NCBI GenBank assembly: GCA_013314755.1
Contig: JABUFA010000023.1
Coordinates: forward strand, 1 to 58,800
Length of the DNA: 58,800 nt
Origin: Chthonomonadia bacterium
GTDB lineage: Bacteria; Armatimonadota; HRBIN16
Reading direction: 5' to 3'
Shown here: one piece after another, positions 1 to 58,800 of the stretch
Layout: each line of letters opens with the position of its first letter
Position numbering within the stretch: position 1 is the first letter of the stretch
Program-made: the position numbers and the translations under genes
Notes under the pieces: generated by a model
What the model was told of the DNA's origin: nothing
The model's database searches: none
What the model saw: the letters and a program-made list of their open reading frames with translations, nothing else

Positions 1-190
1 TCTTCAGCACTCCAAAAGTCAGCCTCCGCAGGAGGCTTTGTCATGGGTAGCCCGCAACTTCCAGTTGCAGGGTTGCCTTCTCACCCCTGTTACTCTGCCC
101 TTGCGATTGGAAATCGCAGGCAACACAGAACAAAACCTGCTGAAGCAGGTTAGGAGTTTGCTGAAGCAAGCTTCAGCACTCCAAAGTTCA
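1..190 (+). repeat. Composite palindromic repeat, locus A
   Basis: This gene-free stretch holds a series of short perfect hairpins. In order they are the tail of module f (CTTCAGCACTCC), module b (GCCTCC-GCA-GGAGGC, about 21-35), module c (GCAACT-TCC-AGTTGC, about 54-68), module d (GCGATT-GGA-AATCGC, about 104-118), module e (AACCTGCT-GA-AGCAGGTT, about 134-151) and a full module f (GCTGAAGC-AA-GCTTCAGC, about 161-178). The linkers between modules, for example ATGGGTAGCCC before c and AGGCAACACAGA after d, recur at the other loci. The same set appears at 28018-28375, 40953-41063, 46740-46990 and 51032-51305. The locus is cut by the window start. Confidence 0.9.
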
Positions 191-220
191 TGTTCCTCAC
201 GGAGTTCTTGGCATCACGGG

Positions 221-226
221 TATAAT
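221..226 (+). promoter_or_regulatory. Probable -10 box of mnmA
   Basis: A perfect TATAAT lies 34 bases before the ATG at 261. No convincing -35 hexamer is visible 16-18 bases upstream. Transcription would begin near 233, which rules out the in-frame ATG at 225 as the start of mnmA because that ATG sits inside the -10 box. Confidence 0.5.
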
Positions 227-260
227 GGAATGGCAAAAGATGATGGGGCAGGATAGAACG

Positions 261-1379
261 ATGAGTGAGAAGCCTCTGGTTGCCGTGGCGATGAGCGGCG
301 GCGTGGATAGTTCGGTGGCGGCGGCTCTGCTGGTTCAGCAGGGCTATCGGGTGGTCGGCATCACCCTGCAAATCTGGCAGGAGAGCCAGACCGACCCGCG
401 ACATGCGGGCTGTTGTTCGCTGGGCGCGGTGGTGGATGCGCGTCGGGTGGCGCGGATCCTGGGCATCCCGCACTATGTGCTCAACTTCCGCGAGAAGTTC
501 GCGCAGACAGTGATTGCCGACTTCATCACCGAGTATCGGCGCGGGCGCACGCCCAACCCCTGCGTGCAGTGCAACCGCTACGTGAAGTTCGACGCCTTTT
601 TGCAGAAGGCGGATGAGGTGGGTGCGCAGTTCATCGCCACCGGGCACTACGCGCGTATCCAGTACGACGAGAAGTCGGGGCGGTGGCTGTTGCTGAAGGC
701 GGTTAGCAGGGAGAAGGACCAGTCGTACGTGCTGTTCCCGATGACGCAGGCGCAGTTATCGCGCACGCTGTTCCCGCTGGGCGACCTGCCAAGCAAGACC
801 GAAACGCGCACGCTGGCAAAGCAGCTGGGTCTGCCCGTTGCCGATAAGCCCGACAGCCAGGAAATCTGTTTCGTGGCAGAGGCGGGCGGATACCGACAGT
901 TTTTGCTCAACCGCGTGCCCGATTCGGTGCGCCCGGGCGAGATACGCGACGTGCATGGCAACGTGCTCGGCAGGCATCCGGGCATTGCCTTCTTCACTAT
1001 CGGACAGAGGCGGGGGCTGGGCATCTCGGGGCATAAGGAGCCGCTGTACGTGGTGGATATCGACGTGGAGAACAACGTGGTGATTGTCGGCACGGAGGAG
1101 CACCTGTACTGTCGGCGGTTTCTGGTGGAGGATGTCAACTGGATTGCCGTTGACAGGTTAGCGAAACCGCTTGCGGTGGAGGCGCGGATTCGCTATAATA
1201 TGCCTGAAGCGCCTGCGACCATCTTGCCGACCGAGTCGGCGACATGCGTGGAGGTGGAGTTTGCACAGCCTCAGCGGGCGATTACGCCGGGGCAGGCGGC
1301 GGTGTTTTATCGCGGTGACGTGGTGGTTGGCGGTGGAACCATCTCTCGCAGGCTGGAGGTTACAGGGTGGAAGGGTTGA
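261..1379 (+). CDS. mnmA: tRNA-specific 2-thiouridylase MnmA
   Basis: MnmA installs sulfur at position 2 of the wobble uridine in tRNAs for Lys, Glu and Gln, using ATP and a persulfide relay. The 372-residue product is of usual length. It has the PP-loop SGGVDSS at residues 12-18 for ATP activation, a first catalytic cysteine in NPCVQCN (C104) and a second in SQEICF (C203). The C-terminal beta-barrel tRNA-binding part is intact. The start at 261 is preceded by GGGGCAGGA at a good distance, whereas the upstream ATG at 225 overlaps the -10 box. The end overlaps the GTG start of the next gene by 13 bases, so the two are probably co-transcribed. Confidence 0.95.
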   Translation: MSEKPLVAVAMSGGVDSSVAAALLVQQGYRVVGITLQIWQESQTDPRHAGCCSLGAVVDARRVARILGIPHYVLNFREKFAQTVIADFITEYRRGRTPNPCVQCNRYVKFDAFLQKADEVGAQFIATGHYARIQYDEKSGRWLLLKAVSREKDQSYVLFPMTQAQLSRTLFPLGDLPSKTETRTLAKQLGLPVADKPDSQEICFVAEAGGYRQFLLNRVPDSVRPGEIRDVHGNVLGRHPGIAFFTIGQRRGLGISGHKEPLYVVDIDVENNVVIVGTEEHLYCRRFLVEDVNWIAVDRLAKPLAVEARIRYNMPEAPATILPTESATCVEVEFAQPQRAITPGQAAVFYRGDVVVGGGTISRRLEVTGWKG

Positions 1380-1990
1380 TACAGGTTGGGGTTGTGGTGT
1401 TGATATTGCTGGCGATTGTGGTGCTGGCGTTGTTGATACCTGTGGTGATTCGCCTGCGTCGCACCGTCACCGAAGCCGAACGCACGCTGGTGGAGATACG
1501 TTCACAGGCAGTGCCCGCGCTTCAGGGACTACCTCCAGCGATAAACGAGCTGCATCAGGTTTTAGAAACGACCGACACCATCCTGAACGAGACACGCACG
1601 GCGCTGATGCCGGCGGTCAAAGAGGCTGGAACGACTTTAAGCAATGACGTTATTCCGTCCTTGCGCGAGGCACTGGTCACCGTCAGGCATCTGATAAAGG
1701 TATCGCAGAGCCTGGTGGAGAAGATAGAGCGCGTGGAACGGGTGCTGTCTGTGGTGGATACGGTGACTCATCCGCAAAAGGTGGTGAAAGTGGTGCGGTC
1801 GGTGGCGTCGTCGCCCGCAGCCCGTCCTTCGGTGTGGATTGAGGCGTTGAAGCGGGGCTATGCGGTGTTGAAAGGCGAACAGCCGACCGAAACGCCGCAG
1901 GCACCTGAAGGGTCAAAAAACATGGATGAACCCCCTGCTGGGGAGGCATCAGAAGCACAGAGAGGAGGAGGGAACCATGTCGAACAATGA
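1367..1990 (+). CDS. DUF948-like single-pass membrane protein
   Basis: A 207-residue protein with one N-terminal hydrophobic segment (about residues 5-28) followed by a long charged, probably helical cytoplasmic region that resembles DUF948-type proteins. A likely coiled coil covers residues 30-150, and the last 50 residues are Pro/Glu rich. It starts with GTG inside the end of mnmA and overlaps the next gene by 14 bases. DUF948 and YtxH proteins often sit together; their biochemical role is not established and I do not assign one. Confidence 0.7.
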   Translation: MEGLIQVGVVVLILLAIVVLALLIPVVIRLRRTVTEAERTLVEIRSQAVPALQGLPPAINELHQVLETTDTILNETRTALMPAVKEAGTTLSNDVIPSLREALVTVRHLIKVSQSLVEKIERVERVLSVVDTVTHPQKVVKVVRSVASSPAARPSVWIEALKRGYAVLKGEQPTETPQAPEGSKNMDEPPAGEASEAQRGGGNHVEQ

Positions 1991-2261
1991 GGATCGCAGT
2001 GTGTTGCTGAGCGTTCTTGCGGGTATCGGCATCGGCGCGATTGTGGGAGCAGCGGTGGCGTTGCTCCTTGCGCCCAAGTCGGGTCAGGAGACACGCGAAG
2101 ACCTGGCGAAGGCGGTTGAGAGGCTGAAGGAGAGTGTGTCCGAGCTCACCCAGCGTCTGAAGCCTGCTCTGGAGACGGTAGCGTCCACGATTCGCCAGAA
2201 GACCGCTGGTGTTGAGTCTGCTGAGGCGGGCGAACATGCCCCGGAGCAAGCGCAAGCGTAG
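1977..2261 (+). CDS. YtxH-domain small membrane protein
   Basis: A 94-residue protein with a glycine-rich hydrophobic segment (about residues 9-31, containing LAGIGIGAIVGAAVALLLAP) followed by KSGQETRE and an amphipathic helix. This is the hallmark layout of YtxH family proteins. The ATG at 1977 has a very strong ribosome site (AGGAGGAGGG) just upstream, so it is preferred over the ATG at 1926. The gene overlaps both neighbours. YtxH-type proteins are linked to envelope or general stress in Bacillus; the function here is unknown. Confidence 0.8.
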   Translation: MSNNEDRSVLLSVLAGIGIGAIVGAAVALLLAPKSGQETREDLAKAVERLKESVSELTQRLKPALETVASTIRQKTAGVESAEAGEHAPEQAQA

Positions 2262-3465
2262 CGAAACCGCTGAGACATCCCGCCCGCCCGCCCAACGGGC
2301 GGGCGATGTTACTGCTCTGGTCGCGCAAACACAGGCAGACCTGCCCTCTCTGCTTCCCCCGAGGGTGCGTCCCTGGGTGGGGCTGGGAGTGCTGGTGCTG
2401 GCAGGCTCTGCGCTCTACTACGTATCTGACGTGCTGTTACCCTTTGTGATCGCCTTCGCGATTGCCGGCTTGCTCGATGGGCAACTGCGTGCGCTGGAAA
2501 GGCGCGGTTACTCCCGCTTGATGTCCACAGTGCTGGTGTTTATCGCCTTTATCCTGCTGGTTACTGCGCTGTTGCTTTATGTGGTTCCTCTTATCGTGGC
2601 GCAGATGCAGGGACTGATCAAGGATTTGCCCGGTTATATTCGTAGCGCAAACAACTGGTTCCAGCAGGAGTTCCAGCCGTTCCTGAAACGCCATCATGAC
2701 CTGCTCCAGCGACTGAACCTGCCGGAAGACCCACAGGAGCTGCTGAACCGCTATTCTGAGCAGGTAAACGCACAGGTCACCGCGTGGATGAGCAATCTGC
2801 TAAACTATGTGACTTCTCTGCTGGGCAAGCTGCTGTGGCTGGTGATTATTCCCATTGTTACCTTCTTCGCGATGGTAGACCTGCCACGTATCCGCCAGAG
2901 GTTGCTGGGTATGGTCCCCGAGGGGTCTTACCCTTCGGTGACGGCACTTTTGCGTGCGCTGGGCATTGTGTGGACAGGTTATCTCAGGGGACTGGCGGTG
3001 GTTGCCATACTGTATGGAATTACCATGGGGTTGGTTTACACACTGCTGGGACTGCGCTACAGTCTGGTACTGGGCACGCTGGCTGGTTTGCTGTACACGG
3101 TCCCCTATATAGGGGCGCTTTTGATTGCGCTCACGTCGGGACTGGTGGCGTTTTTTGGGGGCGAAACCCAAGTATTGTGGACATTCACTGTGCCTGCGCT
3201 CTCGTGGAAGTACGTCCTGCTGGTGGTGGGCACGACGATAGTGGTGAACAATCTGTTTGACCATCTGCTGACTCCGCGAATCGTGGGCAGCTCGGTAGGG
3301 CTTCACCCCATCGCCAGCATCTTCGCAATGCTTGTGGGCGCGAAACTATTCGGCATCTGGGGCGTGTTGCTGGCGATTCCTGCGGCCGCAAGCCTGTGGA
3401 TTGTGCTGCTGGCACTGTTCCCTTCACTGCGCCCGAAGAGCAAGGGAGAGAAGGCAGGTGTATAA
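2236..3465 (+). CDS. AI-2E family transporter (PF01594 type)
   Basis: A 409-residue integral membrane protein with about eight hydrophobic segments in the usual layout of the AI-2E/YdgG/PerM permease family. There is a pair of helices near residues 55-100, a hydrophilic stretch near 110-200, then several helices to the C terminus, including the conserved end region with PRIVGSSVGLHPI. Some family members act as sodium/proton antiporters or export autoinducer-2, but most have no proven substrate, so the substrate is left open. ATG 2236 has a GAGGCGGG site 6 bases upstream; a GTG at 2209 in the same frame is an alternative. Last gene of the mnmA operon. Confidence 0.85.
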   Translation: MPRSKRKRSETAETSRPPAQRAGDVTALVAQTQADLPSLLPPRVRPWVGLGVLVLAGSALYYVSDVLLPFVIAFAIAGLLDGQLRALERRGYSRLMSTVLVFIAFILLVTALLLYVVPLIVAQMQGLIKDLPGYIRSANNWFQQEFQPFLKRHHDLLQRLNLPEDPQELLNRYSEQVNAQVTAWMSNLLNYVTSLLGKLLWLVIIPIVTFFAMVDLPRIRQRLLGMVPEGSYPSVTALLRALGIVWTGYLRGLAVVAILYGITMGLVYTLLGLRYSLVLGTLAGLLYTVPYIGALLIALTSGLVAFFGGETQVLWTFTVPALSWKYVLLVVGTTIVVNNLFDHLLTPRIVGSSVGLHPIASIFAMLVGAKLFGIWGVLLAIPAAASLWIVLLALFPSLRPKSKGEKAGV

Positions 3466-3486
3466 TAATGCTGGAGGTAAAGGAAG

Positions 3487-3768
3487 ATGCCAACTGTGCA
3501 GGTAGATGTGCCCGATGAGCTGCTTGCTCTCATCGGCTCGCCGGAAGCATTACGCTCGGAGCTGAAGGAAGCCCTCGTGCTGAATCTGGTGCGTCGCGGG
3601 CGTCTTTCGCGTTCCAAAGCCGCGGAGTTGTTAGGTGTTAACCTCTGGGATTTACCTGAACTGCTCGCCCGGTATGCCATACCCTGGTTCCACTACAGCA
3701 GGGACGACATCCAGCAGGACCTGCAGACGCTTCAGGAGTACGAAAAAAGTATCGGTCAGCCAGAGTGA
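3487..3768 (+). CDS. UPF0175 family protein, probable antitoxin
   Basis: A 93-residue protein of the UPF0175 family, recognisable from the N-terminal strand with PDELLALIG and the helix-turn-helix-like segment RRGRLSRSKAAELLGV near residues 36-52. It is preceded by a GGAGGTAAAGGAAG ribosome site. Its stop overlaps the GTG start of the DUF3368 gene by four bases, the standard arrangement for this toxin-antitoxin pair, in which the small DNA-binding protein is expected to neutralise and repress the toxin. That role is inferred from family and context. Confidence 0.8.
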   Translation: MPTVQVDVPDELLALIGSPEALRSELKEALVLNLVRRGRLSRSKAAELLGVNLWDLPELLARYAIPWFHYSRDDIQQDLQTLQEYEKSIGQPE

Positions 3769-4244
3769 TAGTTGTCGATTCTACCACACTGATTGCTCTT
3801 GCACGTATTCGGCGGTTGGACCTGCTGAAAATAGCTTTTCGGCAAATAGTTGTTCCAGAGTCAGTCTACGAAGAGTTGGTGGTCAGGGGGGCTGGCAAGC
3901 CCGGTTCAGCAGAAATAAGGGATAGCAACTGGATAGAGGTTCGGTCCGTAAAAGACCGCGAAAAAGTGGTGGGTTTGCAACAATCTTTAGGTAAGGGGGA
4001 AAGTGAAGCAATTGTTCTTGCGAAAGAGCAAAGAGCTGACCTGTTGATTCTTGATGACTTGGCGGCTCGCAAGTGTGCTCTGCAGGAGGGGTTGGTAGTG
4101 ATTGGAACGCTTGGACCTCTTAAACGACTGAGAGAGCGTGGGATACTACCTGCGCTGAAACCACTCCTTGATGAATTGAAGGCGTCTGGTTTCTATATGG
4201 GAGCGGAATACGAGGAATTGCTGCGTCAGGTAGGGGAATTGTAG
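3765..4244 (+). CDS. DUF3368 PIN-like nuclease, probable toxin
   Basis: A 159-residue PIN-fold protein of the DUF3368 family. Visible acidic residues expected for metal binding are Asp5 in IVVDSTTLIAL, the Glu in KGESEAIVLA near residue 80, and the Asp pair in LLILDDLAARK near residue 97. It begins at GTG 3765 inside the end of the UPF0175 gene, so the two are translationally coupled. PIN toxins cleave RNA in Mg-dependent fashion. The target is unknown. The gene is intact, so the pair may be active. Confidence 0.8.
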   Translation: MIVVDSTTLIALARIRRLDLLKIAFRQIVVPESVYEELVVRGAGKPGSAEIRDSNWIEVRSVKDREKVVGLQQSLGKGESEAIVLAKEQRADLLILDDLAARKCALQEGLVVIGTLGPLKRLRERGILPALKPLLDELKASGFYMGAEYEELLRQVGEL

Positions 4245-4279
4245 GTCAGACGATATTCCTGTAGAAGGGTGTGCAGACC

Positions 4280-5374
4280 ATGAACCGCGAACGTGCGTTG
4301 AAGGCTTTCCACGGCGAGATGACCGACCGTATCCCGCACTGGGAAATCATTTCGTGCCCAGATGCGATTGAGTACATCACCGGCATAGACCCCTGGCAGC
4401 ATCCGCGGCTGGCACAGAAAGCGCTGGTGGAGCGATACGCGATAGACCTGTATACTCTGCCGGCGGAGGATACTCCTGTGCCGCGCCCACCCAACGGAGT
4501 GGTGTACGAAGACGCGGAGGGGCGCAAAACCGTGCGCTGGGGCTGGGACCATACTTGGCACTGGGATTGGGGGCATCGCTTCCAGAGCGTGGAAGACGTC
4601 CTGCGCTACCAGCCGCTGGAGCACTGGGATTACCGTGAGATGGACCCGATTGGCATGGACCTTTCGCCTTCTGAAGAGGAACTGGCACAACGGTTTCAAC
4701 AGCAGGTAGACCGCGACCGCGCCGCCAACGGCGACCTGTGCCTGGAGATTGGACATTTCTACAACACCATGTTCATGTGGCCCCTGCTGACCTTCGGCTG
4801 GGAGCTGTGGCTGGAGGTGGCAGTGTGTTATCCTGATGAGGCGAAGCGTCTGCTGAGAGACTTTGCCGAAATCTCGCGCAAGGTGTTTCGGGCGTGGGCG
4901 AAAACTGACGTGCAGGTCTTCTCCAGCCATGACGATATCTGCCACCGGCAGGGACCTGTCTTTTCGCCGAAGTGGCTGCGCGAAAACATCTATCCCTACT
5001 ACGAGGAGTTCTGGGGCTACCTGAAAGCGACGGGCAAGAAGATTTTCTTCGTTTCGGACGGGAACGTGGACCTCGTGGCGGATGATATACTGGCGTGCGG
5101 GGCGGATGGAATCTTCTGCGAAACCTACACCGACTGGCGTGCCTTTGCCCGGAAGCATCCCGACAAGGTTCTGCTGGGCGGCGGGGATAACCGCGTCATC
5201 ATGAGCAACGACCGGGAAGCCATCGAGGCGATGGTGCGTGAGATGGCGGAAGTAGGGCGGGACATGCCGGGCTACTTCTTCTGCGTGGGCAACCATCTGA
5301 CCTGGGACCTGCCGCCCGAGGGCGTAAAGGCATACTTTGACGCCGCCGAGAAGTACGGGGTGCGTAGCGGATGA
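4280..5374 (+). CDS. Uroporphyrinogen decarboxylase superfamily protein
   Basis: A 364-residue protein of the URO-D/MtaA superfamily, a TIM-barrel group that includes heme-pathway decarboxylases and cobamide-dependent methyltransferases. Typical features are the N-terminal NRERALKAF and MTDRIPHWE, SHDDICHRQGP with the following PYYEEFW helix, and the C-terminal GGGDNRVIMSNDREAIEAM. It lacks the arginine-rich N-terminal substrate motif I would expect in HemE. It shares an ATGA overlap with a sugar-phosphate mutase and then a GH65 phosphorylase, so a carbohydrate-linked role is more likely than heme synthesis. ATG 4280 is preferred over GTG 4271 because GAAGGG then lies at a workable distance. 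Confidence 0.75.
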   Translation: MNRERALKAFHGEMTDRIPHWEIISCPDAIEYITGIDPWQHPRLAQKALVERYAIDLYTLPAEDTPVPRPPNGVVYEDAEGRKTVRWGWDHTWHWDWGHRFQSVEDVLRYQPLEHWDYREMDPIGMDLSPSEEELAQRFQQQVDRDRAANGDLCLEIGHFYNTMFMWPLLTFGWELWLEVAVCYPDEAKRLLRDFAEISRKVFRAWAKTDVQVFSSHDDICHRQGPVFSPKWLRENIYPYYEEFWGYLKATGKKIFFVSDGNVDLVADDILACGADGIFCETYTDWRAFARKHPDKVLLGGGDNRVIMSNDREAIEAMVREMAEVGRDMPGYFFCVGNHLTWDLPPEGVKAYFDAAEKYGVRSG

Positions 5375-6123
5375 CAGAGGCCGTTATCTTTGACATCGAC
5401 GGCGTGCTGGTGGACTCGCCGCACGAGCATGCCTGGGGACAAACTCTGCACCGGCTGATGCGCACGCAGTGGGCGGACATTGCACCCGCTACCCGCTATG
5501 CACCGGAGCATTACACCACCGAGGTGTATCAGCAGGTGGTTTCGGGCAAGCCTCGACAGGAAGGAGCGTCGGCACTCCTGCGCTATTTCAACATTCCCGA
5601 CCCCGATGGTGAGCGAGCGCGTCAGCTGTGCGACCTCAAACAGAAGATGATTGTGGAGCTGATAGAGCGAGGAGAGTTCAACGCTTTTGAGGACGGCTTG
5701 CGGTTTGTGCTTGCGTTGAAAGCACGAGGGATACGACTCGCCGCGGCGTCGTCATCCAAAAACGCGAACCGGATGCTGGAGCGGGTGCAGTTGTACCCCT
5801 TCTGCCAGAGTCATTCCCTGCGTTACCCCTTTGTGACCCCGCAAACCCGCCTGATAGACCTCTTTGATGCCAACGTGTGCGGACGTGACTTTGCCCAGGG
5901 CAAGCCCCATCCCGAGATATTCCTCACCTCTGCCGACCTGCTGGGCGTTTCGCCCGAGCACTGTGTGGTGGTGGAGGATGCTCCTGCCGGGGTGCTGGCG
6001 GCGAAGCGAGGCGGAATGCGCTGTATCGGCGTGGCACGAAGGAACGATTCCGACCTGCTTCGTGAAGCAGGCGCGGACTGGATAGTTACCACTCTGGACG
6101 AGGTGAACATCGAGGAGCTGTGA
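5371..6123 (+). CDS. HAD hydrolase, beta-phosphoglucomutase-like
   Basis: A 250-residue HAD-superfamily enzyme. The nucleophile and acid are D8 and D10 in FDIDGVLVDS. The Ser motif is AAASSSKN near residue 128, the Lys motif is near FAQGKPHPE (about 175), and the final acidic motif is VVVEDAPAGV (about 193). The small helical cap and the VEDAPAG motif fit the beta-phosphoglucomutase group, which converts beta-glucose 1-phosphate to glucose 6-phosphate. It lies between a URO-D-like gene (4-base overlap) and GH65 (6-base gap). An inverting GH65 phosphorylase releases beta-glucose 1-phosphate, so this is the expected next enzyme. Confidence 0.8.
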   Translation: MTEAVIFDIDGVLVDSPHEHAWGQTLHRLMRTQWADIAPATRYAPEHYTTEVYQQVVSGKPRQEGASALLRYFNIPDPDGERARQLCDLKQKMIVELIERGEFNAFEDGLRFVLALKARGIRLAAASSSKNANRMLERVQLYPFCQSHSLRYPFVTPQTRLIDLFDANVCGRDFAQGKPHPEIFLTSADLLGVSPEHCVVVEDAPAGVLAAKRGGMRCIGVARRNDSDLLREAGADWIVTTLDEVNIEEL

Positions 6124-6129
6124 AACGCT

Positions 6130-8445
6130 ATGGAGGACTATGACTTTATCGACGGCTACATTATTCGCGAGCGAACATACAAACCCGAAGAGGAGAGCGC
6201 AAAAGCCACTGTCTTTGCGCTGGCGAACGGTTACATGGGACTGCGTGGGGCAGGGGAAGAGCTGCCTCCAACCATCCCGGGCGTTAAGGGCTGTTACATT
6301 AACGGCATCTACGATACCCCGCAGGGCAAACTGACCGAACGGGAGTTTCCCAACATGCCCGACTGGACACTTATCCAGCTCTGGGTAGACCGCGAGCCTT
6401 TTGACCCCGCCAATATGGGCGAGCTGCTGGATTACAGCCGCGAGCTGGATATGCGCGAGGGCGTGATGCGCCGGCATGTCCGCTGGAAGAGTCCTTCGGG
6501 CAAGGTAGTGCAGGTAGAAAGCGAACGTTTCCTGAGCGCAAGCCACCTGCACGTGGGGGTCATCCGTTACCGCCTGAGTGTGGAACAGCCTGTGCATATT
6601 GAGCTGCGTTCCAGCATCGACGGCGCGGTCAACAACCGCTGGGCGTATCACTTCAAGCGTTTCACCCGCAGGCAGGACGGTGAAGAAGACTATCTGGAGG
6701 CGGAGACGTTCGAGCCGGGCTATCGTATTGGCGTCATGGCGAGGCATGAGGTGCACGCCTCTGCACCGGTGCAGGTAGAGCGCGATGACCCTACCGACCG
6801 CTGTGTGCAGACCATCTTCACCGCCGACCTGCAGGCGGGGCAGGCGATAGAGGTAACCAAGTGGTGCGCCCTGTACGAGAGCCGTTTCAGCGAGGGCGAC
6901 CTGTATAGCCTGTGCCGGGCAGAGCTGGATGCGGTCTGCGCGATGGGCTATGAGGCTCTCAAGGCGGAGCACGTGGATTGCTGGCGCAGGCGGTGGGAGG
7001 CATCGGATGTGTGCATCGAGGGCGATGACGAGGCGCAGATGGGCATTCGGTTTGCCATCTTCCACCTGCTCGCCGCCGCACCTTATCACGATGACCGCAT
7101 CAGTATTCCCGCCCGCGGTTTGCAGGGGCAGGACTACTACGGCTCCATCTTCTGGGATTGCGAGATATTCGTGCTTCCGCTGTTCACTTACACTCAGCCG
7201 CAGGTGGCACGCAATATCCTTCGCTATCGCTATCATACACTGGCGGGGGCGAAGCGGAAAGCGCAGCAGCTGGGCTTTCAGGGGGCGTACTACGCCTGGC
7301 AGAGCCAGGAAACCGGCGACGAACAGTGCGACCTGTACGTCTTCACGAACCCGATAACGGGCGAGCCGATACGCAGTTACTTTGCCGATGAGCAGATACA
7401 CATCTCCGCCGACATCGTGTACGCCGCATGGCAGTACTATCAGGCGACGGGCGACCAACGGTTCTGGCTGGAGGGCGGCGCAGAGATTGCAGTAGAGGTG
7501 GCGCGGTTCTTCGTCTCGCGAGTGCAGTGGGAACAGGAGGGAGGGCGTTACGTCCTGCGCTCTGTGCTTGGTCCCGACGAGTATCACGAGCGCGTGAACA
7601 ACAACGCCTACACCAACGCGCTCGCGCGGTTCAGCATCCAGAAGGCGCTGGAAGTGCTGGACCTGCTGAGGGAGAAGTATCCACAGGAGTGCGCGTCGTT
7701 GAAGTCAGCAACCGGATTGGCAGACGAGGAACTGGTGAGGTGGCGAGACGTGGCGGAGAAGCTGTATGTGCCTGCGCCCGACCCGCAGACGCACCTGATA
7801 CCCCAGTTCGACGGCTACTTCAACCTGCGTGATGAGCCGGTGGATGAGACGCGCAAACGCCTGGCGCATCCCGACCTGCATCCGGGAGGTCCTCTGGGAC
7901 CGTATCAGGAGACGCAAAACATCAAGCAGGCGGATGTGGTGATGCTCCTGTACCTCCTGCGCGACCGCTACGACACCGAGACCAAGCTGGCGAACTGGCG
8001 CTACTATGAGCCTCGCACCGCCCACGACTCCTCGCTCAGCCCGATGGCGTACTCGCTGGTGGCGGCAGACGTGGGCATGGTGGAATGGGCATACAAATAC
8101 TTCCTGTACACGGCACATATCGACCTCGCCTCCTATGGTCCGCACTGGAATCTGGGCATTCACGCGGCGTCGTTAGGCGGGGCGTGGCAGGCGGTGGTCA
8201 ACGGCTTCTGCCAGCTAGAGTTAACCAGGGAGGGTATCCGTTTCCTCAAGCCACCGGTCATCCCGGCACACTGGAAACGGGTGGAGTTTCGCGTGGTATG
8301 GCATGGACAGCCTGTTCAGGTGTGCGTATCAGGCGATAGCGTCTCGCTCAGCGTGCTGGGCGATGGGACGGTTCCGGTGCTCACGCCCGAAGGCAGGACG
8401 GTATTGAGCCCGGGCGAAAGGTGGCAGTGGCGTTATAGAGAGTAG
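6130..8445 (+). CDS. Glycoside hydrolase family 65 disaccharide phosphorylase
   Basis: A 771-residue GH65 enzyme of normal length. The N-terminal beta-sandwich spans about residues 1-270, then a linker, then the (alpha/alpha)6 catalytic barrel. The general acid Glu is in GPDEYHE (481-487), followed by NNNAYTNALARF. QNIKQADVV near residue 597 and HDSSLSP near 631 are barrel motifs expected to contact substrate and phosphate. GH65 phosphorylases cleave alpha-glucobioses (maltose, trehalose, kojibiose, nigerose) with inversion to beta-glucose 1-phosphate. The exact disaccharide cannot be read from sequence. Cytoplasmic, with no signal peptide. Last gene of a three-gene operon with the mutase that would take its product. 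Confidence 0.9.
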   Translation: MEDYDFIDGYIIRERTYKPEEESAKATVFALANGYMGLRGAGEELPPTIPGVKGCYINGIYDTPQGKLTEREFPNMPDWTLIQLWVDREPFDPANMGELLDYSRELDMREGVMRRHVRWKSPSGKVVQVESERFLSASHLHVGVIRYRLSVEQPVHIELRSSIDGAVNNRWAYHFKRFTRRQDGEEDYLEAETFEPGYRIGVMARHEVHASAPVQVERDDPTDRCVQTIFTADLQAGQAIEVTKWCALYESRFSEGDLYSLCRAELDAVCAMGYEALKAEHVDCWRRRWEASDVCIEGDDEAQMGIRFAIFHLLAAAPYHDDRISIPARGLQGQDYYGSIFWDCEIFVLPLFTYTQPQVARNILRYRYHTLAGAKRKAQQLGFQGAYYAWQSQETGDEQCDLYVFTNPITGEPIRSYFADEQIHISADIVYAAWQYYQATGDQRFWLEGGAEIAVEVARFFVSRVQWEQEGGRYVLRSVLGPDEYHERVNNNAYTNALARFSIQKALEVLDLLREKYPQECASLKSATGLADEELVRWRDVAEKLYVPAPDPQTHLIPQFDGYFNLRDEPVDETRKRLAHPDLHPGGPLGPYQETQNIKQADVVMLLYLLRDRYDTETKLANWRYYEPRTAHDSSLSPMAYSLVAADVGMVEWAYKYFLYTAHIDLASYGPHWNLGIHAASLGGAWQAVVNGFCQLELTREGIRFLKPPVIPAHWKRVEFRVVWHGQPVQVCVSGDSVSLSVLGDGTVPVLTPEGRTVLSPGERWQWRYRE

Positions 8446-8682
8446 AACCGACGGGGAGGAAACCCCTCTCCCATCCTCTCCCCGACGCGGGGAGAGGGGA
8501 TGCGCCCGGTGTTCTGTCCGTAGGGGCAACCCTCTGTGGTTGCCCACTGAGAACGGGGATAGCCCATCCTGATCTCTCCGCAGGCGGGCGGGCACGTCCC
8601 CCTGCTTGCGGGGGGACCACAGGGGGGCTGCTACCTCAAACGGCTCGGCGGGAGTCTCGCCCCCCAGATTGTTCCGATTATC
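8446..8682. other. Convergent intergenic region with GC-rich hairpin
   Basis: No gene is seen between the converging GH65 gene and the isomerase-like gene. It contains a strong hairpin at 8475-8497 (CCTCTCCCC-GACGC-GGGGAGAGG) without a T run. A related hairpin made of CCCCCTCTCC and GGAGAGGGGG arms stands at 21110-21140. The hairpin could end transcription from either side or only stabilise mRNA ends. Confidence 0.4.
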
Positions 8683-10116
8683 CTATCCGGGTTTGTCCTC
8701 CTCGTTGACCGTCAGTCCGTACAGCCGCGCGAGGTTGATCGCCTGCCTGCGCCAGTCGCCGTATACGGTCACTCGGTGCCAGCCCATATCCCACTCGTTC
8801 AGGATGTTCTGAGCATCTGTCTTCGCCGCCAGTTTGGTGCGGCAGGCTTTGGGGTCATCCACGTTGGCGACGGTTTTGCCGGTGTGGATGACCATCCTTT
8901 TGCCCATCACGTCAATCTCCAGCGTGGTGACGGTCTCGCCGATGGGCATCAGCGACTGCACCGACGCTCCTTTCGCGTCTTCGGCGTGTGAGCGGATGAT
9001 GTAGGGGTTTGCCTTTCCTTGCGGACCGAAGACGCGATTGCTGGCAACGCAGTGCGCATAGATAATCCAGCCGCGGGAAGTATCAATCACGGGGTCGGAG
9101 ACGTAGCCCGGTCGCCCGGTCAGGTAGCGCATCATCAGCTGCGTGCAGGTGGAGTTCAGGTCTGCTTCGCACACGCCAGTGCCGCCGTCGTTGTTCATCT
9201 GGAAGTGCGACAGGCACGGATACGCGGTGACACGCCCGCTATAGAACATGCCCAGGCAGTCCATGGTGACCGCATCGGCGCGTTTGTCGGCGGCAGCCTG
9301 CGCCAGCGCCAGATACATCTTGCCCGACTTGATAATCTCCTCGCGGGATGGCTCTACCACCTTTTTCGCCTGTTTTATCCACAGGTCTGCCCAGCGTGCG
9401 GCTTCGGCTTCGTCCGCCCTGGAATAGTAGGACGCCAGTTCCTCCGAACCCATCTTCACCACTTTCGTACCGAACAGGCTGTTGACGCCGCCCGCCCAGG
9501 CGGTGATGTCGTAGTCCGCGATGTCCAGAATGGTGGACTCTTTCATAGCGCGGATGACTTCAAACAGGCGCACCGCCTCCACGACGTCCTCGAAGCGGGA
9601 GGAACTGACCGTCACCACCGGCAGCTTCTCGCGGTTGGCGACCCCGGCAATGATGAGAGTCTCCCCGGAGCCGGCAAACAGGTCATCCACCATCACTACC
9701 GGCTTTCCACTGCGCACCAGCACATTGGGAGCGCCCGTCCAGATACCGATGTTGTAACACACGAAGCCGTCGGCGTTCTCGGACTCTTTGACCACCGCCT
9801 CCGCCTGCTGAGTGTTATGAGCGGTGCGCACGGTGAAAAGAATGTTCGGGCAGGCTTCCTGCAATTTGGCGGTCAGCTCGCGCTTGCGCCCTTCGTAGTC
9901 GTATCCGACAGAGGGCCAGGTGGGATACTCCGGCGGGACGTGGCTGAACAGCAGGGTCACCCGCGGCTTGCTCTTGGCGAAAATCGGCGTTCGGCTCTCC
10001 GGGGGAGCACCAGCGAACACGGGTTCCGCAGCGGGAAGCAGTGTCCATACGGCAATTGCGCCCGTCGCCCGAAGAAACTGCCTGCGGGTCAGGGGACAAT
10101 GAGCACAGCGTGACAT
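8683..10116 (-). CDS. Tat-exported L-fucose/L-arabinose isomerase-fold protein
   Basis: A 477-residue protein. The N terminus carries a twin-arginine signal (LTRRQFLRATGA, then a hydrophobic stretch and AFAG-like cleavage site near residue 35). The rest resembles the FucI/AraA isomerase fold: a Rossmann-like N-terminal half and a C-terminal half with DCLGMFYSG, PCLSHFQMNNDGGTG and CEADLNS, where isomerases place metal and substrate residues. Cytoplasmic sugar isomerases are not normally exported, so a periplasmic role is suggested and an isomerase activity is not certain. The start at 10116 has AGGAGG at ideal spacing. It is divergent from the M20 gene. Confidence 0.7.
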   Translation of the reverse strand: MSRCAHCPLTRRQFLRATGAIAVWTLLPAAEPVFAGAPPESRTPIFAKSKPRVTLLFSHVPPEYPTWPSVGYDYEGRKRELTAKLQEACPNILFTVRTAHNTQQAEAVVKESENADGFVCYNIGIWTGAPNVLVRSGKPVVMVDDLFAGSGETLIIAGVANREKLPVVTVSSSRFEDVVEAVRLFEVIRAMKESTILDIADYDITAWAGGVNSLFGTKVVKMGSEELASYYSRADEAEAARWADLWIKQAKKVVEPSREEIIKSGKMYLALAQAAADKRADAVTMDCLGMFYSGRVTAYPCLSHFQMNNDGGTGVCEADLNSTCTQLMMRYLTGRPGYVSDPVIDTSRGWIIYAHCVASNRVFGPQGKANPYIIRSHAEDAKGASVQSLMPIGETVTTLEIDVMGKRMVIHTGKTVANVDDPKACRTKLAAKTDAQNILNEWDMGWHRVTVYGDWRRQAINLARLYGLTVNEEDKPG

Positions 10117-10137
10117 GGCGATACCTCCTGTGCGCAC

Positions 10138-10150
10138 AAACAATTTGTTT
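10138..10150. promoter_or_regulatory. Palindrome in a divergent promoter region
   Basis: AAACAATTTGTTT is a perfect 13-base palindrome about 22 bases upstream of the Tat-isomerase start. It could be an operator, or chance in an AT-rich leader. No regulator gene is adjacent. Confidence 0.25.
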
Positions 10151-10277
10151 TCTGGCAAACCGATTCTTTGGTTGTTATTCCACTCCTGCCCCTGAGAGAG
10201 GCTAACTACTTTGGAACAAATGCAGGATTCTCGGTTCGTCGCGACGAAAGGACATGTTGAAAGAGGATAGCGGATAC

Positions 10278-11444
10278 ATGGACGACATCCGTGAGACAAT
10301 TGACCGACTGCTTCCCGACCTTATAGCGCTGCGTCATGACCTGCACGCTCACCCGGAGCTGGGCTTTGAGGAGCATCACACGGCGGAGCAGGTTGCGGAG
10401 TGGTTGTCGCGACACGGTATCGATGTGCGCACCGGTGTGGCGAAGACCGGCGTGGTGGGTACACTGCGCGGTGAGCAGGGAAACGGCGACTGTGTGGCTT
10501 TTCGCGCGGATATGGACGCCCTGCCCATTGAAGAGCAGAACGACCTGCCGTATCGCTCGCGCCATGCAGGCAAGATGCACGCCTGCGGTCACGACGGACA
10601 TACCGCCATGCTGTTAGGCGCAGCGGCAGTGCTGGCGCAGTACCGACATCGCCTGCGGGGAACGGTACGCTTCTTCTTTCAGCCCTCCGAAGAGAGCGTA
10701 TCCGGAGCGAAAGCGATGCTGGAAGAGGGCGTGCTGGACGAGATGCGTCCGCAGTGGATGGTCGCTCTGCATGGGCGTCCGGGTATGCCTCTGGGCAGTG
10801 TGGGCATTCGAGCAGGGGCGATAATGGCGTCGGCGGATACCTTTGACATCTGGCTGATGGGCAGGGGTGGACACGCGGCACTGCCCCACCTCAGCGATGA
10901 CCCGGTTCTGGCAGGCGCGCATTTAGTGCAGGCACTACACGGCATCGTGGGACGCGAGACGTCGCCCGGCAATCCGATGGTTCTGAGTGTGACGCAGTTC
11001 CATGCGGGCAACGCCTATAACGTCTTACCTCAGCAGGTGCATTTAGCGGGCACGGTGCGCTGTTTGAAGGAAGAGATGCGCGTCAAAGCTTCTGAGCGGA
11101 TACGCGAGATGGCGGAGGCGACAGCACGGTTGTGGCATGTACAGAGCCGCTTTGAGTGGCACTCCGGCACGCCAGTGACGGTCAACGCGCCATCGGTAGC
11201 CGAGCTTATCGCGCAGGTCGCGGAAGAGGCTTTCGGGCGTGAGCAGCTGGTCTGGCTGGAGGAGCCTCTGATGGGCGCTGAGGATTTTGCCTACTTCGCG
11301 CAGGCGGTTCCCGCCGCGATGTTCTTCTTAGGGCTGGGCGATGTTGCTGACCTGCATACCGCCTGTTTTGACTTTCCCGATGCTGCGCTTCCGTTCGGGG
11401 TAGAAATGTTCGTCAGGCTGGCGGTGGAGCAATTGGCAGTATAA
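10278..11444 (+). CDS. M20 family amidohydrolase (hippurate/IAA-amino-acid hydrolase type)
   Basis: A 388-residue zinc-dependent amidohydrolase of the M20D subgroup, which removes N-acyl groups from amino acids or conjugates. Metal-binding residues are visible in HACGHDGHT (H101, C103, H105), in FQPSEES and in LMGAEDFAYF near the C terminus. The dimerisation (lid) domain lies in the middle. ATG 10278 has AGAGGA 10 bases upstream; ATG 10254 is an in-frame alternative with a ribosome site that is too close. No signal peptide. Substrate not determinable from sequence. It converges with the HEPN gene. Confidence 0.85.
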   Translation: MDDIRETIDRLLPDLIALRHDLHAHPELGFEEHHTAEQVAEWLSRHGIDVRTGVAKTGVVGTLRGEQGNGDCVAFRADMDALPIEEQNDLPYRSRHAGKMHACGHDGHTAMLLGAAAVLAQYRHRLRGTVRFFFQPSEESVSGAKAMLEEGVLDEMRPQWMVALHGRPGMPLGSVGIRAGAIMASADTFDIWLMGRGGHAALPHLSDDPVLAGAHLVQALHGIVGRETSPGNPMVLSVTQFHAGNAYNVLPQQVHLAGTVRCLKEEMRVKASERIREMAEATARLWHVQSRFEWHSGTPVTVNAPSVAELIAQVAEEAFGREQLVWLEEPLMGAEDFAYFAQAVPAAMFFLGLGDVADLHTACFDFPDAALPFGVEMFVRLAVEQLAV

Positions 11445-11499
11445 CGAGGCTAATGAAAAAGCGTTTAGTTTGAGATAGCACCCCGAATGCGAGTATTCC

Positions 11500-11901
11500 T
11501 TAAGGCTCGAACCCCTTTGCTCTGAGCTTGCTCAGGACAAACTCCTTAACCCGCACGGCCATCTGTAATCCACGCTCTGTTTCTTCAAGGGACGGAAATA
11601 TCTCTTCATCGTACCGGACGCCGACAGCATACTTGGTGAGGCTATCAACTCCATCCCTGTTCAGTGTATCAAAATCGGGGTCAATGCTGGCGCACTTATT
11701 CACGATGAAGCCGATATCATGGGTACGCGGATACTCCTCGCCATGAAAGATCAGGTACGCTTTCAGATATTTTTCGGCACACTGTTGCATGTGAAAACAT
11801 ATTGTATCGGTCGCTGGATCTGTTGTGGCAAGCTCGTCTTTTCCTGTTTTCAGGTCGCTTTCTGCCCTTCGTATCCAGAGCCTTACCGCATCCTCATTCA
11901 T
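11500..11901 (-). CDS. HEPN domain protein
   Basis: A 133-residue all-helical protein of the HEPN family (PF05168 type), identifiable from WIRRAESDLKTG, the MQQCAEKYLKAYL helix and the final cluster of charged helices. It overlaps the nucleotidyltransferase gene by four bases (ATGA). In characterised MNT/HEPN pairs the HEPN protein is an RNase toxin inactivated by nucleotide transfer from its partner. The canonical RNase motif is R-X4-6-H; here R-T-H-D near residue 59 is shorter, so RNase activity is not certain. Confidence 0.8.
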   Translation of the reverse strand: MNEDAVRLWIRRAESDLKTGKDELATTDPATDTICFHMQQCAEKYLKAYLIFHGEEYPRTHDIGFIVNKCASIDPDFDTLNRDGVDSLTKYAVGVRYDEEIFPSLEETERGLQMAVRVKEFVLSKLRAKGFEP

Positions 11902-12221
11902 ATCTCAATCCCCTCTTTGAGCGCGTAGTAGGTCAGAAAACCTGTGTTGTCTTTTCTTTCCCGCACAACGGCTTCGCTCTGGATAAAGACATCACCACAG
12001 AAGCCTGCCTGCACGAATCGTCGGCGGATGAGGTCAGAAAGGCTCAATCGCTCTGAAGTGGACAGGTCCTTGTCGATAATAACGTAGAAATCCCAGTCAC
12101 TATCGGGGCGTGCGGTGCCCTTGGCACGGCTCCCAAAGAGCAGAATGTGACGAGCAACGCATCCAGCCCGTTGTACCTCCTCGAGGATGATCGCTTTTGC
12201 GCGCTTGGTAATGCTGTCCAT
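11898..12221 (-). CDS. MNT-type nucleotidyltransferase, probable antitoxin
   Basis: A 107-residue minimal nucleotidyltransferase. The active-site signature is LLFGSRAKGTARPDSDWDF, with the GS-X9-11-D-X-D arrangement. It is coupled to the downstream HEPN gene by a four-base overlap and is expected to modify and silence it. The reading frame is open for another 75 codons upstream, but a near-consensus promoter at 12283-12311 would start transcription near 12276. The ATG at 12221 is therefore the likely start, although its ribosome site is weak. Confidence 0.8.
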   Translation of the reverse strand: MDSITKRAKAIILEEVQRAGCVARHILLFGSRAKGTARPDSDWDFYVIIDKDLSTSERLSLSDLIRRRFVQAGFCGDVFIQSEAVVRERKDNTGFLTYYALKEGIEI

Positions 12222-12282
12222 CTTGTGGCACTCACAAGGTTTCGTTCTTGACTCGAATGCACAGAGCACCGATCCTGCTTTG

Positions 12283-12311
12283 ATTATACACGAGCTAAAG
12301 TGGGCAAGCAA
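12283..12311 (-). promoter_or_regulatory. Promoter of the MNT-HEPN pair
   Basis: On the minus strand TTGCTT, a 17-base spacer and TATAAT. The predicted start near 12276 leaves a leader of about 55 bases to the ATG at 12221. Confidence 0.65.
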
Positions 12312-12331
12312 TTCCCTTCCCTGCACCTCAA

Positions 12332-12360
12332 ATAAAAAACAGGGCGGGGTACCCGCCCTG
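12332..12360 (-). terminator. Rho-independent terminator, minus strand
   Basis: A stem CAGGGCGGG / CCCGCCCTG with a three-base loop is followed on the minus strand by TTTTTTATTT. It lies just before the MNT-HEPN promoter and would end a transcript coming from the region around 12510, which supports a transcribed unit there. Confidence 0.75.
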
Positions 12361-12426
12361 TACGCGCAGGTGAACCGCTTTGGCATCCCTCCTCTCCGAT
12401 GCCTCTGGTGTCCTTCGCCAGCCAAG

Positions 12427-12510
12427 TTAGAGGTATGCGCCCTCACGTATCATAAGTATCACCAGTGCTATCGCGGCGAGAGCCACACACACTGCCACGA
12501 CCGTGGACAT
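12427..12510 (-). CDS. Possible 27-residue single-span membrane peptide
   Basis: A short frame starting at ATG 12510 encodes 27 residues: a hydrophobic stretch from VVAVCVALAAIALVILM followed by a charged IREGAYL tail. GAGGTG stands 8 bases before the ATG. A rho-independent terminator lies 67 bases after the stop. Size and composition match small membrane peptides, but no homologue is recognised and coding is not proven. Confidence 0.35.
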   Translation of the reverse strand: MSTVVAVCVALAAIALVILMIREGAYL

Positions 12511-12703
12511 CCTGTCTACACCTCACTTCCCTGTATCGGCTATGCTAATGGGGTTTACCCTGATTGTCCTTTGTCGCCTGCACTGAGTTCGTTCCACGTG
12601 AGTGCGGGAAGCGAGCCTGAGAAGCCTGCGAGGTACGCCAAAAACCAGAAAGCCTACTGACGGTAAAGAGTGCAACAGCAAATCTACGGGTGTTGGCTTC
12701 CGT

Positions 12704-14158
12704 CTATCGCGCTCGTTTCAGCACCTTCAGCTGCTGTGCCTGTGGAGAACGCTTGTAAAACTCATCGAGCGGGTAGCAGCCGGAGGGCAGTCCGTTGCGC
12801 GGGGCGGTGGTACAGTCGCTGAAGGTGCGACAGAGGCGTTTGGTCTGCAGGGGGCGCCCCTCCAGCACGTCGCGCGGCAGTTCGGGGTATGCCAGCATCA
12901 TGCGCCCCAGCCCTACGAGGTCTGTCCAGCCCTCGCGCACCGCCGCCTGGGCAACGTGGGGGATAAACTCCTGCAGGTAGGTGTACGCCGTACCGACGAT
13001 GACCAGATGCGGGAACTGCGCCTTCAGGGTCCGAACCGCCTGCATCTGGCGGGCAACTCCAACCAGCGGGTCCTCAGGTGGCTGATAGCCATCGGATGGT
13101 GGGTAAAGAGCCGGTCGCTGGATGTGCGGGTTGTAGTAGGGACTGCCGGCGGAGAGGTTGACCAGATGGATGCCCAGTTCCTCCAGCAGTCGCAGAAAGG
13201 CGACGGTTTCAGTCAGGTCTGGCTCCAGCGGATTGTTCGGGTTCACGCCAAAGCCCCAGCGATACGGCAGCAAATGCTCGAAGGGTTCCGGCACACCGAT
13301 GCCCGGTTTGCCCGGCTGAGAGGTTGCCGGGTCGGGACGGAAAGGTATCATGTCAAAGGCGGAAAGTCGCACGCCGATGCGCAGGTCGGGTACTTCGGCG
13401 CGGATGCCCTGTACCACCTCGCGCAGGAAACGGGTGCGGTTGTCGAAGCTGCCGCCATAATCGCCCTCGCGGGTGTGTGCGCTGAGGAACTCGTGCCCGA
13501 GGTAGCCGTGACAGTGTTTGATGTCCACGAAGTCAAAGCCAATTTGCCACGCCAGCTTTGCCGAGCGGATGAATGTTTCGATAATCTCCCGAACCTCGCC
13601 GTCGGTCAGCACGGGGTAGTCATCGGGCAGGTTGAGTCGCCTGTCCAGAATGGGGTGGTGGTAGAGGATGCGCGGTTCGGGCTTGCCGTCGGGGCGGCTG
13701 TAGCGACCGGAGTGCGTCAGCTGCAAACCGATGACCAGACCATCAGTCGTTCCGCACGCTTTGCGATGCTCTTCCACCAGTGCCTCGCGCAGGCGGGCGA
13801 GGTCGTCACGGGTCGATTCGTTTAACAGCAGCTGGTTGGGGTTGGCTCTGCCGTCATGCCGAACAGCAACCGCTTCGCCTCCCCATATCATTTTGGCTCC
13901 ACTGCTGCCGAATCGCTTCCACCGGCGGAACGTCAGTTCAGATGGGCGTCCATCAAGCGTGCCATCCCAGCCCTCCATCGGCTGCACGGCGAAGCGATTG
14001 CCAACGGTCAGTCCATCCACCTGAATCGGCTGGGCGAGGGGAGCGGAATCTCCTGAAAGCACCTCCCTATCGCAGGGGATGGAAAGGTTCAGGGTACGCA
14101 GGACGTGGATAAAATCGTCCGCGCTGTGCAGGCTTCCTATCTTGACGTAATCGCTCAT
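12704..14158 (-). CDS. NADH:flavin oxidoreductase, Old Yellow Enzyme family
   Basis: A 484-residue FMN-dependent TIM-barrel oxidoreductase of the OYE family. Family motifs are the N-terminal [26 protein letters not shown], and the catalytic region [16 protein letters not shown] followed by [12 protein letters not shown]. The C-terminal [13 protein letters not shown] completes the barrel. It starts one base after the dihydrolase-like gene, with GGAG at good spacing, and is the last gene of a five-gene operon. Members reduce activated C=C bonds or act in catabolism of unusual substrates. A link to proline or arginine breakdown is suggested only by position. Confidence 0.85.
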
Positions 14159-14159
14159 C

Positions 14160-14951
14160 TCAACGCTCCAGAAACATCACGAGGCATTTGCAGGCGCCGC
14201 CGCTTTTGATGAACTCACTCATGGGAACAGGAATCACACGGTAGCCGCGTCGCTCCAGCAATGCCGTGATTAACGGACAGCCTGCGGGCATCAACACGGT
14301 GTGGTCAATCACCACGCTGTTGCAGGCGAAGCGCAGAGCTTCCTCTTCCACCACGTGCAGAGTGTCGAAGTGTTCTTCAATCACGCGCCGCGCATAAAGG
14401 TCAAACGCGCCGGGATAGTAGACTACGGTTCGTTCGTCCAGCACAAACAGGGCGGTGTCGAGATGATACCAGCGGTCGTCCACCAGCTCCAGCGAGAGCA
14501 CTTCGTGCTTGAGATACTCAGAGGCGAGGCGATGGGCGCAGATTTCGGTGCGCTTCCGGTAGCCGGCGAGATACCGCTCCCCCGCGTAAAGGATGTCGCC
14601 CTCGCCTTCGAAGGGGCAGTCTTCGGGCATGGTATACACCGTGTAGCCATGCTCCTCGAACCAGCGGCGGAAGTGCGGCTCTTCCACCCGGCGTTCGGGG
14701 TGGCGAAAACGGCTGAGCAGTACCTCCCTGTCGCCCACTATCAGCCCTGCGTTGGCGGTGAAGACCATATCGGGACATTCGGGGGCAGGGGAGACCAGTT
14801 CCACCTGCGCGATTCGTCGGACATGCTCGTAAAGCCTCTGCCACTGTTGCCTTGCCAGCGCAAGGTCTGGCTGATTTTCCAGGTGCATCCAGGCGTTAAT
14901 CTCGTAGCGCAGGGCGTAGTGGTCGGGCGGGCACATCAGCACGCGAGGCAT
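14160..14951 (-). CDS. Arginine dihydrolase / DDAH-like guanidine hydrolase
   Basis: A 263-residue member of the guanidino-group-modifying superfamily. Visible active-site elements are MVFTANAGL near residue 64, the acidic FEGEGDIL near 113, YHLDTALF (catalytic His near 162) and the C-terminal SGGACKC with the nucleophilic cysteine (C256). The size and sequence style match the N-terminal arginine dihydrolase domain of cyanobacterial AgrE/ArgZ, which turns arginine into ornithine, CO2 and two ammonia. It follows the TIGR00300/LOR-SDH gene by four bases; in AgrE the two domains are fused in one protein. A dimethylarginine hydrolase is the main alternative. Confidence 0.75.
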
Positions 14952-14955
14952 GTGG

Positions 14956-16179
14956 CTACTCCTTTCCGCATAACTGCTCTGCCAGCTCCTTCAGGAAGAA
15001 GGCGCAGTCGGTCACAATGCCGAACGCCTGATGCGAGCCGCGATCGGTGAGCTTGATCACCGTGTCGGCGTCGGCATCCACGCAGAAGGTGGTGACGGAG
15101 GCAGGCAGAAGGTTGCCCGTCGCGATGGAGTGCAGGGTAGTAGCCACCATCAGCGCCAGCCCAACGCCCTGAATTGCCTCGCGCATGGCGTCCTGTGCCT
15201 GCATCACGTCGGTAATCACGTCGGGCAGGGGACCGTCATCGCGGATACTGCCTGCCAGCACCACATGCACGTTCGCCACCACGCAGGCGTGCATGATGCC
15301 CCCTTTGAGTACGCCTTTCTCCATTGCCTGGCGGATACCGCCCAGCGCACGGATGGTATTAATGGCACGCAGGTGATGCTCGTGTCCGTGCGTTTCGGCG
15401 ATGCCGGTATCCAGTGCTACGCCCAGCGAAGTTCCGTAAAGCGCATACTCAATATCGTGCGTGGCGAGGGCGTTGCCGGCGAACAGCACATCTATCCATC
15501 CCGCACGGATGATACGCTCCAGATAGGGCGCCGCGCCGGTGTGCACGATAGCCGGTCCGCCGACAAACAGCACCTTCCGTCCGCTCGCTTTCGTATCGCG
15601 GATAGCACGGGCAACCGCCTGCACAATGCGCGCCTTGGGCTTTTCGATGGAGACTTCACTGCCCATGAAGTGGAAAACGCTCTCCGCCTCACGGCGCGGT
15701 GCAGGGGTGACCCGCACGCCAGCAGTGCCCACCACAAACAGGTCGCCTTTGCGGGCGCGATGCAGAGGCACACACTCCGCTCGCCAGCCGGTGTCCGTTC
15801 GCGAGACGCGGATACCGCAGTCCATCTCAATACGCTCAACGAGTATCCACGTGTCCTCGATGCGCACGAAGGTCTCGAGGTTTGTGGTGGAATAGAATCC
15901 GTCGGGGAACACGCCGTCCTGGGGAGCTGGTTGCAGTTTGGCGTTCTCCTGCGAGATGACCGCGCCGTGCTGTTGCACCTCGTGCAGGGCACGCTGGAGG
16001 CTCTCTTCATCGGGCGCACGCACCAGTATCTCGGCGTGGCTGGTTTCGTCGTGCGTTTTGCCAATCTCAAAGCGGCGGATTTCGTAGTCCACGCCGGTGG
16101 ACACCAGAATATCCAGCACTTTGGAAAGGGTTAGCGAATCGATAATATGTCCGTCCAGCGTGATAATTTCGGTGCGCAT
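14956..16179 (-). CDS. TIGR00300 / LOR-SDH domain protein, probable ornithine cyclodeaminase
   Basis: A 407-residue protein of the TIGR00300 family. The N-terminal LOR/SDH bifunctional-enzyme-like domain (about residues 1-130) includes TLDGHIIDSLTLSKVLD. The C-terminal part (from about 185) has a nucleotide-binding VLFVGGPAIVHTGA loop and GNALATHDIEYALYGTSLG. Archaeal and cyanobacterial members convert ornithine to proline and ammonia. Directly downstream lies the dihydrolase gene, so together they would convert arginine to proline. Good ribosome site (GAGGGGAAC). It starts 12 bases after the clostripain-like gene. Confidence 0.8.
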   Translation of the reverse strand: MRTEIITLDGHIIDSLTLSKVLDILVSTGVDYEIRRFEIGKTHDETSHAEILVRAPDEESLQRALHEVQQHGAVISQENAKLQPAPQDGVFPDGFYSTTNLETFVRIEDTWILVERIEMDCGIRVSRTDTGWRAECVPLHRARKGDLFVVGTAGVRVTPAPRREAESVFHFMGSEVSIEKPKARIVQAVARAIRDTKASGRKVLFVGGPAIVHTGAAPYLERIIRAGWIDVLFAGNALATHDIEYALYGTSLGVALDTGIAETHGHEHHLRAINTIRALGGIRQAMEKGVLKGGIMHACVVANVHVVLAGSIRDDGPLPDVITDVMQAQDAMREAIQGVGLALMVATTLHSIATGNLLPASVTTFCVDADADTVIKLTDRGSHQAFGIVTDCAFFLKELAEQLCGKE

Positions 16180-16191
16180 GTGTTCCCCTCC

Positions 16192-17982
16192 TCAGTTCGG
16201 CTGTGCCTGCAGCCACTCGTCCCAGTGCGTCACTCTTGAGAAAGCGAGCAGGTTGTAGCGCGTTTCGAACTCACTGGGGCGCGGCACGTAGATGGACAGT
16301 CCATGCGAACGGTTCACCCGGCGGTTGCTGTGCGCCTCGGCGATGACCGTCTGGGAGAGTGCGCTTTGCACACCGTTGATGGCATCGGTCAACGCCTGCG
16401 AGGCGGGCAGGCGGGCGCGCAACTGCTCCGTGTAGTCCCACAGGTCTTTGTAGGTATACTCGGCATAAGCCTGCGCGTTGTCGCGGGCGGCTGCGATGGC
16501 TACGCCGTTGCCCGGTGCAACCGAAAGCAGGACCTGCGCCAGCACGTCCACCTTCTGCGCGAGGTTATCCAGCTGGGCGGTGTCCAGCGCAGATTGCGTG
16601 ATATTATCCGTGCTATCAGGGTTAAAGTAGTTGATGGTCTGGGTCACGATTTGTGCGGCGAGGTCGCGTGCTGAGATAGCTGGGTTGGCAACGACCGGCG
16701 CGAGAATACGGTGGTAGGGGTAACCCGCCGCCGGAGGACTCTCCTCCGAACCCACAATGTAATCCGCGAGGTTGCGGATTTCGTAGGCGACCTCCAGCAT
16801 CTGCATCAGCGAGGCATCGAAGGCGACAACGTTCCACTTGTTTACGCCTGCCACGCTGAGCGCCAGGGGCAGCTCCCAGATGCGGATGTTGTTGCCCGTG
16901 TTGTCGTCGTAAGAGACGCCGCGCGCCAGAATGTTCAGCCGGTCGCGGTACGCTCGCCATCCCGCGCCGTGGTTCCAGATGACCAACATGTACTTGCGGG
17001 CCGGGAAGCTGCGCACGCCCCACTGCAGGAACTCGCGCAGGGTGGTGGAACTGCCCATGTCCACCCCAGACCCCATATCCACCAGCAGATTCGAGTTAAC
17101 TGTTGCCGTATCATTATCTTTTGTCACGTAGTAGCGGCGTGTGGTTCGCCAGTCGCCGTTACTGCTGTCGTAGCCCGCAATGCGCTTCCACTGCACCACG
17201 ATGTTCACGTCGGCGGTGGAACCCAGCTGTTCCATTTCGTTCATGTCGTCGATGCTATCTGGCTCCAGGTTGTTCGCCGCGTTCATGAATACCAGAATGG
17301 TCCATTCTCGGGTAACGGTCTGCACGCCTACGGGAATGCTTGCCTGCATCCCCAGGCTGTCCACTCGTGCGGTGACGGTGACATTGCCCGGAGCCAGCGC
17401 ACGCGCCACGCCGTCGGAGCCGACGTTGAGCACGCTGGCATCGTCCACGCTCCACTGCACCGAGGCTGTGGCAGGCAACAGCAGATACCTGCCCTGGAAG
17501 TCCACGCCCAGCACGGAGAGGGGCAGTATCTGTCCGGGCGTCAGGTTGACCACGTTCGGCAGAATGGCAAGCGAAACCGGCGTGCCCTCGGTGACGATAT
17601 TCAGGCGCAGAGGGGTGTCCGGCACTATCTGCAGGGTGATGTCGCCGGCGGCGATGGGCATGCCGGTGGCATCCTCGCTGGCATAAACGGCAACATGCAG
17701 GCGATAGATGCCCGCTTCCATCTGCGATGTCCACGCAGAGGATGGGCTGTCGGAGCGACGGAGCGTTACCTCCTGCAGAAGCTTTTGCGAATCGTAGAGG
17801 TTGAGGCGCACCGTGTGGGGCGCCTGGGCATCGCCTCGGTTGCCCGTCCAGGCCACTGTAAACACCAGATTGCCAGAGCCGTTGGGCGGCGGACCGTTGT
17901 CACTGCGGAACATGCCGCAAGCGGAAAGCATAAACGGAAGGACCAAAAGCAGGAACAGACTTTTCCGATAGCGTGCAATCAA
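16192..17982 (-). CDS. Clostripain-like (C11) lipoprotein with Ser at the catalytic Cys site
   Basis: A 596-residue lipoprotein. A hydrophobic signal ends in the lipobox LSAC (Cys near residue 21). A bacterial Ig-like (Big_2) segment around 135-215 is suggested by VNLTPGQILPLSV and ASVLNVGSDGVARALAPG. The C11 peptidase domain follows from about residue 225 with WTILVFMNAANNLE and the catalytic histidine in IWNHGAGW (H338). The usual DACLM cysteine motif reads FDASLMQMLEVAYE here (S391, codon TCG), which would abolish normal cysteine protease activity. The TTG start overlaps the previous stop and has a strong GAGGAGG site. Second gene of the operon. Confidence 0.8.
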   Translation of the reverse strand: MIARYRKSLFLLLVLPFMLSACGMFRSDNGPPPNGSGNLVFTVAWTGNRGDAQAPHTVRLNLYDSQKLLQEVTLRRSDSPSSAWTSQMEAGIYRLHVAVYASEDATGMPIAAGDITLQIVPDTPLRLNIVTEGTPVSLAILPNVVNLTPGQILPLSVLGVDFQGRYLLLPATASVQWSVDDASVLNVGSDGVARALAPGNVTVTARVDSLGMQASIPVGVQTVTREWTILVFMNAANNLEPDSIDDMNEMEQLGSTADVNIVVQWKRIAGYDSSNGDWRTTRRYYVTKDNDTATVNSNLLVDMGSGVDMGSSTTLREFLQWGVRSFPARKYMLVIWNHGAGWRAYRDRLNILARGVSYDDNTGNNIRIWELPLALSVAGVNKWNVVAFDASLMQMLEVAYEIRNLADYIVGSEESPPAAGYPYHRILAPVVANPAISARDLAAQIVTQTINYFNPDSTDNITQSALDTAQLDNLAQKVDVLAQVLLSVAPGNGVAIAAARDNAQAYAEYTYKDLWDYTEQLRARLPASQALTDAINGVQSALSQTVIAEAHSNRRVNRSHGLSIYVPRPSEFETRYNLLAFSRVTHWDEWLQAQPN

Positions 17983-18809
17983 GAGCCGAAAACCTCCTCA
18001 TGGTGCAGTTTGAATATATCGGCGAGAGCGACCGCCAGACCGTTTTGCTCGATAGGCGGGGCAATCCAGTGTGCCAGCTCCTTGACGGCGGGTTTGGCGT
18101 TGCCCATGGCGACCGCATATCCTGCCCACCTCAGCATGGGGATGTCGTTGTTGCCGTCGCCGATAGCCAGCACGCGCTCGCGGGGCACTCCCAGCTGATA
18201 CGCCAGCCGTTGCAGGGTGCGTGCCTTGTTCGCGCCGGGGTGCATGAACTCCAGATACTCATCATTGCTTTTGATGATGGTCAACCGCTCCCCGAATCGC
18301 TCACAGAACATCTCGCGCAGTTTGTCGGTTGTTTGGGGGGTATCAATCAGGATGAGCTTTGTCGGGGACTGTCCGCGGAAACGTGTGAGAGTGCCCACCG
18401 GCTCAATGATGGAGCCGGTGCGCTGGCGATACAGATGGGACCACTGGTTCTCCTGTTTTACATACAGATGGTCGTTCAGGTAGTAGTTCAGGTGATAGCC
18501 GTTCGTTTCGCAGAAGTCCACGATTTCGTCGGCGAAGCGGGCAGGCACGGTGAGGTGGAACCAGATGAAGCCGTCGCGCGGGTGCTTGATCATTGCGCCG
18601 TTGTAAGAGAGGATGGGTGCGTTCAGACCCGCCTCATGCCAGAAGCGTTCGGTCGCCGCGTGCATCCTGCCTGAAGCAATCACCACGTACCCGCCCCGTT
18701 TAGCGACGGCGTGCATCGCCCGCAGGTCAGCCGGTGAACAGCGGTTATGTTCGTCTGCCAGCGTTCCGTCCAGGTCAACGGCAACCAGGTCAAAAGGGAG
18801 TATGCTCAT
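17979..18809 (-). CDS. Cof-type HAD phosphatase
   Basis: A 276-residue HAD hydrolase of the Cof/Cof-like IIB group: the nucleophile motif VDLDGTLADE near residue 10, the threonine/serine motif ASGRMH near 45, a C2B cap domain in the middle with the Lys motif in HPGANKARTL near 195, and the final GDGNNDIPML near 218. Family members dephosphorylate sugar phosphates, flavin nucleotides and similar small molecules. Substrate unknown. A promoter lies at 18846-18875, and a GAGGAG site precedes ATG 18809. First gene of the five-gene operon ending at 12704. Confidence 0.85.
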   Translation of the reverse strand: MSILPFDLVAVDLDGTLADEHNRCSPADLRAMHAVAKRGGYVVIASGRMHAATERFWHEAGLNAPILSYNGAMIKHPRDGFIWFHLTVPARFADEIVDFCETNGYHLNYYLNDHLYVKQENQWSHLYRQRTGSIIEPVGTLTRFRGQSPTKLILIDTPQTTDKLREMFCERFGERLTIIKSNDEYLEFMHPGANKARTLQRLAYQLGVPRERVLAIGDGNNDIPMLRWAGYAVAMGNAKPAVKELAHWIAPPIEQNGLAVALADIFKLHHEEVFGS

Positions 18810-18845
18810 CTCTCCTCGTTCATGCATGTTGTTTGCCAGTAATAG

Positions 18846-18875
18846 AGGATACGCTTTTTGAGGGGTGGGTGTCAA
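18846..18875 (-). promoter_or_regulatory. Promoter of the Cof/clostripain/arginine operon
   Basis: On the minus strand TTGACA, an 18-base spacer and TATCCT, giving a start near 18839 and a leader of about 30 bases. Confidence 0.65.
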
Positions 18876-19045
18876 GCGGGAAGGGCGGGGGGGTAAATGC
18901 AAGAGAAAAGCTTATGCTCACGCTCGGCGTTTTTCCATCTTCAACAAGAATCGTCCTGCCTTCTGATGCTCCTCCTGCCTCCTTTGCGCTCATTATCAAA
19001 CACTCTCATTTTGAAACATATTTACCAAGACGCTTTGATAACGTG

Positions 19046-20709
19046 CTAAGACGGTTCGATAACGCGCCTGCCCATGACGTAGCGCCTGCCTCGCTTTTCG
19101 CCCATCGGTTCCAGCCATCCGCCCAAAACCAGGCGGCGAGCAATCAGTCGAGCCTGAACAGGTGACACGCCGAGCGATTCTTGGATGTCGTGGTTTTTTA
19201 TAAAGCCCTTTCGTTCAAGGACAGGCTGCAAAGCCGTAAACTCCGGCGGGGGTTGGATAATGGCTTTCTCCTGCTCTGTGACGATTTCATAAAAACGCCC
19301 TTTGGGTCTGGTGAGACGGACAATGCCTTTACGGATAAGGTCTTTGATGTCTCGACTGGCGGTGTAAATGTCCACGCCAACGAGTTTCTGGTAGACTCGG
19401 CTGGTGAATTGATTGCCGTGTTCACGAGCGTAAGCCAGCAACCGGATTTGATTGTGACTCAATCCTGTGCCCTCAAATTGCCGAAGCCATCGCATGGTTT
19501 CAGGGCGATAGACGGGCGTGTTGCGCAGAGTGACGACGAACCGCCCACCCTCCAAACGGAACTCTGGGGGATGCAGCCCCAGTCGTTCCATGACCTCAAA
19601 CATCCTTGGAATACCCTCACCCAACTCCCGCATGTAGCCGAATTCGGTTAGGACACGTACAATGCGAGGGTTTCGAGAAGCATGGACTCGTTCCTGGTTG
19701 CGCAACCGCTCCAAAGTGACGGGTTCCACCAGTTCGCCGGGACTCCATATCTCCATATGGTCATCAAAGAGATGGACTTCGATGCCAATCCCGGTCAGGC
19801 GATAATCCCGATGAGCGACGGCGTTGATAATAGCTTCCTGCCAGGCGAAGTTAGGGTACTCCAGCCGCTCTTCAAAAAACAGGTCCACCAGCTCCTGTCG
19901 TTCAGGAATGTAGGGCTGGATCTGCTCGTAGGTTTGCTGAATGAGTTTCACGAGGGGAGCTTCTATGTGGATGCGCTTCGTCACGTTCAGATTCGCCCCT
20001 GTCCGACGCTCTACCCCGCGCCAGCGGATGAATTCGATGCCGCACCGGGGATGCCATTTCGTCGGCTCTCTGCCGAAAAGAAGCAGGGCAGCCAAGGTCA
20101 AACGCAGTTGACCGTTGATCCTCTCCGCGAGTCGGTAGTGGAGGAGGGTTTCCTCATGCGGCAAGGTGAGCTTCGCTCGTCTCGCCAGCTCCTCGACCAG
20201 AGTAAGATCTACATCGCCTATGGTGGCATCGGGTAGGAACTGCATTTCAGTCGCCCTTTGCCGCCGGGAGGCTTTCATTGCTTCTATGTCTTTGGCAGGA
20301 AAGGGCAGATTTTGGGACCCAACACGCAACAGATAACGTCCGTCTACAAGCTGGTGTACATCAGGGCTCCAATCCGTCTCAAAAACCCAAATCCTTTGCT
20401 CCTCAAGAGAGATTTCACGAGCGCGGAAGTTCAGGCGGGGACGGATATAGTCGTTCAATTGCCTTTGAGCCTGCTGGAATTCGTAGCGCAAGGGAACGCC
20501 TGTCACAGCGCCATCATCTCCAATCCAGCAACAACAGTGCCTCCATCGGCGTTTGCCATCGCCACTAACGCTTCTGCAACATCCTGCAAAACCTCTTTCA
20601 CCGAACGAGGGCGGCTTTGTCCTGCTGAGCGGTCATAGCAACTCTTGCGCTCCAGAAATTGTCCTTCTTGCTGGTCTCTAAGCCATTCCCACGCATCAAA
20701 TGCTTGCAT
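19046..20709 (-). pseudogene. AlbA/RecG-like ATP-binding protein, frameshifted
   Basis: The product belongs to the AlbA_2 (Schlafen-like) plus HATPase_c_4 group often called RecG-like transcriptional regulators. The first part (20709 to about 20519) encodes GQFLERKSC and ALVAMANADGGTVVAGLE, then stops at 20503. The second part continues in another frame as DDGAVTGVPLRYEF, the ATPase-like region WQEAIINAVAHRDYR, LWSPGELVEPVT-like strands and winged helices at the C terminus. Adding one G near 20518 would restore GLEDDG and one uninterrupted protein of about 554 residues. The rest of the frame is intact, so this is a recent single-base loss or a sequencing error. Such proteins are common in defence and regulatory islands. 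Confidence 0.75.
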
Positions 20710-20748
20710 ATTTGAGCCATCCCCTGTAGCCTTGAACTTATACTCTTA

Positions 20749-21008
20749 TCACTCATTAAGCTTAACCACCCTCACCACTTCGTTCCCCCGAAAGTCTATC
20801 ACTTTCACGGCAATGCGCTGGTAGTTGCCAGGCTGGTAAGAGGAACGACACGGTGCTGCGCATGTGCTCGGAAGCTTTCAAGACAATCTGCATGTGGAGA
20901 ACCCTCTGCAGCTTCACCCGCACATCAGGGCGTGGGGAAGAACGCCAGACACATGTGGAAAGTCTTGCCCTCTCCGTCTGCGCCAGATGGTCTGCCCTTG
21001 CGTGCCAT
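20749..21008 (-). pseudogene. Decayed small gene behind a strong promoter
   Basis: ATG 21008, preceded by AGGTAGGCAGG and a near-consensus promoter, opens a frame MARKGRPSGADGEGKTFHM that stops after 27 codons. Reading continues sensibly in a second frame (VRVKLQRVLHMQIVLKASE) and a third (YQPGNYQRIAVKVIDFRGN, then NEVVRVVKL and stop at 20749). The three pieces together would make a protein of about 85-90 residues with at least two frameshifts. The C-terminal piece resembles the end of proteins linked to restriction-modification or helicase systems, but I cannot name the family. It sits just upstream of the frameshifted AlbA gene on the same strand. Confidence 0.45.
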
Positions 21009-21045
21009 ACCTGCCTACCTTTCGCCTCATGAACTGACGCTTTTG

Positions 21046-21074
21046 ATTATAAACTGTCGGACAGAGGAAGTCAA
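21046..21074 (-). promoter_or_regulatory. Near-consensus sigma-70 promoter
   Basis: On the minus strand TTGACT, a 17-base spacer and a perfect TATAAT, with predicted start near 21039. It drives the decayed small gene and possibly the AlbA gene downstream. Confidence 0.75.
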
Positions 21075-21109
21075 CGTGGAGGCAGCAGGAGGCTCATCAG
21101 ATGATAAAT

Positions 21110-21140
21110 CCCCCTCTCCAGGGGCAGACAGGAGAGGGGG
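21110..21140 (-). terminator. Hairpin after the prepilin gene
   Basis: Inverted arms CCCCCTCTCC / GGAGAGGGGG (10 bp) with an 11-base loop, followed on the minus strand by ATTTATC. It lies 14 bases after the prepilin stop and probably ends the lacI-prepilin transcript. Confidence 0.55.
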
Positions 21141-21153
21141 ACCTTCTCAGCGG

Positions 21154-21984
21154 TTAGTAGGGATACCAGCCTTCAGAAACCCACTGGGCGGGCAGACCGA
21201 CTGGCACGAAGATGTTCTTGTACCACATAATCTGTCCGCGTGCCATCGCCTTCGCGTGACCGTCTGCGAAGATAACGTTGGTGGTTCCGTTGTGGCGATA
21301 GCGCGGCATCATGCCACAGCCTGCCCAGGTCGCGTCGCCGTCGCCATCGTTAACCAGGTCGCAGTCGCGCTGGAGAGCGATTTCGGAGCCATCCCTCTGG
21401 GGTGGGCGTCCAATCCACTCGACCCAGTCCCACTCCCATGTGCCGAAGAAAACCCATCCCCAGTAGGCATCGTTGACGCCTTTCTCGGCGATGATGATTT
21501 TCTCGGCGGGGTTGTCAACCACGCTTTCATGGCTGACGCGATGGCGTGCGTCGGCGCGGTCGGTGGGATAACCCCAGAAGTCCGCGAACAGGTCATAGTG
21601 GCATCCATATTTTCCGCTCTGGTCGCGGTCTGGGAAAGAGGGACAGGCGTAGAGTCCATGCGTGCCCCAGCTGTATTCGACGGGCTGTCCGTTGAAAGTT
21701 TCTCGCCAGCGGTCGCCTGCCTTCACGTAGGGCCATATCAGACTGTACCACGCCTGATGGGGAACGCCGGTGCTGCCGCCGCCATACGCCGAGGGCGGAT
21801 AGTAGCCTTCGTAGTCCTGCATGTACATGGCGACGCCGAGACCGATTTGCTTGAGGTTGTTCAAACAGGTGATGGCTCGTGCCTTCTCACGCGCCTGAGA
21901 GAAGACGGGGAACAGGATCGCCGCCAGTATCGCGATTATCGCGATAACGACGAGCAGTTCGATAAGCGTAAATGCGCGTTTCAT
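21154..21984 (-). CDS. Prepilin-like DUF1559-type protein
   Basis: A 276-residue exported pseudopilin-like protein. The N terminus has a short basic leader and [18 protein letters not shown], with Ala where most type IV prepilins have Gly before the cleavage site. It continues with [16 protein letters not shown]. The C-terminal half contains [18 protein letters not shown], the H-X-G-X-DG motif typical of these proteins. The type II secretion/pilus machinery would insert it into the inner membrane, with the globular part outside. A strong GAAGGAGG site is present. It starts 18 bases after a LacI regulator gene and has no separate promoter, so the pair is one operon. Confidence 0.85.
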
Positions 21985-22002
21985 TGACAGAACCTCCTTC
22001 TG

Positions 22003-23076
22003 TTAAGCCGAATTATGGGTTGTGATGGGAACCAGACCGCGCAAAGCCTGCGTTTCCACCTCGGTCATCTCGGGAAGGTGGCGGAATATCCGGTGGGCAG
22101 GCTCGCTGTCACTCAGCAACGGCAGCACGAACTCCTTGGCGAGGAGAGAGCCCAGAGTGTTCAGGTCAATATGCTGGTGTGCATGGGCATGGCCAAAAGC
22201 CAGACGCAAGCCGGGCTGGCACTGCCCGCTGACGCCGAAATCACCCGGCTGTTCTCCGATGAACCTGCCATGCCGGGCAAGAGCGCGCTCCACGCCGTAC
22301 CAGCCTTCGTTATCCGCCGTGACGACGACAGCTGTCGGTTGCTGGCTGGGAGGCAGTCTCAGCCATATGTCCATCTGGCGCTCCGCGTCCTCAATGCTGT
22401 TGACGTTGCAAAAGACCATCTCGTCGGCGGGAGGCTGTCCACTGAGGGACCGCACCGCGTCCACAAAGCCCTGCAGGAGATGCAGGCGATAGGTCTCTTC
22501 CAGCGGATAACCCAGATAGGCGATGCGCCGATGCCCTAGTCCCCACAGGTGCTGAACTGCTGTGCGCATCATGCCCTCGTGGTCGAAGTCCACCTGATAC
22601 CACTCAGGATGGCATCGTTCGTGGCGCCCCTTGACCGCGAAGCGAACGCCGTGTCGCTGAAGATACTCGCCAAATCGTTCCATGCGGCGCTCGCTCCCCC
22701 ACAGCACGACCGCATCGGCACTGCGTGACTGCACGATGTCGTGGAGGCTCTGCTCAAACTCCTCTTCGTGGCTTACGACGTACACGTGCAGGCGGTAGCC
22801 TGCCTCCGCCAGCGCCTGCGCCAATCCCTCGATGCGCACGTACTCATTCTGCCAGTACAGGAGGGCAACGGTGTGCGTCTTGCCGGAGCGCAACATGCGT
22901 GCCGCCGCTTGCGGGCGATAGCCCATCTCCCGGGCGGCTGTGAGGATACGCTGTTGAGTTTGTTCCGATACCCACGGACCGCTCTTGCCGTTGAGCACTG
23001 CAGACACGAGGCTCGTGGACACGTTCAGCGCACGGGCTATGTCCTTCAGGCGTACTGGCTTTTGCATCGGTTTCAT
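22003..23076 (-). CDS. LacI family transcriptional regulator
   Basis: A 357-residue regulator. The helix-turn-helix is VRLKDIARALNVSTSLVSAVL near residues 8-28, the hinge helix is near residues 50-62 with PQAAARMLRSG, and a periplasmic-binding-like effector domain begins with KTHTVALLYWQNEY. The effector is unknown; a sugar is typical. The start is ambiguous among ATGs at 23097, 23076 and 23067. The first lies inside the operator-like repeats, close to the predicted transcription start, so 23076 or 23067 is preferred. It has its own promoter (23112-23140), with direct repeats just downstream suggesting autoregulation. The next gene is a prepilin. Confidence 0.85.
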   Translation of the reverse strand: MKPMQKPVRLKDIARALNVSTSLVSAVLNGKSGPWVSEQTQQRILTAAREMGYRPQAAARMLRSGKTHTVALLYWQNEYVRIEGLAQALAEAGYRLHVYVVSHEEEFEQSLHDIVQSRSADAVVLWGSERRMERFGEYLQRHGVRFAVKGRHERCHPEWYQVDFDHEGMMRTAVQHLWGLGHRRIAYLGYPLEETYRLHLLQGFVDAVRSLSGQPPADEMVFCNVNSIEDAERQMDIWLRLPPSQQPTAVVVTADNEGWYGVERALARHGRFIGEQPGDFGVSGQCQPGLRLAFGHAHAHQHIDLNTLGSLLAKEFVLPLLSDSEPAHRIFRHLPEMTEVETQALRGLVPITTHNSA

Positions 23077-23084
23077 CCAGGATG

Positions 23085-23108
23085 TATATCGTTCCACGTG
23101 TATCGTTC
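23085..23108. promoter_or_regulatory. Operator-like direct repeat before lacI
   Basis: The decamer T(A/G)TATCGTTC occurs twice, at 23085-23094 and 23099-23108, 14 bases apart and overlapping the predicted transcription start. This is a natural place for the LacI product to bind and repress itself. Binding is inferred only. Confidence 0.45.
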
Positions 23109-23111
23109 TAC

Positions 23112-23140
23112 ATTGTATCAGACGCGAAAAGTGGTGTCAA
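23112..23140 (-). promoter_or_regulatory. Promoter of the lacI-prepilin operon
   Basis: On the minus strand a perfect TTGACA, a 17-base spacer and TACAAT. It lies between the stop of the large hydrolase-like gene and lacI. Confidence 0.75.
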
Positions 23141-23189
23141 GGTTGCGGGGTAGCTTCTACCTCGAAAATCGTTCCCTCCCTGCCAGCCT

Positions 23190-26100
23190 CTACAGGAGAT
23201 ACCCTCCGCTACCTGTTTGCAGTCTCTGGCGCATCTGGCGTGCCTGCACATGGTAGCCCTCATGCAGGTACAACCAGTAGCGCAGGCGCACCGGTCGGGG
23301 TGGGCTGGCGATGAGCTCGATAACAGCGTGGGAGCGCGGCGATGCCTTCCCTCGCGGTTCGCCCCAGAAACCCTGCCTCACCCAGTTGCACCCCTCGTTT
23401 TGCATCACCAGCAGGGAAAGCGTTTCCGACAGGTTGCTGGGGTTAAACAGCGAGAGCACGGGCGGCACCCAGTCGCCCATCCGCCATCCGTAATGCACAA
23501 CCTCTCCCGCCACTTCCTGGGGCTTGTCGCCCAGACCGACGAAGTTGGGGAAGGTTTTGCTCCACCATCGGGCGGAGAAGCGTGCCTCCAGCGCAACCAG
23601 TTCGTTTGCACCAGTGCTCAGTGGCTCCGCCTGAACCGTTACCTCCACCAGAGGCAGTCCGGCAAACACGCGATACCGCTGGATTGCCCGCACCGATAAC
23701 GCGGCAGGGTCGGGGGTGACCTCCACCGTTACCCAGACCGGGTTTCGTTCGACTACCCGTACCTGTGCGCGTGTCTGCCGTTGCCAGCGAAAGCGGTCTT
23801 GCACAAACTGCGCGGTGTTGATGGCGGGGCGGGTTGGGTCGAACTGTCCAAACACACCAATGCCCACGCCGCCGGTGGAAGCAGACACCTCTCGCCCCGT
23901 GCGCTGCGAATAGAGGCGGGTGATGGTACCGCCGGCATCCTGCCTCCACTGCAGTTCCAGCACGCCGTTATCCACCAGCACCGAACCAGGCGCGACCTTG
24001 ACGCTGAGGCTTGTGGACGCCGGCGCGGTTGCAGGCAACAGGGAGAGTATGCCCGCTTCGGTTGCCGGCACAGGTTCCAGAGCAATCCAGTCCAGCGCGA
24101 AGTTACAGACACGCCGGTCGGTTCCCGTGCCCCGCTCGGCAGGCACATTCGCCCGTTCGAACACCAGCCTTACCTCCCGTGGCGCACTGGATGGGCGCGC
24201 TCGTCGCGGCATGTCCACAGAAAGAGTCTGCCAGCCGGGCACGAGGTCCTTTCGCGCGACAGGTCTGCCGTCGATAATCACCGTAACGCGGTTTTCCCAC
24301 ATCGCCTGACCGTACATCAGCAGGCGTGCGCCATCAGACATTCCTCCGGGCAGACGCAACACGGTCTCTTTCCCCTCACCGGGCAGCCACCGAATGGTCG
24401 CGTTTGCCCAGCTTTCCGCCTGAGCGTAACCGCGCACCAGCACCTGTTCGTCGCCCGGCGAGCCGATGTCCAGCCGCCACAGCTCGCGACCGGGTGGAAC
24501 GATGAAGTGCAGACGTGCCCCCTGGACGTAAGCGGGAAGTATCATGCCTGTGGGCAGACGCAGGAGATACTGTCGGTTGCGCAGGGCAGGGGGCAGGGTC
24601 ACACTGTGCGGCACTCCCCGCGCGTTTTCCAGCGAGGGCAGTATCACATGGGCGATTTCGTGTGCCTGCGTGCGGCGGAGACTGCGGGGCATCAGCGTGA
24701 CAGTTATCTCCCGGCTGTGCTGGTGCGTGCCCGCGCTGTCTCGCCAGCGCACAGTTAACGTCGCCCTGCGGGTGACCGGACCGGAGGTGAAGGGCAGGGG
24801 CAGGCGTATCTCGCGGCGCGCCCCATCCGGTATATCGCCGACTCTCATCTGGATTTGCCGTCTGGGGTTGGCATCCCAGCCCGTCAGCACCAGCTCCACG
24901 TCGCGGGCGGTTTCGCCCGGCACATCCAGCGCGGGATGCCACCAGCTCTGCTCACCGTGCGGCGTTATCGGCAGGTTCGCCACCACAAGCGAGGGGGAAT
25001 GAGAACTGATAGCGGCGGTCTGTACGTGCACCTGCGCGTTTCGCCCTACCATCAGCGGGCGCAGGAAGTAGGCGATGCGCTCTTTGCCCTGCGAGCGCGA
25101 CCGCACCTCCACGTACACGGTCTTCATCCCCCAGTCGGCAAAGGGCTTCACTTCCAGCGGTAACTGCACCGTCTTTTCCTGACCGGGCGTCAGGCGCAGG
25201 GTCACCGCCTCGCCATGCACGCTGGCGATTTTTGCCCCCACTTTCAGCGTTACCTCAACCGGGTCGATATGGATGTTTCGCACTTTAGCCTGCACACTGC
25301 CCTTAAAGCCCGGAAAGACCTGCCAGCCCTCCGTCTGAATCTGCACTGGTGAGCGCACCACCCCGTAAACGGCGACATAACGAACGGTCTGCGGCTCCTT
25401 AACCCATTTAACCATCTGGTCTATCTGCAGGGGCACGAAACGCCGCCCATCGCAGGTGATTGCCATGAACTCCGCAAACGGGTAGATGCCGGGGTCGTGC
25501 ACCACGGGAGGATGCAGTTTCAGCTGTCTGGGTGTGCCCGTGCGGTTTTCTACCAGAAGGAAGGTGGTATCGCCTGCGAGCAGATGTGCGCTCATGAGGT
25601 CAGGCTGGTCGGGTAGAACCCATGTCAATGTCTCTGCAGGGTCGTACAGGGAAGCAACGGGACTGTTTTGATTGTCGTACTGCAGGTTATAAAGCCACTC
25701 CCACCAGCGCGGGTCATCGGTGAAGATGCCGTTGACAATGATCAGGATACCGTTTTGTCCCCGCTCAGAGCGCACCACACACCGCACATCGCGAACCCAG
25801 CCATCTTCGTAATAGCTCTGCACAGTGCCGCGTCTCAAGGTAGTTCTGCGGCGATGCAGGGGAACCCGGAAGGTCTGTTTGGCACGCCCTAAGCCCGTGC
25901 TTTCGCACAGCCCCATCGGCTCCCAGTCCAGCTCACCCGGTTGACCGGGAGGCACGTTGGGAGTGCATATCTGGAGCCAGTCCAGCGCGAGGTTGCACAC
26001 GCGGTTTTCGGAGGGGAAACGCTGGGGGTCTATCTGCTGGGGCACATGTGCCTTCTCGAAGCGGAACTGCACCTCCAGCAGGCGCGAGCCGCCCACCACG

Positions 26101-27932
26101 CTGGCAGGCACGGGCACTTCATACTGGTGCCAGCCGGACTTTATCTCTACCTCGCCCACTTCCTGTTCGTTCACCACCACGCGCAGGCGTTGCTGCCACA
26201 GCGAGTTGCCGTGCCAGCGCAGAACGAGGTCGGTATTGGGGGCGGCTGGCAGAATGAAGGTGCTCATTGTGCCGATGCCGGTGAGCCAGCGGACAGTGGC
26301 TTTGCTTCCGGCTCCATGCGCACCAGGCGGGAGCTGCCCCCAGTCTTCGCGCCCGGAGAACCCGCTGAGAAGCACCTTCTCGTCGCCCGGCGCGCCGATG
26401 TCTGCGAGGTAGTTGAAGCGCGACGCTGGCTCAATATTTTGGGCTTTGCCGGCTGAGGGCGTGTCGCCGGAGGTCAGCGTTTCGGGAGAGACGGTAACCG
26501 CCAGGCGTCTGTCGCCCAGCTTGAGCCACTCCTCCAGCAGGTGGGCGATACGCTCTCCCTTCGCGTTGTATCCCAACCCCACGCCGCCTGTCGGCGCCGT
26601 GATGATGTAATACCTCTGAAGCCTCTCCAGCGTCGCCTCGCTCTGCGGGATGACGTCAAAGACGATGCCCGCCGCGCGCATTCCCTGCACGGCATGATAG
26701 AGGTCGTTGGGGTCGCCTGCGCCGTGTTCGAATATCCAGTCGTTCACCAGCAGGGCGGTGCTGGTTTCCGGGTTCTGCGGATAGGTCAGCTGCCAGATGG
26801 TGCTCCATAGCAGGTTTGCCTCACAGAAGCGTTTGCCCCCTTCGAAGCTCGGTTCGAGGTTGGAGCCTTCCCACCACTCGTTCCAGCTAAGATGTAACAC
26901 ACCGTCTGCCCGGCGCAGCAGATTGCCCGCCCAGAAGCGGTCGTAGTGGAGCGGCTCTGGGGGATAGCCCGTGCCCGGCACCCGGATGTTCCAGTCGAAG
27001 TAGCGGTGTTTCAGGTGGTCCAGGAACACGCCTCCACATGCCCGGGTGACCGCAGTATGCAGGTATCGCTGGGCGTCCAGCTCGTGCGGCACACCGAAGA
27101 CGCCGGCGTAGGAATGCGCCCCACCGAACACGCGCGCCCACCGTTCAAAGCCGAAGCCCATGTAAGGCTCGTAGCCGATGTCAAAGGATGCGCTCAGCCC
27201 CGGCAGACCGAACCGCTCGCGGATAGCCTGCTCCATCTTTGCCCACTCCTGCGCCCATCGCTCGTATTGATAGGCGATGCTCAGAGCACGTACCGGACCG
27301 ACGGCGTTGAAATCCATATTTATCTCGTCGAAGTCGCGGAAGCTGGTTCCCCACTGGGCGTTCAGGCGGTCAACGTGCGTGTAGCGCTCTCTCAGCCATC
27401 GCCGAAAGCCGTCGTGGTCGATAGTGACTTCGGGGGCGCCGTTGCGCGAGTATACCAGCTGGTAGGGCTTCTCTCCCAGCCATGTCCATACGGGCGAGCG
27501 GGCATAGCGCTCCATCCAGTAGGGAGGGTCTTTTCGCTCGGTGACGTTGCGCCAGAACTCGCGCATGGCGAAGTTTTCGCCGTCCTGATACAGCCCCATG
27601 AACAGGTTATAGCCCAGCGCACGCACCCTTTCCGCCGCTTTCACCACAGTGGCTTCGCGGGGCTCGCCGTTTTCGCCCTGCCAGCCCTGTCCCCAGTAGT
27701 CCATGAAGAGGTGGGTCATACCCCAGTCTGCCGCCAGCAGGATGGAGCGGAAGTTATCCGCAAGCGTGCGGCTGTTGTAGTAGCCGTACAGCGGCGTGTT
27801 ATGCACGCCGCCAATCCAGTTGCCCCATTCGCCGCCTGCCGTTTGCCATTCATACCAGTAGAAGTACGCCGCACCGACGATGGGGAGTCGGGAGACGGGT
27901 CGTTTCGGTGACGGTTGTTCTGGCTGTCGCAT
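23190..27932 (-). CDS. Very large glycoside-hydrolase-like protein (1580 residues)
   Basis: The N-terminal third (about residues 15-400) is a TIM-barrel-like region with YFYWYEWQ, TLADNFRSILLAADWG, LNAQWGTSFRDFDEI (GH42 style) and LHLSWNEWWEGSNLEPS (GH99/WbsX style). The middle holds two copies of a domain of about 140-150 residues, near 510-660 and 1158-1300. Each copy opens with (A/S)PGDE(K/Q)VL and ends with VCN(L/F)ALDW, probably a galactose-binding-like fold. Between them are beta-sandwich segments, and the C terminus resembles mutarotase-like sandwiches. No signal peptide is visible from the chosen start at 27932, which has GGAGGA nine bases upstream; ATG 27977 is an alternative. Substrate unknown. 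lacI follows on the same strand. Confidence 0.7.
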   Translation of the reverse strand: MRQPEQPSPKRPVSRLPIVGAAYFYWYEWQTAGGEWGNWIGGVHNTPLYGYYNSRTLADNFRSILLAADWGMTHLFMDYWGQGWQGENGEPREATVVKAAERVRALGYNLFMGLYQDGENFAMREFWRNVTERKDPPYWMERYARSPVWTWLGEKPYQLVYSRNGAPEVTIDHDGFRRWLRERYTHVDRLNAQWGTSFRDFDEINMDFNAVGPVRALSIAYQYERWAQEWAKMEQAIRERFGLPGLSASFDIGYEPYMGFGFERWARVFGGAHSYAGVFGVPHELDAQRYLHTAVTRACGGVFLDHLKHRYFDWNIRVPGTGYPPEPLHYDRFWAGNLLRRADGVLHLSWNEWWEGSNLEPSFEGGKRFCEANLLWSTIWQLTYPQNPETSTALLVNDWIFEHGAGDPNDLYHAVQGMRAAGIVFDVIPQSEATLERLQRYYIITAPTGGVGLGYNAKGERIAHLLEEWLKLGDRRLAVTVSPETLTSGDTPSAGKAQNIEPASRFNYLADIGAPGDEKVLLSGFSGREDWGQLPPGAHGAGSKATVRWLTGIGTMSTFILPAAPNTDLVLRWHGNSLWQQRLRVVVNEQEVGEVEIKSGWHQYEVPVPASVVGGSRLLEVQFRFEKAHVPQQIDPQRFPSENRVCNLALDWLQICTPNVPPGQPGELDWEPMGLCESTGLGRAKQTFRVPLHRRRTTLRRGTVQSYYEDGWVRDVRCVVRSERGQNGILIIVNGIFTDDPRWWEWLYNLQYDNQNSPVASLYDPAETLTWVLPDQPDLMSAHLLAGDTTFLLVENRTGTPRQLKLHPPVVHDPGIYPFAEFMAITCDGRRFVPLQIDQMVKWVKEPQTVRYVAVYGVVRSPVQIQTEGWQVFPGFKGSVQAKVRNIHIDPVEVTLKVGAKIASVHGEAVTLRLTPGQEKTVQLPLEVKPFADWGMKTVYVEVRSRSQGKERIAYFLRPLMVGRNAQVHVQTAAISSHSPSLVVANLPITPHGEQSWWHPALDVPGETARDVELVLTGWDANPRRQIQMRVGDIPDGARREIRLPLPFTSGPVTRRATLTVRWRDSAGTHQHSREITVTLMPRSLRRTQAHEIAHVILPSLENARGVPHSVTLPPALRNRQYLLRLPTGMILPAYVQGARLHFIVPPGRELWRLDIGSPGDEQVLVRGYAQAESWANATIRWLPGEGKETVLRLPGGMSDGARLLMYGQAMWENRVTVIIDGRPVARKDLVPGWQTLSVDMPRRARPSSAPREVRLVFERANVPAERGTGTDRRVCNFALDWIALEPVPATEAGILSLLPATAPASTSLSVKVAPGSVLVDNGVLELQWRQDAGGTITRLYSQRTGREVSASTGGVGIGVFGQFDPTRPAINTAQFVQDRFRWQRQTRAQVRVVERNPVWVTVEVTPDPAALSVRAIQRYRVFAGLPLVEVTVQAEPLSTGANELVALEARFSARWWSKTFPNFVGLGDKPQEVAGEVVHYGWRMGDWVPPVLSLFNPSNLSETLSLLVMQNEGCNWVRQGFWGEPRGKASPRSHAVIELIASPPRPVRLRYWLYLHEGYHVQARQMRQRLQTGSGGYLL

Positions 27933-28017
27933 CGCCTGGCATCCTCCGGGAATGCATGCTGTTTTGCCTTTCGCCATACCAATGCGGTTCCCTGCATAGA
28001 AAGCATGCTTTCATCCT

Positions 28018-28375
28018 GACCTTGCGATTGAAAATCGCAGGCTACGCAGAACGAAACCTGCTAGCGCAGGTTAGGGGATGCTGAAGCAAGCTTCAGCACT
28101 CCAAAGAGGTCGCAAGCTTCAAAGAGGTCTGCTGAAGCAAGCTTCAGCACTCCAAAGAGGTCAGCCTCCGCAAGGAGGCTTCGTCATGGGTAGCCCGCAA
28201 CTTCCAGTTGCAGGGGCGTCTCCCCCATTTATCCCAACCTTGCGATTGGAAATCGCAGGCAACACAAAGCGAAACCTGCTCAAGCAGGTTAGACTCCATA
28301 GACATGGAGTGCTGAAGCCATGCTTCAGCGATTCCGCACGTATGGAGTGCTGAAGCCACGCTTCAGCGGTTCAAA
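28018..28375 (+). repeat. Composite palindromic repeat, locus B
   Basis: The longest copy. In order it holds d (GCGATT-GAA-AATCGC), e (AACCTGC-TAGC-GCAGGTT), f twice (GCTGAAGC-AA-GCTTCAGC), b with an enlarged loop (GCCTCC-GCAA-GGAGGC), c (GCAACT-TCC-AGTTGC), d (loop GGA), e (AACCTGCT-CA-AGCAGGTT) and f twice more with three-base loops CAT and CAC. It fills the divergent gap between the large hydrolase-like gene and the membrane protein gene and ends just before the latter's promoter. Confidence 0.9.
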
Positions 28376-28408
28376 GGCGACTGCCGGGATGCCTCTGAAT
28401 CGGGCGTG

Positions 28409-28437
28409 TTGACACGGAATGCACCAGGTTATAGAAT
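28409..28437 (+). promoter_or_regulatory. Promoter of the membrane protein gene
   Basis: TTGACA, a 17-base spacer and TAGAAT, ending 35 bases before the ATG at 28473. Confidence 0.65.
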
Positions 28438-28472
28438 GAAAACACCGGTGAATGCATGGAGGAGGTCACCGA

Positions 28473-29150
28473 ATGCCCAAAGGGCGATTGATGAATGACC
28501 TAGACCTCTACGGCGCGATAGCGGTGCTTGCCTTCTACCTGAAATGGGCAAGCGGGCAGATTGTCTCTGGCGAGCGCAGTATCACCGAAGTGCACCTGGC
28601 TCTGACAGGGGCGTTGCTGGTAGGGCTGGCGTATCGCTTCTTCTGGCAGAAGGTCTCCCCGAAGGTTGCGGAACCCATCTCAAGAGTATTGCTTCTGCTC
28701 GCTGGCGTGCTGGTGCAGGGCAGGTGGGTGGCGGAGTCGGTGATGCTGGTAGCCTGCGCGAACCTGTGGTGGCTTCTGTGGGGCGCACGGTTGAAGAGGC
28801 TTCAACGTCACGCAAGTTTACAAACGATTGCGGCGTTGTATGTGTTGCTGCTGTTTTTGCCTCGCGATTCGGGTGTTGTCTGGCTCATTGGGCTGATTAT
28901 CCTGCTGACCGCGATGGGAACACCGGTCTATGCGCGCACGCAGGAAGAGAACCCTTACCCGGCGGTAGCCGTTGTCGGTGGACTTCTGGTCGCAGTGGTC
29001 GGTGGAGTATGGTTACTGGTTGCGCCCACAGCGGAGACCCCTGCTCAACAGCTGGGACAGCGGCTGATGGCGGGATTTGGGGTCAGCCTTTTGCTGATTG
29101 CTGGACTCATGCTGTTGAGGGAGTGGCGCAGTGGTGCCTGGGGCAGGTGA
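28473..29150 (+). CDS. Polytopic membrane protein of unknown function
   Basis: A 225-residue protein with about seven hydrophobic segments: near residues 10-25, 45-65, 75-95, 100-112, 122-135, 140-155, 165-185 and 200-215. No family is recognised. Between segments there are short charged loops (KRLQRHAS, YARTQEENPYP). The start at 28473 has GGAGGAGG seven bases upstream, better than ATG 28452. It has its own promoter, stands alone and converges with a prepilin gene. A transport or sensory role cannot be told from sequence. Confidence 0.7.
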   Translation: MPKGRLMNDLDLYGAIAVLAFYLKWASGQIVSGERSITEVHLALTGALLVGLAYRFFWQKVSPKVAEPISRVLLLLAGVLVQGRWVAESVMLVACANLWWLLWGARLKRLQRHASLQTIAALYVLLLFLPRDSGVVWLIGLIILLTAMGTPVYARTQEENPYPAVAVVGGLLVAVVGGVWLLVAPTAETPAQQLGQRLMAGFGVSLLLIAGLMLLREWRSGAWGR

Positions 29151-29276
29151 CCACCTGATGCGGGCGTACCTGCACCGGTATCGCCGATGCCTTCCACCTC
29201 GGCGGGGAATGCGCAGAGGTTGCCAGAGGAGTAGAGCCTGAGGCTCCTCCGTCGGGCGCCCCAGGCTCCGGAGTGA

Positions 29277-30140
29277 TTAGCGGTATTCGGGAATAGTCTG
29301 ACAGCGGTCGCGCCAGTCGCGCAGCCACTCTACCTGCTGAGCGGGCTTCCAGTCCCACAGATAGTCGTCCGTGGGTCCCTGCGCGTTCGTCCAGTTCAGC
29401 GCGCCCATCGTCGCGCACAGTTTGATGGCTTTGACGTGACCATCGTGGAAGCTCCAGTTGCTGACGCCGTTGTGCGAGGTGACCACGCCCTTATTGCTGT
29501 CAAACCACGCGCGGAACCAGTCGCCGTTCAGCACCCAGGGACCGTGGTCGTTCCAGTATTCGCGCGACTCCAGCAGCTGGATGACGCTTGCCGGGCGCGG
29601 AATCGCCGCCAGCTGCACGGGATTGGGCAGGAGCGGGTTGACAATCCAGCCGAGGCGGACGCCGACCTCGTTTTTCTGCGCCCAGTTCGCCGCGCCGCCG
29701 TAGGAACGCCTGATGCCGATGTTCGCCTCCATGGTGTAGCCCGTTTCGCCCAGGCGGCTCATCAGCGACGGCGGGTAGACACCCTCCGTGTCGTGGTAGC
29801 ACGACCAGTTCCAGATAGGCTCACCGGGCTGTTCAAAGCTCATGCACAGGTAGATGCCTGTGTTCTTGATGTAGGGTTGCACGGCATATCGCCAGCCGTG
29901 ACAGGCAAGACCGTTGGGCGTCTCGATGGGTGACCATCCCGGATAGGGCAGGGTCTCATCGTAGTCCTGCGCATACTGCAGTATCGCCAGGGAGAGCTGC
30001 TTGATGTTAGAGAGGCACGAGGTCTTGCGTGCCATTTCCCGAGCGCGGGAGAACACCGGGAACAGAATCGCCGCCAGTATCGCGATTATCGCGATGACGA
30101 CGAGCAGTTCGATGAGCGTGAACGCTCTGTTGCGAAACAT
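29277..30140 (-). CDS. Prepilin-like DUF1559-type protein
   Basis: A 287-residue prepilin-like protein: basic leader, [18 protein letters not shown] (again Ala before the cleavage site), then [16 protein letters not shown] and a globular domain with [18 protein letters not shown] near residue 218. It is the last gene of a three-gene operon after a LacI regulator and a small membrane protein (26-base gap). It has the same LacI-prepilin order as 23076-21154, but the globular domain differs greatly, so this is not a recent duplication. Confidence 0.85.
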
Positions 30141-30166
30141 GGGACATACCTCCTTTGATCTGAATG

Positions 30167-30454
30167 TTAACGAGTTGGGTTTGCCTGGGTCATTTCCAGG
30201 TTCCTAAAGATGCCGGGCGGTATCATCCGCTTCTGGATAGCCTCTATCACCAGCTTGCGTTCCTCGGGGGTCAGCAAGCGAGCATCTCCACCGGTGCGAT
30301 TGACCAGTTCGTTAATCTTCAGCCCCGTTTGAGAGGGAGCCATACTGGGACGCTCGCCCACGAACGCCCTGTAGAGAAAGAAGCCGACGATGAGCACTAC
30401 AACCGCGATGACCGCGATGGCTGTTGCTGGTGAAACCTCTTTTTTCAGGTTCAC
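30167..30454 (-). CDS. Small single-span membrane protein
   Basis: A 95-residue protein with a transmembrane segment at about residues 10-30 ([19 protein letters not shown]). A mostly polar tail contains [19 protein letters not shown]. No family is recognised. It lies between lacI and the prepilin gene, 24 and 26 bases from each. The preceding site is GGAGGTGTAACAAGCGTG before the ATG. It may assist or partner the prepilin, by position only. Confidence 0.7.
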
Positions 30455-30478
30455 GCTTGTTACACCTCCTCCAGTGGT

Positions 30479-31564
30479 TCAGATGCGCCTGCGCCGGGGA
30501 CGGACGCGCTGAAGGTGTTTTGCCCGGTCCGGCGGTTCAGGCGAGTAGGGTATCACGCTATCACGCTGGATCAGTTCGCCCGGAAATATCACATGTTCGT
30601 CCGACGGCTTGCCGCTCTCTATTTGCTGGATGAGCAGTCGGGCGGAGGTCATCCCGATTTCGCGCACGGGCTGGTGGATGGTGGTCAGCGGTGGAGAGGC
30701 GACGGAAGCCGCCTCCACATTGTCAAAACCCACGATGGAAATATCTTCCGGCACCAGCACGCCCTCACGTCGCATCGCCTCCAGTGCTCCCAGTGCCATC
30801 CAGTCATTACAACACACCACAGCCGAAAACGGCGGACGCACCTGTAACAGCATCTCCATTGCCTGTCGCCCGGAGAGGGTGCTGTAGTTGCCTCGCCGTA
30901 TCCAGTGGGGGGTAGGGGTGATACCGGCTTCTGCGAGGGCACGCAGGTATCCCTGCTCCCGCTGCCGCGCACTCCAGTAGTTAACAGGTCCCGCAATGAA
31001 GGCAATCCGCCGATGTCCCAGCTCAATTAACCACTTCACGGCGGAGTAAACGGAACCTTCGTCATCCACGTCCACGCACGCAGCGCGCAGGTCGCGCGGG
31101 CTGCTACCCGCCACCACGTGTGGCAGATTGCAGTGTTCCATCCACTGCAACAGCGGACTCTGGTGGAGTGGAGCTGCCAGAATCGCACCGTCAATGGAGC
31201 CGTCTTCGGTGCTCAGGCGAACGTACTGGGGGTCGGGGCGTTCCAGCGCGATGATTTTAATCTGGTAACCTGCCTGCACCGCCTCCGCGAGGATGCCGTC
31301 GAGCAGGGTGGAGTAGTAGGGGTTACCCAGCAGGGCGCCGCGGAAGTGTTCTACCACCACTCCCAGTGTGTTACTGCGCCGTCGGACGAGGCTGCGCGCA
31401 ATCTGGTTGGGTCGGTAGCCCAGCTCCTCTACCGCCTGCAGGACACGCTCGCGGGTTTCCTCGGAGAACCGTCCACCACGTCCGTGCAGCACGTTCGTGA
31501 CGGTGGTGACCGATACCCCCGCTCGCAGAGCGACATCTTTAATAGTTGGTGTCTGCCTGGACAT
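30479..31564 (-). CDS. LacI family transcriptional regulator
   Basis: A 361-residue regulator with the classical N-terminal helix-turn-helix PTIKDVALRAGVSVTTVTNV and hinge PNQIARSLVRRRSNTLGVVV. A full effector domain follows, ending with the KPSDEHVIFPGELIQRDS strand typical of the family and a basic tail. The effector is unknown. It has its own promoter, with two operator-like sites between the promoter and the gene, so autoregulation is likely. First gene of the operon with the small membrane protein and prepilin. Confidence 0.9.
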   Translation of the reverse strand: MSRQTPTIKDVALRAGVSVTTVTNVLHGRGGRFSEETRERVLQAVEELGYRPNQIARSLVRRRSNTLGVVVEHFRGALLGNPYYSTLLDGILAEAVQAGYQIKIIALERPDPQYVRLSTEDGSIDGAILAAPLHQSPLLQWMEHCNLPHVVAGSSPRDLRAACVDVDDEGSVYSAVKWLIELGHRRIAFIAGPVNYWSARQREQGYLRALAEAGITPTPHWIRRGNYSTLSGRQAMEMLLQVRPPFSAVVCCNDWMALGALEAMRREGVLVPEDISIVGFDNVEAASVASPPLTTIHQPVREIGMTSARLLIQQIESGKPSDEHVIFPGELIQRDSVIPYSPEPPDRAKHLQRVRPRRRRI

Positions 31565-31580
31565 TTAGCCTATCTCGTAT

Positions 31581-31622
31581 AACGTTCAACTTTTTCAGAA
31601 CCATAAAGGTTTGACGTTCAAC
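31581..31622. promoter_or_regulatory. Two operator-like sites before lacI
   Basis: ACGTTCAAC occurs at 31582-31590 and 31614-31622, 32 bases apart (about three helical turns). The second is part of TTGACGTTCAA, close to the palindrome TTGAACGTTCAA with a central CG step, as in LacI-family operators. The sites sit at and just after the predicted transcription start. Confidence 0.55.
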
Positions 31623-31630
31623 CTACCTCT

Positions 31631-31659
31631 ATCATAGCACCACCAGCCAAAAGAGTCAA
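31631..31659 (-). promoter_or_regulatory. Promoter of the lacI-prepilin operon
   Basis: On the minus strand TTGACT, a 17-base spacer and TATGAT, with start near 31624, directly beside the operator-like site. Confidence 0.7.
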
Positions 31660-31729
31660 TAGGTTTCGATGGAGGCTCGAACAATTTTTGTGCAATCAGG
31701 GAGGTCTTACAGGGTGGCGTCGCAACCGC

Positions 31730-31758
31730 TTGACTTTTTGCCCTGTTTCCGTTAATAG
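31730..31758 (+). promoter_or_regulatory. Promoter of the steA operon
   Basis: TTGACT, a 17-base spacer and TAATAG. Transcription would start near 31765, the GTG start of steA, implying a leaderless mRNA. No ribosome site is visible before that GTG. Confidence 0.5.
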
Positions 31759-31764
31759 TGTAGT

Positions 31765-32934
31765 GTGTCACGCGCTACAGTTCACATAAATCGCTCTGCC
31801 TCCGGTGTTGAGGGTGCCGTCCGTTTTGACCGGCGCACGAAGCGGCTCGTCCAGCGATTACAGCCCGGCGACATCGCCGTGATTGACCACCCCGACCTGG
31901 ATGGCGTCGCGGCGGAGGCGCTGGTATCCCGACAGGTAGCGGCGGTGGTGAACCTCTCGCCGTTTATCACCGGGCGGTATCCGAACTCAGGACCGGGTAT
32001 TCTGCTTCGCGCGGGTATCCCACTGTACGAATGCCATAATCCAGGTCTGGCGGATGCGATTCAGGACGGAATGCTGGCTACGATCGAGGCAAACTGTCTA
32101 CGCCTCGCAGGGATGTCCGATCTCTGTTTCGGCGTGGAGCATCTGGATGAGGAGCGCGTACAGAAACTGCTGGCGCTGGCTCAGGAGCGGCTGAAGAGCG
32201 AACTGCGCGCCTTCGCCCAGAACACGCTCGAATACCTGCAGGAAGAGAGCGAAACGCTTCTGGACGTGCTGGAGGTGCCGGAAATCAGCACGCCGATAGC
32301 GGGACGCCATGCGGTAGTGGTGGTACGTGGTGAGCGTTTCAAGCAGGACCTGAATGCCATTCGCGTCTACATCCGCGATATGCATCCCGTGCTGATTGGG
32401 GTGGACGGCGGCGCGGATGCTCTGCTGGAGATGGGCTTCAAGCCGGACATCATCGTGGGCGATATGGATAGTGTCAGCGACAGCGCACTGCGCTGCGGCG
32501 CAGAGCTGGTAGTGCACCAGTACACCAACGCGGAGCGCATCTCGCCCGGGCTGGAGCGCGTGCAGGCGATGGGTCTGCCGCATAAGGTGTGGCGCACGCC
32601 CGGCACCAGCGAAGACATCGCCATGCTGTTGGCGTACGAAAAGGGAGCACAACTTATCGTGGCGGTGGGCACGCACTTCAGCCTGCTGGAGTTTCTGGAG
32701 AAGGGGCGCCGGGGGATGTCCAGTACCTTTCTCACGCGCCTGCGCGTGGGCGACAGGCTGGTGGACGCTAAAGGGGTAAGCCAGCTGTATCCCCAGCGCT
32801 TCGCCTGGCGCGAGTTCAGCTGGCTCTTCGTCACGGCGTTGATGCCGGTGGTGGTGGCGTTCCTGCTGTCGCCTGTTGGGCGCGACCTCATCCGTTTGCT
32901 GGTGATGTGGTTACGTTTGCGCCTGCACTTTTAG
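31765..32934 (+). CDS. steA: SteA-like cytokinetic ring protein
   Basis: A 389-residue protein of the SteA family. The N-terminal domain has RRTKRLVQRL and GDIAVIDHPDLDGVAAEALV. The central thiamin-pyrophosphokinase-like domain has VLIGVDGGADALLEMGFKPD and VGDMDSVSD near residues 210-240. One C-terminal transmembrane helix lies near 350-370. In Corynebacterium, SteA with SteB controls separation of daughter cells and activates peptidoglycan hydrolase RipA. No pyrophosphokinase activity is known for it. The GTG start coincides with the predicted transcription start. steB follows after 11 bases, as in actinobacteria. Confidence 0.8.
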   Translation: MSRATVHINRSASGVEGAVRFDRRTKRLVQRLQPGDIAVIDHPDLDGVAAEALVSRQVAAVVNLSPFITGRYPNSGPGILLRAGIPLYECHNPGLADAIQDGMLATIEANCLRLAGMSDLCFGVEHLDEERVQKLLALAQERLKSELRAFAQNTLEYLQEESETLLDVLEVPEISTPIAGRHAVVVVRGERFKQDLNAIRVYIRDMHPVLIGVDGGADALLEMGFKPDIIVGDMDSVSDSALRCGAELVVHQYTNAERISPGLERVQAMGLPHKVWRTPGTSEDIAMLLAYEKGAQLIVAVGTHFSLLEFLEKGRRGMSSTFLTRLRVGDRLVDAKGVSQLYPQRFAWREFSWLFVTALMPVVVAFLLSPVGRDLIRLLVMWLRLRLHF

Positions 32935-32945
32935 GGGGATTGGGC

Positions 32946-33812
32946 ATGGGAGTTGACCTTCGTTACCATCTGGTGAGCCTGTCGGCAGTGTTTCTCGCGC
33001 TGTCGGTGGGAATGCTGATTGGTGGACTGTTCCTGCAGACCACTCCTCAGGAGACTCAACAGCGTCTCGTTCGGCGTATTCAGGAAGACCTCGCCCGGAT
33101 TACCGCCGAGAGTGACCGCAATCGGCGCGATTTCGAGCGAATGGACCAGGCGTTTCGGTCGCTGGCGCCGCGCCTGGTGAAGGAGCGACTGAGGGCGCGC
33201 CGCGTGGCGGTGGTACAGACCGGCGACGACGAACGTGCCCTGGCGGATACGCTGAAGGCGCTTCGCGATGCGGGGGCGGAGCCTGTCTCCGTCACCGTTG
33301 TCACCGCGCGATGGCTGGAGCTGAGCGACGAGGAGAAGCAGACCATCATCCGCGACCTGCGTACGCTGAAGCCAAACCTTCCCGATGACTTCACGGCGGT
33401 GGTGAAGGCGCTGGCGAACGGCGTGGCGCTGTTTGGCTATGACCAGGCGGTGGAGGCACTGCGGCGCGAGGGGCTGGTGCGCACATCGGGCGATTACACG
33501 CTACCCTGTCGCTTTGTGGTGGTGGTAGGCGGCAGTACCTCACCGGATAGCCATCGCCCCGCAGAGATAGACCGCCCGCTGATCCGGCAGTGGCAGTCGG
33601 TGGGCATTCAGGTTATCGCCGCCGAACGGCGGGACTGCGCGACCTCTCACGTGCCGGTATACCGGGAGACCGACATCCCCAGCGTGGACTGTATTGATAC
33701 CGCCATGGGGCAGGTTATTTTGCCTTTCCTGTTTGGAGCCGAACCCGCCGCATACGGGATGAAGGATAGCGCAGAGAAAGTGGTTCCCGATGCGCTTCTG
33801 GAGAGCCAATGA
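32946..33812 (+). CDS. SteB/MctB family envelope protein
   Basis: A 288-residue protein of the family known as SteB in Corynebacterium and as the copper-transport protein MctB in Mycobacterium. It has one N-terminal membrane anchor (LVSLSAVFLALSVGMLIGG near residues 8-27), a coiled coil near 35-75, then an extracytoplasmic domain with RVAVVQTGDD and VVVVGGSTSP. The pairing with steA points to the cell-division role rather than copper transport. ATG 32946 has AGGGGGA at eight bases. The stop shares an ATGA overlap with the GT2 gene. Confidence 0.75.
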   Translation: MGVDLRYHLVSLSAVFLALSVGMLIGGLFLQTTPQETQQRLVRRIQEDLARITAESDRNRRDFERMDQAFRSLAPRLVKERLRARRVAVVQTGDDERALADTLKALRDAGAEPVSVTVVTARWLELSDEEKQTIIRDLRTLKPNLPDDFTAVVKALANGVALFGYDQAVEALRREGLVRTSGDYTLPCRFVVVVGGSTSPDSHRPAEIDRPLIRQWQSVGIQVIAAERRDCATSHVPVYRETDIPSVDCIDTAMGQVILPFLFGAEPAAYGMKDSAEKVVPDALLESQ

Positions 33813-34507
33813 GGCGTGTTTTCGCGGTTGTGCCTGCGCATAACGAGTCCCCGACGATTCGGGACACAGTGCGCGCTCTTTGGGATTTCGTCGACGATAT
33901 GGTGGTGGTAGCGGACGCCTGCAGGGACGATACCGCCAAGAGGGCGCAAGAGGCTGGCGCTACCGTGCTGATACGCTCCGGGCGAGGGGACAAGGCGCGT
34001 GCACTGGCACTGGGGCTGAACTGGGTGGCAGCGCAGAGCCCCGGCCGCAACGATGTTGTTTTGCTGGTGGATGGAGATACTGGTGATAGCGCGAGAGAAG
34101 CGGTAAAACTGGTGGAAGCGGTTGTCGGTGGTGAGGCGGATATGGCAGTGGGGGTGCTACCTCCTGCGGGGCGGCATGGCGGGTTCGGACTGGTGGCGCG
34201 GTTCGCCCGCTGGGTGTTGCGGAGGCAAACAGGCATGGTGTTTCGCGCCCCGTTGAGCGGACAGCGTGCTGTGCGCTGGTCGGCGTTGCACGGGCTGAGT
34301 GCGCTGGCGGGCGGTTTCGGCGTGGAGGTCGGCATGACCATAGACCTGGTACGTGCTGGGGCGAGAGTGCAGGAGGTGGAGGTGTCGATGACTCACCGCT
34401 ACACCGGGCGGAGCTGGCGAGGTTTTCTGCATCGAGCGAGGCAGGGCTGGCATGTGTTGATGGCAAGTGTGGGATGGAGGGGTGTGAGACTGTGGACGGA
34501 CGGTTGA
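33809..34507 (+). CDS. Glycosyltransferase family 2 protein
   Basis: A 232-residue GT-A fold transferase. The N-terminal nucleotide-sugar site is FAVVPAHNESPTIRDTV, and the metal-binding DXD equivalent is LLVDGDTGD near residue 88. The style matches dolichyl-phosphate mannosyl/glucosyl transferases and glucosyl-3-phosphoglycerate synthases. No transmembrane helix is clear. It overlaps steB by four bases and the MraY-like gene by 16. Probably acts on a lipid-linked or envelope precursor; donor and acceptor unknown. Confidence 0.75.
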   Translation: MRRVFAVVPAHNESPTIRDTVRALWDFVDDMVVVADACRDDTAKRAQEAGATVLIRSGRGDKARALALGLNWVAAQSPGRNDVVLLVDGDTGDSAREAVKLVEAVVGGEADMAVGVLPPAGRHGGFGLVARFARWVLRRQTGMVFRAPLSGQRAVRWSALHGLSALAGGFGVEVGMTIDLVRAGARVQEVEVSMTHRYTGRSWRGFLHRARQGWHVLMASVGWRGVRLWTDG

Positions 34508-35331
34508 TAGTCGTCGTGCTGTTCGTGGCGCTTCCGTTTGTGGTGCTTCTGGGAGGGATTGGGGCTTTTCCCGTGCTGAGCCGCCGCTGGGGATGGCTGA
34601 AGCCGAACTATCGGGGAAGGATTGTGCCCTGTGGTTACGGGGTTATCTGGTGGGCGTTCTGTACGGTGCTGTATGCGGAGCTGGCATGGGTGGCTTCTGC
34701 GGAAGCGCGTCCGCTTGCGCTGGCGTTTCTGGGCGTGGCGTTTGGCTTCGGTGCGCTGGGGCTGGTGGATGACCTGTGGGGCAGTGCCGAGGCGAAGGGG
34801 TTGCGCGGGCATCTGCGTGCCCTCCGGCAGGGGAAAGTGACCACAGGTTTCCTGAAGGCGGTTGGAGGAGTGGCTGTGGCGTTTGGGGTGGCATCCCTGC
34901 TGGGGTCGGGCTGGGGTGTGTGGATAGGTACTCTGGTGATTGCGCTGATGGCGAACGCGATGAACCTGCTGGACATGCGCCCAGGCAGGGCGGTGTCGGT
35001 GTTTCTGGTGCTGTCGGTGGTGCTGGTGGTTTACCTGTTGCGCACGGAGCAGGCGCTAACGGCGGCGTTTCTGGGCTTTCTGATGGCGGCGGCGCTGCTG
35101 CTTCGTCGGCGAGACGCGGCGGGCGAGGCGATGATGGGCGATGTGGGCTCCAACCTGCTGGGCGGAGTGCTGGGGGTGTCGGTGGTGGCAGGTTTCCCGC
35201 TCTGGGGGCAGGCGGTGATGCTGGCATTGCTGGTTGCTTTGCATGTGGTGGCGGAACGTATCTCCCTGAGCCAGTGGATCGAGAGCGTGCCCTGGGCGCG
35301 CCGCCTGGACAGGATGACGGGGGTAAGGTAG
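34492..35331 (+). CDS. MraY/WecA-like (GT4) sugar-phosphate transferase
   Basis: A 279-residue polytopic membrane protein of the polyprenyl-phosphate sugar-1-phosphate transferase family. Motifs are LGLVDDLWG near residue 87 (the DD motif), NAMNLLDMRPGRA near 155 and MGDVGSNLLGG near 215 (third acidic motif). About eight to nine hydrophobic segments. GTG 34492 has GGAGGGG nine bases upstream; ATG 34474 is the alternative. It is the last gene of steA-steB-GT2-GT4, which together look like an envelope or cell-separation unit. It ends seven bases from the converging NlpC/P60 gene. Confidence 0.75.
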   Translation: MDGRLIVVVLFVALPFVVLLGGIGAFPVLSRRWGWLKPNYRGRIVPCGYGVIWWAFCTVLYAELAWVASAEARPLALAFLGVAFGFGALGLVDDLWGSAEAKGLRGHLRALRQGKVTTGFLKAVGGVAVAFGVASLLGSGWGVWIGTLVIALMANAMNLLDMRPGRAVSVFLVLSVVLVVYLLRTEQALTAAFLGFLMAAALLLRRRDAAGEAMMGDVGSNLLGGVLGVSVVAGFPLWGQAVMLALLVALHVVAERISLSQWIESVPWARRLDRMTGVR

Positions 35332-35338
35332 ACCGCTT

Positions 35339-36250
35339 TTATGTGTCCACCACGCGCCGAACGCCCCACAGGATGGAGCGGTAATACGGGTCGTCCAGCC
35401 GGGTGATGTTGACGCCAACGCCGCCCGACGAGTGGATGAAGTGCTCCCGGTCCAGAATCATTCCCACGTGGGTAATCGTGCGCTGATGGGGGTCACCACC
35501 GCCTGCGAAGAAGATGAGGTCGCCCGGTTGCGCGTCGGGGAGAGTTACCTCAGCCGTGCGCGAGAACTCCGCCTGCAGGTCGGCATCGCGCGGGATGATG
35601 AGTCCGCACATGCGGTACACGAGCTGCACAAACCCCGAACAGTCCAGCCCGAAGGGAGAGCTTCCGCCCCACAGGTAGGGCACGCCCAGCAAACGCTTTG
35701 CGGTGTAGACCAGCGCGTTCTGCCAGCCTGCGCGAGGCACGGCGTAAGGCTCGGCGCTTCGCCCCTGTGAGACAATCACTCCCTCCACCCGAAGCGTGCC
35801 GACGCGGGTGACCATCACCCACTGCGAGGTGACATCCTGCACCCACACCCAGCCGGCGCGCCCGTCGGGCAGCTGGACGTTCAGCCAGTCGCCGTGCCAT
35901 TCGTGCCCTTCCAGCCACGCGCCCATAGGGGCGATGGTGAGATGCGGCGCATTGAGGTCGGGCGATTCCCGCACAAAAGCCCACAGGGTGTTGACGCGAT
36001 ACGCATTTCCCTGCTGAGGATACTCCTCTTGCTCTTCCAGCAGGCGTATCTGTCTTGTGCGCACCCATCCGGTGTAATCGTCATCGGTCTGTACCTGCGC
36101 CCAGTTTTGGGCGGGGTCAGGCGGAGTGAGCACAAGCGGGGTATGTCCCAGTACTGTCTGAGAAACCTGTTCGCTGTCGCCGTCCGGCTGGGCGTGCATT
36201 TTCACCACGTTATGGGTCACAACCGCTCTGGGCAATTTCTTTACCTCCAT
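35339..36250 (-). CDS. NlpC/P60 cysteine peptidase with SH3 domains
   Basis: A 303-residue C40 peptidase. Two bacterial SH3-like domains (about residues 8-75 and 85-145) precede the catalytic domain, whose Cys is in GLDCSGFVQLVYR (C204). The catalytic His is in ITHVGMIL, with the third residue in FIHSSGGVG. The layout is that of gamma-D-glutamyl-diamino acid endopeptidases that trim peptidoglycan peptides (YkfC/AvPCP type). No signal peptide is visible, fitting a recycling role. Start may be ATG 36250, or TTG 36235, which has GGAGG at better spacing. It faces the steA cluster. Confidence 0.85.
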   Translation of the reverse strand: MEVKKLPRAVVTHNVVKMHAQPDGDSEQVSQTVLGHTPLVLTPPDPAQNWAQVQTDDDYTGWVRTRQIRLLEEQEEYPQQGNAYRVNTLWAFVRESPDLNAPHLTIAPMGAWLEGHEWHGDWLNVQLPDGRAGWVWVQDVTSQWVMVTRVGTLRVEGVIVSQGRSAEPYAVPRAGWQNALVYTAKRLLGVPYLWGGSSPFGLDCSGFVQLVYRMCGLIIPRDADLQAEFSRTAEVTLPDAQPGDLIFFAGGGDPHQRTITHVGMILDREHFIHSSGGVGVNITRLDDPYYRSILWGVRRVVDT

Positions 36251-36339
36251 CGGGCAAAAATACCGTACTTTACACAGCTATCAGGCAGGGCGAACTGTCC
36301 TATCATAAAGATGGCTACGCGCCACGCAGCCGATGCGGT

Positions 36340-36398
36340 GAGCGGGACAGCGGAAGAGCCGGTGGAGAACGTCGGGCGCCGCAGTCCCGCTCCTTTTT
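36340..36398 (+). ncRNA. Structured hairpin with T run, possible small RNA or terminator
   Basis: Arms GAGCGGGAC (36340-36348) and GTCCCGCTC (36384-36392), extended inward by GCGG/CCGC after an A-A mismatch, then CTTTTT. It reads as a terminator on the plus strand, but there is no plus-strand gene before it. The nearest possible -10 is TATCAT at 36301. It could end a short plus-strand RNA of about 85 bases antisense to the gap between two minus-strand genes. No known RNA family is recognised. Confidence 0.35.
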
Positions 36399-36400
36399 AC

Positions 36401-37972
36401 TTAGAACCCGAAGAAGTCGGCGATGCGCTGGGCGAGGAACAGGTCGCCGTCGACGAGCAGTTGCCCGCTCATGTACGCCTGTTCCGGTGCCATTCTGCCT
36501 TCCACAATCGCGAGGAAGGTCTGGGCGTTGGTGCTGATCGTCAGGTCAGCCTGCGCACCGGACGCACCCCGACGGATGTTCAGTTTGCCGTTATCTATCT
36601 GAATTTCCCACACGCCGCCGCCTTCTCCAGAGATGCTGAGGCGGTAAAGCACCTTCACGCCCTGCGCTCGTTCCGGGCGGAAGCGGGACGGCAGGCTTTC
36701 AAAAAAGGCAGCTACTCTGGAAGTTGCCGTTTGGGGAGGCGACTGCTGTGCCATCGCAATCAGCTTGTCGGCGACCACGCGACCCGCCTTCTCACCAACG
36801 CTCATGCTGGTTTCGTATTCGTACAGCTTCAGCCCGTAATCCGCTTCTGTCAGGATGTAGCCCAGCTCGTCGTTTGCCAGACCAATGACCAGTTTGGGAT
36901 TGCCCTTCATATGGCGTTTAATTTGAAAACCGATGTTGGGCAGAGCTTCACCCGGTATGGTGACCATCTCCGCCGGACCGAGCGTGACGTGCATGACCTC
37001 GGTGATTACCTCGTCCGCTTGCAACACTGGCTCCGGGAACAGTCCAGCCTGCGCCGCCTGCCTGAACTTTGCGTTCTCCAGCGGGATAGTAACCTCTGCA
37101 CGCTGGACGGCAAGAGGAGCCTCCTTGAGCTCGGTGGCGTTTTTCAGAGCGGATAGCGCTGCCTGCCCCAGCGCATTGCCCACACGCTCGCACTCTCCCC
37201 AGTCGTTGCCGGGCGAGTCTACCGTAACCATGCCTCCCAGAGCAGCGTTCAGGAAGAGGGCAATACCGCCTTCCGCTCCTTCAATGGTCTGGCGCATATA
37301 ATGCACGATGTCGGAGGTCAGAGAGCGGATATTCATCAGCTCGGGGTGCACCGCGTAGTTGACAATGGTGGCGATGGTCTTGTTGTCGCTGGCGCTGCGC
37401 AACTGTAGCACGGCAATGGAGGTATCCAGAATCTCCGCCACGCGCACGTTTCGGGAGACGCCCGTAACCCCCTCTGCACTGGCAACGCGCAGTATCGCCG
37501 GCTGAAGCCCCTTCGCCGCCTCTTCAATAGCATCGGCGACCTTCTGCTTCATCTGGGCATACCATTCCTTATCCACGCCCGATATGCCCTGCTCCGGCTG
37601 TCCCCACAGACCGATGGAGTCGGGACCGCTGTGGGTGTGGGTGGCGGCGATGATGATGTTCTCGGCGGGCACCGATTTGACCTTGCTTCGTATCTCCTGT
37701 ACCGCCGGGTACAGCAGGCCAATCAGGTCGCATGAGACGATAGCCAGTTTAGTGTCGCCCGACTGGATGACCACTGCGCTGGCGTAAACGTCATCGTGCA
37801 CCTCTTCGGCGCGGCGGTTTGCACCGTAACCCGCCAGATAGGGCAGGTTATCAGGGGTGATTTTGACCCGGGCAGCTCCTGCCTGCAGTGTCTGTGCCCA
37901 TGAGCCAGCCAGCGGCAGGAACATGAACAGCAGAGCTGACACGAGCATCGAAGCGAAATGCGACATCGACAT
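36401..37972 (-). CDS. Exported neutral ceramidase-like protein with C-terminal SCP2 domain
   Basis: A 523-residue protein with a signal peptide (SALLFMFLPLAGSWA, cleavage near residue 27). The neutral ceramidase N-terminal-type domain spans about residues 30-405. It includes TPDNLPYLAGYGANRRAEEV, the zinc-binding IAATHTHSGPDS near 115 and YAVHPELM near 218. The last 100 residues (from about 420) resemble a sterol-carrier SCP2 domain: GGVWEIQIDNGKLNI, ADLTISTNAQTFLAIVEG, GQLLVDGDL. Ceramidases of this family hydrolyse N-acyl sphingosine, but bacterial relatives act on varied amides. The standard nucleophile segment GDVSP is not seen. SCP2 may bind the lipid substrate. Confidence 0.75.
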   Translation of the reverse strand: MSMSHFASMLVSALLFMFLPLAGSWAQTLQAGAARVKITPDNLPYLAGYGANRRAEEVHDDVYASAVVIQSGDTKLAIVSCDLIGLLYPAVQEIRSKVKSVPAENIIIAATHTHSGPDSIGLWGQPEQGISGVDKEWYAQMKQKVADAIEEAAKGLQPAILRVASAEGVTGVSRNVRVAEILDTSIAVLQLRSASDNKTIATIVNYAVHPELMNIRSLTSDIVHYMRQTIEGAEGGIALFLNAALGGMVTVDSPGNDWGECERVGNALGQAALSALKNATELKEAPLAVQRAEVTIPLENAKFRQAAQAGLFPEPVLQADEVITEVMHVTLGPAEMVTIPGEALPNIGFQIKRHMKGNPKLVIGLANDELGYILTEADYGLKLYEYETSMSVGEKAGRVVADKLIAMAQQSPPQTATSRVAAFFESLPSRFRPERAQGVKVLYRLSISGEGGGVWEIQIDNGKLNIRRGASGAQADLTISTNAQTFLAIVEGRMAPEQAYMSGQLLVDGDLFLAQRIADFFGF

Positions 37973-38049
37973 TTATCCCTCCCCTTCCTCAAACGAGGAT
38001 GTGTTTCTTCTACCGCGATTCGCGGGTGGTGTTTCGAATCCTTCCTGAA

Positions 38050-38340
38050 TTACGTTTCCCCTTTCGCCAGCCGTTCCACCTGCGCCTGCCAGTCTCCCGG
38101 ATGGAAGGCGTCCACCCTGCCATCGGGGTAGCCGATAAAAACCGGTTCCTCCGCCGCCTCACCGCTCTCGTCGAAGGCGAGGATGGTCAGTTTGCCGGTA
38201 TCTTCCTTCAGTTCGATGTACAGGCGTGCGCCGCAATACATGCTCATATCGGAACGGGGGATCCATGTACCCTGCTGGTGAACCAGCTTGCGAGCGAGGG
38301 TGTATACTCGTTGTATCTCTTCCGGGGTGAGCGTGCTCAT
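38050..38340 (-). CDS. Conserved hypothetical protein, 96 residues
   Basis: A 96-residue soluble protein. The N-terminal helix has STLTPEEIQRVYTLARKL, then strands with ARLYIELKE and KLTILAFDES. No cysteine cluster or membrane segment, and no family recognised. It lies 150 bases from pyrK on the opposite strand and 77 bases upstream of the ceramidase-like gene on the same strand. Good ribosome spacing (GGAGGTGCCGAG). Confidence 0.6.
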   Translation of the reverse strand: MSTLTPEEIQRVYTLARKLVHQQGTWIPRSDMSMYCGARLYIELKEDTGKLTILAFDESGEAAEEPVFIGYPDGRVDAFHPGDWQAQVERLAKGET

Positions 38341-38490
38341 CTCGGCACCTCCGATTTGTGGTAAAATACGCTGGCATTTCCGTACAGTGCATTTCCCCGC
38401 AGGCGGGCAAAACCCTGCATGGGTTTCGCAGGCAGGATTTGCGAGGGGTCAGGCGGAAATGGCAAGCGGAAATCACGAGAGGGGTGCTTC

Positions 38491-39306
38491 ATGCGCTGTG
38501 CCGAGTACTGTGAGGTAGTTGCAAATCAGCCGGTGGCAACGGACCAGTTCGAGATAGAAATCCACTGTCCCACCGTCGCTCGGTACGCCCAGCCGGGGCA
38601 GTTTGTGCAGATGCGCGTGCAGAGCGGCTACGAGCCGTTGTTCAGCCGCCCGTTCAGCGTGTTCCATCGGAAGCCCGACCGCGATACCTTCTCTGTGGTC
38701 TATCTGGTGCGTGGGACCTTCACGCAGTTGCTGGCGCACAAGCAAGCAGGCGACAGGGTTTTTGTGGTCGGTCCGCTGGGCAACCGATTTGTGGTGGCAG
38801 AGCCGCAGCACGAAAAGGTGCACGTGCTGGTGGCTGGTGGAGTAGGGGCGCCGCCGCTGTACCTGCTGGCAGAGGAGATGGTGCACCACGGGATTGCCCA
38901 CAGCAATGTTGTCGTGATTAATGGGGCGCGTCGGCAGGACCTGCTGGTCTGTCAAGGGCACTTCGCGGGGCTGGGGGTTCGGCTGTTCACCGCGACCGAA
39001 GACGGCAGCGCGGGCATCAAGGGGAAGGTTACCGATGTACTGGAGAGCCTGCGCGAGCAGGGGGATTTAGCCCCTGAGCGATGCCAGATATACGCCTGCG
39101 GTCCGACGGCGATGCTGGAGGCAGTGGCAGCGTTCGCACAGCAACATCACGTGCCCTGCCAGGTATCGCTGGAGACGCTGATGCCATGCGGGCTGGGAGT
39201 ATGCCTGGGGTGCGCGGTAAAGATACGCACTGGCGACGGCTATGACTACAAGCGGGCGTGCGTGGACGGTCCCATCTTTGACGCAGCGGAGGTGCTGTGG
39301 CGATGA
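38491..39306 (+). CDS. pyrK: Dihydroorotate dehydrogenase electron transfer subunit
   Basis: A 271-residue iron-sulfur flavoprotein that passes electrons from dihydroorotate dehydrogenase B to NAD. It has an FAD-binding segment with LFSRPFSVFHR near residue 49, a nucleotide-binding region with LVAGGVGAPPLYLLAEE near residue 112, and four cysteines C233, C238, C241 and C257 (C-X4-C-X2-C-X15-C) for a 2Fe-2S cluster. ATG 38491 has GAGGGG seven bases upstream. It shares an ATGA overlap with pyrD. Confidence 0.93.
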   Translation: MRCAEYCEVVANQPVATDQFEIEIHCPTVARYAQPGQFVQMRVQSGYEPLFSRPFSVFHRKPDRDTFSVVYLVRGTFTQLLAHKQAGDRVFVVGPLGNRFVVAEPQHEKVHVLVAGGVGAPPLYLLAEEMVHHGIAHSNVVVINGARRQDLLVCQGHFAGLGVRLFTATEDGSAGIKGKVTDVLESLREQGDLAPERCQIYACGPTAMLEAVAAFAQQHHVPCQVSLETLMPCGLGVCLGCAVKIRTGDGYDYKRACVDGPIFDAAEVLWR

Positions 39307-40241
39307 GCAGGGTGAAAATGGACGTTCAGCTGGGTCCACTGCACCTGCAGAACCCCGTGCTGGTGGCTTCTGGGACCTTTGGCTACGGTAGCGAGTATGC
39401 CGACCTGGTGGACCTGAACCGCCTGGGCGGGATTATGGTGAAGGGAACCACTCTGCGCCCTCGGGCGGGCAATCCGATGCCTCGCATGGTGGAGACAGCT
39501 TCGGGATGCCTGAACGCCATCGGTTTGCAAAACGTGGGGGTGGAGGCGTTCATCCGGGAGAAACTGCCATTCCTGCGCCAGTATCGGTGCGCGGTGATTG
39601 TGAATATCGCGGCGGACGTGCGTGAGGAGTTTGAAGAGCTGGCGGAGCGGCTGGATGGAGTGGAGGGCGTGCACGCGCTGGAGCTGAACATCTCTTGCCC
39701 CAATCAGGCGCGTGGCGGTATTGAGTTCGGGGTGGACCCGGAGGCGACATACGATGTGGTGTCGCGCGTGCGAAGGCGCACTCGCCTGCCGCTGATTGTC
39801 AAACTCTCGCCGAATGTGACCGACATTCGCGTCACCGCACGCGCGGCGGTGGACGGGGGAGCCGATATCCTGAGCCTTGTCAACACCTTTGTCGGAACGG
39901 CGATAGACGCCCGCACGAGGCAGTTTAAGCTGGCGAACATCACGGGAGGGCTGTCGGGACCGGCGATTAAGCCCCTCGCGCTCTATATGGTGTGGAAGGT
40001 AGCGCAGGCGGTGTCGGTTCCCATCATCGGCATGGGCGGAATTATGAATGCGACCGATGCGGTGGAGTTCATGCTGGCAGGGGCATCTGCGGTGGCTGTG
40101 GGCACGGCGAACTACATCAATCCGCGCGTCAGTATTGAGGTGCTGGAGGGGATCGAGCAGTACCTGATAGAACAGGGTGAGACAGACGTCAAAGCGATTG
40201 TGGGGACGGTAAAGCGATGCAAGCCCGAGAGCGAATTCTGA
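39303..40241 (+). CDS. pyrD: Dihydroorotate dehydrogenase B, catalytic subunit
   Basis: A 312-residue FMN-dependent class 1B enzyme that oxidises dihydroorotate to orotate in pyrimidine synthesis. Motifs are NPVLVASGTFGYG near residue 16, KGTTLRPRAGNP, the active-site loop LELNISCPNQARGG (Cys base) near 133 and the FMN phosphate loop IIGMGGIMNATDAVEFMLAGA near 240. It acts as a complex with PyrK, encoded directly upstream. ATG 39303 overlaps the pyrK stop. pyrF starts within its last 25 bases. Confidence 0.95.
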   Translation: MSRVKMDVQLGPLHLQNPVLVASGTFGYGSEYADLVDLNRLGGIMVKGTTLRPRAGNPMPRMVETASGCLNAIGLQNVGVEAFIREKLPFLRQYRCAVIVNIAADVREEFEELAERLDGVEGVHALELNISCPNQARGGIEFGVDPEATYDVVSRVRRRTRLPLIVKLSPNVTDIRVTARAAVDGGADILSLVNTFVGTAIDARTRQFKLANITGGLSGPAIKPLALYMVWKVAQAVSVPIIGMGGIMNATDAVEFMLAGASAVAVGTANYINPRVSIEVLEGIEQYLIEQGETDVKAIVGTVKRCKPESEF

Positions 40242-40927
40242 TAGCGCTGGATACTTCCGACGCCGGGCAGGCGGTGGAGTGGGTGCGCCTGCTAGCGGGG
40301 CACGTAGGCGGGTTCAAGGTAGGTTTGGAGCTGGTGCACGCGGCGGGTTTTGGCATCTTTGAGCGTCTGCGCGAGGCGGGCGCCGAACGTATCTTTTACG
40401 ACGCCAAACTGCACGACATTCCCAACACCGTGGCAAGGGCAGTGCGTGCTATTGCGCGGATGGGCGTGTGGATGGTGAACCTGCATGCGTCGGGTGGACT
40501 GGAGATGATGACAGCAGCGGCGGAATCCGCGCGGTCTGTGCCCAATCCGCCCCTGCTCATCGCGGTGACGGTGCTGACCAGCCTGTCAGAGGGAAAATTG
40601 CAGGAAGAGCTGGGCGTGCGGCGCGGATTGCGCGAGCAGGTTCTGCATCTGGCATCGCTGGCTCGGGAGGCGAATCTGGATGGCGTGGTTGCCTCGGCAC
40701 AGGAGGCGGCTCTTTTACGTGAGCATATCGCCCGGGACTTCTTAATCGTGACGCCGGGCATTCGTCTGGCGGACGAGGAGGTTCACGACCAGAAGCGCGT
40801 GACCACACCGGCGGAAGCCGTTCGTGCGGGAGCGGATTATCTGGTCATCGGGCGTTCGGTAACCGCCGACCCGGACCCCCTTGAGAAGGTTGAGAGGATT
40901 GTGCGGGAACTCGCTGTGCTGGGATAA
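40217..40927 (+). CDS. pyrF: Orotidine 5-phosphate decarboxylase
   Basis: A 236-residue enzyme for the last step to UMP. The catalytic DAKLHDIPNTV motif (Lys and two Asp) is near residue 59, the start is LIALDTSDAG, and the phosphate-binding end has YLVIGRSVTADPDP. Overlap with pyrD implies coupled translation, so three consecutive pyrimidine steps are made from one message. The gene is intact and of normal length. Confidence 0.95.
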   Translation: MQARERILIALDTSDAGQAVEWVRLLAGHVGGFKVGLELVHAAGFGIFERLREAGAERIFYDAKLHDIPNTVARAVRAIARMGVWMVNLHASGGLEMMTAAAESARSVPNPPLLIAVTVLTSLSEGKLQEELGVRRGLREQVLHLASLAREANLDGVVASAQEAALLREHIARDFLIVTPGIRLADEEVHDQKRVTTPAEAVRAGADYLVIGRSVTADPDPLEKVERIVRELAVLG

Positions 40928-40952
40928 GGTAGCTCACCCCCCATTGACTCCG

Positions 40953-41063
40953 ACCTTACGACCGGAAATCGCAGGCGTGGAGTGCTGAAGCGGTGATTCT
41001 GTCCTTGCGATTGGAAATCGCAGGCTACCCTTGGCAAAACCTGCTGAAGCAGGTTAGCGGGCT
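40953..41063 (+). repeat. Composite palindromic repeat, locus C (partly decayed)
   Basis: A short copy: a decayed d module (right arm AATCGC kept, left arm changed), a fragment of f (GTGCTGAAGC), an intact d (GCGATT-GGA-AATCGC), the CAGGCTACCC-type linker and an intact e (AACCTGCT-GA-AGCAGGTT). It lies between pyrF and the promoter of the DnaJ-domain gene. Confidence 0.8.
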
Positions 41064-41132
41064 TCAACGGTCTCACAATGTGGTCTTCAGGCTTCACGTG
41101 CAGGGACATCTTCTTTCGACATCGTGACCTGA

Positions 41133-41161
41133 TTGTATTTTTATGACAATATTGGTATAAT
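41133..41161 (+). promoter_or_regulatory. Promoter of the DnaJ-domain gene
   Basis: TTGTAT, a 17-base spacer and a perfect TATAAT; start near 41168, giving a short leader containing GGGGGGA before the TTG start codon. Confidence 0.65.
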
Positions 41162-41190
41162 ACTGCCAAAGTATTCTCGGGGGGATAACG

Positions 41191-42279
41191 TTGACGTACT
41201 CAGAGGCAATGCATATTCTTGGGTTACGTGAAGGTTTCACCCTCGACGATTTAAAGTCCGCCTTTCGCCGGGCAGCGAAACGATATCATCCAGATACCGG
41301 AAGCCCGGAGGCGTCTGCGGAAAAGTTCATTCAGGCAAACAGGGCGTACGATCTGTTGCTGGAATATCTGCGCTCGGGCGGTAGAGATACGGGAACTCCT
41401 GATATAGACCCCCTTTTGCAGGAACGGCTGGATATGGTGATGCGTGCCTTTGAGCATTTGATGAACACACTCGCCTCTCGTTTTGCTCAGATGGGGCAAG
41501 CCATTGTGAACGACGTGGCGCAACAGATAGCGTCCTACGGCAACATAGAGCGCTTGCGTCAGGAGTTCGAAAACGATGCCCGTCGCATTGTCAGCCGTCA
41601 CCTGCGCGATTTCGTGCAGATGGTATACAGCGGATTAGACCAGCTGATTCGGGAGCACGACGCCTGGCTGAACGGATTGTACAATAGTGTTTTCCGACAC
41701 TATCGCAGTCTGGCAATACAACAGGCATGGAAGTCGCCGCTGAACTGGGTGGCAGGAATAGCCCTTTCGCTGGTGGCGTTTCTTTTCCTGCAGAACTTTT
41801 GGCTGACGGAGGGTCTGTTTTTACTGGCTGGATTTGCTGTCGTTCCACATCTGCTCCAGACTGGCTACGCCTGGTGGAAATGGCGCGAAAATCGTTTTCG
41901 GCTACAGGTTAGGATGTCAGACCTTCTGCCACAGCGCGGGTTGTTTGACCCTCAAATTGGTAACGTCGTCTCGCAGCAGGAGGCGGCGGGGATTGGTGGA
42001 ATAGGTGGTGCGGTACTGGGCGGTCTGTTTGCGGGACCGATAGGCGCGATTATCGGAGGTGTGCTTGGTGGGCTATTCGGTTCCCTTTTCGGTGAACCGT
42101 ACCATGTGACCGCACAACGAGTGTTAGAGGCATTTGTGTCGACACTGAACAGCTATCTGCAGACTGTTGCCCAGCAGCTGGGCAACGAACTGCGCACTGC
42201 ATACAATCGGCTGCTTCGCCAGGTTATAGAGAGCTACACTCAATCCAAACAGGGGACGCTCAAGATGCTGCCCCCATAA
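41191..42279 (+). CDS. J-domain membrane protein with glycine zipper
   Basis: A 362-residue protein. A J domain covers residues 1-60 with the HPD motif at 33-35, so it should stimulate an Hsp70 partner. A helical region at 75-165 is followed by two transmembrane segments near 182-220. A glycine-zipper-like stretch (GGIGGAVLGGLFAGPIGAII) lies near 268-295, and an amphipathic C-terminal helix follows. No zinc-finger or substrate-binding domain of classical DnaJ is present, so this is a type III J protein. TTG start with a strong GGGGGGA site. Its end overlaps a minus-strand gene by 20 bases. Confidence 0.75.
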   Translation: MTYSEAMHILGLREGFTLDDLKSAFRRAAKRYHPDTGSPEASAEKFIQANRAYDLLLEYLRSGGRDTGTPDIDPLLQERLDMVMRAFEHLMNTLASRFAQMGQAIVNDVAQQIASYGNIERLRQEFENDARRIVSRHLRDFVQMVYSGLDQLIREHDAWLNGLYNSVFRHYRSLAIQQAWKSPLNWVAGIALSLVAFLFLQNFWLTEGLFLLAGFAVVPHLLQTGYAWWKWRENRFRLQVRMSDLLPQRGLFDPQIGNVVSQQEAAGIGGIGGAVLGGLFAGPIGAIIGGVLGGLFGSLFGEPYHVTAQRVLEAFVSTLNSYLQTVAQQLGNELRTAYNRLLRQVIESYTQSKQGTLKMLPP

Positions 42280-42454
42280 CATGTGTTTCTAGATGGTAAT
42301 GCCGTTCGATCGCCCGGAACAGTCGCTCCTGCAGAATCTCCAGCCTTGCCAGCGCAAACAAGCACTGTTCGTCCGCAAGGCGGTGCATCTCCGCCCAGAA
42401 AGCGGAGGGGGTGTCGGTTCTACAAAGTCGGACGTGTTCGGATGGGATAACCAT
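42260..42454 (-). CDS. Small helical protein, 64 residues
   Basis: A short protein that would start at ATG 42454 (GGAG about ten bases upstream). It is mostly helical, with FWAEMHRLADEQCLFALARL and ERLFRAIERHYHL. No family recognised. It starts six bases after the stop of the cysteine-containing small protein, so it is probably the third gene of the 43089-42260 cluster. Its 3 prime end overlaps the converging DnaJ-domain gene. Confidence 0.5.
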   Translation of the reverse strand: MVIPSEHVRLCRTDTPSAFWAEMHRLADEQCLFALARLEILQERLFRAIERHYHLETHVMGAAS

Positions 42455-42459
42455 CCCAT

Positions 42460-42669
42460 CTACTCCGCGCTCCAGAGCTCCTCCCACTCCTCATCACTCC
42501 AATCCGAGTAATCCCAGTTATCACAGTCCAATCGTCGGCAGTAGAGCATCTCTTTCAGGCTCCCATCCATCAGCTCTACTGTGGCAATATATGCGAAACG
42601 ACACTCCACGCACAACGCGGGGTCGATGATGCGTACCACTTTCAGGTCGGTTGGCTGCTTTTGCTCCAT
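42460..42669 (-). CDS. Small four-cysteine protein, probable zinc ribbon
   Basis: A 69-residue protein with CVEC near residue 20 and C-X4-C (CRRLDC) near 44-49, a spacing fit for one zinc. The C-terminal tail is extremely acidic and rich in Trp (DNWDYSDWSDEEWEELW). ATG 42669 follows GAGGAG. It lies 12 bases after the STAS-like gene. No family recognised. The acidic tail could mediate protein binding. Confidence 0.6.
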   Translation of the reverse strand: MEQKQPTDLKVVRIIDPALCVECRFAYIATVELMDGSLKEMLYCRRLDCDNWDYSDWSDEEWEELWSAE

Positions 42670-42681
42670 GCGTCTCACTCC

Positions 42682-43089
42682 TCATCCCTGATCTTCTATC
42701 CATCGCACCTGAGTTATCTGCGCCGCCTGCAGACTGACCACGGGCAAACGTGTGATATGACTCAGGGCACAGGTTACCGACGATGCCAGTCGCAGCCGTT
42801 TCGGCTGACGTGTCACTGAGCTTCCGACAGGCAGGACTACCTCCGCCAGCGTGTGCACCGGCAGTATCTTTTCCAAAACGCTCAACAAACGCTGGAGTTC
42901 GCGTGGAGCACCGATGCTGACCTTCTGAAGGTCAATTACCACCTCGCGGTATCCATTGCGCGCCAGCGACTGCAGAATCCGCTGGCAGGATGCGATGGTG
43001 GGAGGGTTCAGAACGCCCTGCCATTGCAGAACGGGTACTCCACATACCAGTATCGTGTTGAGGAGACCTGCGTGCTCCATGCGAAACAC
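42682..43089 (-). CDS. STAS-like domain protein
   Basis: A 135-residue protein whose central part (CQRILQSLARNGYREVVIDLQKVSIGAPRELQRLL in outline, residues 35-70) matches the strand-helix pattern of STAS domains, where VVIDL leads into the loop that carries the phosphorylatable Ser in anti-anti-sigma factors. A Ser (KVSIGAP) is present there. The C terminus is longer than in simple STAS proteins. Function uncertain. First gene of a small minus-strand cluster, divergent from parB. Confidence 0.45.
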   Translation of the reverse strand: MFRMEHAGLLNTILVCGVPVLQWQGVLNPPTIASCQRILQSLARNGYREVVIDLQKVSIGAPRELQRLLSVLEKILPVHTLAEVVLPVGSSVTRQPKRLRLASSVTCALSHITRLPVVSLQAAQITQVRWIEDQG

Positions 43090-43188
43090 CTTTCCTGTTC
43101 TCTGATGCTATTATCGGTCTGAGGTGGCTTGGAGCAGAGGGGTATTTGCGGAAAACCGTAAACTTGCGGGTTTTTCACGGAGGGATAT

Positions 43189-44415
43189 ATGGAAAACTAC
43201 CAGTGGAGAGAGACAGGGAGGGCTTCTGAGATGCCTGAGATGCAGATGATACCGCTGGAACAGATTGTGGCTGGACGCAATCAACCACGCCAGACCTTCT
43301 ACGAGGAGAGCCTGCAGGAGCTCGCGCAGTCCATCAAGGAGCGCGGGGTGCTGGAGCCGATAGTGGTGCGTCCTGCGGGCGATGGGCGCTATGAAATCGT
43401 GATGGGTGAGCGTCGCTACCGCGCGGCGCAGATGGCTGGGTTGACGGAGATTCCGGCTATCGTGCGCGAACTGAGCGACGAGGAAGCGGCAGCAGACGCC
43501 CTGCTGGAGAACTTCCAGCGTGAGGACCTGAACCCCATCGAGCGGGCGCAGGCAATTCAACGCCTGTTGACCATGATGAGCTGGGAGCAGGTCGCCCGCA
43601 CGCTGGGAGTGAGCGAGAGCACGCTCAAACGCCATCTGGAACTGCTGGAACTGCCCCAGGTGATTCAGCAGGAGCTGATGAAACCACCATCCGCGAACGG
43701 TAACGGCGGAACCTTCACCGAAGGGCACGCGCGTGCACTGCTTCCCCTGAACAAGGAGGTCAGCACGCAGTTGCGCCTGGTGGAGAAGGTGCGCAATGAG
43801 AAACTTTCCATCGGCGACCTGGAGAAAATCATCAACGCCATTCTGGAATATCCGAACAAGAAAGAGGCGTTCCTGCGCGTGCCCCTGCACGTGACGGAAG
43901 AGATGCTGAAGCATCTGGGCGCACATCGCGAGCGACAACGACCCTATAAGCCACAGACTGCGGAACAGCACCTGAAGAACCTGACCAAAGCCTGCTCGGC
44001 GGTGTCCGATTTGCTGGATGACCGCGTGATCGAGTTCATTAATACCCAGCAGATGAACCAGCTGCTGGCGACCACGGGCGAGTTACAGCACGAGCTGGAG
44101 CAGTTCAACCAGCGCGTTCGCACCGCACTGCAGAACAAAGAGTACGGCTTCCGCGAGGTATACATCCACTGTCCGCTGTGTGGGCGGGTGGAGCTCATCG
44201 GCAGTCTGCGGTGCAGTGTGTGCTGGACCGTTCTGCGCCGGTGCTACGATTGCGGAAACTACGACCGCACTTACGAACGGTGTGCGGTGACAGGAGCGCA
44301 GATTTTCGTCAGCGAGGCGGAGAATCCGAAAGAGTATTCCAAGTCTTACAAGTGTCCCGATTACAAGCCGAAGTTCGAGGTCTTAGCCCGCAAGCCCCAA
44401 CCCAAAGCAGCCTGA
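43189..44415 (+). CDS. ParB-like protein with cysteine-rich C-terminal domain
   Basis: A 408-residue ParB family protein. The N-terminal CTP-binding region has IPLEQIVAGRNQPRQTF and the GERRYRAA motif at 73-80. ENFQREDLNPIERA and a helix-turn-helix (VARTLGVSESTLKRHLELLEL near 130-150) are for parS recognition. The C terminus is unusual: cysteines at 328, 331, 342, 345, 352, 355, 365 and 389 form CPLC, CSVC and CYDC pairs, a likely double zinc ribbon in place of the usual dimerisation helix. No parA is adjacent, so it may be a regulator or nucleoid protein rather than the segregation ParB. Good GGAGGGAT site. Confidence 0.8.
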   Translation: MENYQWRETGRASEMPEMQMIPLEQIVAGRNQPRQTFYEESLQELAQSIKERGVLEPIVVRPAGDGRYEIVMGERRYRAAQMAGLTEIPAIVRELSDEEAAADALLENFQREDLNPIERAQAIQRLLTMMSWEQVARTLGVSESTLKRHLELLELPQVIQQELMKPPSANGNGGTFTEGHARALLPLNKEVSTQLRLVEKVRNEKLSIGDLEKIINAILEYPNKKEAFLRVPLHVTEEMLKHLGAHRERQRPYKPQTAEQHLKNLTKACSAVSDLLDDRVIEFINTQQMNQLLATTGELQHELEQFNQRVRTALQNKEYGFREVYIHCPLCGRVELIGSLRCSVCWTVLRRCYDCGNYDRTYERCAVTGAQIFVSEAENPKEYSKSYKCPDYKPKFEVLARKPQPKAA

Positions 44416-44429
44416 CCCTCCCGCCCGCA

Positions 44430-44466
44430 TGGGGGTGCGTTGTTCCACGCACCCCCGTCTTTTTCT
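44430..44466 (+). terminator. Rho-independent terminator after parB
   Basis: A stem GGGGGTGCG / CGCACCCCC with an eight-base loop, followed by GTCTTTTTCT. It lies immediately before the end of the converging ispE gene. Confidence 0.85.
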
Positions 44467-45348
44467 CTATCGCCAGCAGAAGGTGCATACCCATGCCCGG
44501 TTTCCAGCACGCCTGAGCCTCTGCATCGAGCGGTGTGCTGTGCCCTCGTCCGCGTAGACGCCCAGCACTCCTGCACCGCTCCCGCACAGCAGCGCCGCCA
44601 GTGCCCCTGACAGCATCATATTCGCTTTTGCATGCTGAATCTGTTCGTTGGCTGGCAGGACGACCGCTTCGAAGTCGTTGTACAGGAGGGGTAGCCAGTT
44701 TGCCCCGGTGCGCAGAGCGTTGACCATCGCCGGAGTGCGCGGCGGAGGCAGCTCTTCCTGCCCGGAGAGGGCGCGCTCGTGGTCGATCTGCTCGTAAGCC
44801 CATGCGGTGGAAACGCCGGTGGGCGGAACCGCCACCACCAGCGGATAACTCGCAGGAACGGGTAAGGGGGTAATCACCTCTCCTAGCCCCTCTACCAGCG
44901 CAGTGCCTCCCTGCAGGAAAAAGGGCACATCGGAACCCAGAGAAAGCGCCACCGACCGCAACTGCTCGGGGGAGAGGGGATAGCCATGCAGGATATTCAG
45001 GGCGCGGAGCACAGTGGCAGCGTTACTGCTTCCGCCGCCCAGCCCCGCCTGAACAGGAATGCGCTTGCGGAGAGTAATATGCACACACGGCGGCACACCC
45101 AGCCGCTGGTAGAACCGTTCCGCCGCGCCCCAGGCAAGGTTTGAACTGTCCTCGGGGACTGTGCCTTCCGGGCACTCTATGCGGATACCCTCCACGTCGC
45201 TCTGGCGCACCGTCACCTCATCCGCCAGGCTGATCTCCTGCATGACGGTCTGAACCAGATGATAGCCGTTGGGAAGCCGTTCGCGCACGTCCAGCGTGAG
45301 GTTGACCTTGGCGTAAGAGGGCAGAGTTACCACGCGATACCTATCCAT
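44467..45348 (-). CDS. ispE: 4-diphosphocytidyl-2-C-methyl-D-erythritol kinase
   Basis: A 293-residue GHMP kinase of the non-mevalonate isoprenoid pathway. N-terminal SYAKVNLTLDVRERLPNGYH near residue 9 contains the catalytic Lys. The ATP-binding glycine loop is PVQAGLGGGSSNAAT near 95, the Asp is in LGSDVPFFLQGG near 134, and the C-terminal LCGSGAGVLGVY is the third GHMP motif. ATG 45348 gives the normal length. It overlaps the DUF1634 gene by 22 bases, so it is translated from the same message. Confidence 0.93.
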   Translation of the reverse strand: MDRYRVVTLPSYAKVNLTLDVRERLPNGYHLVQTVMQEISLADEVTVRQSDVEGIRIECPEGTVPEDSSNLAWGAAERFYQRLGVPPCVHITLRKRIPVQAGLGGGSSNAATVLRALNILHGYPLSPEQLRSVALSLGSDVPFFLQGGTALVEGLGEVITPLPVPASYPLVVAVPPTGVSTAWAYEQIDHERALSGQEELPPPRTPAMVNALRTGANWLPLLYNDFEAVVLPANEQIQHAKANMMLSGALAALLCGSGAGVLGVYADEGTAHRSMQRLRRAGNRAWVCTFCWR

Positions 45349-45689
45349 AAACTCAGCGCCAAGCCTCCGATGACCAGCAGTGATGGTATCAACAGGGAGC
45401 GTTGCCTGTGTGCCAGCGCATATACCCCTATCGCCAGCGAGGCGATAACAGGGGTGAGGATAATCATTTGCAGACCGACCTCCAGAAAGCCCGAGGGGTC
45501 TGCGCGCAGCAGACGATGCCATGCATTGAGCAGGGAGTGAGAATGAATGTCAGCCCGGCTTTTGTACCAGAGCGTGAGCACCATGCCCGCGGTGAGCAGC
45601 AGTACACTTACCGCGTTACCGGCGCGAAGCAGTAAGGCACTGAGATCGTACAGCCTCTCGTTGTTGGGTTGTGTTTCACCGTTGCGCAT
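45327..45689 (-). CDS. DUF1634 family membrane protein
   Basis: A 120-residue protein with three hydrophobic segments (near residues 20-42, 68-90 and 97-118), matching the DUF1634 layout: LLLRAGNAVSVLLLTAG, then the short linker, then LEVGLQMIILTPVI. The function is not known. It is the first gene of a two-gene unit with ispE. An AAAGGTG site precedes the ATG. Confidence 0.75.
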   Translation of the reverse strand: MRNGETQPNNERLYDLSALLLRAGNAVSVLLLTAGMVLTLWYKSRADIHSHSLLNAWHRLLRADPSGFLEVGLQMIILTPVIASLAIGVYALAHRQRSLLIPSLLVIGGLALSLWIGIAW

Positions 45690-45710
45690 GACACCTTTAT
45701 ATTACCACGA

Positions 45711-45740
45711 AAACGGAGCGGGCGACCTCCGTGTCGCCCG
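45711..45740 (-). terminator. Terminator between two minus-strand genes
   Basis: On the minus strand a stem CGGGCGAC / GTCGCCCG with a six-base loop, then CTCCGTTTTCG. It would end the transcript of the gene at 45760-46620. The T run is short. Confidence 0.5.
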
Positions 45741-45759
45741 AAACGGACCACTGTGTCTG

Positions 45760-46620
45760 TTACGAGGACTGGGGTAAACGTTTCTTGCCGGTTTGGTTTG
45801 CCAGTTCGCCCGCTCGCATCCCTTCGGCGAGGGCACTGCCTCCCATCAGAAGCGAGTGTCCCTCCATCGGCATGGAGAAGGGCAGGTCCGGATAGGGCTT
45901 GCCCGCCTGCCACGTGGAATCCGCCAGCAGGTGATAAGCCAGCCCCGCACAGGCGCCCGCCGCGAAGGCGACCGACATGCGGTTCATCTCCGCGACCATT
46001 CTGTCCCAGAACGGGTCATGCTCTTCCGGCAGGTTCTGGTGGACGGCATTGACCAGCAAAGCAAACGAGAAGACCGCTGTCTCCAGCATCGCTCCCGTCA
46101 GCAGGGAGTGGGTGAATACCGAACGGTGGCTGCCGATGCCGCCGACCGCGATGTCCCTGTCGGGAATACCGCCATTGGCGTCCAGTCCTCCTGACCCTGC
46201 GAGGAAGCCCAGCACCGCTGCCGCCAGTTCCGGCGCTGCCTCCTTGGGGTTGGCGATGATACGCTTAGCAATCGCGCCCACGTTCTCAGCGACATCCTTA
46301 CCCTTGCTCTGCAAGGTGGTGGAGAGCTGTTGCAGTTTTTTCTGGGCATGGTCCGCCAGTTGACCCTGCTCCGATGCGTGGTAGCCCTCTTTTGCCTCGC
46401 GAATCAACAGTCCAACAAGCTTTTTGGAAAAGTTGAACAGGTTAACCACGCGCCTCTTGAAAGCCAGTCCGAAGATGCGCAGGCTCTGGAACGCCCAGCC
46501 CATCATGGTGGTTCCGTCTGTGCGCTGGATGGCATACTGTAGCTCCTCCAGAAGGCGCTGGGCGCGGGAGCCAGCCAGAACGCCAGATGTCCATGTAGCC
46601 GACGAACTACCTTCCTGCAT
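45760..46620 (-). CDS. Hypothetical protein, possibly YdjM-like
   Basis: A 286-residue protein. The N-terminal half is charged and helical (residues 1-125). The C-terminal half has hydrophobic helices near 175-195 and 212-232 and the motif GGIGSHRSVFTHSLLTG near 158-175 with HLLADSTW near 240. The spacing of SHRSVFTHS and H-X3-D resembles the metal-dependent membrane hydrolases of the YdjM/DUF457 group, but resemblance is limited to these motifs. A good promoter (46667-46694) and AGGAGG site precede the ATG. Single-gene unit. Confidence 0.55.
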   Translation of the reverse strand: MQEGSSSATWTSGVLAGSRAQRLLEELQYAIQRTDGTTMMGWAFQSLRIFGLAFKRRVVNLFNFSKKLVGLLIREAKEGYHASEQGQLADHAQKKLQQLSTTLQSKGKDVAENVGAIAKRIIANPKEAAPELAAAVLGFLAGSGGLDANGGIPDRDIAVGGIGSHRSVFTHSLLTGAMLETAVFSFALLVNAVHQNLPEEHDPFWDRMVAEMNRMSVAFAAGACAGLAYHLLADSTWQAGKPYPDLPFSMPMEGHSLLMGGSALAEGMRAGELANQTGKKRLPQSS

Positions 46621-46666
46621 CGCGACGTTTTCCTCCTGTGTTGATACACGGCTAAATGACGCTTTA

Positions 46667-46694
46667 ATTTTACCACATCGCTGTATGACGTCAA
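46667..46694 (-). promoter_or_regulatory. Promoter of the 45760-46620 gene
   Basis: On the minus strand TTGACG, a 16-base spacer and TAAAAT, about 46 bases before the start codon. Confidence 0.6.
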
Positions 46695-46739
46695 CAATTC
46701 AGACAGTCCACGTTTTAGACAAAGCCCTGCTGGTGGATG

Positions 46740-46990
46740 TTTCAAGCTTTGGAGTGCTGAAGCTTGCTTCAGCAACCGCTAACCTGCTTTAGCAGGTTTT
46801 ATTCTGTGTTGCCTGCGATTTCTAATCGCAAGGGCAGGTAAAATGCAACCCTGCAACTGGAAGTTGCGGGCTACCCTTGGCGAAGCCTCCTGCGGAGGCT
46901 GGGCTTGGGACGCTGAAGCGTGGCTTCAGCACTCCACAAAGAACTGCCTTGACGCTGAAGCGTGGCTTCAGCACTCCAAAGAACTGCCTT
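46740..46990 (-). repeat. Composite palindromic repeat, locus D
   Basis: The minus-strand copy. Read on the minus strand it runs f, f (loops CAC), b (GCCTCC-GCA-GGAGGC), the GGGTAGCCC linker, c (GCAACT-TCC-AGTTGC), d with loop AGA, the AGGCAACACAGA linker, e (AACCTGCT-AA-AGCAGGTT) and f (loop AA). The order is the same as in loci A and B. It lies between the end of the beta-helix gene and the promoter at 46667. Confidence 0.9.
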
Positions 46991-47016
46991 GGGGCATTCG
47001 AACGCATCCCCGCCCT

Positions 47017-48225
47017 CTAACGCGCAGGAGCTTCTCTCCCCGACGGCAGTGCATGTGCTCCCACACGGCGTGCCGGGCTGTCTTCTCGCACCGACAGGTC
47101 GCCCTTTTCCGGGTCGCGCAGGCGCGGGTTCACGCCGTACACTCCATCCCTTTCAGACACCGGGAGCGCGGGTTTGTTGCGCTCGGGGGCGTCTTCGCAA
47201 TACCACCAGTTTCGGGCGAAGGTGAAGGTTTGCGGAGCGGTGTAGGGACCGATGTTTACGCCTCCCTCAAACCAGCGGTCGGAGCGAAACACCACCAGAT
47301 TATCCGTAAATCGCCCATTTCGGCAGGGCACGAAGCCCTCATCGCGGGTTTCCTGGAGGATTCGTATCGCCCATCGGGTGGGCATGTAGATGGTGTTGAA
47401 GCGCACCGTTGCGCCGTCCACACCCACGAAGCTCACCGCGGCGGTCGAACCGATGAAGGTGCATCCTTCTACCGTGATATTTCGCGCCTCGGCGTGCTCG
47501 CCGCCCGGTTTCAACGGTGGGCGGAAAAACTGCAAGCCAGTGCTCCCGCCGATTTGCATGGCACGCGCCCCCGCATGTTCAAAACGACACCGGCGCACGG
47601 TGATGTGGCTACAGCCGCCCTTTGCCTGCACGCCATAGCCCTTATCATCGGTGAAGCGCAGGGTACATTCTTCAATCACGCCCCGGTGACAGCCCACCAT
47701 ATCAATACCCTGACCGCCATCGCCCCATCGCTCTATCGTGCAGGCCTCCACCCGAAAGTCGGTAACGCCCGATAGCTTAATGCCATCGCAGTTGCCTTCG
47801 GGACCGACGTCGCGTACCGTGATGCCCTTCAGCAGGATATGATGGGCGGGGGAGTCGTATTGACCGCCGTCGTCGATATTGATGCCGTTATAGCGTGCCC
47901 CGACGAAGGTGAGGTTATGCAGTTGAACATAACTTGCGCGGGCGATATGGATGCCATTACTGCCGCCGCGAATGACGGGAGGCTTTTGCGGATCCTGCGC
48001 CGTGATGATGATGGGCTTGCCCGGTTGCCCGAACAGTCGTTCCACATACAGTCCGCCCTCGTACTCGCCGGGCGCGAGCAGAATGGTGTCCCCGGGCTGG
48101 GCAGAGCGCAGCGCCGTGCGTAATTCCTGTGTGTCCCTGACGACGACGGTTCTGTCGGCGGATACGCTGGACAGGAAGAGGGATGCTCCGATGAGTATTG
48201 TCCAGAATACAATGCGCGTAAGCAT
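47017..48225 (-). CDS. Secreted right-handed beta-helix protein
   Basis: A 402-residue protein. The N-terminal signal (IVFWTILIGASLFLSSVSA) is followed by the entry segment TVVVRDTQELRTALRSAQPG and IILLAPGEYEGG-like strands. Repeated coil turns of the pectate-lyase/NosD type then follow: YVQLHNLTFVGARYNGI, HILLKGITVRDVG, FRVEACTIERWGDGGQG, ITVRRCRFEHAGA, ITVEGCTFIGS. Such proteins bind or cleave polysaccharides; no catalytic set could be assigned. ATG 48225 has AGAGGTG upstream. It starts five bases after the M55 peptidase gene, so the two form an operon. Confidence 0.8.
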   Translation of the reverse strand: MLTRIVFWTILIGASLFLSSVSADRTVVVRDTQELRTALRSAQPGDTILLAPGEYEGGLYVERLFGQPGKPIIITAQDPQKPPVIRGGSNGIHIARASYVQLHNLTFVGARYNGINIDDGGQYDSPAHHILLKGITVRDVGPEGNCDGIKLSGVTDFRVEACTIERWGDGGQGIDMVGCHRGVIEECTLRFTDDKGYGVQAKGGCSHITVRRCRFEHAGARAMQIGGSTGLQFFRPPLKPGGEHAEARNITVEGCTFIGSTAAVSFVGVDGATVRFNTIYMPTRWAIRILQETRDEGFVPCRNGRFTDNLVVFRSDRWFEGGVNIGPYTAPQTFTFARNWWYCEDAPERNKPALPVSERDGVYGVNPRLRDPEKGDLSVREDSPARRVGAHALPSGREAPAR

Positions 48226-48230
48226 ATTGC

Positions 48231-49073
48231 TCACACCTCTTTTCGAACCCTGCCCGGTTGCCACGATTCGCTGGGGAACATGTAGATGTCGCGCGGGTCG
48301 TGTATCTTCCATGCGACGGTGCGGGCATCCACGCGCTGAACCCCCGCGAAGCCCGCGTATCGGTCTGCCAGCCCACTATATGCCCATTCCACCGACACGT
48401 CAACGGGCGGCTGGACGCGCCAGGCGTGCTCGCGGTTTGCGTGGCGGATGGCATAGGCGATGTGGTAGCGGATGCGCTGGCGCACCTGGTCGGGTGGGTA
48501 GAGCTCGCAGGTTGCCCAGCCTGTGCCGCGTTTTGTCGGGGTGCATACCACGTGCGGAAACAGCCGTCGTGCCTCTTCGCACAGCGCCTCATCGCCGGAG
48601 ACGTACACCAGCGGTACTCCATACGCCCCTGCGTACAGCGCGAGCTGGCTCATCTCGCCGTGCTCCTGACCGTTGATGCGGAATCGGCACAGCTCTTTGG
48701 GAACCTGCGTGTGGTCAATGAAGGCGTTCAGCGTTCCCGCCATGGCGTGCTGACCGAGCATCGCCACCGCGTGCACGGTTTCGTCCAAGCCTTCAAAGCG
48801 AATGGGGTTGAAACTGCTGAACCACACCTGCCGAACGCGCAGGTCCAGCTTCTTGCGAATGAAGCCACGATTGCGGTTGCGCCCATGCCCGTCGATGACG
48901 CGCACCTCGGTAGCTCCGGCGTCAAAACAGCCTGCAGCCGCGGCGTTCACCTCGGCGGTGAGCTGTTCGCGCCCGTAGAGATACTCCGGGGCATTGTCAT
49001 CGGGATGGTAGCACTGGTCCCAGCTGTCGATGCCTGCCAGCCCTTCCATGTCGGTGCATATCCAGATAATCAT
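48231..49073 (-). CDS. M55 family D-aminopeptidase (DppA-like)
   Basis: A 280-residue zinc peptidase of the DppA family. Features are the N-terminal ICTDMEGLAGI with metal-binding Asp and Glu, VRVIDGHGRNRN near residue 60, MLGQHAMAGTLNAFIDHT near residue 105 and NGQEHGEMS near residue 133. DppA frees D-amino acids from short D-peptides and is linked to peptidoglycan peptide use. ATG 49073 has CAGGAG nine bases upstream. It is divergent from a SIS-protein pair and followed by a beta-helix gene. Confidence 0.85.
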   Translation of the reverse strand: MIIWICTDMEGLAGIDSWDQCYHPDDNAPEYLYGREQLTAEVNAAAAGCFDAGATEVRVIDGHGRNRNRGFIRKKLDLRVRQVWFSSFNPIRFEGLDETVHAVAMLGQHAMAGTLNAFIDHTQVPKELCRFRINGQEHGEMSQLALYAGAYGVPLVYVSGDEALCEEARRLFPHVVCTPTKRGTGWATCELYPPDQVRQRIRYHIAYAIRHANREHAWRVQPPVDVSVEWAYSGLADRYAGFAGVQRVDARTVAWKIHDPRDIYMFPSESWQPGRVRKEV

Positions 49074-49194
49074 GGCGGATGCTCCTGCCGGATTTTCACG
49101 CTCGGCGTATGCTTCTTCTTTTGCTCGGTTCCTTCCTGCAGGAACATGGCTTCGCAGGGGGAAACACACAGTGGGAAGGGGGGAAGTACACGTC

Positions 49195-49821
49195 ATGCTT
49201 TCGGCAGAAGAGTATGTCCGTCGGGTTGTTGCCGAACTGCAATCGGTGCGCTCCGGGTGTTTGACCGCTGTCGAGCGAACGGCAGAAGCGATGGCGCGGC
49301 GGGTATTACAGGGAGGCAAACTGTATATTGTGGACGACCACAGCGGGCTGACCAGCGAGGCGGTTGGCAGAGCAGGAGGGTTGATGATGATTCAACCGCT
49401 GACAACCACCGACCTCGGGGAGGCTGGCATCGCGGCTCCTGATATACTGATAATGTGTTCGCGCAGGGCGGAAAACGCTTCCATGAGCATTCTGGCTCGT
49501 GATGCCCGGCAGCGGGGCGTTTACGTGGTGGCGTTGTGCCCTTCGGTAGAGGGGAGCGACACGTTGAGGCTGACGCACTGGGCATCGGCGCACCTGCCCG
49601 TGCCGCTCGACGAAGGCGTTTTCACCACGTCGGATGGGCAGGAGGTCTGTCCCATCTCCGGGGTGGTGGCGTGTGCGATGCTGTGGATACTGACGGCCGC
49701 TTTTATCGAACGGATGCATCTTCACGACAAAACGCCCCATCTCTGGCGCAGTATCAAACTGCCCGACAGCCGTTCGTTCAACGAGCAGGCGATGAGCGAT
49801 ACCCTGCGGGAGGGCTACTGA
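49195..49821 (+). CDS. SIS-like domain protein, first paralogue
   Basis: A 208-residue protein related to the UPF0309/SIS sugar-binding family. N-terminal helix AEEYVRRVVAELQSV, strand-helix KLYIVDDHSGLTSEAVGRAGG near residue 40, and core DILIMCSRRAENASMSILARDA near 90. It lacks the HPSGKR motif seen in the second paralogue. The ATG at 49195 has a G-rich site; the next gene starts two bases after its stop. The two proteins may form a heterodimer. Ligand unknown; a phosphosugar such as an amino-sugar phosphate is typical of SIS domains. Confidence 0.65.
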   Translation: MLSAEEYVRRVVAELQSVRSGCLTAVERTAEAMARRVLQGGKLYIVDDHSGLTSEAVGRAGGLMMIQPLTTTDLGEAGIAAPDILIMCSRRAENASMSILARDARQRGVYVVALCPSVEGSDTLRLTHWASAHLPVPLDEGVFTTSDGQEVCPISGVVACAMLWILTAAFIERMHLHDKTPHLWRSIKLPDSRSFNEQAMSDTLREGY

Positions 49822-49823
49822 AG

Positions 49824-50402
49824 ATGCTGGCGGAACGGTATCTGGAACTGGCAACAGGACTGGCGCAGAAGGTTGTACAACAGGAGATGCCTTCTATTCG
49901 GAAGGCGGCGCGCTGGTGTGCTCAGGCGCATCGGGCGGGGAAGCGGCTGTGGCATCTGGATATCGGGCACTTTCCCCCCTCTGAGACCGCCCCAGAGCGG
50001 GAGGGCAACCCCGGGCTGTTCACGCCGTTAACCTACCGTCTGGAGGATGTTCAAAAGGTGGAGCAGGGCGATGTGCTGGTGTTCGGCAGTATTCTGGGCG
50101 TGTTTGCCCTGTCGGTGGACATTTGTCAGCAAGCCCGGGCGCGAGGAGCGAAGGTGGTGTATATCGGCTCGCCGGTGGACAAAAGGGTCGTTCCGCCTCA
50201 GCATCCGTCCGGGAAGCGCGTGGCTGATGTGGTGGACCTGGTGATTCACACGCACGTGCCATATACGGATGGCGCGTTGACGGAAGCGTGGATGCCAACG
50301 CCAGCGTGCCCGCTCAGCGGGTTCGCCAATGCGCTGGTGTTCTGGATGCTCAACGCGGAAGTGCTCCGTCTATTGAAGGCTGAGGGGAGCAAGTCGGTGT
50401 GA
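49824..50402 (+). CDS. SIS domain protein, UPF0309-like, second paralogue
   Basis: A 192-residue SIS-domain protein. RYLELATGLAQKVVQQEM is the N-terminal helix. DVLVFGSILGVFALSVDICQQA near 78-100 is the phosphosugar-binding core. HPSGKRVADVVDLVIHTHVPY near 130-150 is the signature of UPF0309 proteins (usually RHPSGKRL with VIDNCVP). It follows the first paralogue by two bases and shares a TGATG junction with the acetyltransferase gene. The divergent M55 peptidase and this pair may serve cell-wall sugar or peptide recycling, by context only. Confidence 0.7.
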   Translation: MLAERYLELATGLAQKVVQQEMPSIRKAARWCAQAHRAGKRLWHLDIGHFPPSETAPEREGNPGLFTPLTYRLEDVQKVEQGDVLVFGSILGVFALSVDICQQARARGAKVVYIGSPVDKRVVPPQHPSGKRVADVVDLVIHTHVPYTDGALTEAWMPTPACPLSGFANALVFWMLNAEVLRLLKAEGSKSV

Positions 50403-50980
50403 TGGTGGGCTTCTGGCGCCAGTGGATAGCGCGTAAACGGGTATGCCTTCCTCTGGGCGAGGGAGCGGAACTGCGTCAGCTGACGCTTCAGGATGTGCCC
50501 GCGCTGTTCGAACTGACCATCCGCAATCGCGAACGCCTGCGTCGCTGGATGAGCTGGGTGGATCATGTGCACACTGAGGACGATACGCGCGAGTTCGTGC
50601 GGGAATCTCTGCGCAGTTTTCGCTGGGGACGCAGTTTGCAAACAGGCATCTGGCTGAATGGGCAGCTGGTGGGGACTATCGGGCTGTTTCGCACTGCCAG
50701 TGCGGAGCCGGAGGCGGAAATTGGCTACTGGATCGACGAGCAGGCGGAAGGGAGAGGACTGGTCACGCGGGGCACTCGCCTGCTGACGCAGTACGCTTTC
50801 GAGAAGTGGCAGGTTCCGGTGGTGCGCATCCGGGTAGAGCCTGAGAATATCCGAAGCCGGGCAATCCCTGAGAGGCTGGGGTTTCGCCTGCGCGGAGAGA
50901 TCGAGGAGGACTGGGCGGACGGCACCCGGCGCACCTTGCTGGTGTATGTGATGCACCGTTCGGACTTCAAGGGTTCGTAG
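50402..50980 (+). CDS. GNAT acetyltransferase, RimJ/RimL-like
   Basis: A 192-residue GNAT protein. LRQLTLQDVPALFELTI and DDTREFVRESL are at the N terminus. The middle strand is LVGTIGLFR, and the acetyl-CoA-binding loop is IGYWIDEQAEGRGLVTRGTRLLTQYAF near 110-137. VRIRVEPENIRSRAIPERLGF closes the fold. This group acetylates ribosomal protein N termini, antibiotics or amino compounds. The target is unknown. The start at 50402 overlaps the preceding stop by one base (TGATG); GTG 50399 is possible. Confidence 0.85.
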   Translation: MVGFWRQWIARKRVCLPLGEGAELRQLTLQDVPALFELTIRNRERLRRWMSWVDHVHTEDDTREFVRESLRSFRWGRSLQTGIWLNGQLVGTIGLFRTASAEPEAEIGYWIDEQAEGRGLVTRGTRLLTQYAFEKWQVPVVRIRVEPENIRSRAIPERLGFRLRGEIEEDWADGTRRTLLVYVMHRSDFKGS

Positions 50981-51031
50981 AACTGATGTTAGAGCTCGAG
51001 TTGGGATAAAGGGGTTAACAGTCGGGTAGAG

Positions 51032-51305
51032 GCATCCCCGCAACTGGAAGTTGCGGGCTTTGGAGTGCTGAAGCTTGCTTCAGCAACCCTAACCTGCTTT
51101 AGCGGGTTTTGCCAAGCGTAGCCTGCGATTTCCAATCGCAAGGTTGCCTTAAAAACACCCCTGCAACTGGAAGTTGCGGGCTACCCATGACAAAGCCTCC
51201 TTGCGGAGGCTGAGTTTGAATCGCTGAAGCATGGCTTCAGCACTCCATAAACCTGCTTTAGCAGGTTTTGTTCTGTGTTGCCTGCGACTTCCAGTCGTTA
51301 GGACA
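51032..51305 (-). repeat. Composite palindromic repeat, locus E
   Basis: A minus-strand copy with several modules twice: d variant GCGACT-TCC-AGTCGT near 51287-51301, e (AACCTGCT-AA-AGCAGGTT), f (loop CAT), b (GCCTCC-GCAA-GGAGGC), c, d (loop GGA), e with one wobble (left arm AACCCGCT on the minus strand), f (loop AA) and c again. It fills the gap between the acetyltransferase and superoxide dismutase genes. The changed d module keeps its pairing by replacing a T-A pair with C-G. Confidence 0.9.
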
Positions 51306-51447
51306 CCCTCTCCCTTGGGATGTCCTAACTCGTATCCGAACCTCAGTTCGTAGAAGACCTCCTCTTTTCACCCCCTTTGATGACGCAAGTTCTTTTGCTA
51401 TTGAAAATGTATGATTGTCTCGGGTACACTTCCCATAGCAGGTAAAC

Positions 51448-51454
51448 AGGAGGT
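51448..51454 (+). promoter_or_regulatory. Strong ribosome site deciding the SOD start
   Basis: AGGAGGT stands seven bases before an in-frame ATC codon (51462-51464), not before an ATG. The only in-frame ATG (51411) has no ribosome site. Confidence 0.55.
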
Positions 51455-51461
51455 GTTTGCC

Positions 51462-52247
51462 ATCGCACACTCAGCACCTGAACATGACGAGGGGCGCAGA
51501 CGCTTCCTCAAAGCCTCGGCTCTGGGCATTGCAGTGGTGATTGGTGGACTGCCCGCCATTGAGAGCCTGGCGCAACCGCAAGAGAACGTTTCGAGACCCG
51601 ACAGGAGGACAGAAGAGATGGAAGTGGTGAAAATCGTAGCGAAACCGCTACCGGAGAAGGTGTACAACACCGAGAGTGTGGGCATTTCCCGCAAGACACA
51701 TGATGAACATTACAAGCTGTACCAGGGCTATGTGAACAAGACCAACGAGATTCGCGAGAAGCTGGCTGCGCTGGACAAGGACCCGGCGAAGGCGAATCAG
51801 ACCTATTCCGACATCCGCGTGCTGAAGGTGGAGTACACCTTTGCGCTGGGTGGCGTGAAGAACCATGAACTGTACTTCGACATTCTGGGCGGCAAGGGTG
51901 GTGCGCCGACCGGTCCAGTAGCCGAGCTGATTAACAAGCACTTTGGCTCGTACGAGGCATGGGCGCAGGACCTGAAGGCAACCGGCATCGCCGCGCGCGG
52001 CTGGGTGTGGCTCGCGCTGGACCACGATGACGGCAGTCTGTTCAACTACATCGGCGACGCGCAGAACACGTTCCCCATCTGGAACGCCACACCGATCCTT
52101 GCGCTGGACACCTATGAGCACGCCTACTACTATGACTTCCAGACCGCCCGCGCCAAATACATCGACGCCTTCCTGCAGGCGATTGACTGGGACGCGGTGA
52201 ACGCACGTCTGGAGCAGGCGCTCAAGATGTACAACGCCGGGCAATAG
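51462..52247 (+). CDS. Exported Fe/Mn superoxide dismutase
   Basis: An iron/manganese superoxide dismutase. Metal ligands are visible in KTHDEHYKLY (first His), VKNHELYFDILGG (second His) and LDTYEHAYYYDFQ (Asp and third His). An N-terminal twin-arginine-type signal (EGRRRFLKASALGIAVVIGG) sends it out of the cytoplasm. The start is uncertain. ATG 51411 would give 278 residues but has no ribosome site. The best ribosome site points to ATC 51462 (261 residues), which leaves a normal short Tat leader. GTG 51453 is a third option. A terminator follows at 52272. Several palindromic repeats lie upstream. Confidence 0.85.
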   Translation: MAHSAPEHDEGRRRFLKASALGIAVVIGGLPAIESLAQPQENVSRPDRRTEEMEVVKIVAKPLPEKVYNTESVGISRKTHDEHYKLYQGYVNKTNEIREKLAALDKDPAKANQTYSDIRVLKVEYTFALGGVKNHELYFDILGGKGGAPTGPVAELINKHFGSYEAWAQDLKATGIAARGWVWLALDHDDGSLFNYIGDAQNTFPIWNATPILALDTYEHAYYYDFQTARAKYIDAFLQAIDWDAVNARLEQALKMYNAGQ

Positions 52248-52271
52248 CCTGGTTCGCCGGTGGTAAAGGTA

Positions 52272-52306
52272 GCCCCCTTCTCGCGCCGAGAAGGGGGATG
52301 TTTTTT
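52272..52306 (+). terminator. Rho-independent terminator after SOD
   Basis: A stem CCCCCTTCTCG / CGAGAAGGGGG with a three-base loop, then ATGTTTTTTCT. Very strong. Confidence 0.9.
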
Positions 52307-52312
52307 CTGGGA

Positions 52313-53602
52313 CTATCGGATGAGGTTCGGCGTTTCTTTTTCCTCCATGCTTTTGAGGTTTGTTTTCACGACGTAGCAGTCGGCATTGCCTGCGCTTAGC
52401 TCCTTGAAGATATTGGAGTTAGCGTCACACCAGCCTGCGATGACGAACCCGCCGTCGGATGTGGGGATGATGGCGTAAGGGTCATCATTCAGCGCACCAC
52501 CCCACCAGCGCGACCACATCAGTTCGCCCCTGCTGTCCAGGCGCAAAAGCCACCAGTTGTCGAAGTCCATCTGTGGGGTCTGCAGAGTTTGCGAGTATGC
52601 TGCCACGAGGTAACCACCGTCACCGGTCTGGATGGCGCTGAAACCTCCATCGTATCTACCTCGTGCTCCGAAGGTTTTCTCCCACGAAACGTTCGCACTG
52701 GCATCCAGCTTCACCACCCACACATCCTCGGCGGGAAACTTCTCGTTCTTGCTGGTTGCACCCACGATCAGTGCGCCGCCGTCCTTAGCAGGGATAATCT
52801 TGTGAAACTTGTTCTTCGGTCCCTGTTTGAAGGTGACAGTTTTGAGCACATTTCCCGCCGAGTCAATCACGAGATAGGCAGAGAACCCTTGCTGGAACAT
52901 CCCCCCGCAATCCGCTGTGCACGAAACCGCTGTGATGATGAACTTGTCGTTCTGGAACGGGATAATGCTGGTTCCAAACTCGCGGTGCCCCAGGTCGTAA
53001 GTTCTTGACCAGAGCGTTTTTCCTTCGGGAGTGAGTTTCAACAGCCACACATCGCCCCTTCCCTTTTTCGCGCCGTACGGTTCATCCGTCACCCCAACGA
53101 TGAGATAGTTCCCATCTGGGACGCGAATAACCTGATACCCGCCGTCCCGATTCTGCCCGCCAAAGTTCTTGTTTTGCAGGACATTTCCGTTGTCGTCCAT
53201 TTTCAAGAACCAGCATTGCTGCTCCAGAGGTCCGGCGCCTCTTAAACCGGTCAAGCCTGTCATCACGTAATGCCTGCCGTCGACGATGACGGAGGTGATA
53301 ATGTCTATTCCGTTTCTGCCGAGTCGCTTTGTCCAGAGCACATCACCGGCGGAGTTAATCTTCATCACCAGTCCGTCGGCATCTCCCAGCGCGACGGCGA
53401 CAAATTTCGGATTGAAGGTTGCGCCGACGATGACAAAATTGCCTCCGGCGGCCTCCACAATGTCCCATGCCCCCTCCGCGCGGTGTGCATTTCCGTACCT
53501 CTTCTCAAATGTGCTGATTTGCGCCCAGACAAAGGCAACACAGCATACAACGAGAAGCTGGCACAGGAAAACTTTCCATACCCTCCCGATTTGTCCATCC
53601 AT
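52313..53602 (-). CDS. Secreted repeat protein, probable beta-propeller
   Basis: A 429-residue protein with a signal peptide (VFLCQLLVVCCVAFVWA). Six to seven repeats of about 55 residues follow, each with a (D/P)GGY(L/Q)V-type strand, a WLLKL(D/T) strand and a W(S/E)(R/K)T(Y/F)-type turn, such as GDVWLLKLTPEGKTLWSRTYD and DVWVVKLDASANVSWEKTFG. This resembles the PQQ-like or delta-60-type propellers seen in bacterial surface proteins. No catalytic residues. It is convergent with the SOD gene and stands alone. Function unknown. Confidence 0.7.
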   Translation of the reverse strand: MDGQIGRVWKVFLCQLLVVCCVAFVWAQISTFEKRYGNAHRAEGAWDIVEAAGGNFVIVGATFNPKFVAVALGDADGLVMKINSAGDVLWTKRLGRNGIDIITSVIVDGRHYVMTGLTGLRGAGPLEQQCWFLKMDDNGNVLQNKNFGGQNRDGGYQVIRVPDGNYLIVGVTDEPYGAKKGRGDVWLLKLTPEGKTLWSRTYDLGHREFGTSIIPFQNDKFIITAVSCTADCGGMFQQGFSAYLVIDSAGNVLKTVTFKQGPKNKFHKIIPAKDGGALIVGATSKNEKFPAEDVWVVKLDASANVSWEKTFGARGRYDGGFSAIQTGDGGYLVAAYSQTLQTPQMDFDNWWLLRLDSRGELMWSRWWGGALNDDPYAIIPTSDGGFVIAGWCDANSNIFKELSAGNADCYVVKTNLKSMEEKETPNLIR

Positions 53603-53651
53603 TGTCTGCCTCCAGAGTCTGAAACTCTCACAGCCATCCGTTATTGCCGAC

Positions 53652-53786
53652 TCACTGACCAGACAGCCTCTTCCACGCCTGATACCCTAGCTTTTCGGTT
53701 CCATCCGCCCTGTACTGTGTTGCCTTTCCTCGTTGTGCCCTCGTTAAGGAAACTTCTTCCAGCCTGCCGTTTTTCAACTGTTCCAC
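53652..53786 (-). other. Possible short coding remnant after lptD
   Basis: The gap between the secreted repeat protein (start 53602) and the lptD stop (53834) contains an open frame of 44 codons from GTG 53786 with protein-like composition (LKNGRLEEVSLTRAQRGKA, then YRADGTEKLGYQAWKRL). No ribosome site precedes it. It may be a decayed fragment or chance. Nothing else is seen in the gap. Confidence 0.2.
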
Positions 53787-53833
53787 TGCAACCAACCAGT
53801 TACTGCAGGGGAGCCTGTTCCTGAGCGACGAAC

Positions 53834-56041
53834 TCAGTATGCCCAGCCGCCCGGCGTTTCCAGCAACTGCCCGAACTGCCCCACGCCCAGCCTCTGCACT
53901 TCGGGGAACGCCTTGATTCGCAGGCGGAAGACCACTTCGCGGTCGGCGCGGAAGCCCAGCGGGTTGTCGATATAACCTACGCTCAGCTCCCAGCAGTGCA
54001 GGTCCCAGGTCAGCAGGAGCTGCCTGCCCTCGAAGCGGTTGACGTAGCCGTTGTAGGTCAGGTAGGTTTGCACGCGAAGCGGGGTTTTGAATATCTGTGT
54101 GTCCAGCCACAGGTTCGCGCTTGCCCAGCGATGGCGGATGGGGTCGTACACGCCGTTCAGGTTCATGGAGAACCGCTCACTGCGGGCACGCACGTAGGCT
54201 CGCAGGTAGTTCCACTGTCCCTCGTTCAGGTTCAGAGTGGACTGCACGCTCATCTGCCACATAGAGTTTGGCTGCCACATCAGGCTGACGTTCAGCGGTT
54301 GCCAAGGGCGACTGCCGCGCTGGCGGGCGAAGAGGTCATAGCCGGTGTAGCCTCTGAGGGAGAGGGCGCGGCTGAGGTTCCACTCCAGCCCGGCGGATGC
54401 AAAGTTCGTGGTGCCGGTGTATTCGGTACGCAAGGGGGTGAAGCCGTATGGGCGCAGGTAGCGGTAGTTGGCGTACCATCGGCTGTTCTGTCCGAATCGC
54501 ACCTGCCAGTCCGCGTTACTCTGCAGGACGTACTGCGCCGTGCCGTCGCTGGTAAACACCTGTCGGAACAGCCCGGAGTAGCTCAGCGCGTTGCCCGATG
54601 GCGGGTTCCAGCGTGCTTCAAACAGAATGCGCCCGATGGATTGCCCTTGAGGCAGTTCGCGGAAACTGCCCAGCCCCAGGTCCAATCGGAGTCCCATGTC
54701 CTTACCAAACAGGCGGCGGTCGGTGGTGGAAAGAAGCAGTTCGGGGGTCTTTTCCAGTCCGCCAAAGTAGAAGCTGCCTGTCTCGCCACCGATGGGCACG
54801 ATTCGGTTGAAGCTGAGGTTCCAGTCAAACAGGGCGCTGGTGCCGCTGAGCATCGCCTGGGTGGCAAGCTGTTCGCGCTCGGAGGTGACTGTGCCTCCCG
54901 ACAGGGAACGGAACCGCGACAGGTCGGTGGAGAAGGTGAGCGAGGCGCGCGTGCCCCATCGCTGGTTCCATCGCAGGGTGGTGGTACTGGTGTCGCTGGA
55001 GTAGCCTGCACTGCTCTGCTGGGAGAGGCGCGAAAGGATTGCCAGGTTGCCCGTTGACCACGCTCGGCTCAGGCTTATCTGCCAGCTGGAGGCGCGGGTG
55101 TCGGAATAGTACAGGTAGCTTCCGGAGCGCAGGTCGCCGGTGAGGCGTGCGTTGAAGCCCAGCAGGTTCTGTTCGTGCCGCAGCTGGGCGGTGACCGAGC
55201 GCGTGCCGCGATTGCGGTCGTTCAGGTAGTACAGCGAGAGCAGTCCCGCCGCCCCTTTCCAGAGGTACTGCTGGTCGATGCCCAGTCCGATGCCCTTTTT
55301 CTGCATCAGGTCAATACGGGCGGTGCCGGCGTTATCGCCCCAGAGGTAGCCGAGCGCGGTTTTGATGTAGTATCCCTCTTCCACCGATTGCCCCACCTGC
55401 GGAAGCGTTCCGCGCGACAGCCGCCTGTCCAGCGGCACCACCAGTGCTGGCAGGGAGAAGAGCTTCTTACCAAGCGCAACCAGGCTCACATCACGCGCTA
55501 CCAGCCGCCTGTCCACCACCACGTCCACGTTGCCGGCGGAAAAGTGGTAGTGCGGATGCTCCAGGGAGCAGGTGGTAACCTCACCACGTTGCAGTTTTGC
55601 TTCCTGCTGTTCGCCCTGCAGTTGCCGACCGGAGAGACGCACGGCGTCGCGCAGCTGGTAGCGCAGGAACTCGGGCAGGAGGTCTGCCCTGCCTCCTTCC
55701 ATTTGCCAGGAGCGTCGACGCACATTGAGACTCAGCATCTCGCCGCGTGCGTTCAGCCCGCCGCCTTCCAGAAGCACCTGTCCCTTGAAAAGATACTCCC
55801 CGCGGTCGGTGTTGCCTTCCACACTCTCCGCCCGGATGGTATACTGGCGCCAGTGAGCGAGGATGTCGGTCGCCAGCAGGTTGTTCTGGGCGTCCAAGAA
55901 CAGCGTGCCGAAGCGTTCCACCTCCAGCTTTTCCCTCCTGGGAGATGCTGGCTGTGTGGGTTCAGGCGGTTGGTCTGCAAGTTGCGCAAACGCCCACGCG
56001 CTCATCATCACCAGCACACCGGCAACGATGATTCGCCTCAT
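53834..56041 (-). CDS. LptD/OstA-like outer membrane protein
   Basis: A 735-residue protein. A signal peptide (IIVAGVLVMMSAWAFA) is followed by an OstA-type N-terminal domain near residues 40-150 (NLLATDILAHWRQYTIRAESVEG, YLFKGQVLLEGGGLNARGEM). Most of the rest is a beta-barrel region with alternating aromatic strands. In proteobacteria LptD inserts lipopolysaccharide at the outer membrane; the same layout here suggests a lipid-export barrel of this diderm. Start 56041 overlaps the comEC stop (ATGA), so translation is coupled. The usual LptD cysteine pairs are not evident, so the disulfide step may be absent. Confidence 0.8.
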   Translation of the reverse strand: MRRIIVAGVLVMMSAWAFAQLADQPPEPTQPASPRREKLEVERFGTLFLDAQNNLLATDILAHWRQYTIRAESVEGNTDRGEYLFKGQVLLEGGGLNARGEMLSLNVRRRSWQMEGGRADLLPEFLRYQLRDAVRLSGRQLQGEQQEAKLQRGEVTTCSLEHPHYHFSAGNVDVVVDRRLVARDVSLVALGKKLFSLPALVVPLDRRLSRGTLPQVGQSVEEGYYIKTALGYLWGDNAGTARIDLMQKKGIGLGIDQQYLWKGAAGLLSLYYLNDRNRGTRSVTAQLRHEQNLLGFNARLTGDLRSGSYLYYSDTRASSWQISLSRAWSTGNLAILSRLSQQSSAGYSSDTSTTTLRWNQRWGTRASLTFSTDLSRFRSLSGGTVTSEREQLATQAMLSGTSALFDWNLSFNRIVPIGGETGSFYFGGLEKTPELLLSTTDRRLFGKDMGLRLDLGLGSFRELPQGQSIGRILFEARWNPPSGNALSYSGLFRQVFTSDGTAQYVLQSNADWQVRFGQNSRWYANYRYLRPYGFTPLRTEYTGTTNFASAGLEWNLSRALSLRGYTGYDLFARQRGSRPWQPLNVSLMWQPNSMWQMSVQSTLNLNEGQWNYLRAYVRARSERFSMNLNGVYDPIRHRWASANLWLDTQIFKTPLRVQTYLTYNGYVNRFEGRQLLLTWDLHCWELSVGYIDNPLGFRADREVVFRLRIKAFPEVQRLGVGQFGQLLETPGGWAY

Positions 56042-57615
56042 ACGGTTATCGCCGTCCTTTGCTGGGATGCACGTGCGCTGAGGAGGAGCAGAAAGGCAAA
56101 CAACAGGGCGTAAAAGCCCGCGATGAAGGCTCTGGATGGGGGAGGGGCGTCGACGCTTGCCCACGGCAGGGACGCCAGCAGGCGAACGCTTTCGTCCACC
56201 AGCCACGCGCTCATCGCAACGGGCAGGGTGACCATTTCTGGCACCCAGGGCAAGCAGGCAGAAGCCAGCCCCCCGCATGTGACCATCTGCACAGGCAGGG
56301 CGATTATCAAGTTGGCTATGGGTGCAATCAGAGACATTTGACCATAGTATAACGCGGTGAGAGGCGCGGAAGCCACCGCACAGACCACACTGAGACCGAT
56401 TCCCGCTATCGCCCATCTGGTCACGCGGCGGAATGGACTCTCTTCGTTAGTAGCAAGCGCACCAAGCCAGCCCGACGCGGCGACCATCGCGGCGACCAGA
56501 ACAAACGAAAACTGAAAACCGGGGTCGCGCAGATTGCCGGTGTCTGTGATTACCAGCAGGAAGCCAGCGCACGCAAGGGATGTCGGCAGGTCCAGTTCTC
56601 GCTGAAGTACCACCGCACTCGCCACCAGCGTTCCCATCACCGCGGCACGCACAGAAGGCGCACCACCGCCCGCAACGCTGGCGAACAGCCAGATGATGGC
56701 AATCACCGCGAGCGCAGAGGTTCTGCGTGGCAGTCGGAACCACCTGCAGAGTGCCCACACCGCTACCGTCAGCATGGAGACGTGCGTTCCCGACGGTGAG
56801 AGAATATGTATCGTGCCGGTGCGCCGGAAGCTTTCGCGGATTTCGTTGTTCAGACCGGTTCGGTCATTCAACGCAATGGCAGCGGCGATATGACCTTCGC
56901 AGGCAGGTAGATGATACCGAAGGTTGTCTATGAGCGTCCGCCTCACGCGAGAGAACGGCAGACGCCAGCCGGGTGTCGCCAGCTTTTGCACGCGATATGG
57001 CTGCAGTGTTCGGGAGACCCCCTGTCGGCGTAGATACTGCGTGAACGAGTCATTATCCCTCGCGCCCGGCTGAGCAGAGGGGTTTCGGAGCCTGCCCTCT
57101 AGAGTGAGCCGTTCTCCACAGAAAAGAGTATCTACTCTCTCGACCGGCACACTGACCCAGATTTGAACAGGCGTTCGGAACGCCTGATGGGCGGTGGCAA
57201 GGCTATCGGTGCGAAAGATGAATCGCCAGGTTCCTCTTCGGAGTATGGGTTCTGTCACCACCTCGCCCGTTGCAATCACTACGTCGTTGTCGGGCAGGGT
57301 TCGCCAGAGCAGGTCATCCTGCCATGCGTAGCGGATACCCTGAACCGCACCCAGCCATACGCCCGCCGCGCTCAGCAGGATCACGCCTGCCGAGATCAGT
57401 CGGTAGTACCTCAACAGCCATCCGACCACAAGCAGAAGGAGGCATCCCCCGATGACCCATAGAGGATGGAAGGTCACTCCCGCACCAGCTCCCGCCAGAT
57501 AGCCAGCGCAGAATGTGGCAAGCGGTCTGCCGTTCACCGCCTGCAGGTGTCTGCGCCATCTGTTGAGAGTAGGGGAACCGGTGCGACTGTTCATGGCATC
57601 CGTTCGGTGATCCAT
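56038..57615 (-). CDS. comEC: ComEC/Rec2 family DNA-uptake channel without nuclease domain
   Basis: A 525-residue polytopic protein. Features are N-terminal membrane helices, an OB-fold-like segment with GEVVTEPILRRGTWRFIF near residue 117, then the competence core: TGTIHILSPSGTHVSMLTVAVW near 268, GGAPSVRAAVMGTL near 310 and the LRDPGFQFSFVLVAA motif near 355. The usual C-terminal metallo-beta-lactamase domain is absent, although the protein ends naturally. It imports single-stranded DNA across the inner membrane. Start ATG 57615; ATG 57594 also possible. It is coupled to the lptD-like gene by a four-base overlap, an uncommon neighbour. Confidence 0.85.
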   Translation of the reverse strand: MDHRTDAMNSRTGSPTLNRWRRHLQAVNGRPLATFCAGYLAGAGAGVTFHPLWVIGGCLLLLVVGWLLRYYRLISAGVILLSAAGVWLGAVQGIRYAWQDDLLWRTLPDNDVVIATGEVVTEPILRRGTWRFIFRTDSLATAHQAFRTPVQIWVSVPVERVDTLFCGERLTLEGRLRNPSAQPGARDNDSFTQYLRRQGVSRTLQPYRVQKLATPGWRLPFSRVRRTLIDNLRYHLPACEGHIAAAIALNDRTGLNNEIRESFRRTGTIHILSPSGTHVSMLTVAVWALCRWFRLPRRTSALAVIAIIWLFASVAGGGAPSVRAAVMGTLVASAVVLQRELDLPTSLACAGFLLVITDTGNLRDPGFQFSFVLVAAMVAASGWLGALATNEESPFRRVTRWAIAGIGLSVVCAVASAPLTALYYGQMSLIAPIANLIIALPVQMVTCGGLASACLPWVPEMVTLPVAMSAWLVDESVRLLASLPWASVDAPPPSRAFIAGFYALLFAFLLLLSARASQQRTAITV

Positions 57616-57671
57616 CAGCCCAGTGTTAATTTTGTTTTCCTGTGCCCCCTCGCTCCTTCCTGCCGAAGTAC

Positions 57672-57703
57672 AACAAGAAGGCGTCTCCAGAGCGGAGACG
57701 CCT
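57672..57703 (-). terminator. Terminator after the third prepilin gene
   Basis: On the minus strand a stem AGGCGTCTCC / GGAGACGCCT with a five-base loop, then TCTTGTTGT. It separates the prepilin from comEC. The plus strand also has TCTTTT after the stem, so it may act both ways. Confidence 0.7.
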
Positions 57704-57725
57704 CTTTTGCGCAGTCAAGCCGTGT

Positions 57726-58529
57726 TTAACAGCCTGTATCTTCCGAGTCGGTAATACCCGTGCCGGGCACGCCGTGCAGGTCATTGTACGGGTCCTGGCG
57801 GGTGCTCGGTGCGGCTTCCAGCGCTGCCTCGTTATTGCGCAGAGGCTCAGTGGACCGCCAGCTGTAGTATGTGGGTCGCAGGGAGCCGGCAGGCGTCGCT
57901 CCACCGGTTGGAATGCCGTTGTAGCGGAACCACTTGGCATGTCCATCGGCGAAGTTGAGCACCAGCCCCTCCTTGTGACGCGCATACCCCAGGAAGCTGT
58001 AGAACTCCATCTGCCCGACCGAGCTCAGCTGCTTCAGATAACCGTCAAAGAACATAATAGTTTCGGCGGGCTGGGGTAAGCCTCCAAGCGAGGCAGGGGG
58101 TGTGCGCTTGGGCAGGTAGGGACAGAAGCTTTCGCCAAACAAGCCCAGATTGGGCACGTAGCCAGTATAGCGGAACGTGCCGCCGTAGGTTAGCCCCAAC
58201 CCCGCCAGCCTCGACTGCCAGTCGATGCCCGGGTTATAGCTGGGACACACAAAGATTTGCGTGTTCTTCAAGTAGGGAGCTACCATGTCGTATACGGCGA
58301 TAACTGTGGTGGGGTTTGCCAGATATGCGCTCATGGGGAAAGTCTCATCGTAGTCCTGCGCGTACATCAGCACGCCCAGCGCCAGCTGTTTCTGGTTGCT
58401 GGTACAGCTGGTTTGTCTGGCGCTTTCGCGTGCCTGCGCAAAGACCGGGAACAGGATCGCTGCCAGTATCGCGATAATCGCGATAACCACCAGCAGCTCG
58501 ATGAGTGTGAAACCGTTACTTCTTCGCAT
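57726..58529 (-). CDS. Prepilin-like DUF1559-type protein
   Basis: A 267-residue prepilin-like protein with the standard [18 protein letters not shown] (Gly before the cleavage site, unlike the two others in the window), [16 protein letters not shown], and [19 protein letters not shown] near residue 185. No lacI gene stands beside it in the window. Its own promoter (58629-58658) and terminator make it a single-gene unit. Likely an exported pseudopilin of unknown function. Confidence 0.85.
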
Positions 58530-58628
58530 GCAAAACCTCCCCGTTGTTGATGTGTATTTGCGCTTTGCTACAGAATGTGAACATCAATTACATCAGCATG
58601 CTACTGTATTCCAACAAAGCGCTGTTTA

Positions 58629-58658
58629 AGTATAACCCGATGATGTACATGCTGTCAA
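58629..58658 (-). promoter_or_regulatory. Promoter of the third prepilin gene
   Basis: On the minus strand a perfect TTGACA, an 18-base spacer and TATACT; leader of about 90 bases to the ATG at 58529. Confidence 0.7.
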
Positions 58659-58689
58659 GAGCTTGTTCGCGTCGTGTGCGTTCCTTTGA

Positions 58690-58800
58690 TGGTTGGCGAA
58701 TGCAACCAAAAAGAAAGCAACAGCCAAAACACACAACAACCACAAACCTCCACCCATCATCGCAAATCCCTACCACCACTGAACACCACACACCGCCAAA
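58690..58800. other. A/C-rich, G-poor tail of the window
   Basis: The last 110 bases of the plus strand are almost free of G and poor in T (runs such as CAACAACCACAAACCTCCAC). No gene, hairpin or repeat is seen. Such strand-biased DNA could be a linker, an unstructured RNA region or the edge of an element beyond the window. Confidence 0.5.

Follow-up and report, generated by a model that had tools for sequence, protein, structure and literature searches.

The window, a stretch of 58,800 nucleotides that makes up the entire contig C80 of a genome of 88 unordered contigs (3.95 Mb), carries five loci of composite repeats: A (1–190), B (28018–28375), C (40953–41063), D (46740–46990) and E (51032–51305). 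All five are intergenic, with loci C, D and E lying downstream of a gene and locus B between divergent genes. An earlier note had described them as assemblies of mini-hairpins, termed b to f, joined by shared linkers in the order f-b-c-d-e-f, reading on the plus strand at loci A, B and C and on the minus strand at D and E, outside genes and away from any transposase. Reading all five loci in full, together with a covariance model and exact matches to f, bore out this description, and no transposase was detected among the nine flanking proteins scanned or as an open reading frame inside the repeats of the window.

Modules of the five loci

The covariance-model search of the window returned 11 strong copies of a two-hairpin unit, composed of hairpins d-e or b-c (63–77 bits, E down to 3e-20), and two weaker copies; all 13 matches fall within the five loci. 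The ten exact f hairpins of the window lie in the same loci, and 100 dinucleotide shuffles contained none. An Rfam scan of the window matched no family.

Locus A comprises a b-c unit on the minus strand (19–72, c′-b′ on minus; R1 74.9 bits), the c hairpin of which has a GTAG foot, a d-e unit on the plus strand (99–153; R1 71.3 bits) and an exact f hairpin with a TT-loop end on the minus strand (160–182). Window positions 1–120 and contig C52:1–127 begin with the same composite stretch, with equal model scores at 19–72. The assembly therefore probably broke inside the repeat and, while the repeats reported for 1–190 are present, locus A is probably truncated by the contig start.

Locus B opens with a d-e unit on the plus strand (28020–28074; R1 71.3 bits), followed by two f hairpins with TT-loop ends on the minus strand (28080–28102 and 28131–28153), a b-c unit on the minus strand (28161–28215; R1 77.0 bits) and a second d-e unit on the plus strand (28238–28292; R1 70.1 bits). 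Two further f hairpins on the plus strand close it, one with a CAT-loop end (28306–28329) and one with a CAC-loop end of the CAT type (28344–28367); all four f hairpins are exact matches. An inverted-repeat finder returned nothing for this locus at the settings used, which is not counter-evidence, the hairpins being plain in the sequence.

Locus C belongs to the family through one d-e unit on the plus strand (41003–41057; R1 67.3 bits), but it is a degenerate single unit, preceded on the same strand by a d remnant and a truncated f (GGAGTGCTGAAGC; 40954–40981; R1 12.7 bits).

At locus D, exact f hairpins with a TT-loop end on the plus strand (46751–46773) and a CAT-type end on the minus strand (46912–46935) bracket one complete f-b-c-d-e-f composite, comprising a d-e unit on the minus strand (46779–46833; R1 63.7 bits) and a b-c unit on the plus strand, which is b-c when read on minus (46849–46902; R1 71.3 bits). 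A second exact CAT-type f hairpin on the minus strand follows (46954–46977).

Locus E holds a composite inside the remnant of another dimer. The host dimer is represented by c′ without b′ on the plus strand (51036–51091; R1 30.3 bits, with the model match extending into f) and by an outer d-e unit on the minus strand (51248–51302; R1 64.7 bits) that abuts the inserted composite. The composite itself is bounded by exact f hairpins with a TT-loop end on the plus strand (51062–51084) and a CAT-loop end on the minus strand (51223–51246), and contains a d-e unit on the minus strand (51089–51143; R1 63.5 bits) and a b-c unit on the plus strand (51159–51213; R1 77.1 bits).

Two kinds of repeat and their order

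The hairpins had been taken to be five different ones, which does not hold for four of them. Alignment of d-e with the reverse complement of b-c gives a score of 16, against a maximum of 7.5 in 5,000 shuffles and −5 for the forward control, and an identity, derived from the score, of 36 of 55 columns, or about two thirds. Hairpins b and e, and likewise c and d, thus belong to two inverted and diverged copies of a single unit, R, which occurs as the inverted dimer d-e/b-c (the slash marking the dimer centre). R consists of hairpin 1 (c or d), approximately 14 bases, and hairpin 2 (b or e). Hairpin 1 has a 9-bp stem with one bulged base and the foot GGCTAC or GGCAAC, read as GTAG or GTTG from the opposite strand, GTAG being the foot characteristic of REPs; the foot of c is nearly always GTAG and that of d is either. 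The genome contains at least 94 R units, and uninterrupted dimers devoid of f are found on contigs C25, C33 and C65.

Base pairing in R was analysed in 33 units from the source genome, congeners and other phyla. In the stems, 95% of cells pair, 8 of the 16 pairs change on both sides (69 double-change cells), and the covariation score is 0.343, as against 0.160 after shuffling. The changes are mostly Watson-Crick swaps, with G-U pairs counted in 8 of 497 paired cells (approximately 1.6%), so few that a DNA palindrome is a better fit than an RNA.

The f hairpin has a GGAG foot and an 8-bp stem, and exists in two end forms, a TT loop after TTTGGAG and a CAT-type loop after TATGGAG, which normally stand in inverted orientation with the tags outward. 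About 166 exact copies (80 + 86) are present genome-wide, with none for the reversed-pattern control, and the composite query gives 124 matches. Pairs of one TT end and one CAT end are also dispersed singly (for example C43:33653–33724, C18:15343–15470 and C47:87141–87268). A search of 60 relatives gave no match to f. It is probably a younger, species-specific REP, the inverted pairs of which form REPINs.

The arrangement of the modules was analysed by tokenizing 68 arrays of the source genome, and the order noted in the window proved to be general. Three successions are almost invariable, namely D>E (94), C>D (50) and B>C (50); C>D and D-E/B-C alternate with regular spacing, and f follows E in 88 cases (E>f) and precedes B, C or D in 97, with only 9 occurrences after C. 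When d-e is read from left to right, the CAT-type f tag stands on the left and the TT-type on the right with about four exceptions, a relation of end type and side that would not arise had f inserted freely and in either orientation at random. The f ends enclose either d-e or b-c-d-e, and occupy the e/b centre of d-e/b-c dimers. With '(' for CAT-type and ')' for TT-type f, '( D E )' and '( B C D E )' stand alone on C18, C47 and C73, f-bounded units also occur with D-E on one side and B-C on the other, for instance 'E ( B C D E ) B C' on C27, and locus E of the window parses as 'D E ( B C D E ) C'. Arrays without clean nesting also exist, such as locus B, 'd e ) ) b c d e ( ('. Most simply, composites bounded by f would have entered R dimers at their centre, interiors of their own kind included, and repeated nesting would produce the cyclic fixed order f-b-c-d-e-f. 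Folded as single-stranded DNA, one composite has z = −7.4 relative to shuffles.

The RAYT gene and the related genomes

The genome encodes one RAYT, which lies away from the window contig (C57:70315–70719). It matches NCBIfam NF047646 with 104.6 bits (cut-off 80), and scores below the cut-offs of Pfam Y1_Tnp (21.3 bits, cut-off 23) and of the IS200 model (12.6 bits, cut-off 55). The only solved relative found is TnpA-REP (4er8; phmmer, 1.8e-6), and the protein has an HYH motif and the segment NYVHYNPVKHG. The gene is flanked on both sides by GGA(G/C)TGCGGAAGC/GCTTCCGC hairpins in alternating orientation, a form confined to the RAYT locus (11 of 11 genomic matches). These hairpins are one compensatory base pair apart from f (GCGGAAGC versus GCTGAAGC), and their pairing of loop type with 5′ flank (TTTGGAG or TATGGAG) is swapped relative to the dispersed f.

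The nearest congener RAYT, at 40% identity (G005), has inverted pairs of GTAGTGC-hairpins on its flanks, so that f has GGAG at the position of GTAG in others. Across this region (G005:C7:109700–110600) the GTAGTGC-tagged hairpins are of several stem sequences; the main form was absent from G005 outside the RAYT locus and shows no dispersal there. No R unit was found beside the RAYT loci examined, including those of relatives. With one RAYT in the genome, the R units are without a resident cognate enzyme. In the case of one tested TnpA-REP, the Stenotrophomonas enzyme, a GTTG foot abolished cleavage (PMC8266576).

Searches of other genomes with the modules separated the two repeats: f had no match in the 60 relatives, but R has at least one match in 26 of the 61 genomes searched, with between 0 and at least 78 matches in each of nine congeners. 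The congener copies inspected are d-e/b-c dimers without f, and their foot is GTTG. Five distant genomes of the phylum (G012, G025, G026, G037 and G058) gave from at least 65 to at least 91 matches to the two-hairpin model, which may belong to separate REP families with the same layout. The exact 26-base form of hairpin c (GTWGCCCGCRACTTCCAGTYGCMGGG) is present in eight bacterial stretches labelled Chloroflexi/Anaerolineae, Candidatus Roseilinea, Myxococcales and Armatimonadetes, and in no viral contig. A second hairpin lies just upstream of hairpin c in these stretches, and one Anaerolineae contig has a dimer resembling d-e/b-c.

Empty sites were found at two loci. Both genes flanking locus E are syntenic in six congeners, where the distance from one aligned part to the other is 43–181 bp, compared with about 430 bp here, and direct reading of the intergenic sequences detected no modules. 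The site syntenic to locus D in one congener is also empty, at about 135 bp compared with about 455 bp here. The repeats at loci D and E were either gained here or lost in the congeners, and gain is the simpler reading because f is absent from all congeners. At locus C, the downstream gene appears to be absent in relatives; a DnaJ-domain gene follows the locus (41191–42279), and the syntenic stretch of the congeners is much shorter and apparently lacks it.

Interpretation and known systems

Membership of the loci in the REP/BIME class is well supported. We consider it likely that they are REP/BIME-type repeats in two layers, f-REPINs having acquired an older REP dimer as their interior and then inserted into other copies of that dimer. 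The first layer would be R, an older genus-wide REP unit in the form of the inverted dimer d-e/b-c, and the second would be f, with inverted pairs and distinct TT-loop and CAT-loop ends acting as REPINs. RAYT would nick and join the hairpins as single-stranded DNA, and f-REPINs with R as interior would spread by copying into intergenic sites that lacked them, some of these at the centre of another R dimer. From these sequences, we infer that the resident RAYT mobilized f and, through f, also R, which is read as an older passenger served by an enzyme that the source genome lacks. Several observations speak against this reading: the RAYT-flank hairpins differ from f by one base pair and have the loop types swapped relative to the 5′ flanks, f has GGAG rather than GTAG, GTTG is common in R although it abolished cleavage by the Stenotrophomonas enzyme, R is absent from the RAYT loci examined, and arrays such as locus B show no clean nesting. 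The suggestion in the earlier note of a mobile element without its enzyme thereby gains support, with the RAYT on C57 of the same genome as the likely enzyme and with syntenic sites that are empty.

An alternative is that alternating BIME arrays expanded in place, through slippage or unequal recombination, and that f is just a third internal REP, with no dispersal of whole f-bounded units. Several arrays do repeat d-e-f-b-c in tandem with constant spacings, and the tandem units on C71 are near-identical. We regard this account as unlikely, given that single f-bounded composites lie isolated at dispersed sites (for example on C73, C18 and C47), that f has two ends told apart by their loop type and orientation, and that the syntenic congener sites hold nothing.

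The sites empty in congeners, and the absence of f from all of them, likewise argue against a structured non-coding RNA, proposed in the earlier note, or an element at transcript ends that stabilizes or terminates mRNA and is kept by selection. The pairing-selected helices, the folding of the composite far better than shuffles and the position of loci C, D and E downstream of a gene would suit such a role; yet G-U pairs make up about 1.6% of paired cells, stem changes are Watson-Crick swaps, both strands keep the palindrome, no Rfam family matched the window, locus B lies between divergent genes, and no consistent T tract follows the hairpins of the five loci. An RNA role therefore appears quite improbable. 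A family of chromosome-organizing or protein-binding sites, with host function rather than mobility accounting for the copy number, seems slightly less probable again. E. coli BIMEs bind gyrase, IHF and Pol I, and palindromes that are intergenic, conserved and present in many copies are what such sites would look like, but the species-specific expansion of f and the empty sites point to recent spread.

Within the two-layer reading, we tentatively propose a self-nesting REPIN, in which a RAYT-served pair with an enzyme-less REP dimer as interior inserts preferentially at the dyad centre of further dimers and thereby generates ordered arrays, while the older unit passes from phylum to phylum as a module of two hairpins; we hold this to be possible rather than probable. 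The genome and its congeners seem to represent successive stages (the older dimer by itself; the dimer together with f), a series that could show how BIME mosaics assemble, from inverted dimer through capture by another REP pair to nesting. The system also shows that a REP unit can endure throughout a phylum when the genome has no RAYT of its kind. No REP/RAYT study in Armatimonadota was found by searches of open-access full texts.

The earlier note knew of no named family like these repeats, but the class is not novel, GTAG-tagged REPs, BIMEs and REPINs having been described (PMC3733652, PMC2817692, PMC3116915); it is the layout that is unusually well ordered and self-nesting. Two other candidates were rejected: an IS200/IS605 insertion sequence would have its own TnpA and the repeats lack a transposase ORF, and no curated Rfam structured RNA matched the window. 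The GTAG-tagged REP superfamily forms inverted dimers, with the tags at the outer (HH) or the inner (TT) side, and palindromes enclose some of its REP dimers (Di Nocera et al. 2013, PMC3733652). The repeats described here share with it extragenic palindromes of 20–40 bp in many copies, as in GTAG REPs and BIMEs, and short hairpins with a foot at one end, inverted dimers, hairpin-bearing spacers, an intergenic location and tens to hundreds of copies. In the terms of that study, c..d is a tags-outside (HH) dimer, and d-e/b-c, whose spacer carries a hairpin, a tags-inside (TT) dimer. They differ from that superfamily in the foot, which stays GTAG in c but is GTTG in many d and in the copies of congeners and GGAG in f, and in the interleaving of two types of REP in a single, fixed cyclic order (PMC3733652).

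As in REPINs, an inverted pair of the same REP, here f, bounds a spacer, would form one long single-stranded DNA hairpin and is scattered extragenically, including as single dispersed pairs, in a genome with a RAYT associated with related hairpins (Bertels and Rainey 2011, PMC3116915). Unlike in described REPINs, the f pair encloses an older REP unit or dimer as its spacer, and the composites nest (PMC3116915). As in a REPtron, the RAYT gene of the genome has inverted REPs on both sides, here one compensatory base pair apart from the dispersed f. With E. coli BIMEs the arrays share two alternating REP sequence types, regular linkers, tandem arrays and fixed-order mosaic modules (PMC8266576, PMC2817692), although the sequence is unrelated, each period comprises five hairpin modules, and a second hairpin lies in the linker. 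The hybrid BIMEs of Stenotrophomonas also combine two REP families in one array, with compensatory stem changes and a RAYT flanked by inverted REPs (Nunvar et al. 2010, PMC2817692); the genome analysed here differs from them in having only one RAYT, and R units without a resident cognate enzyme.
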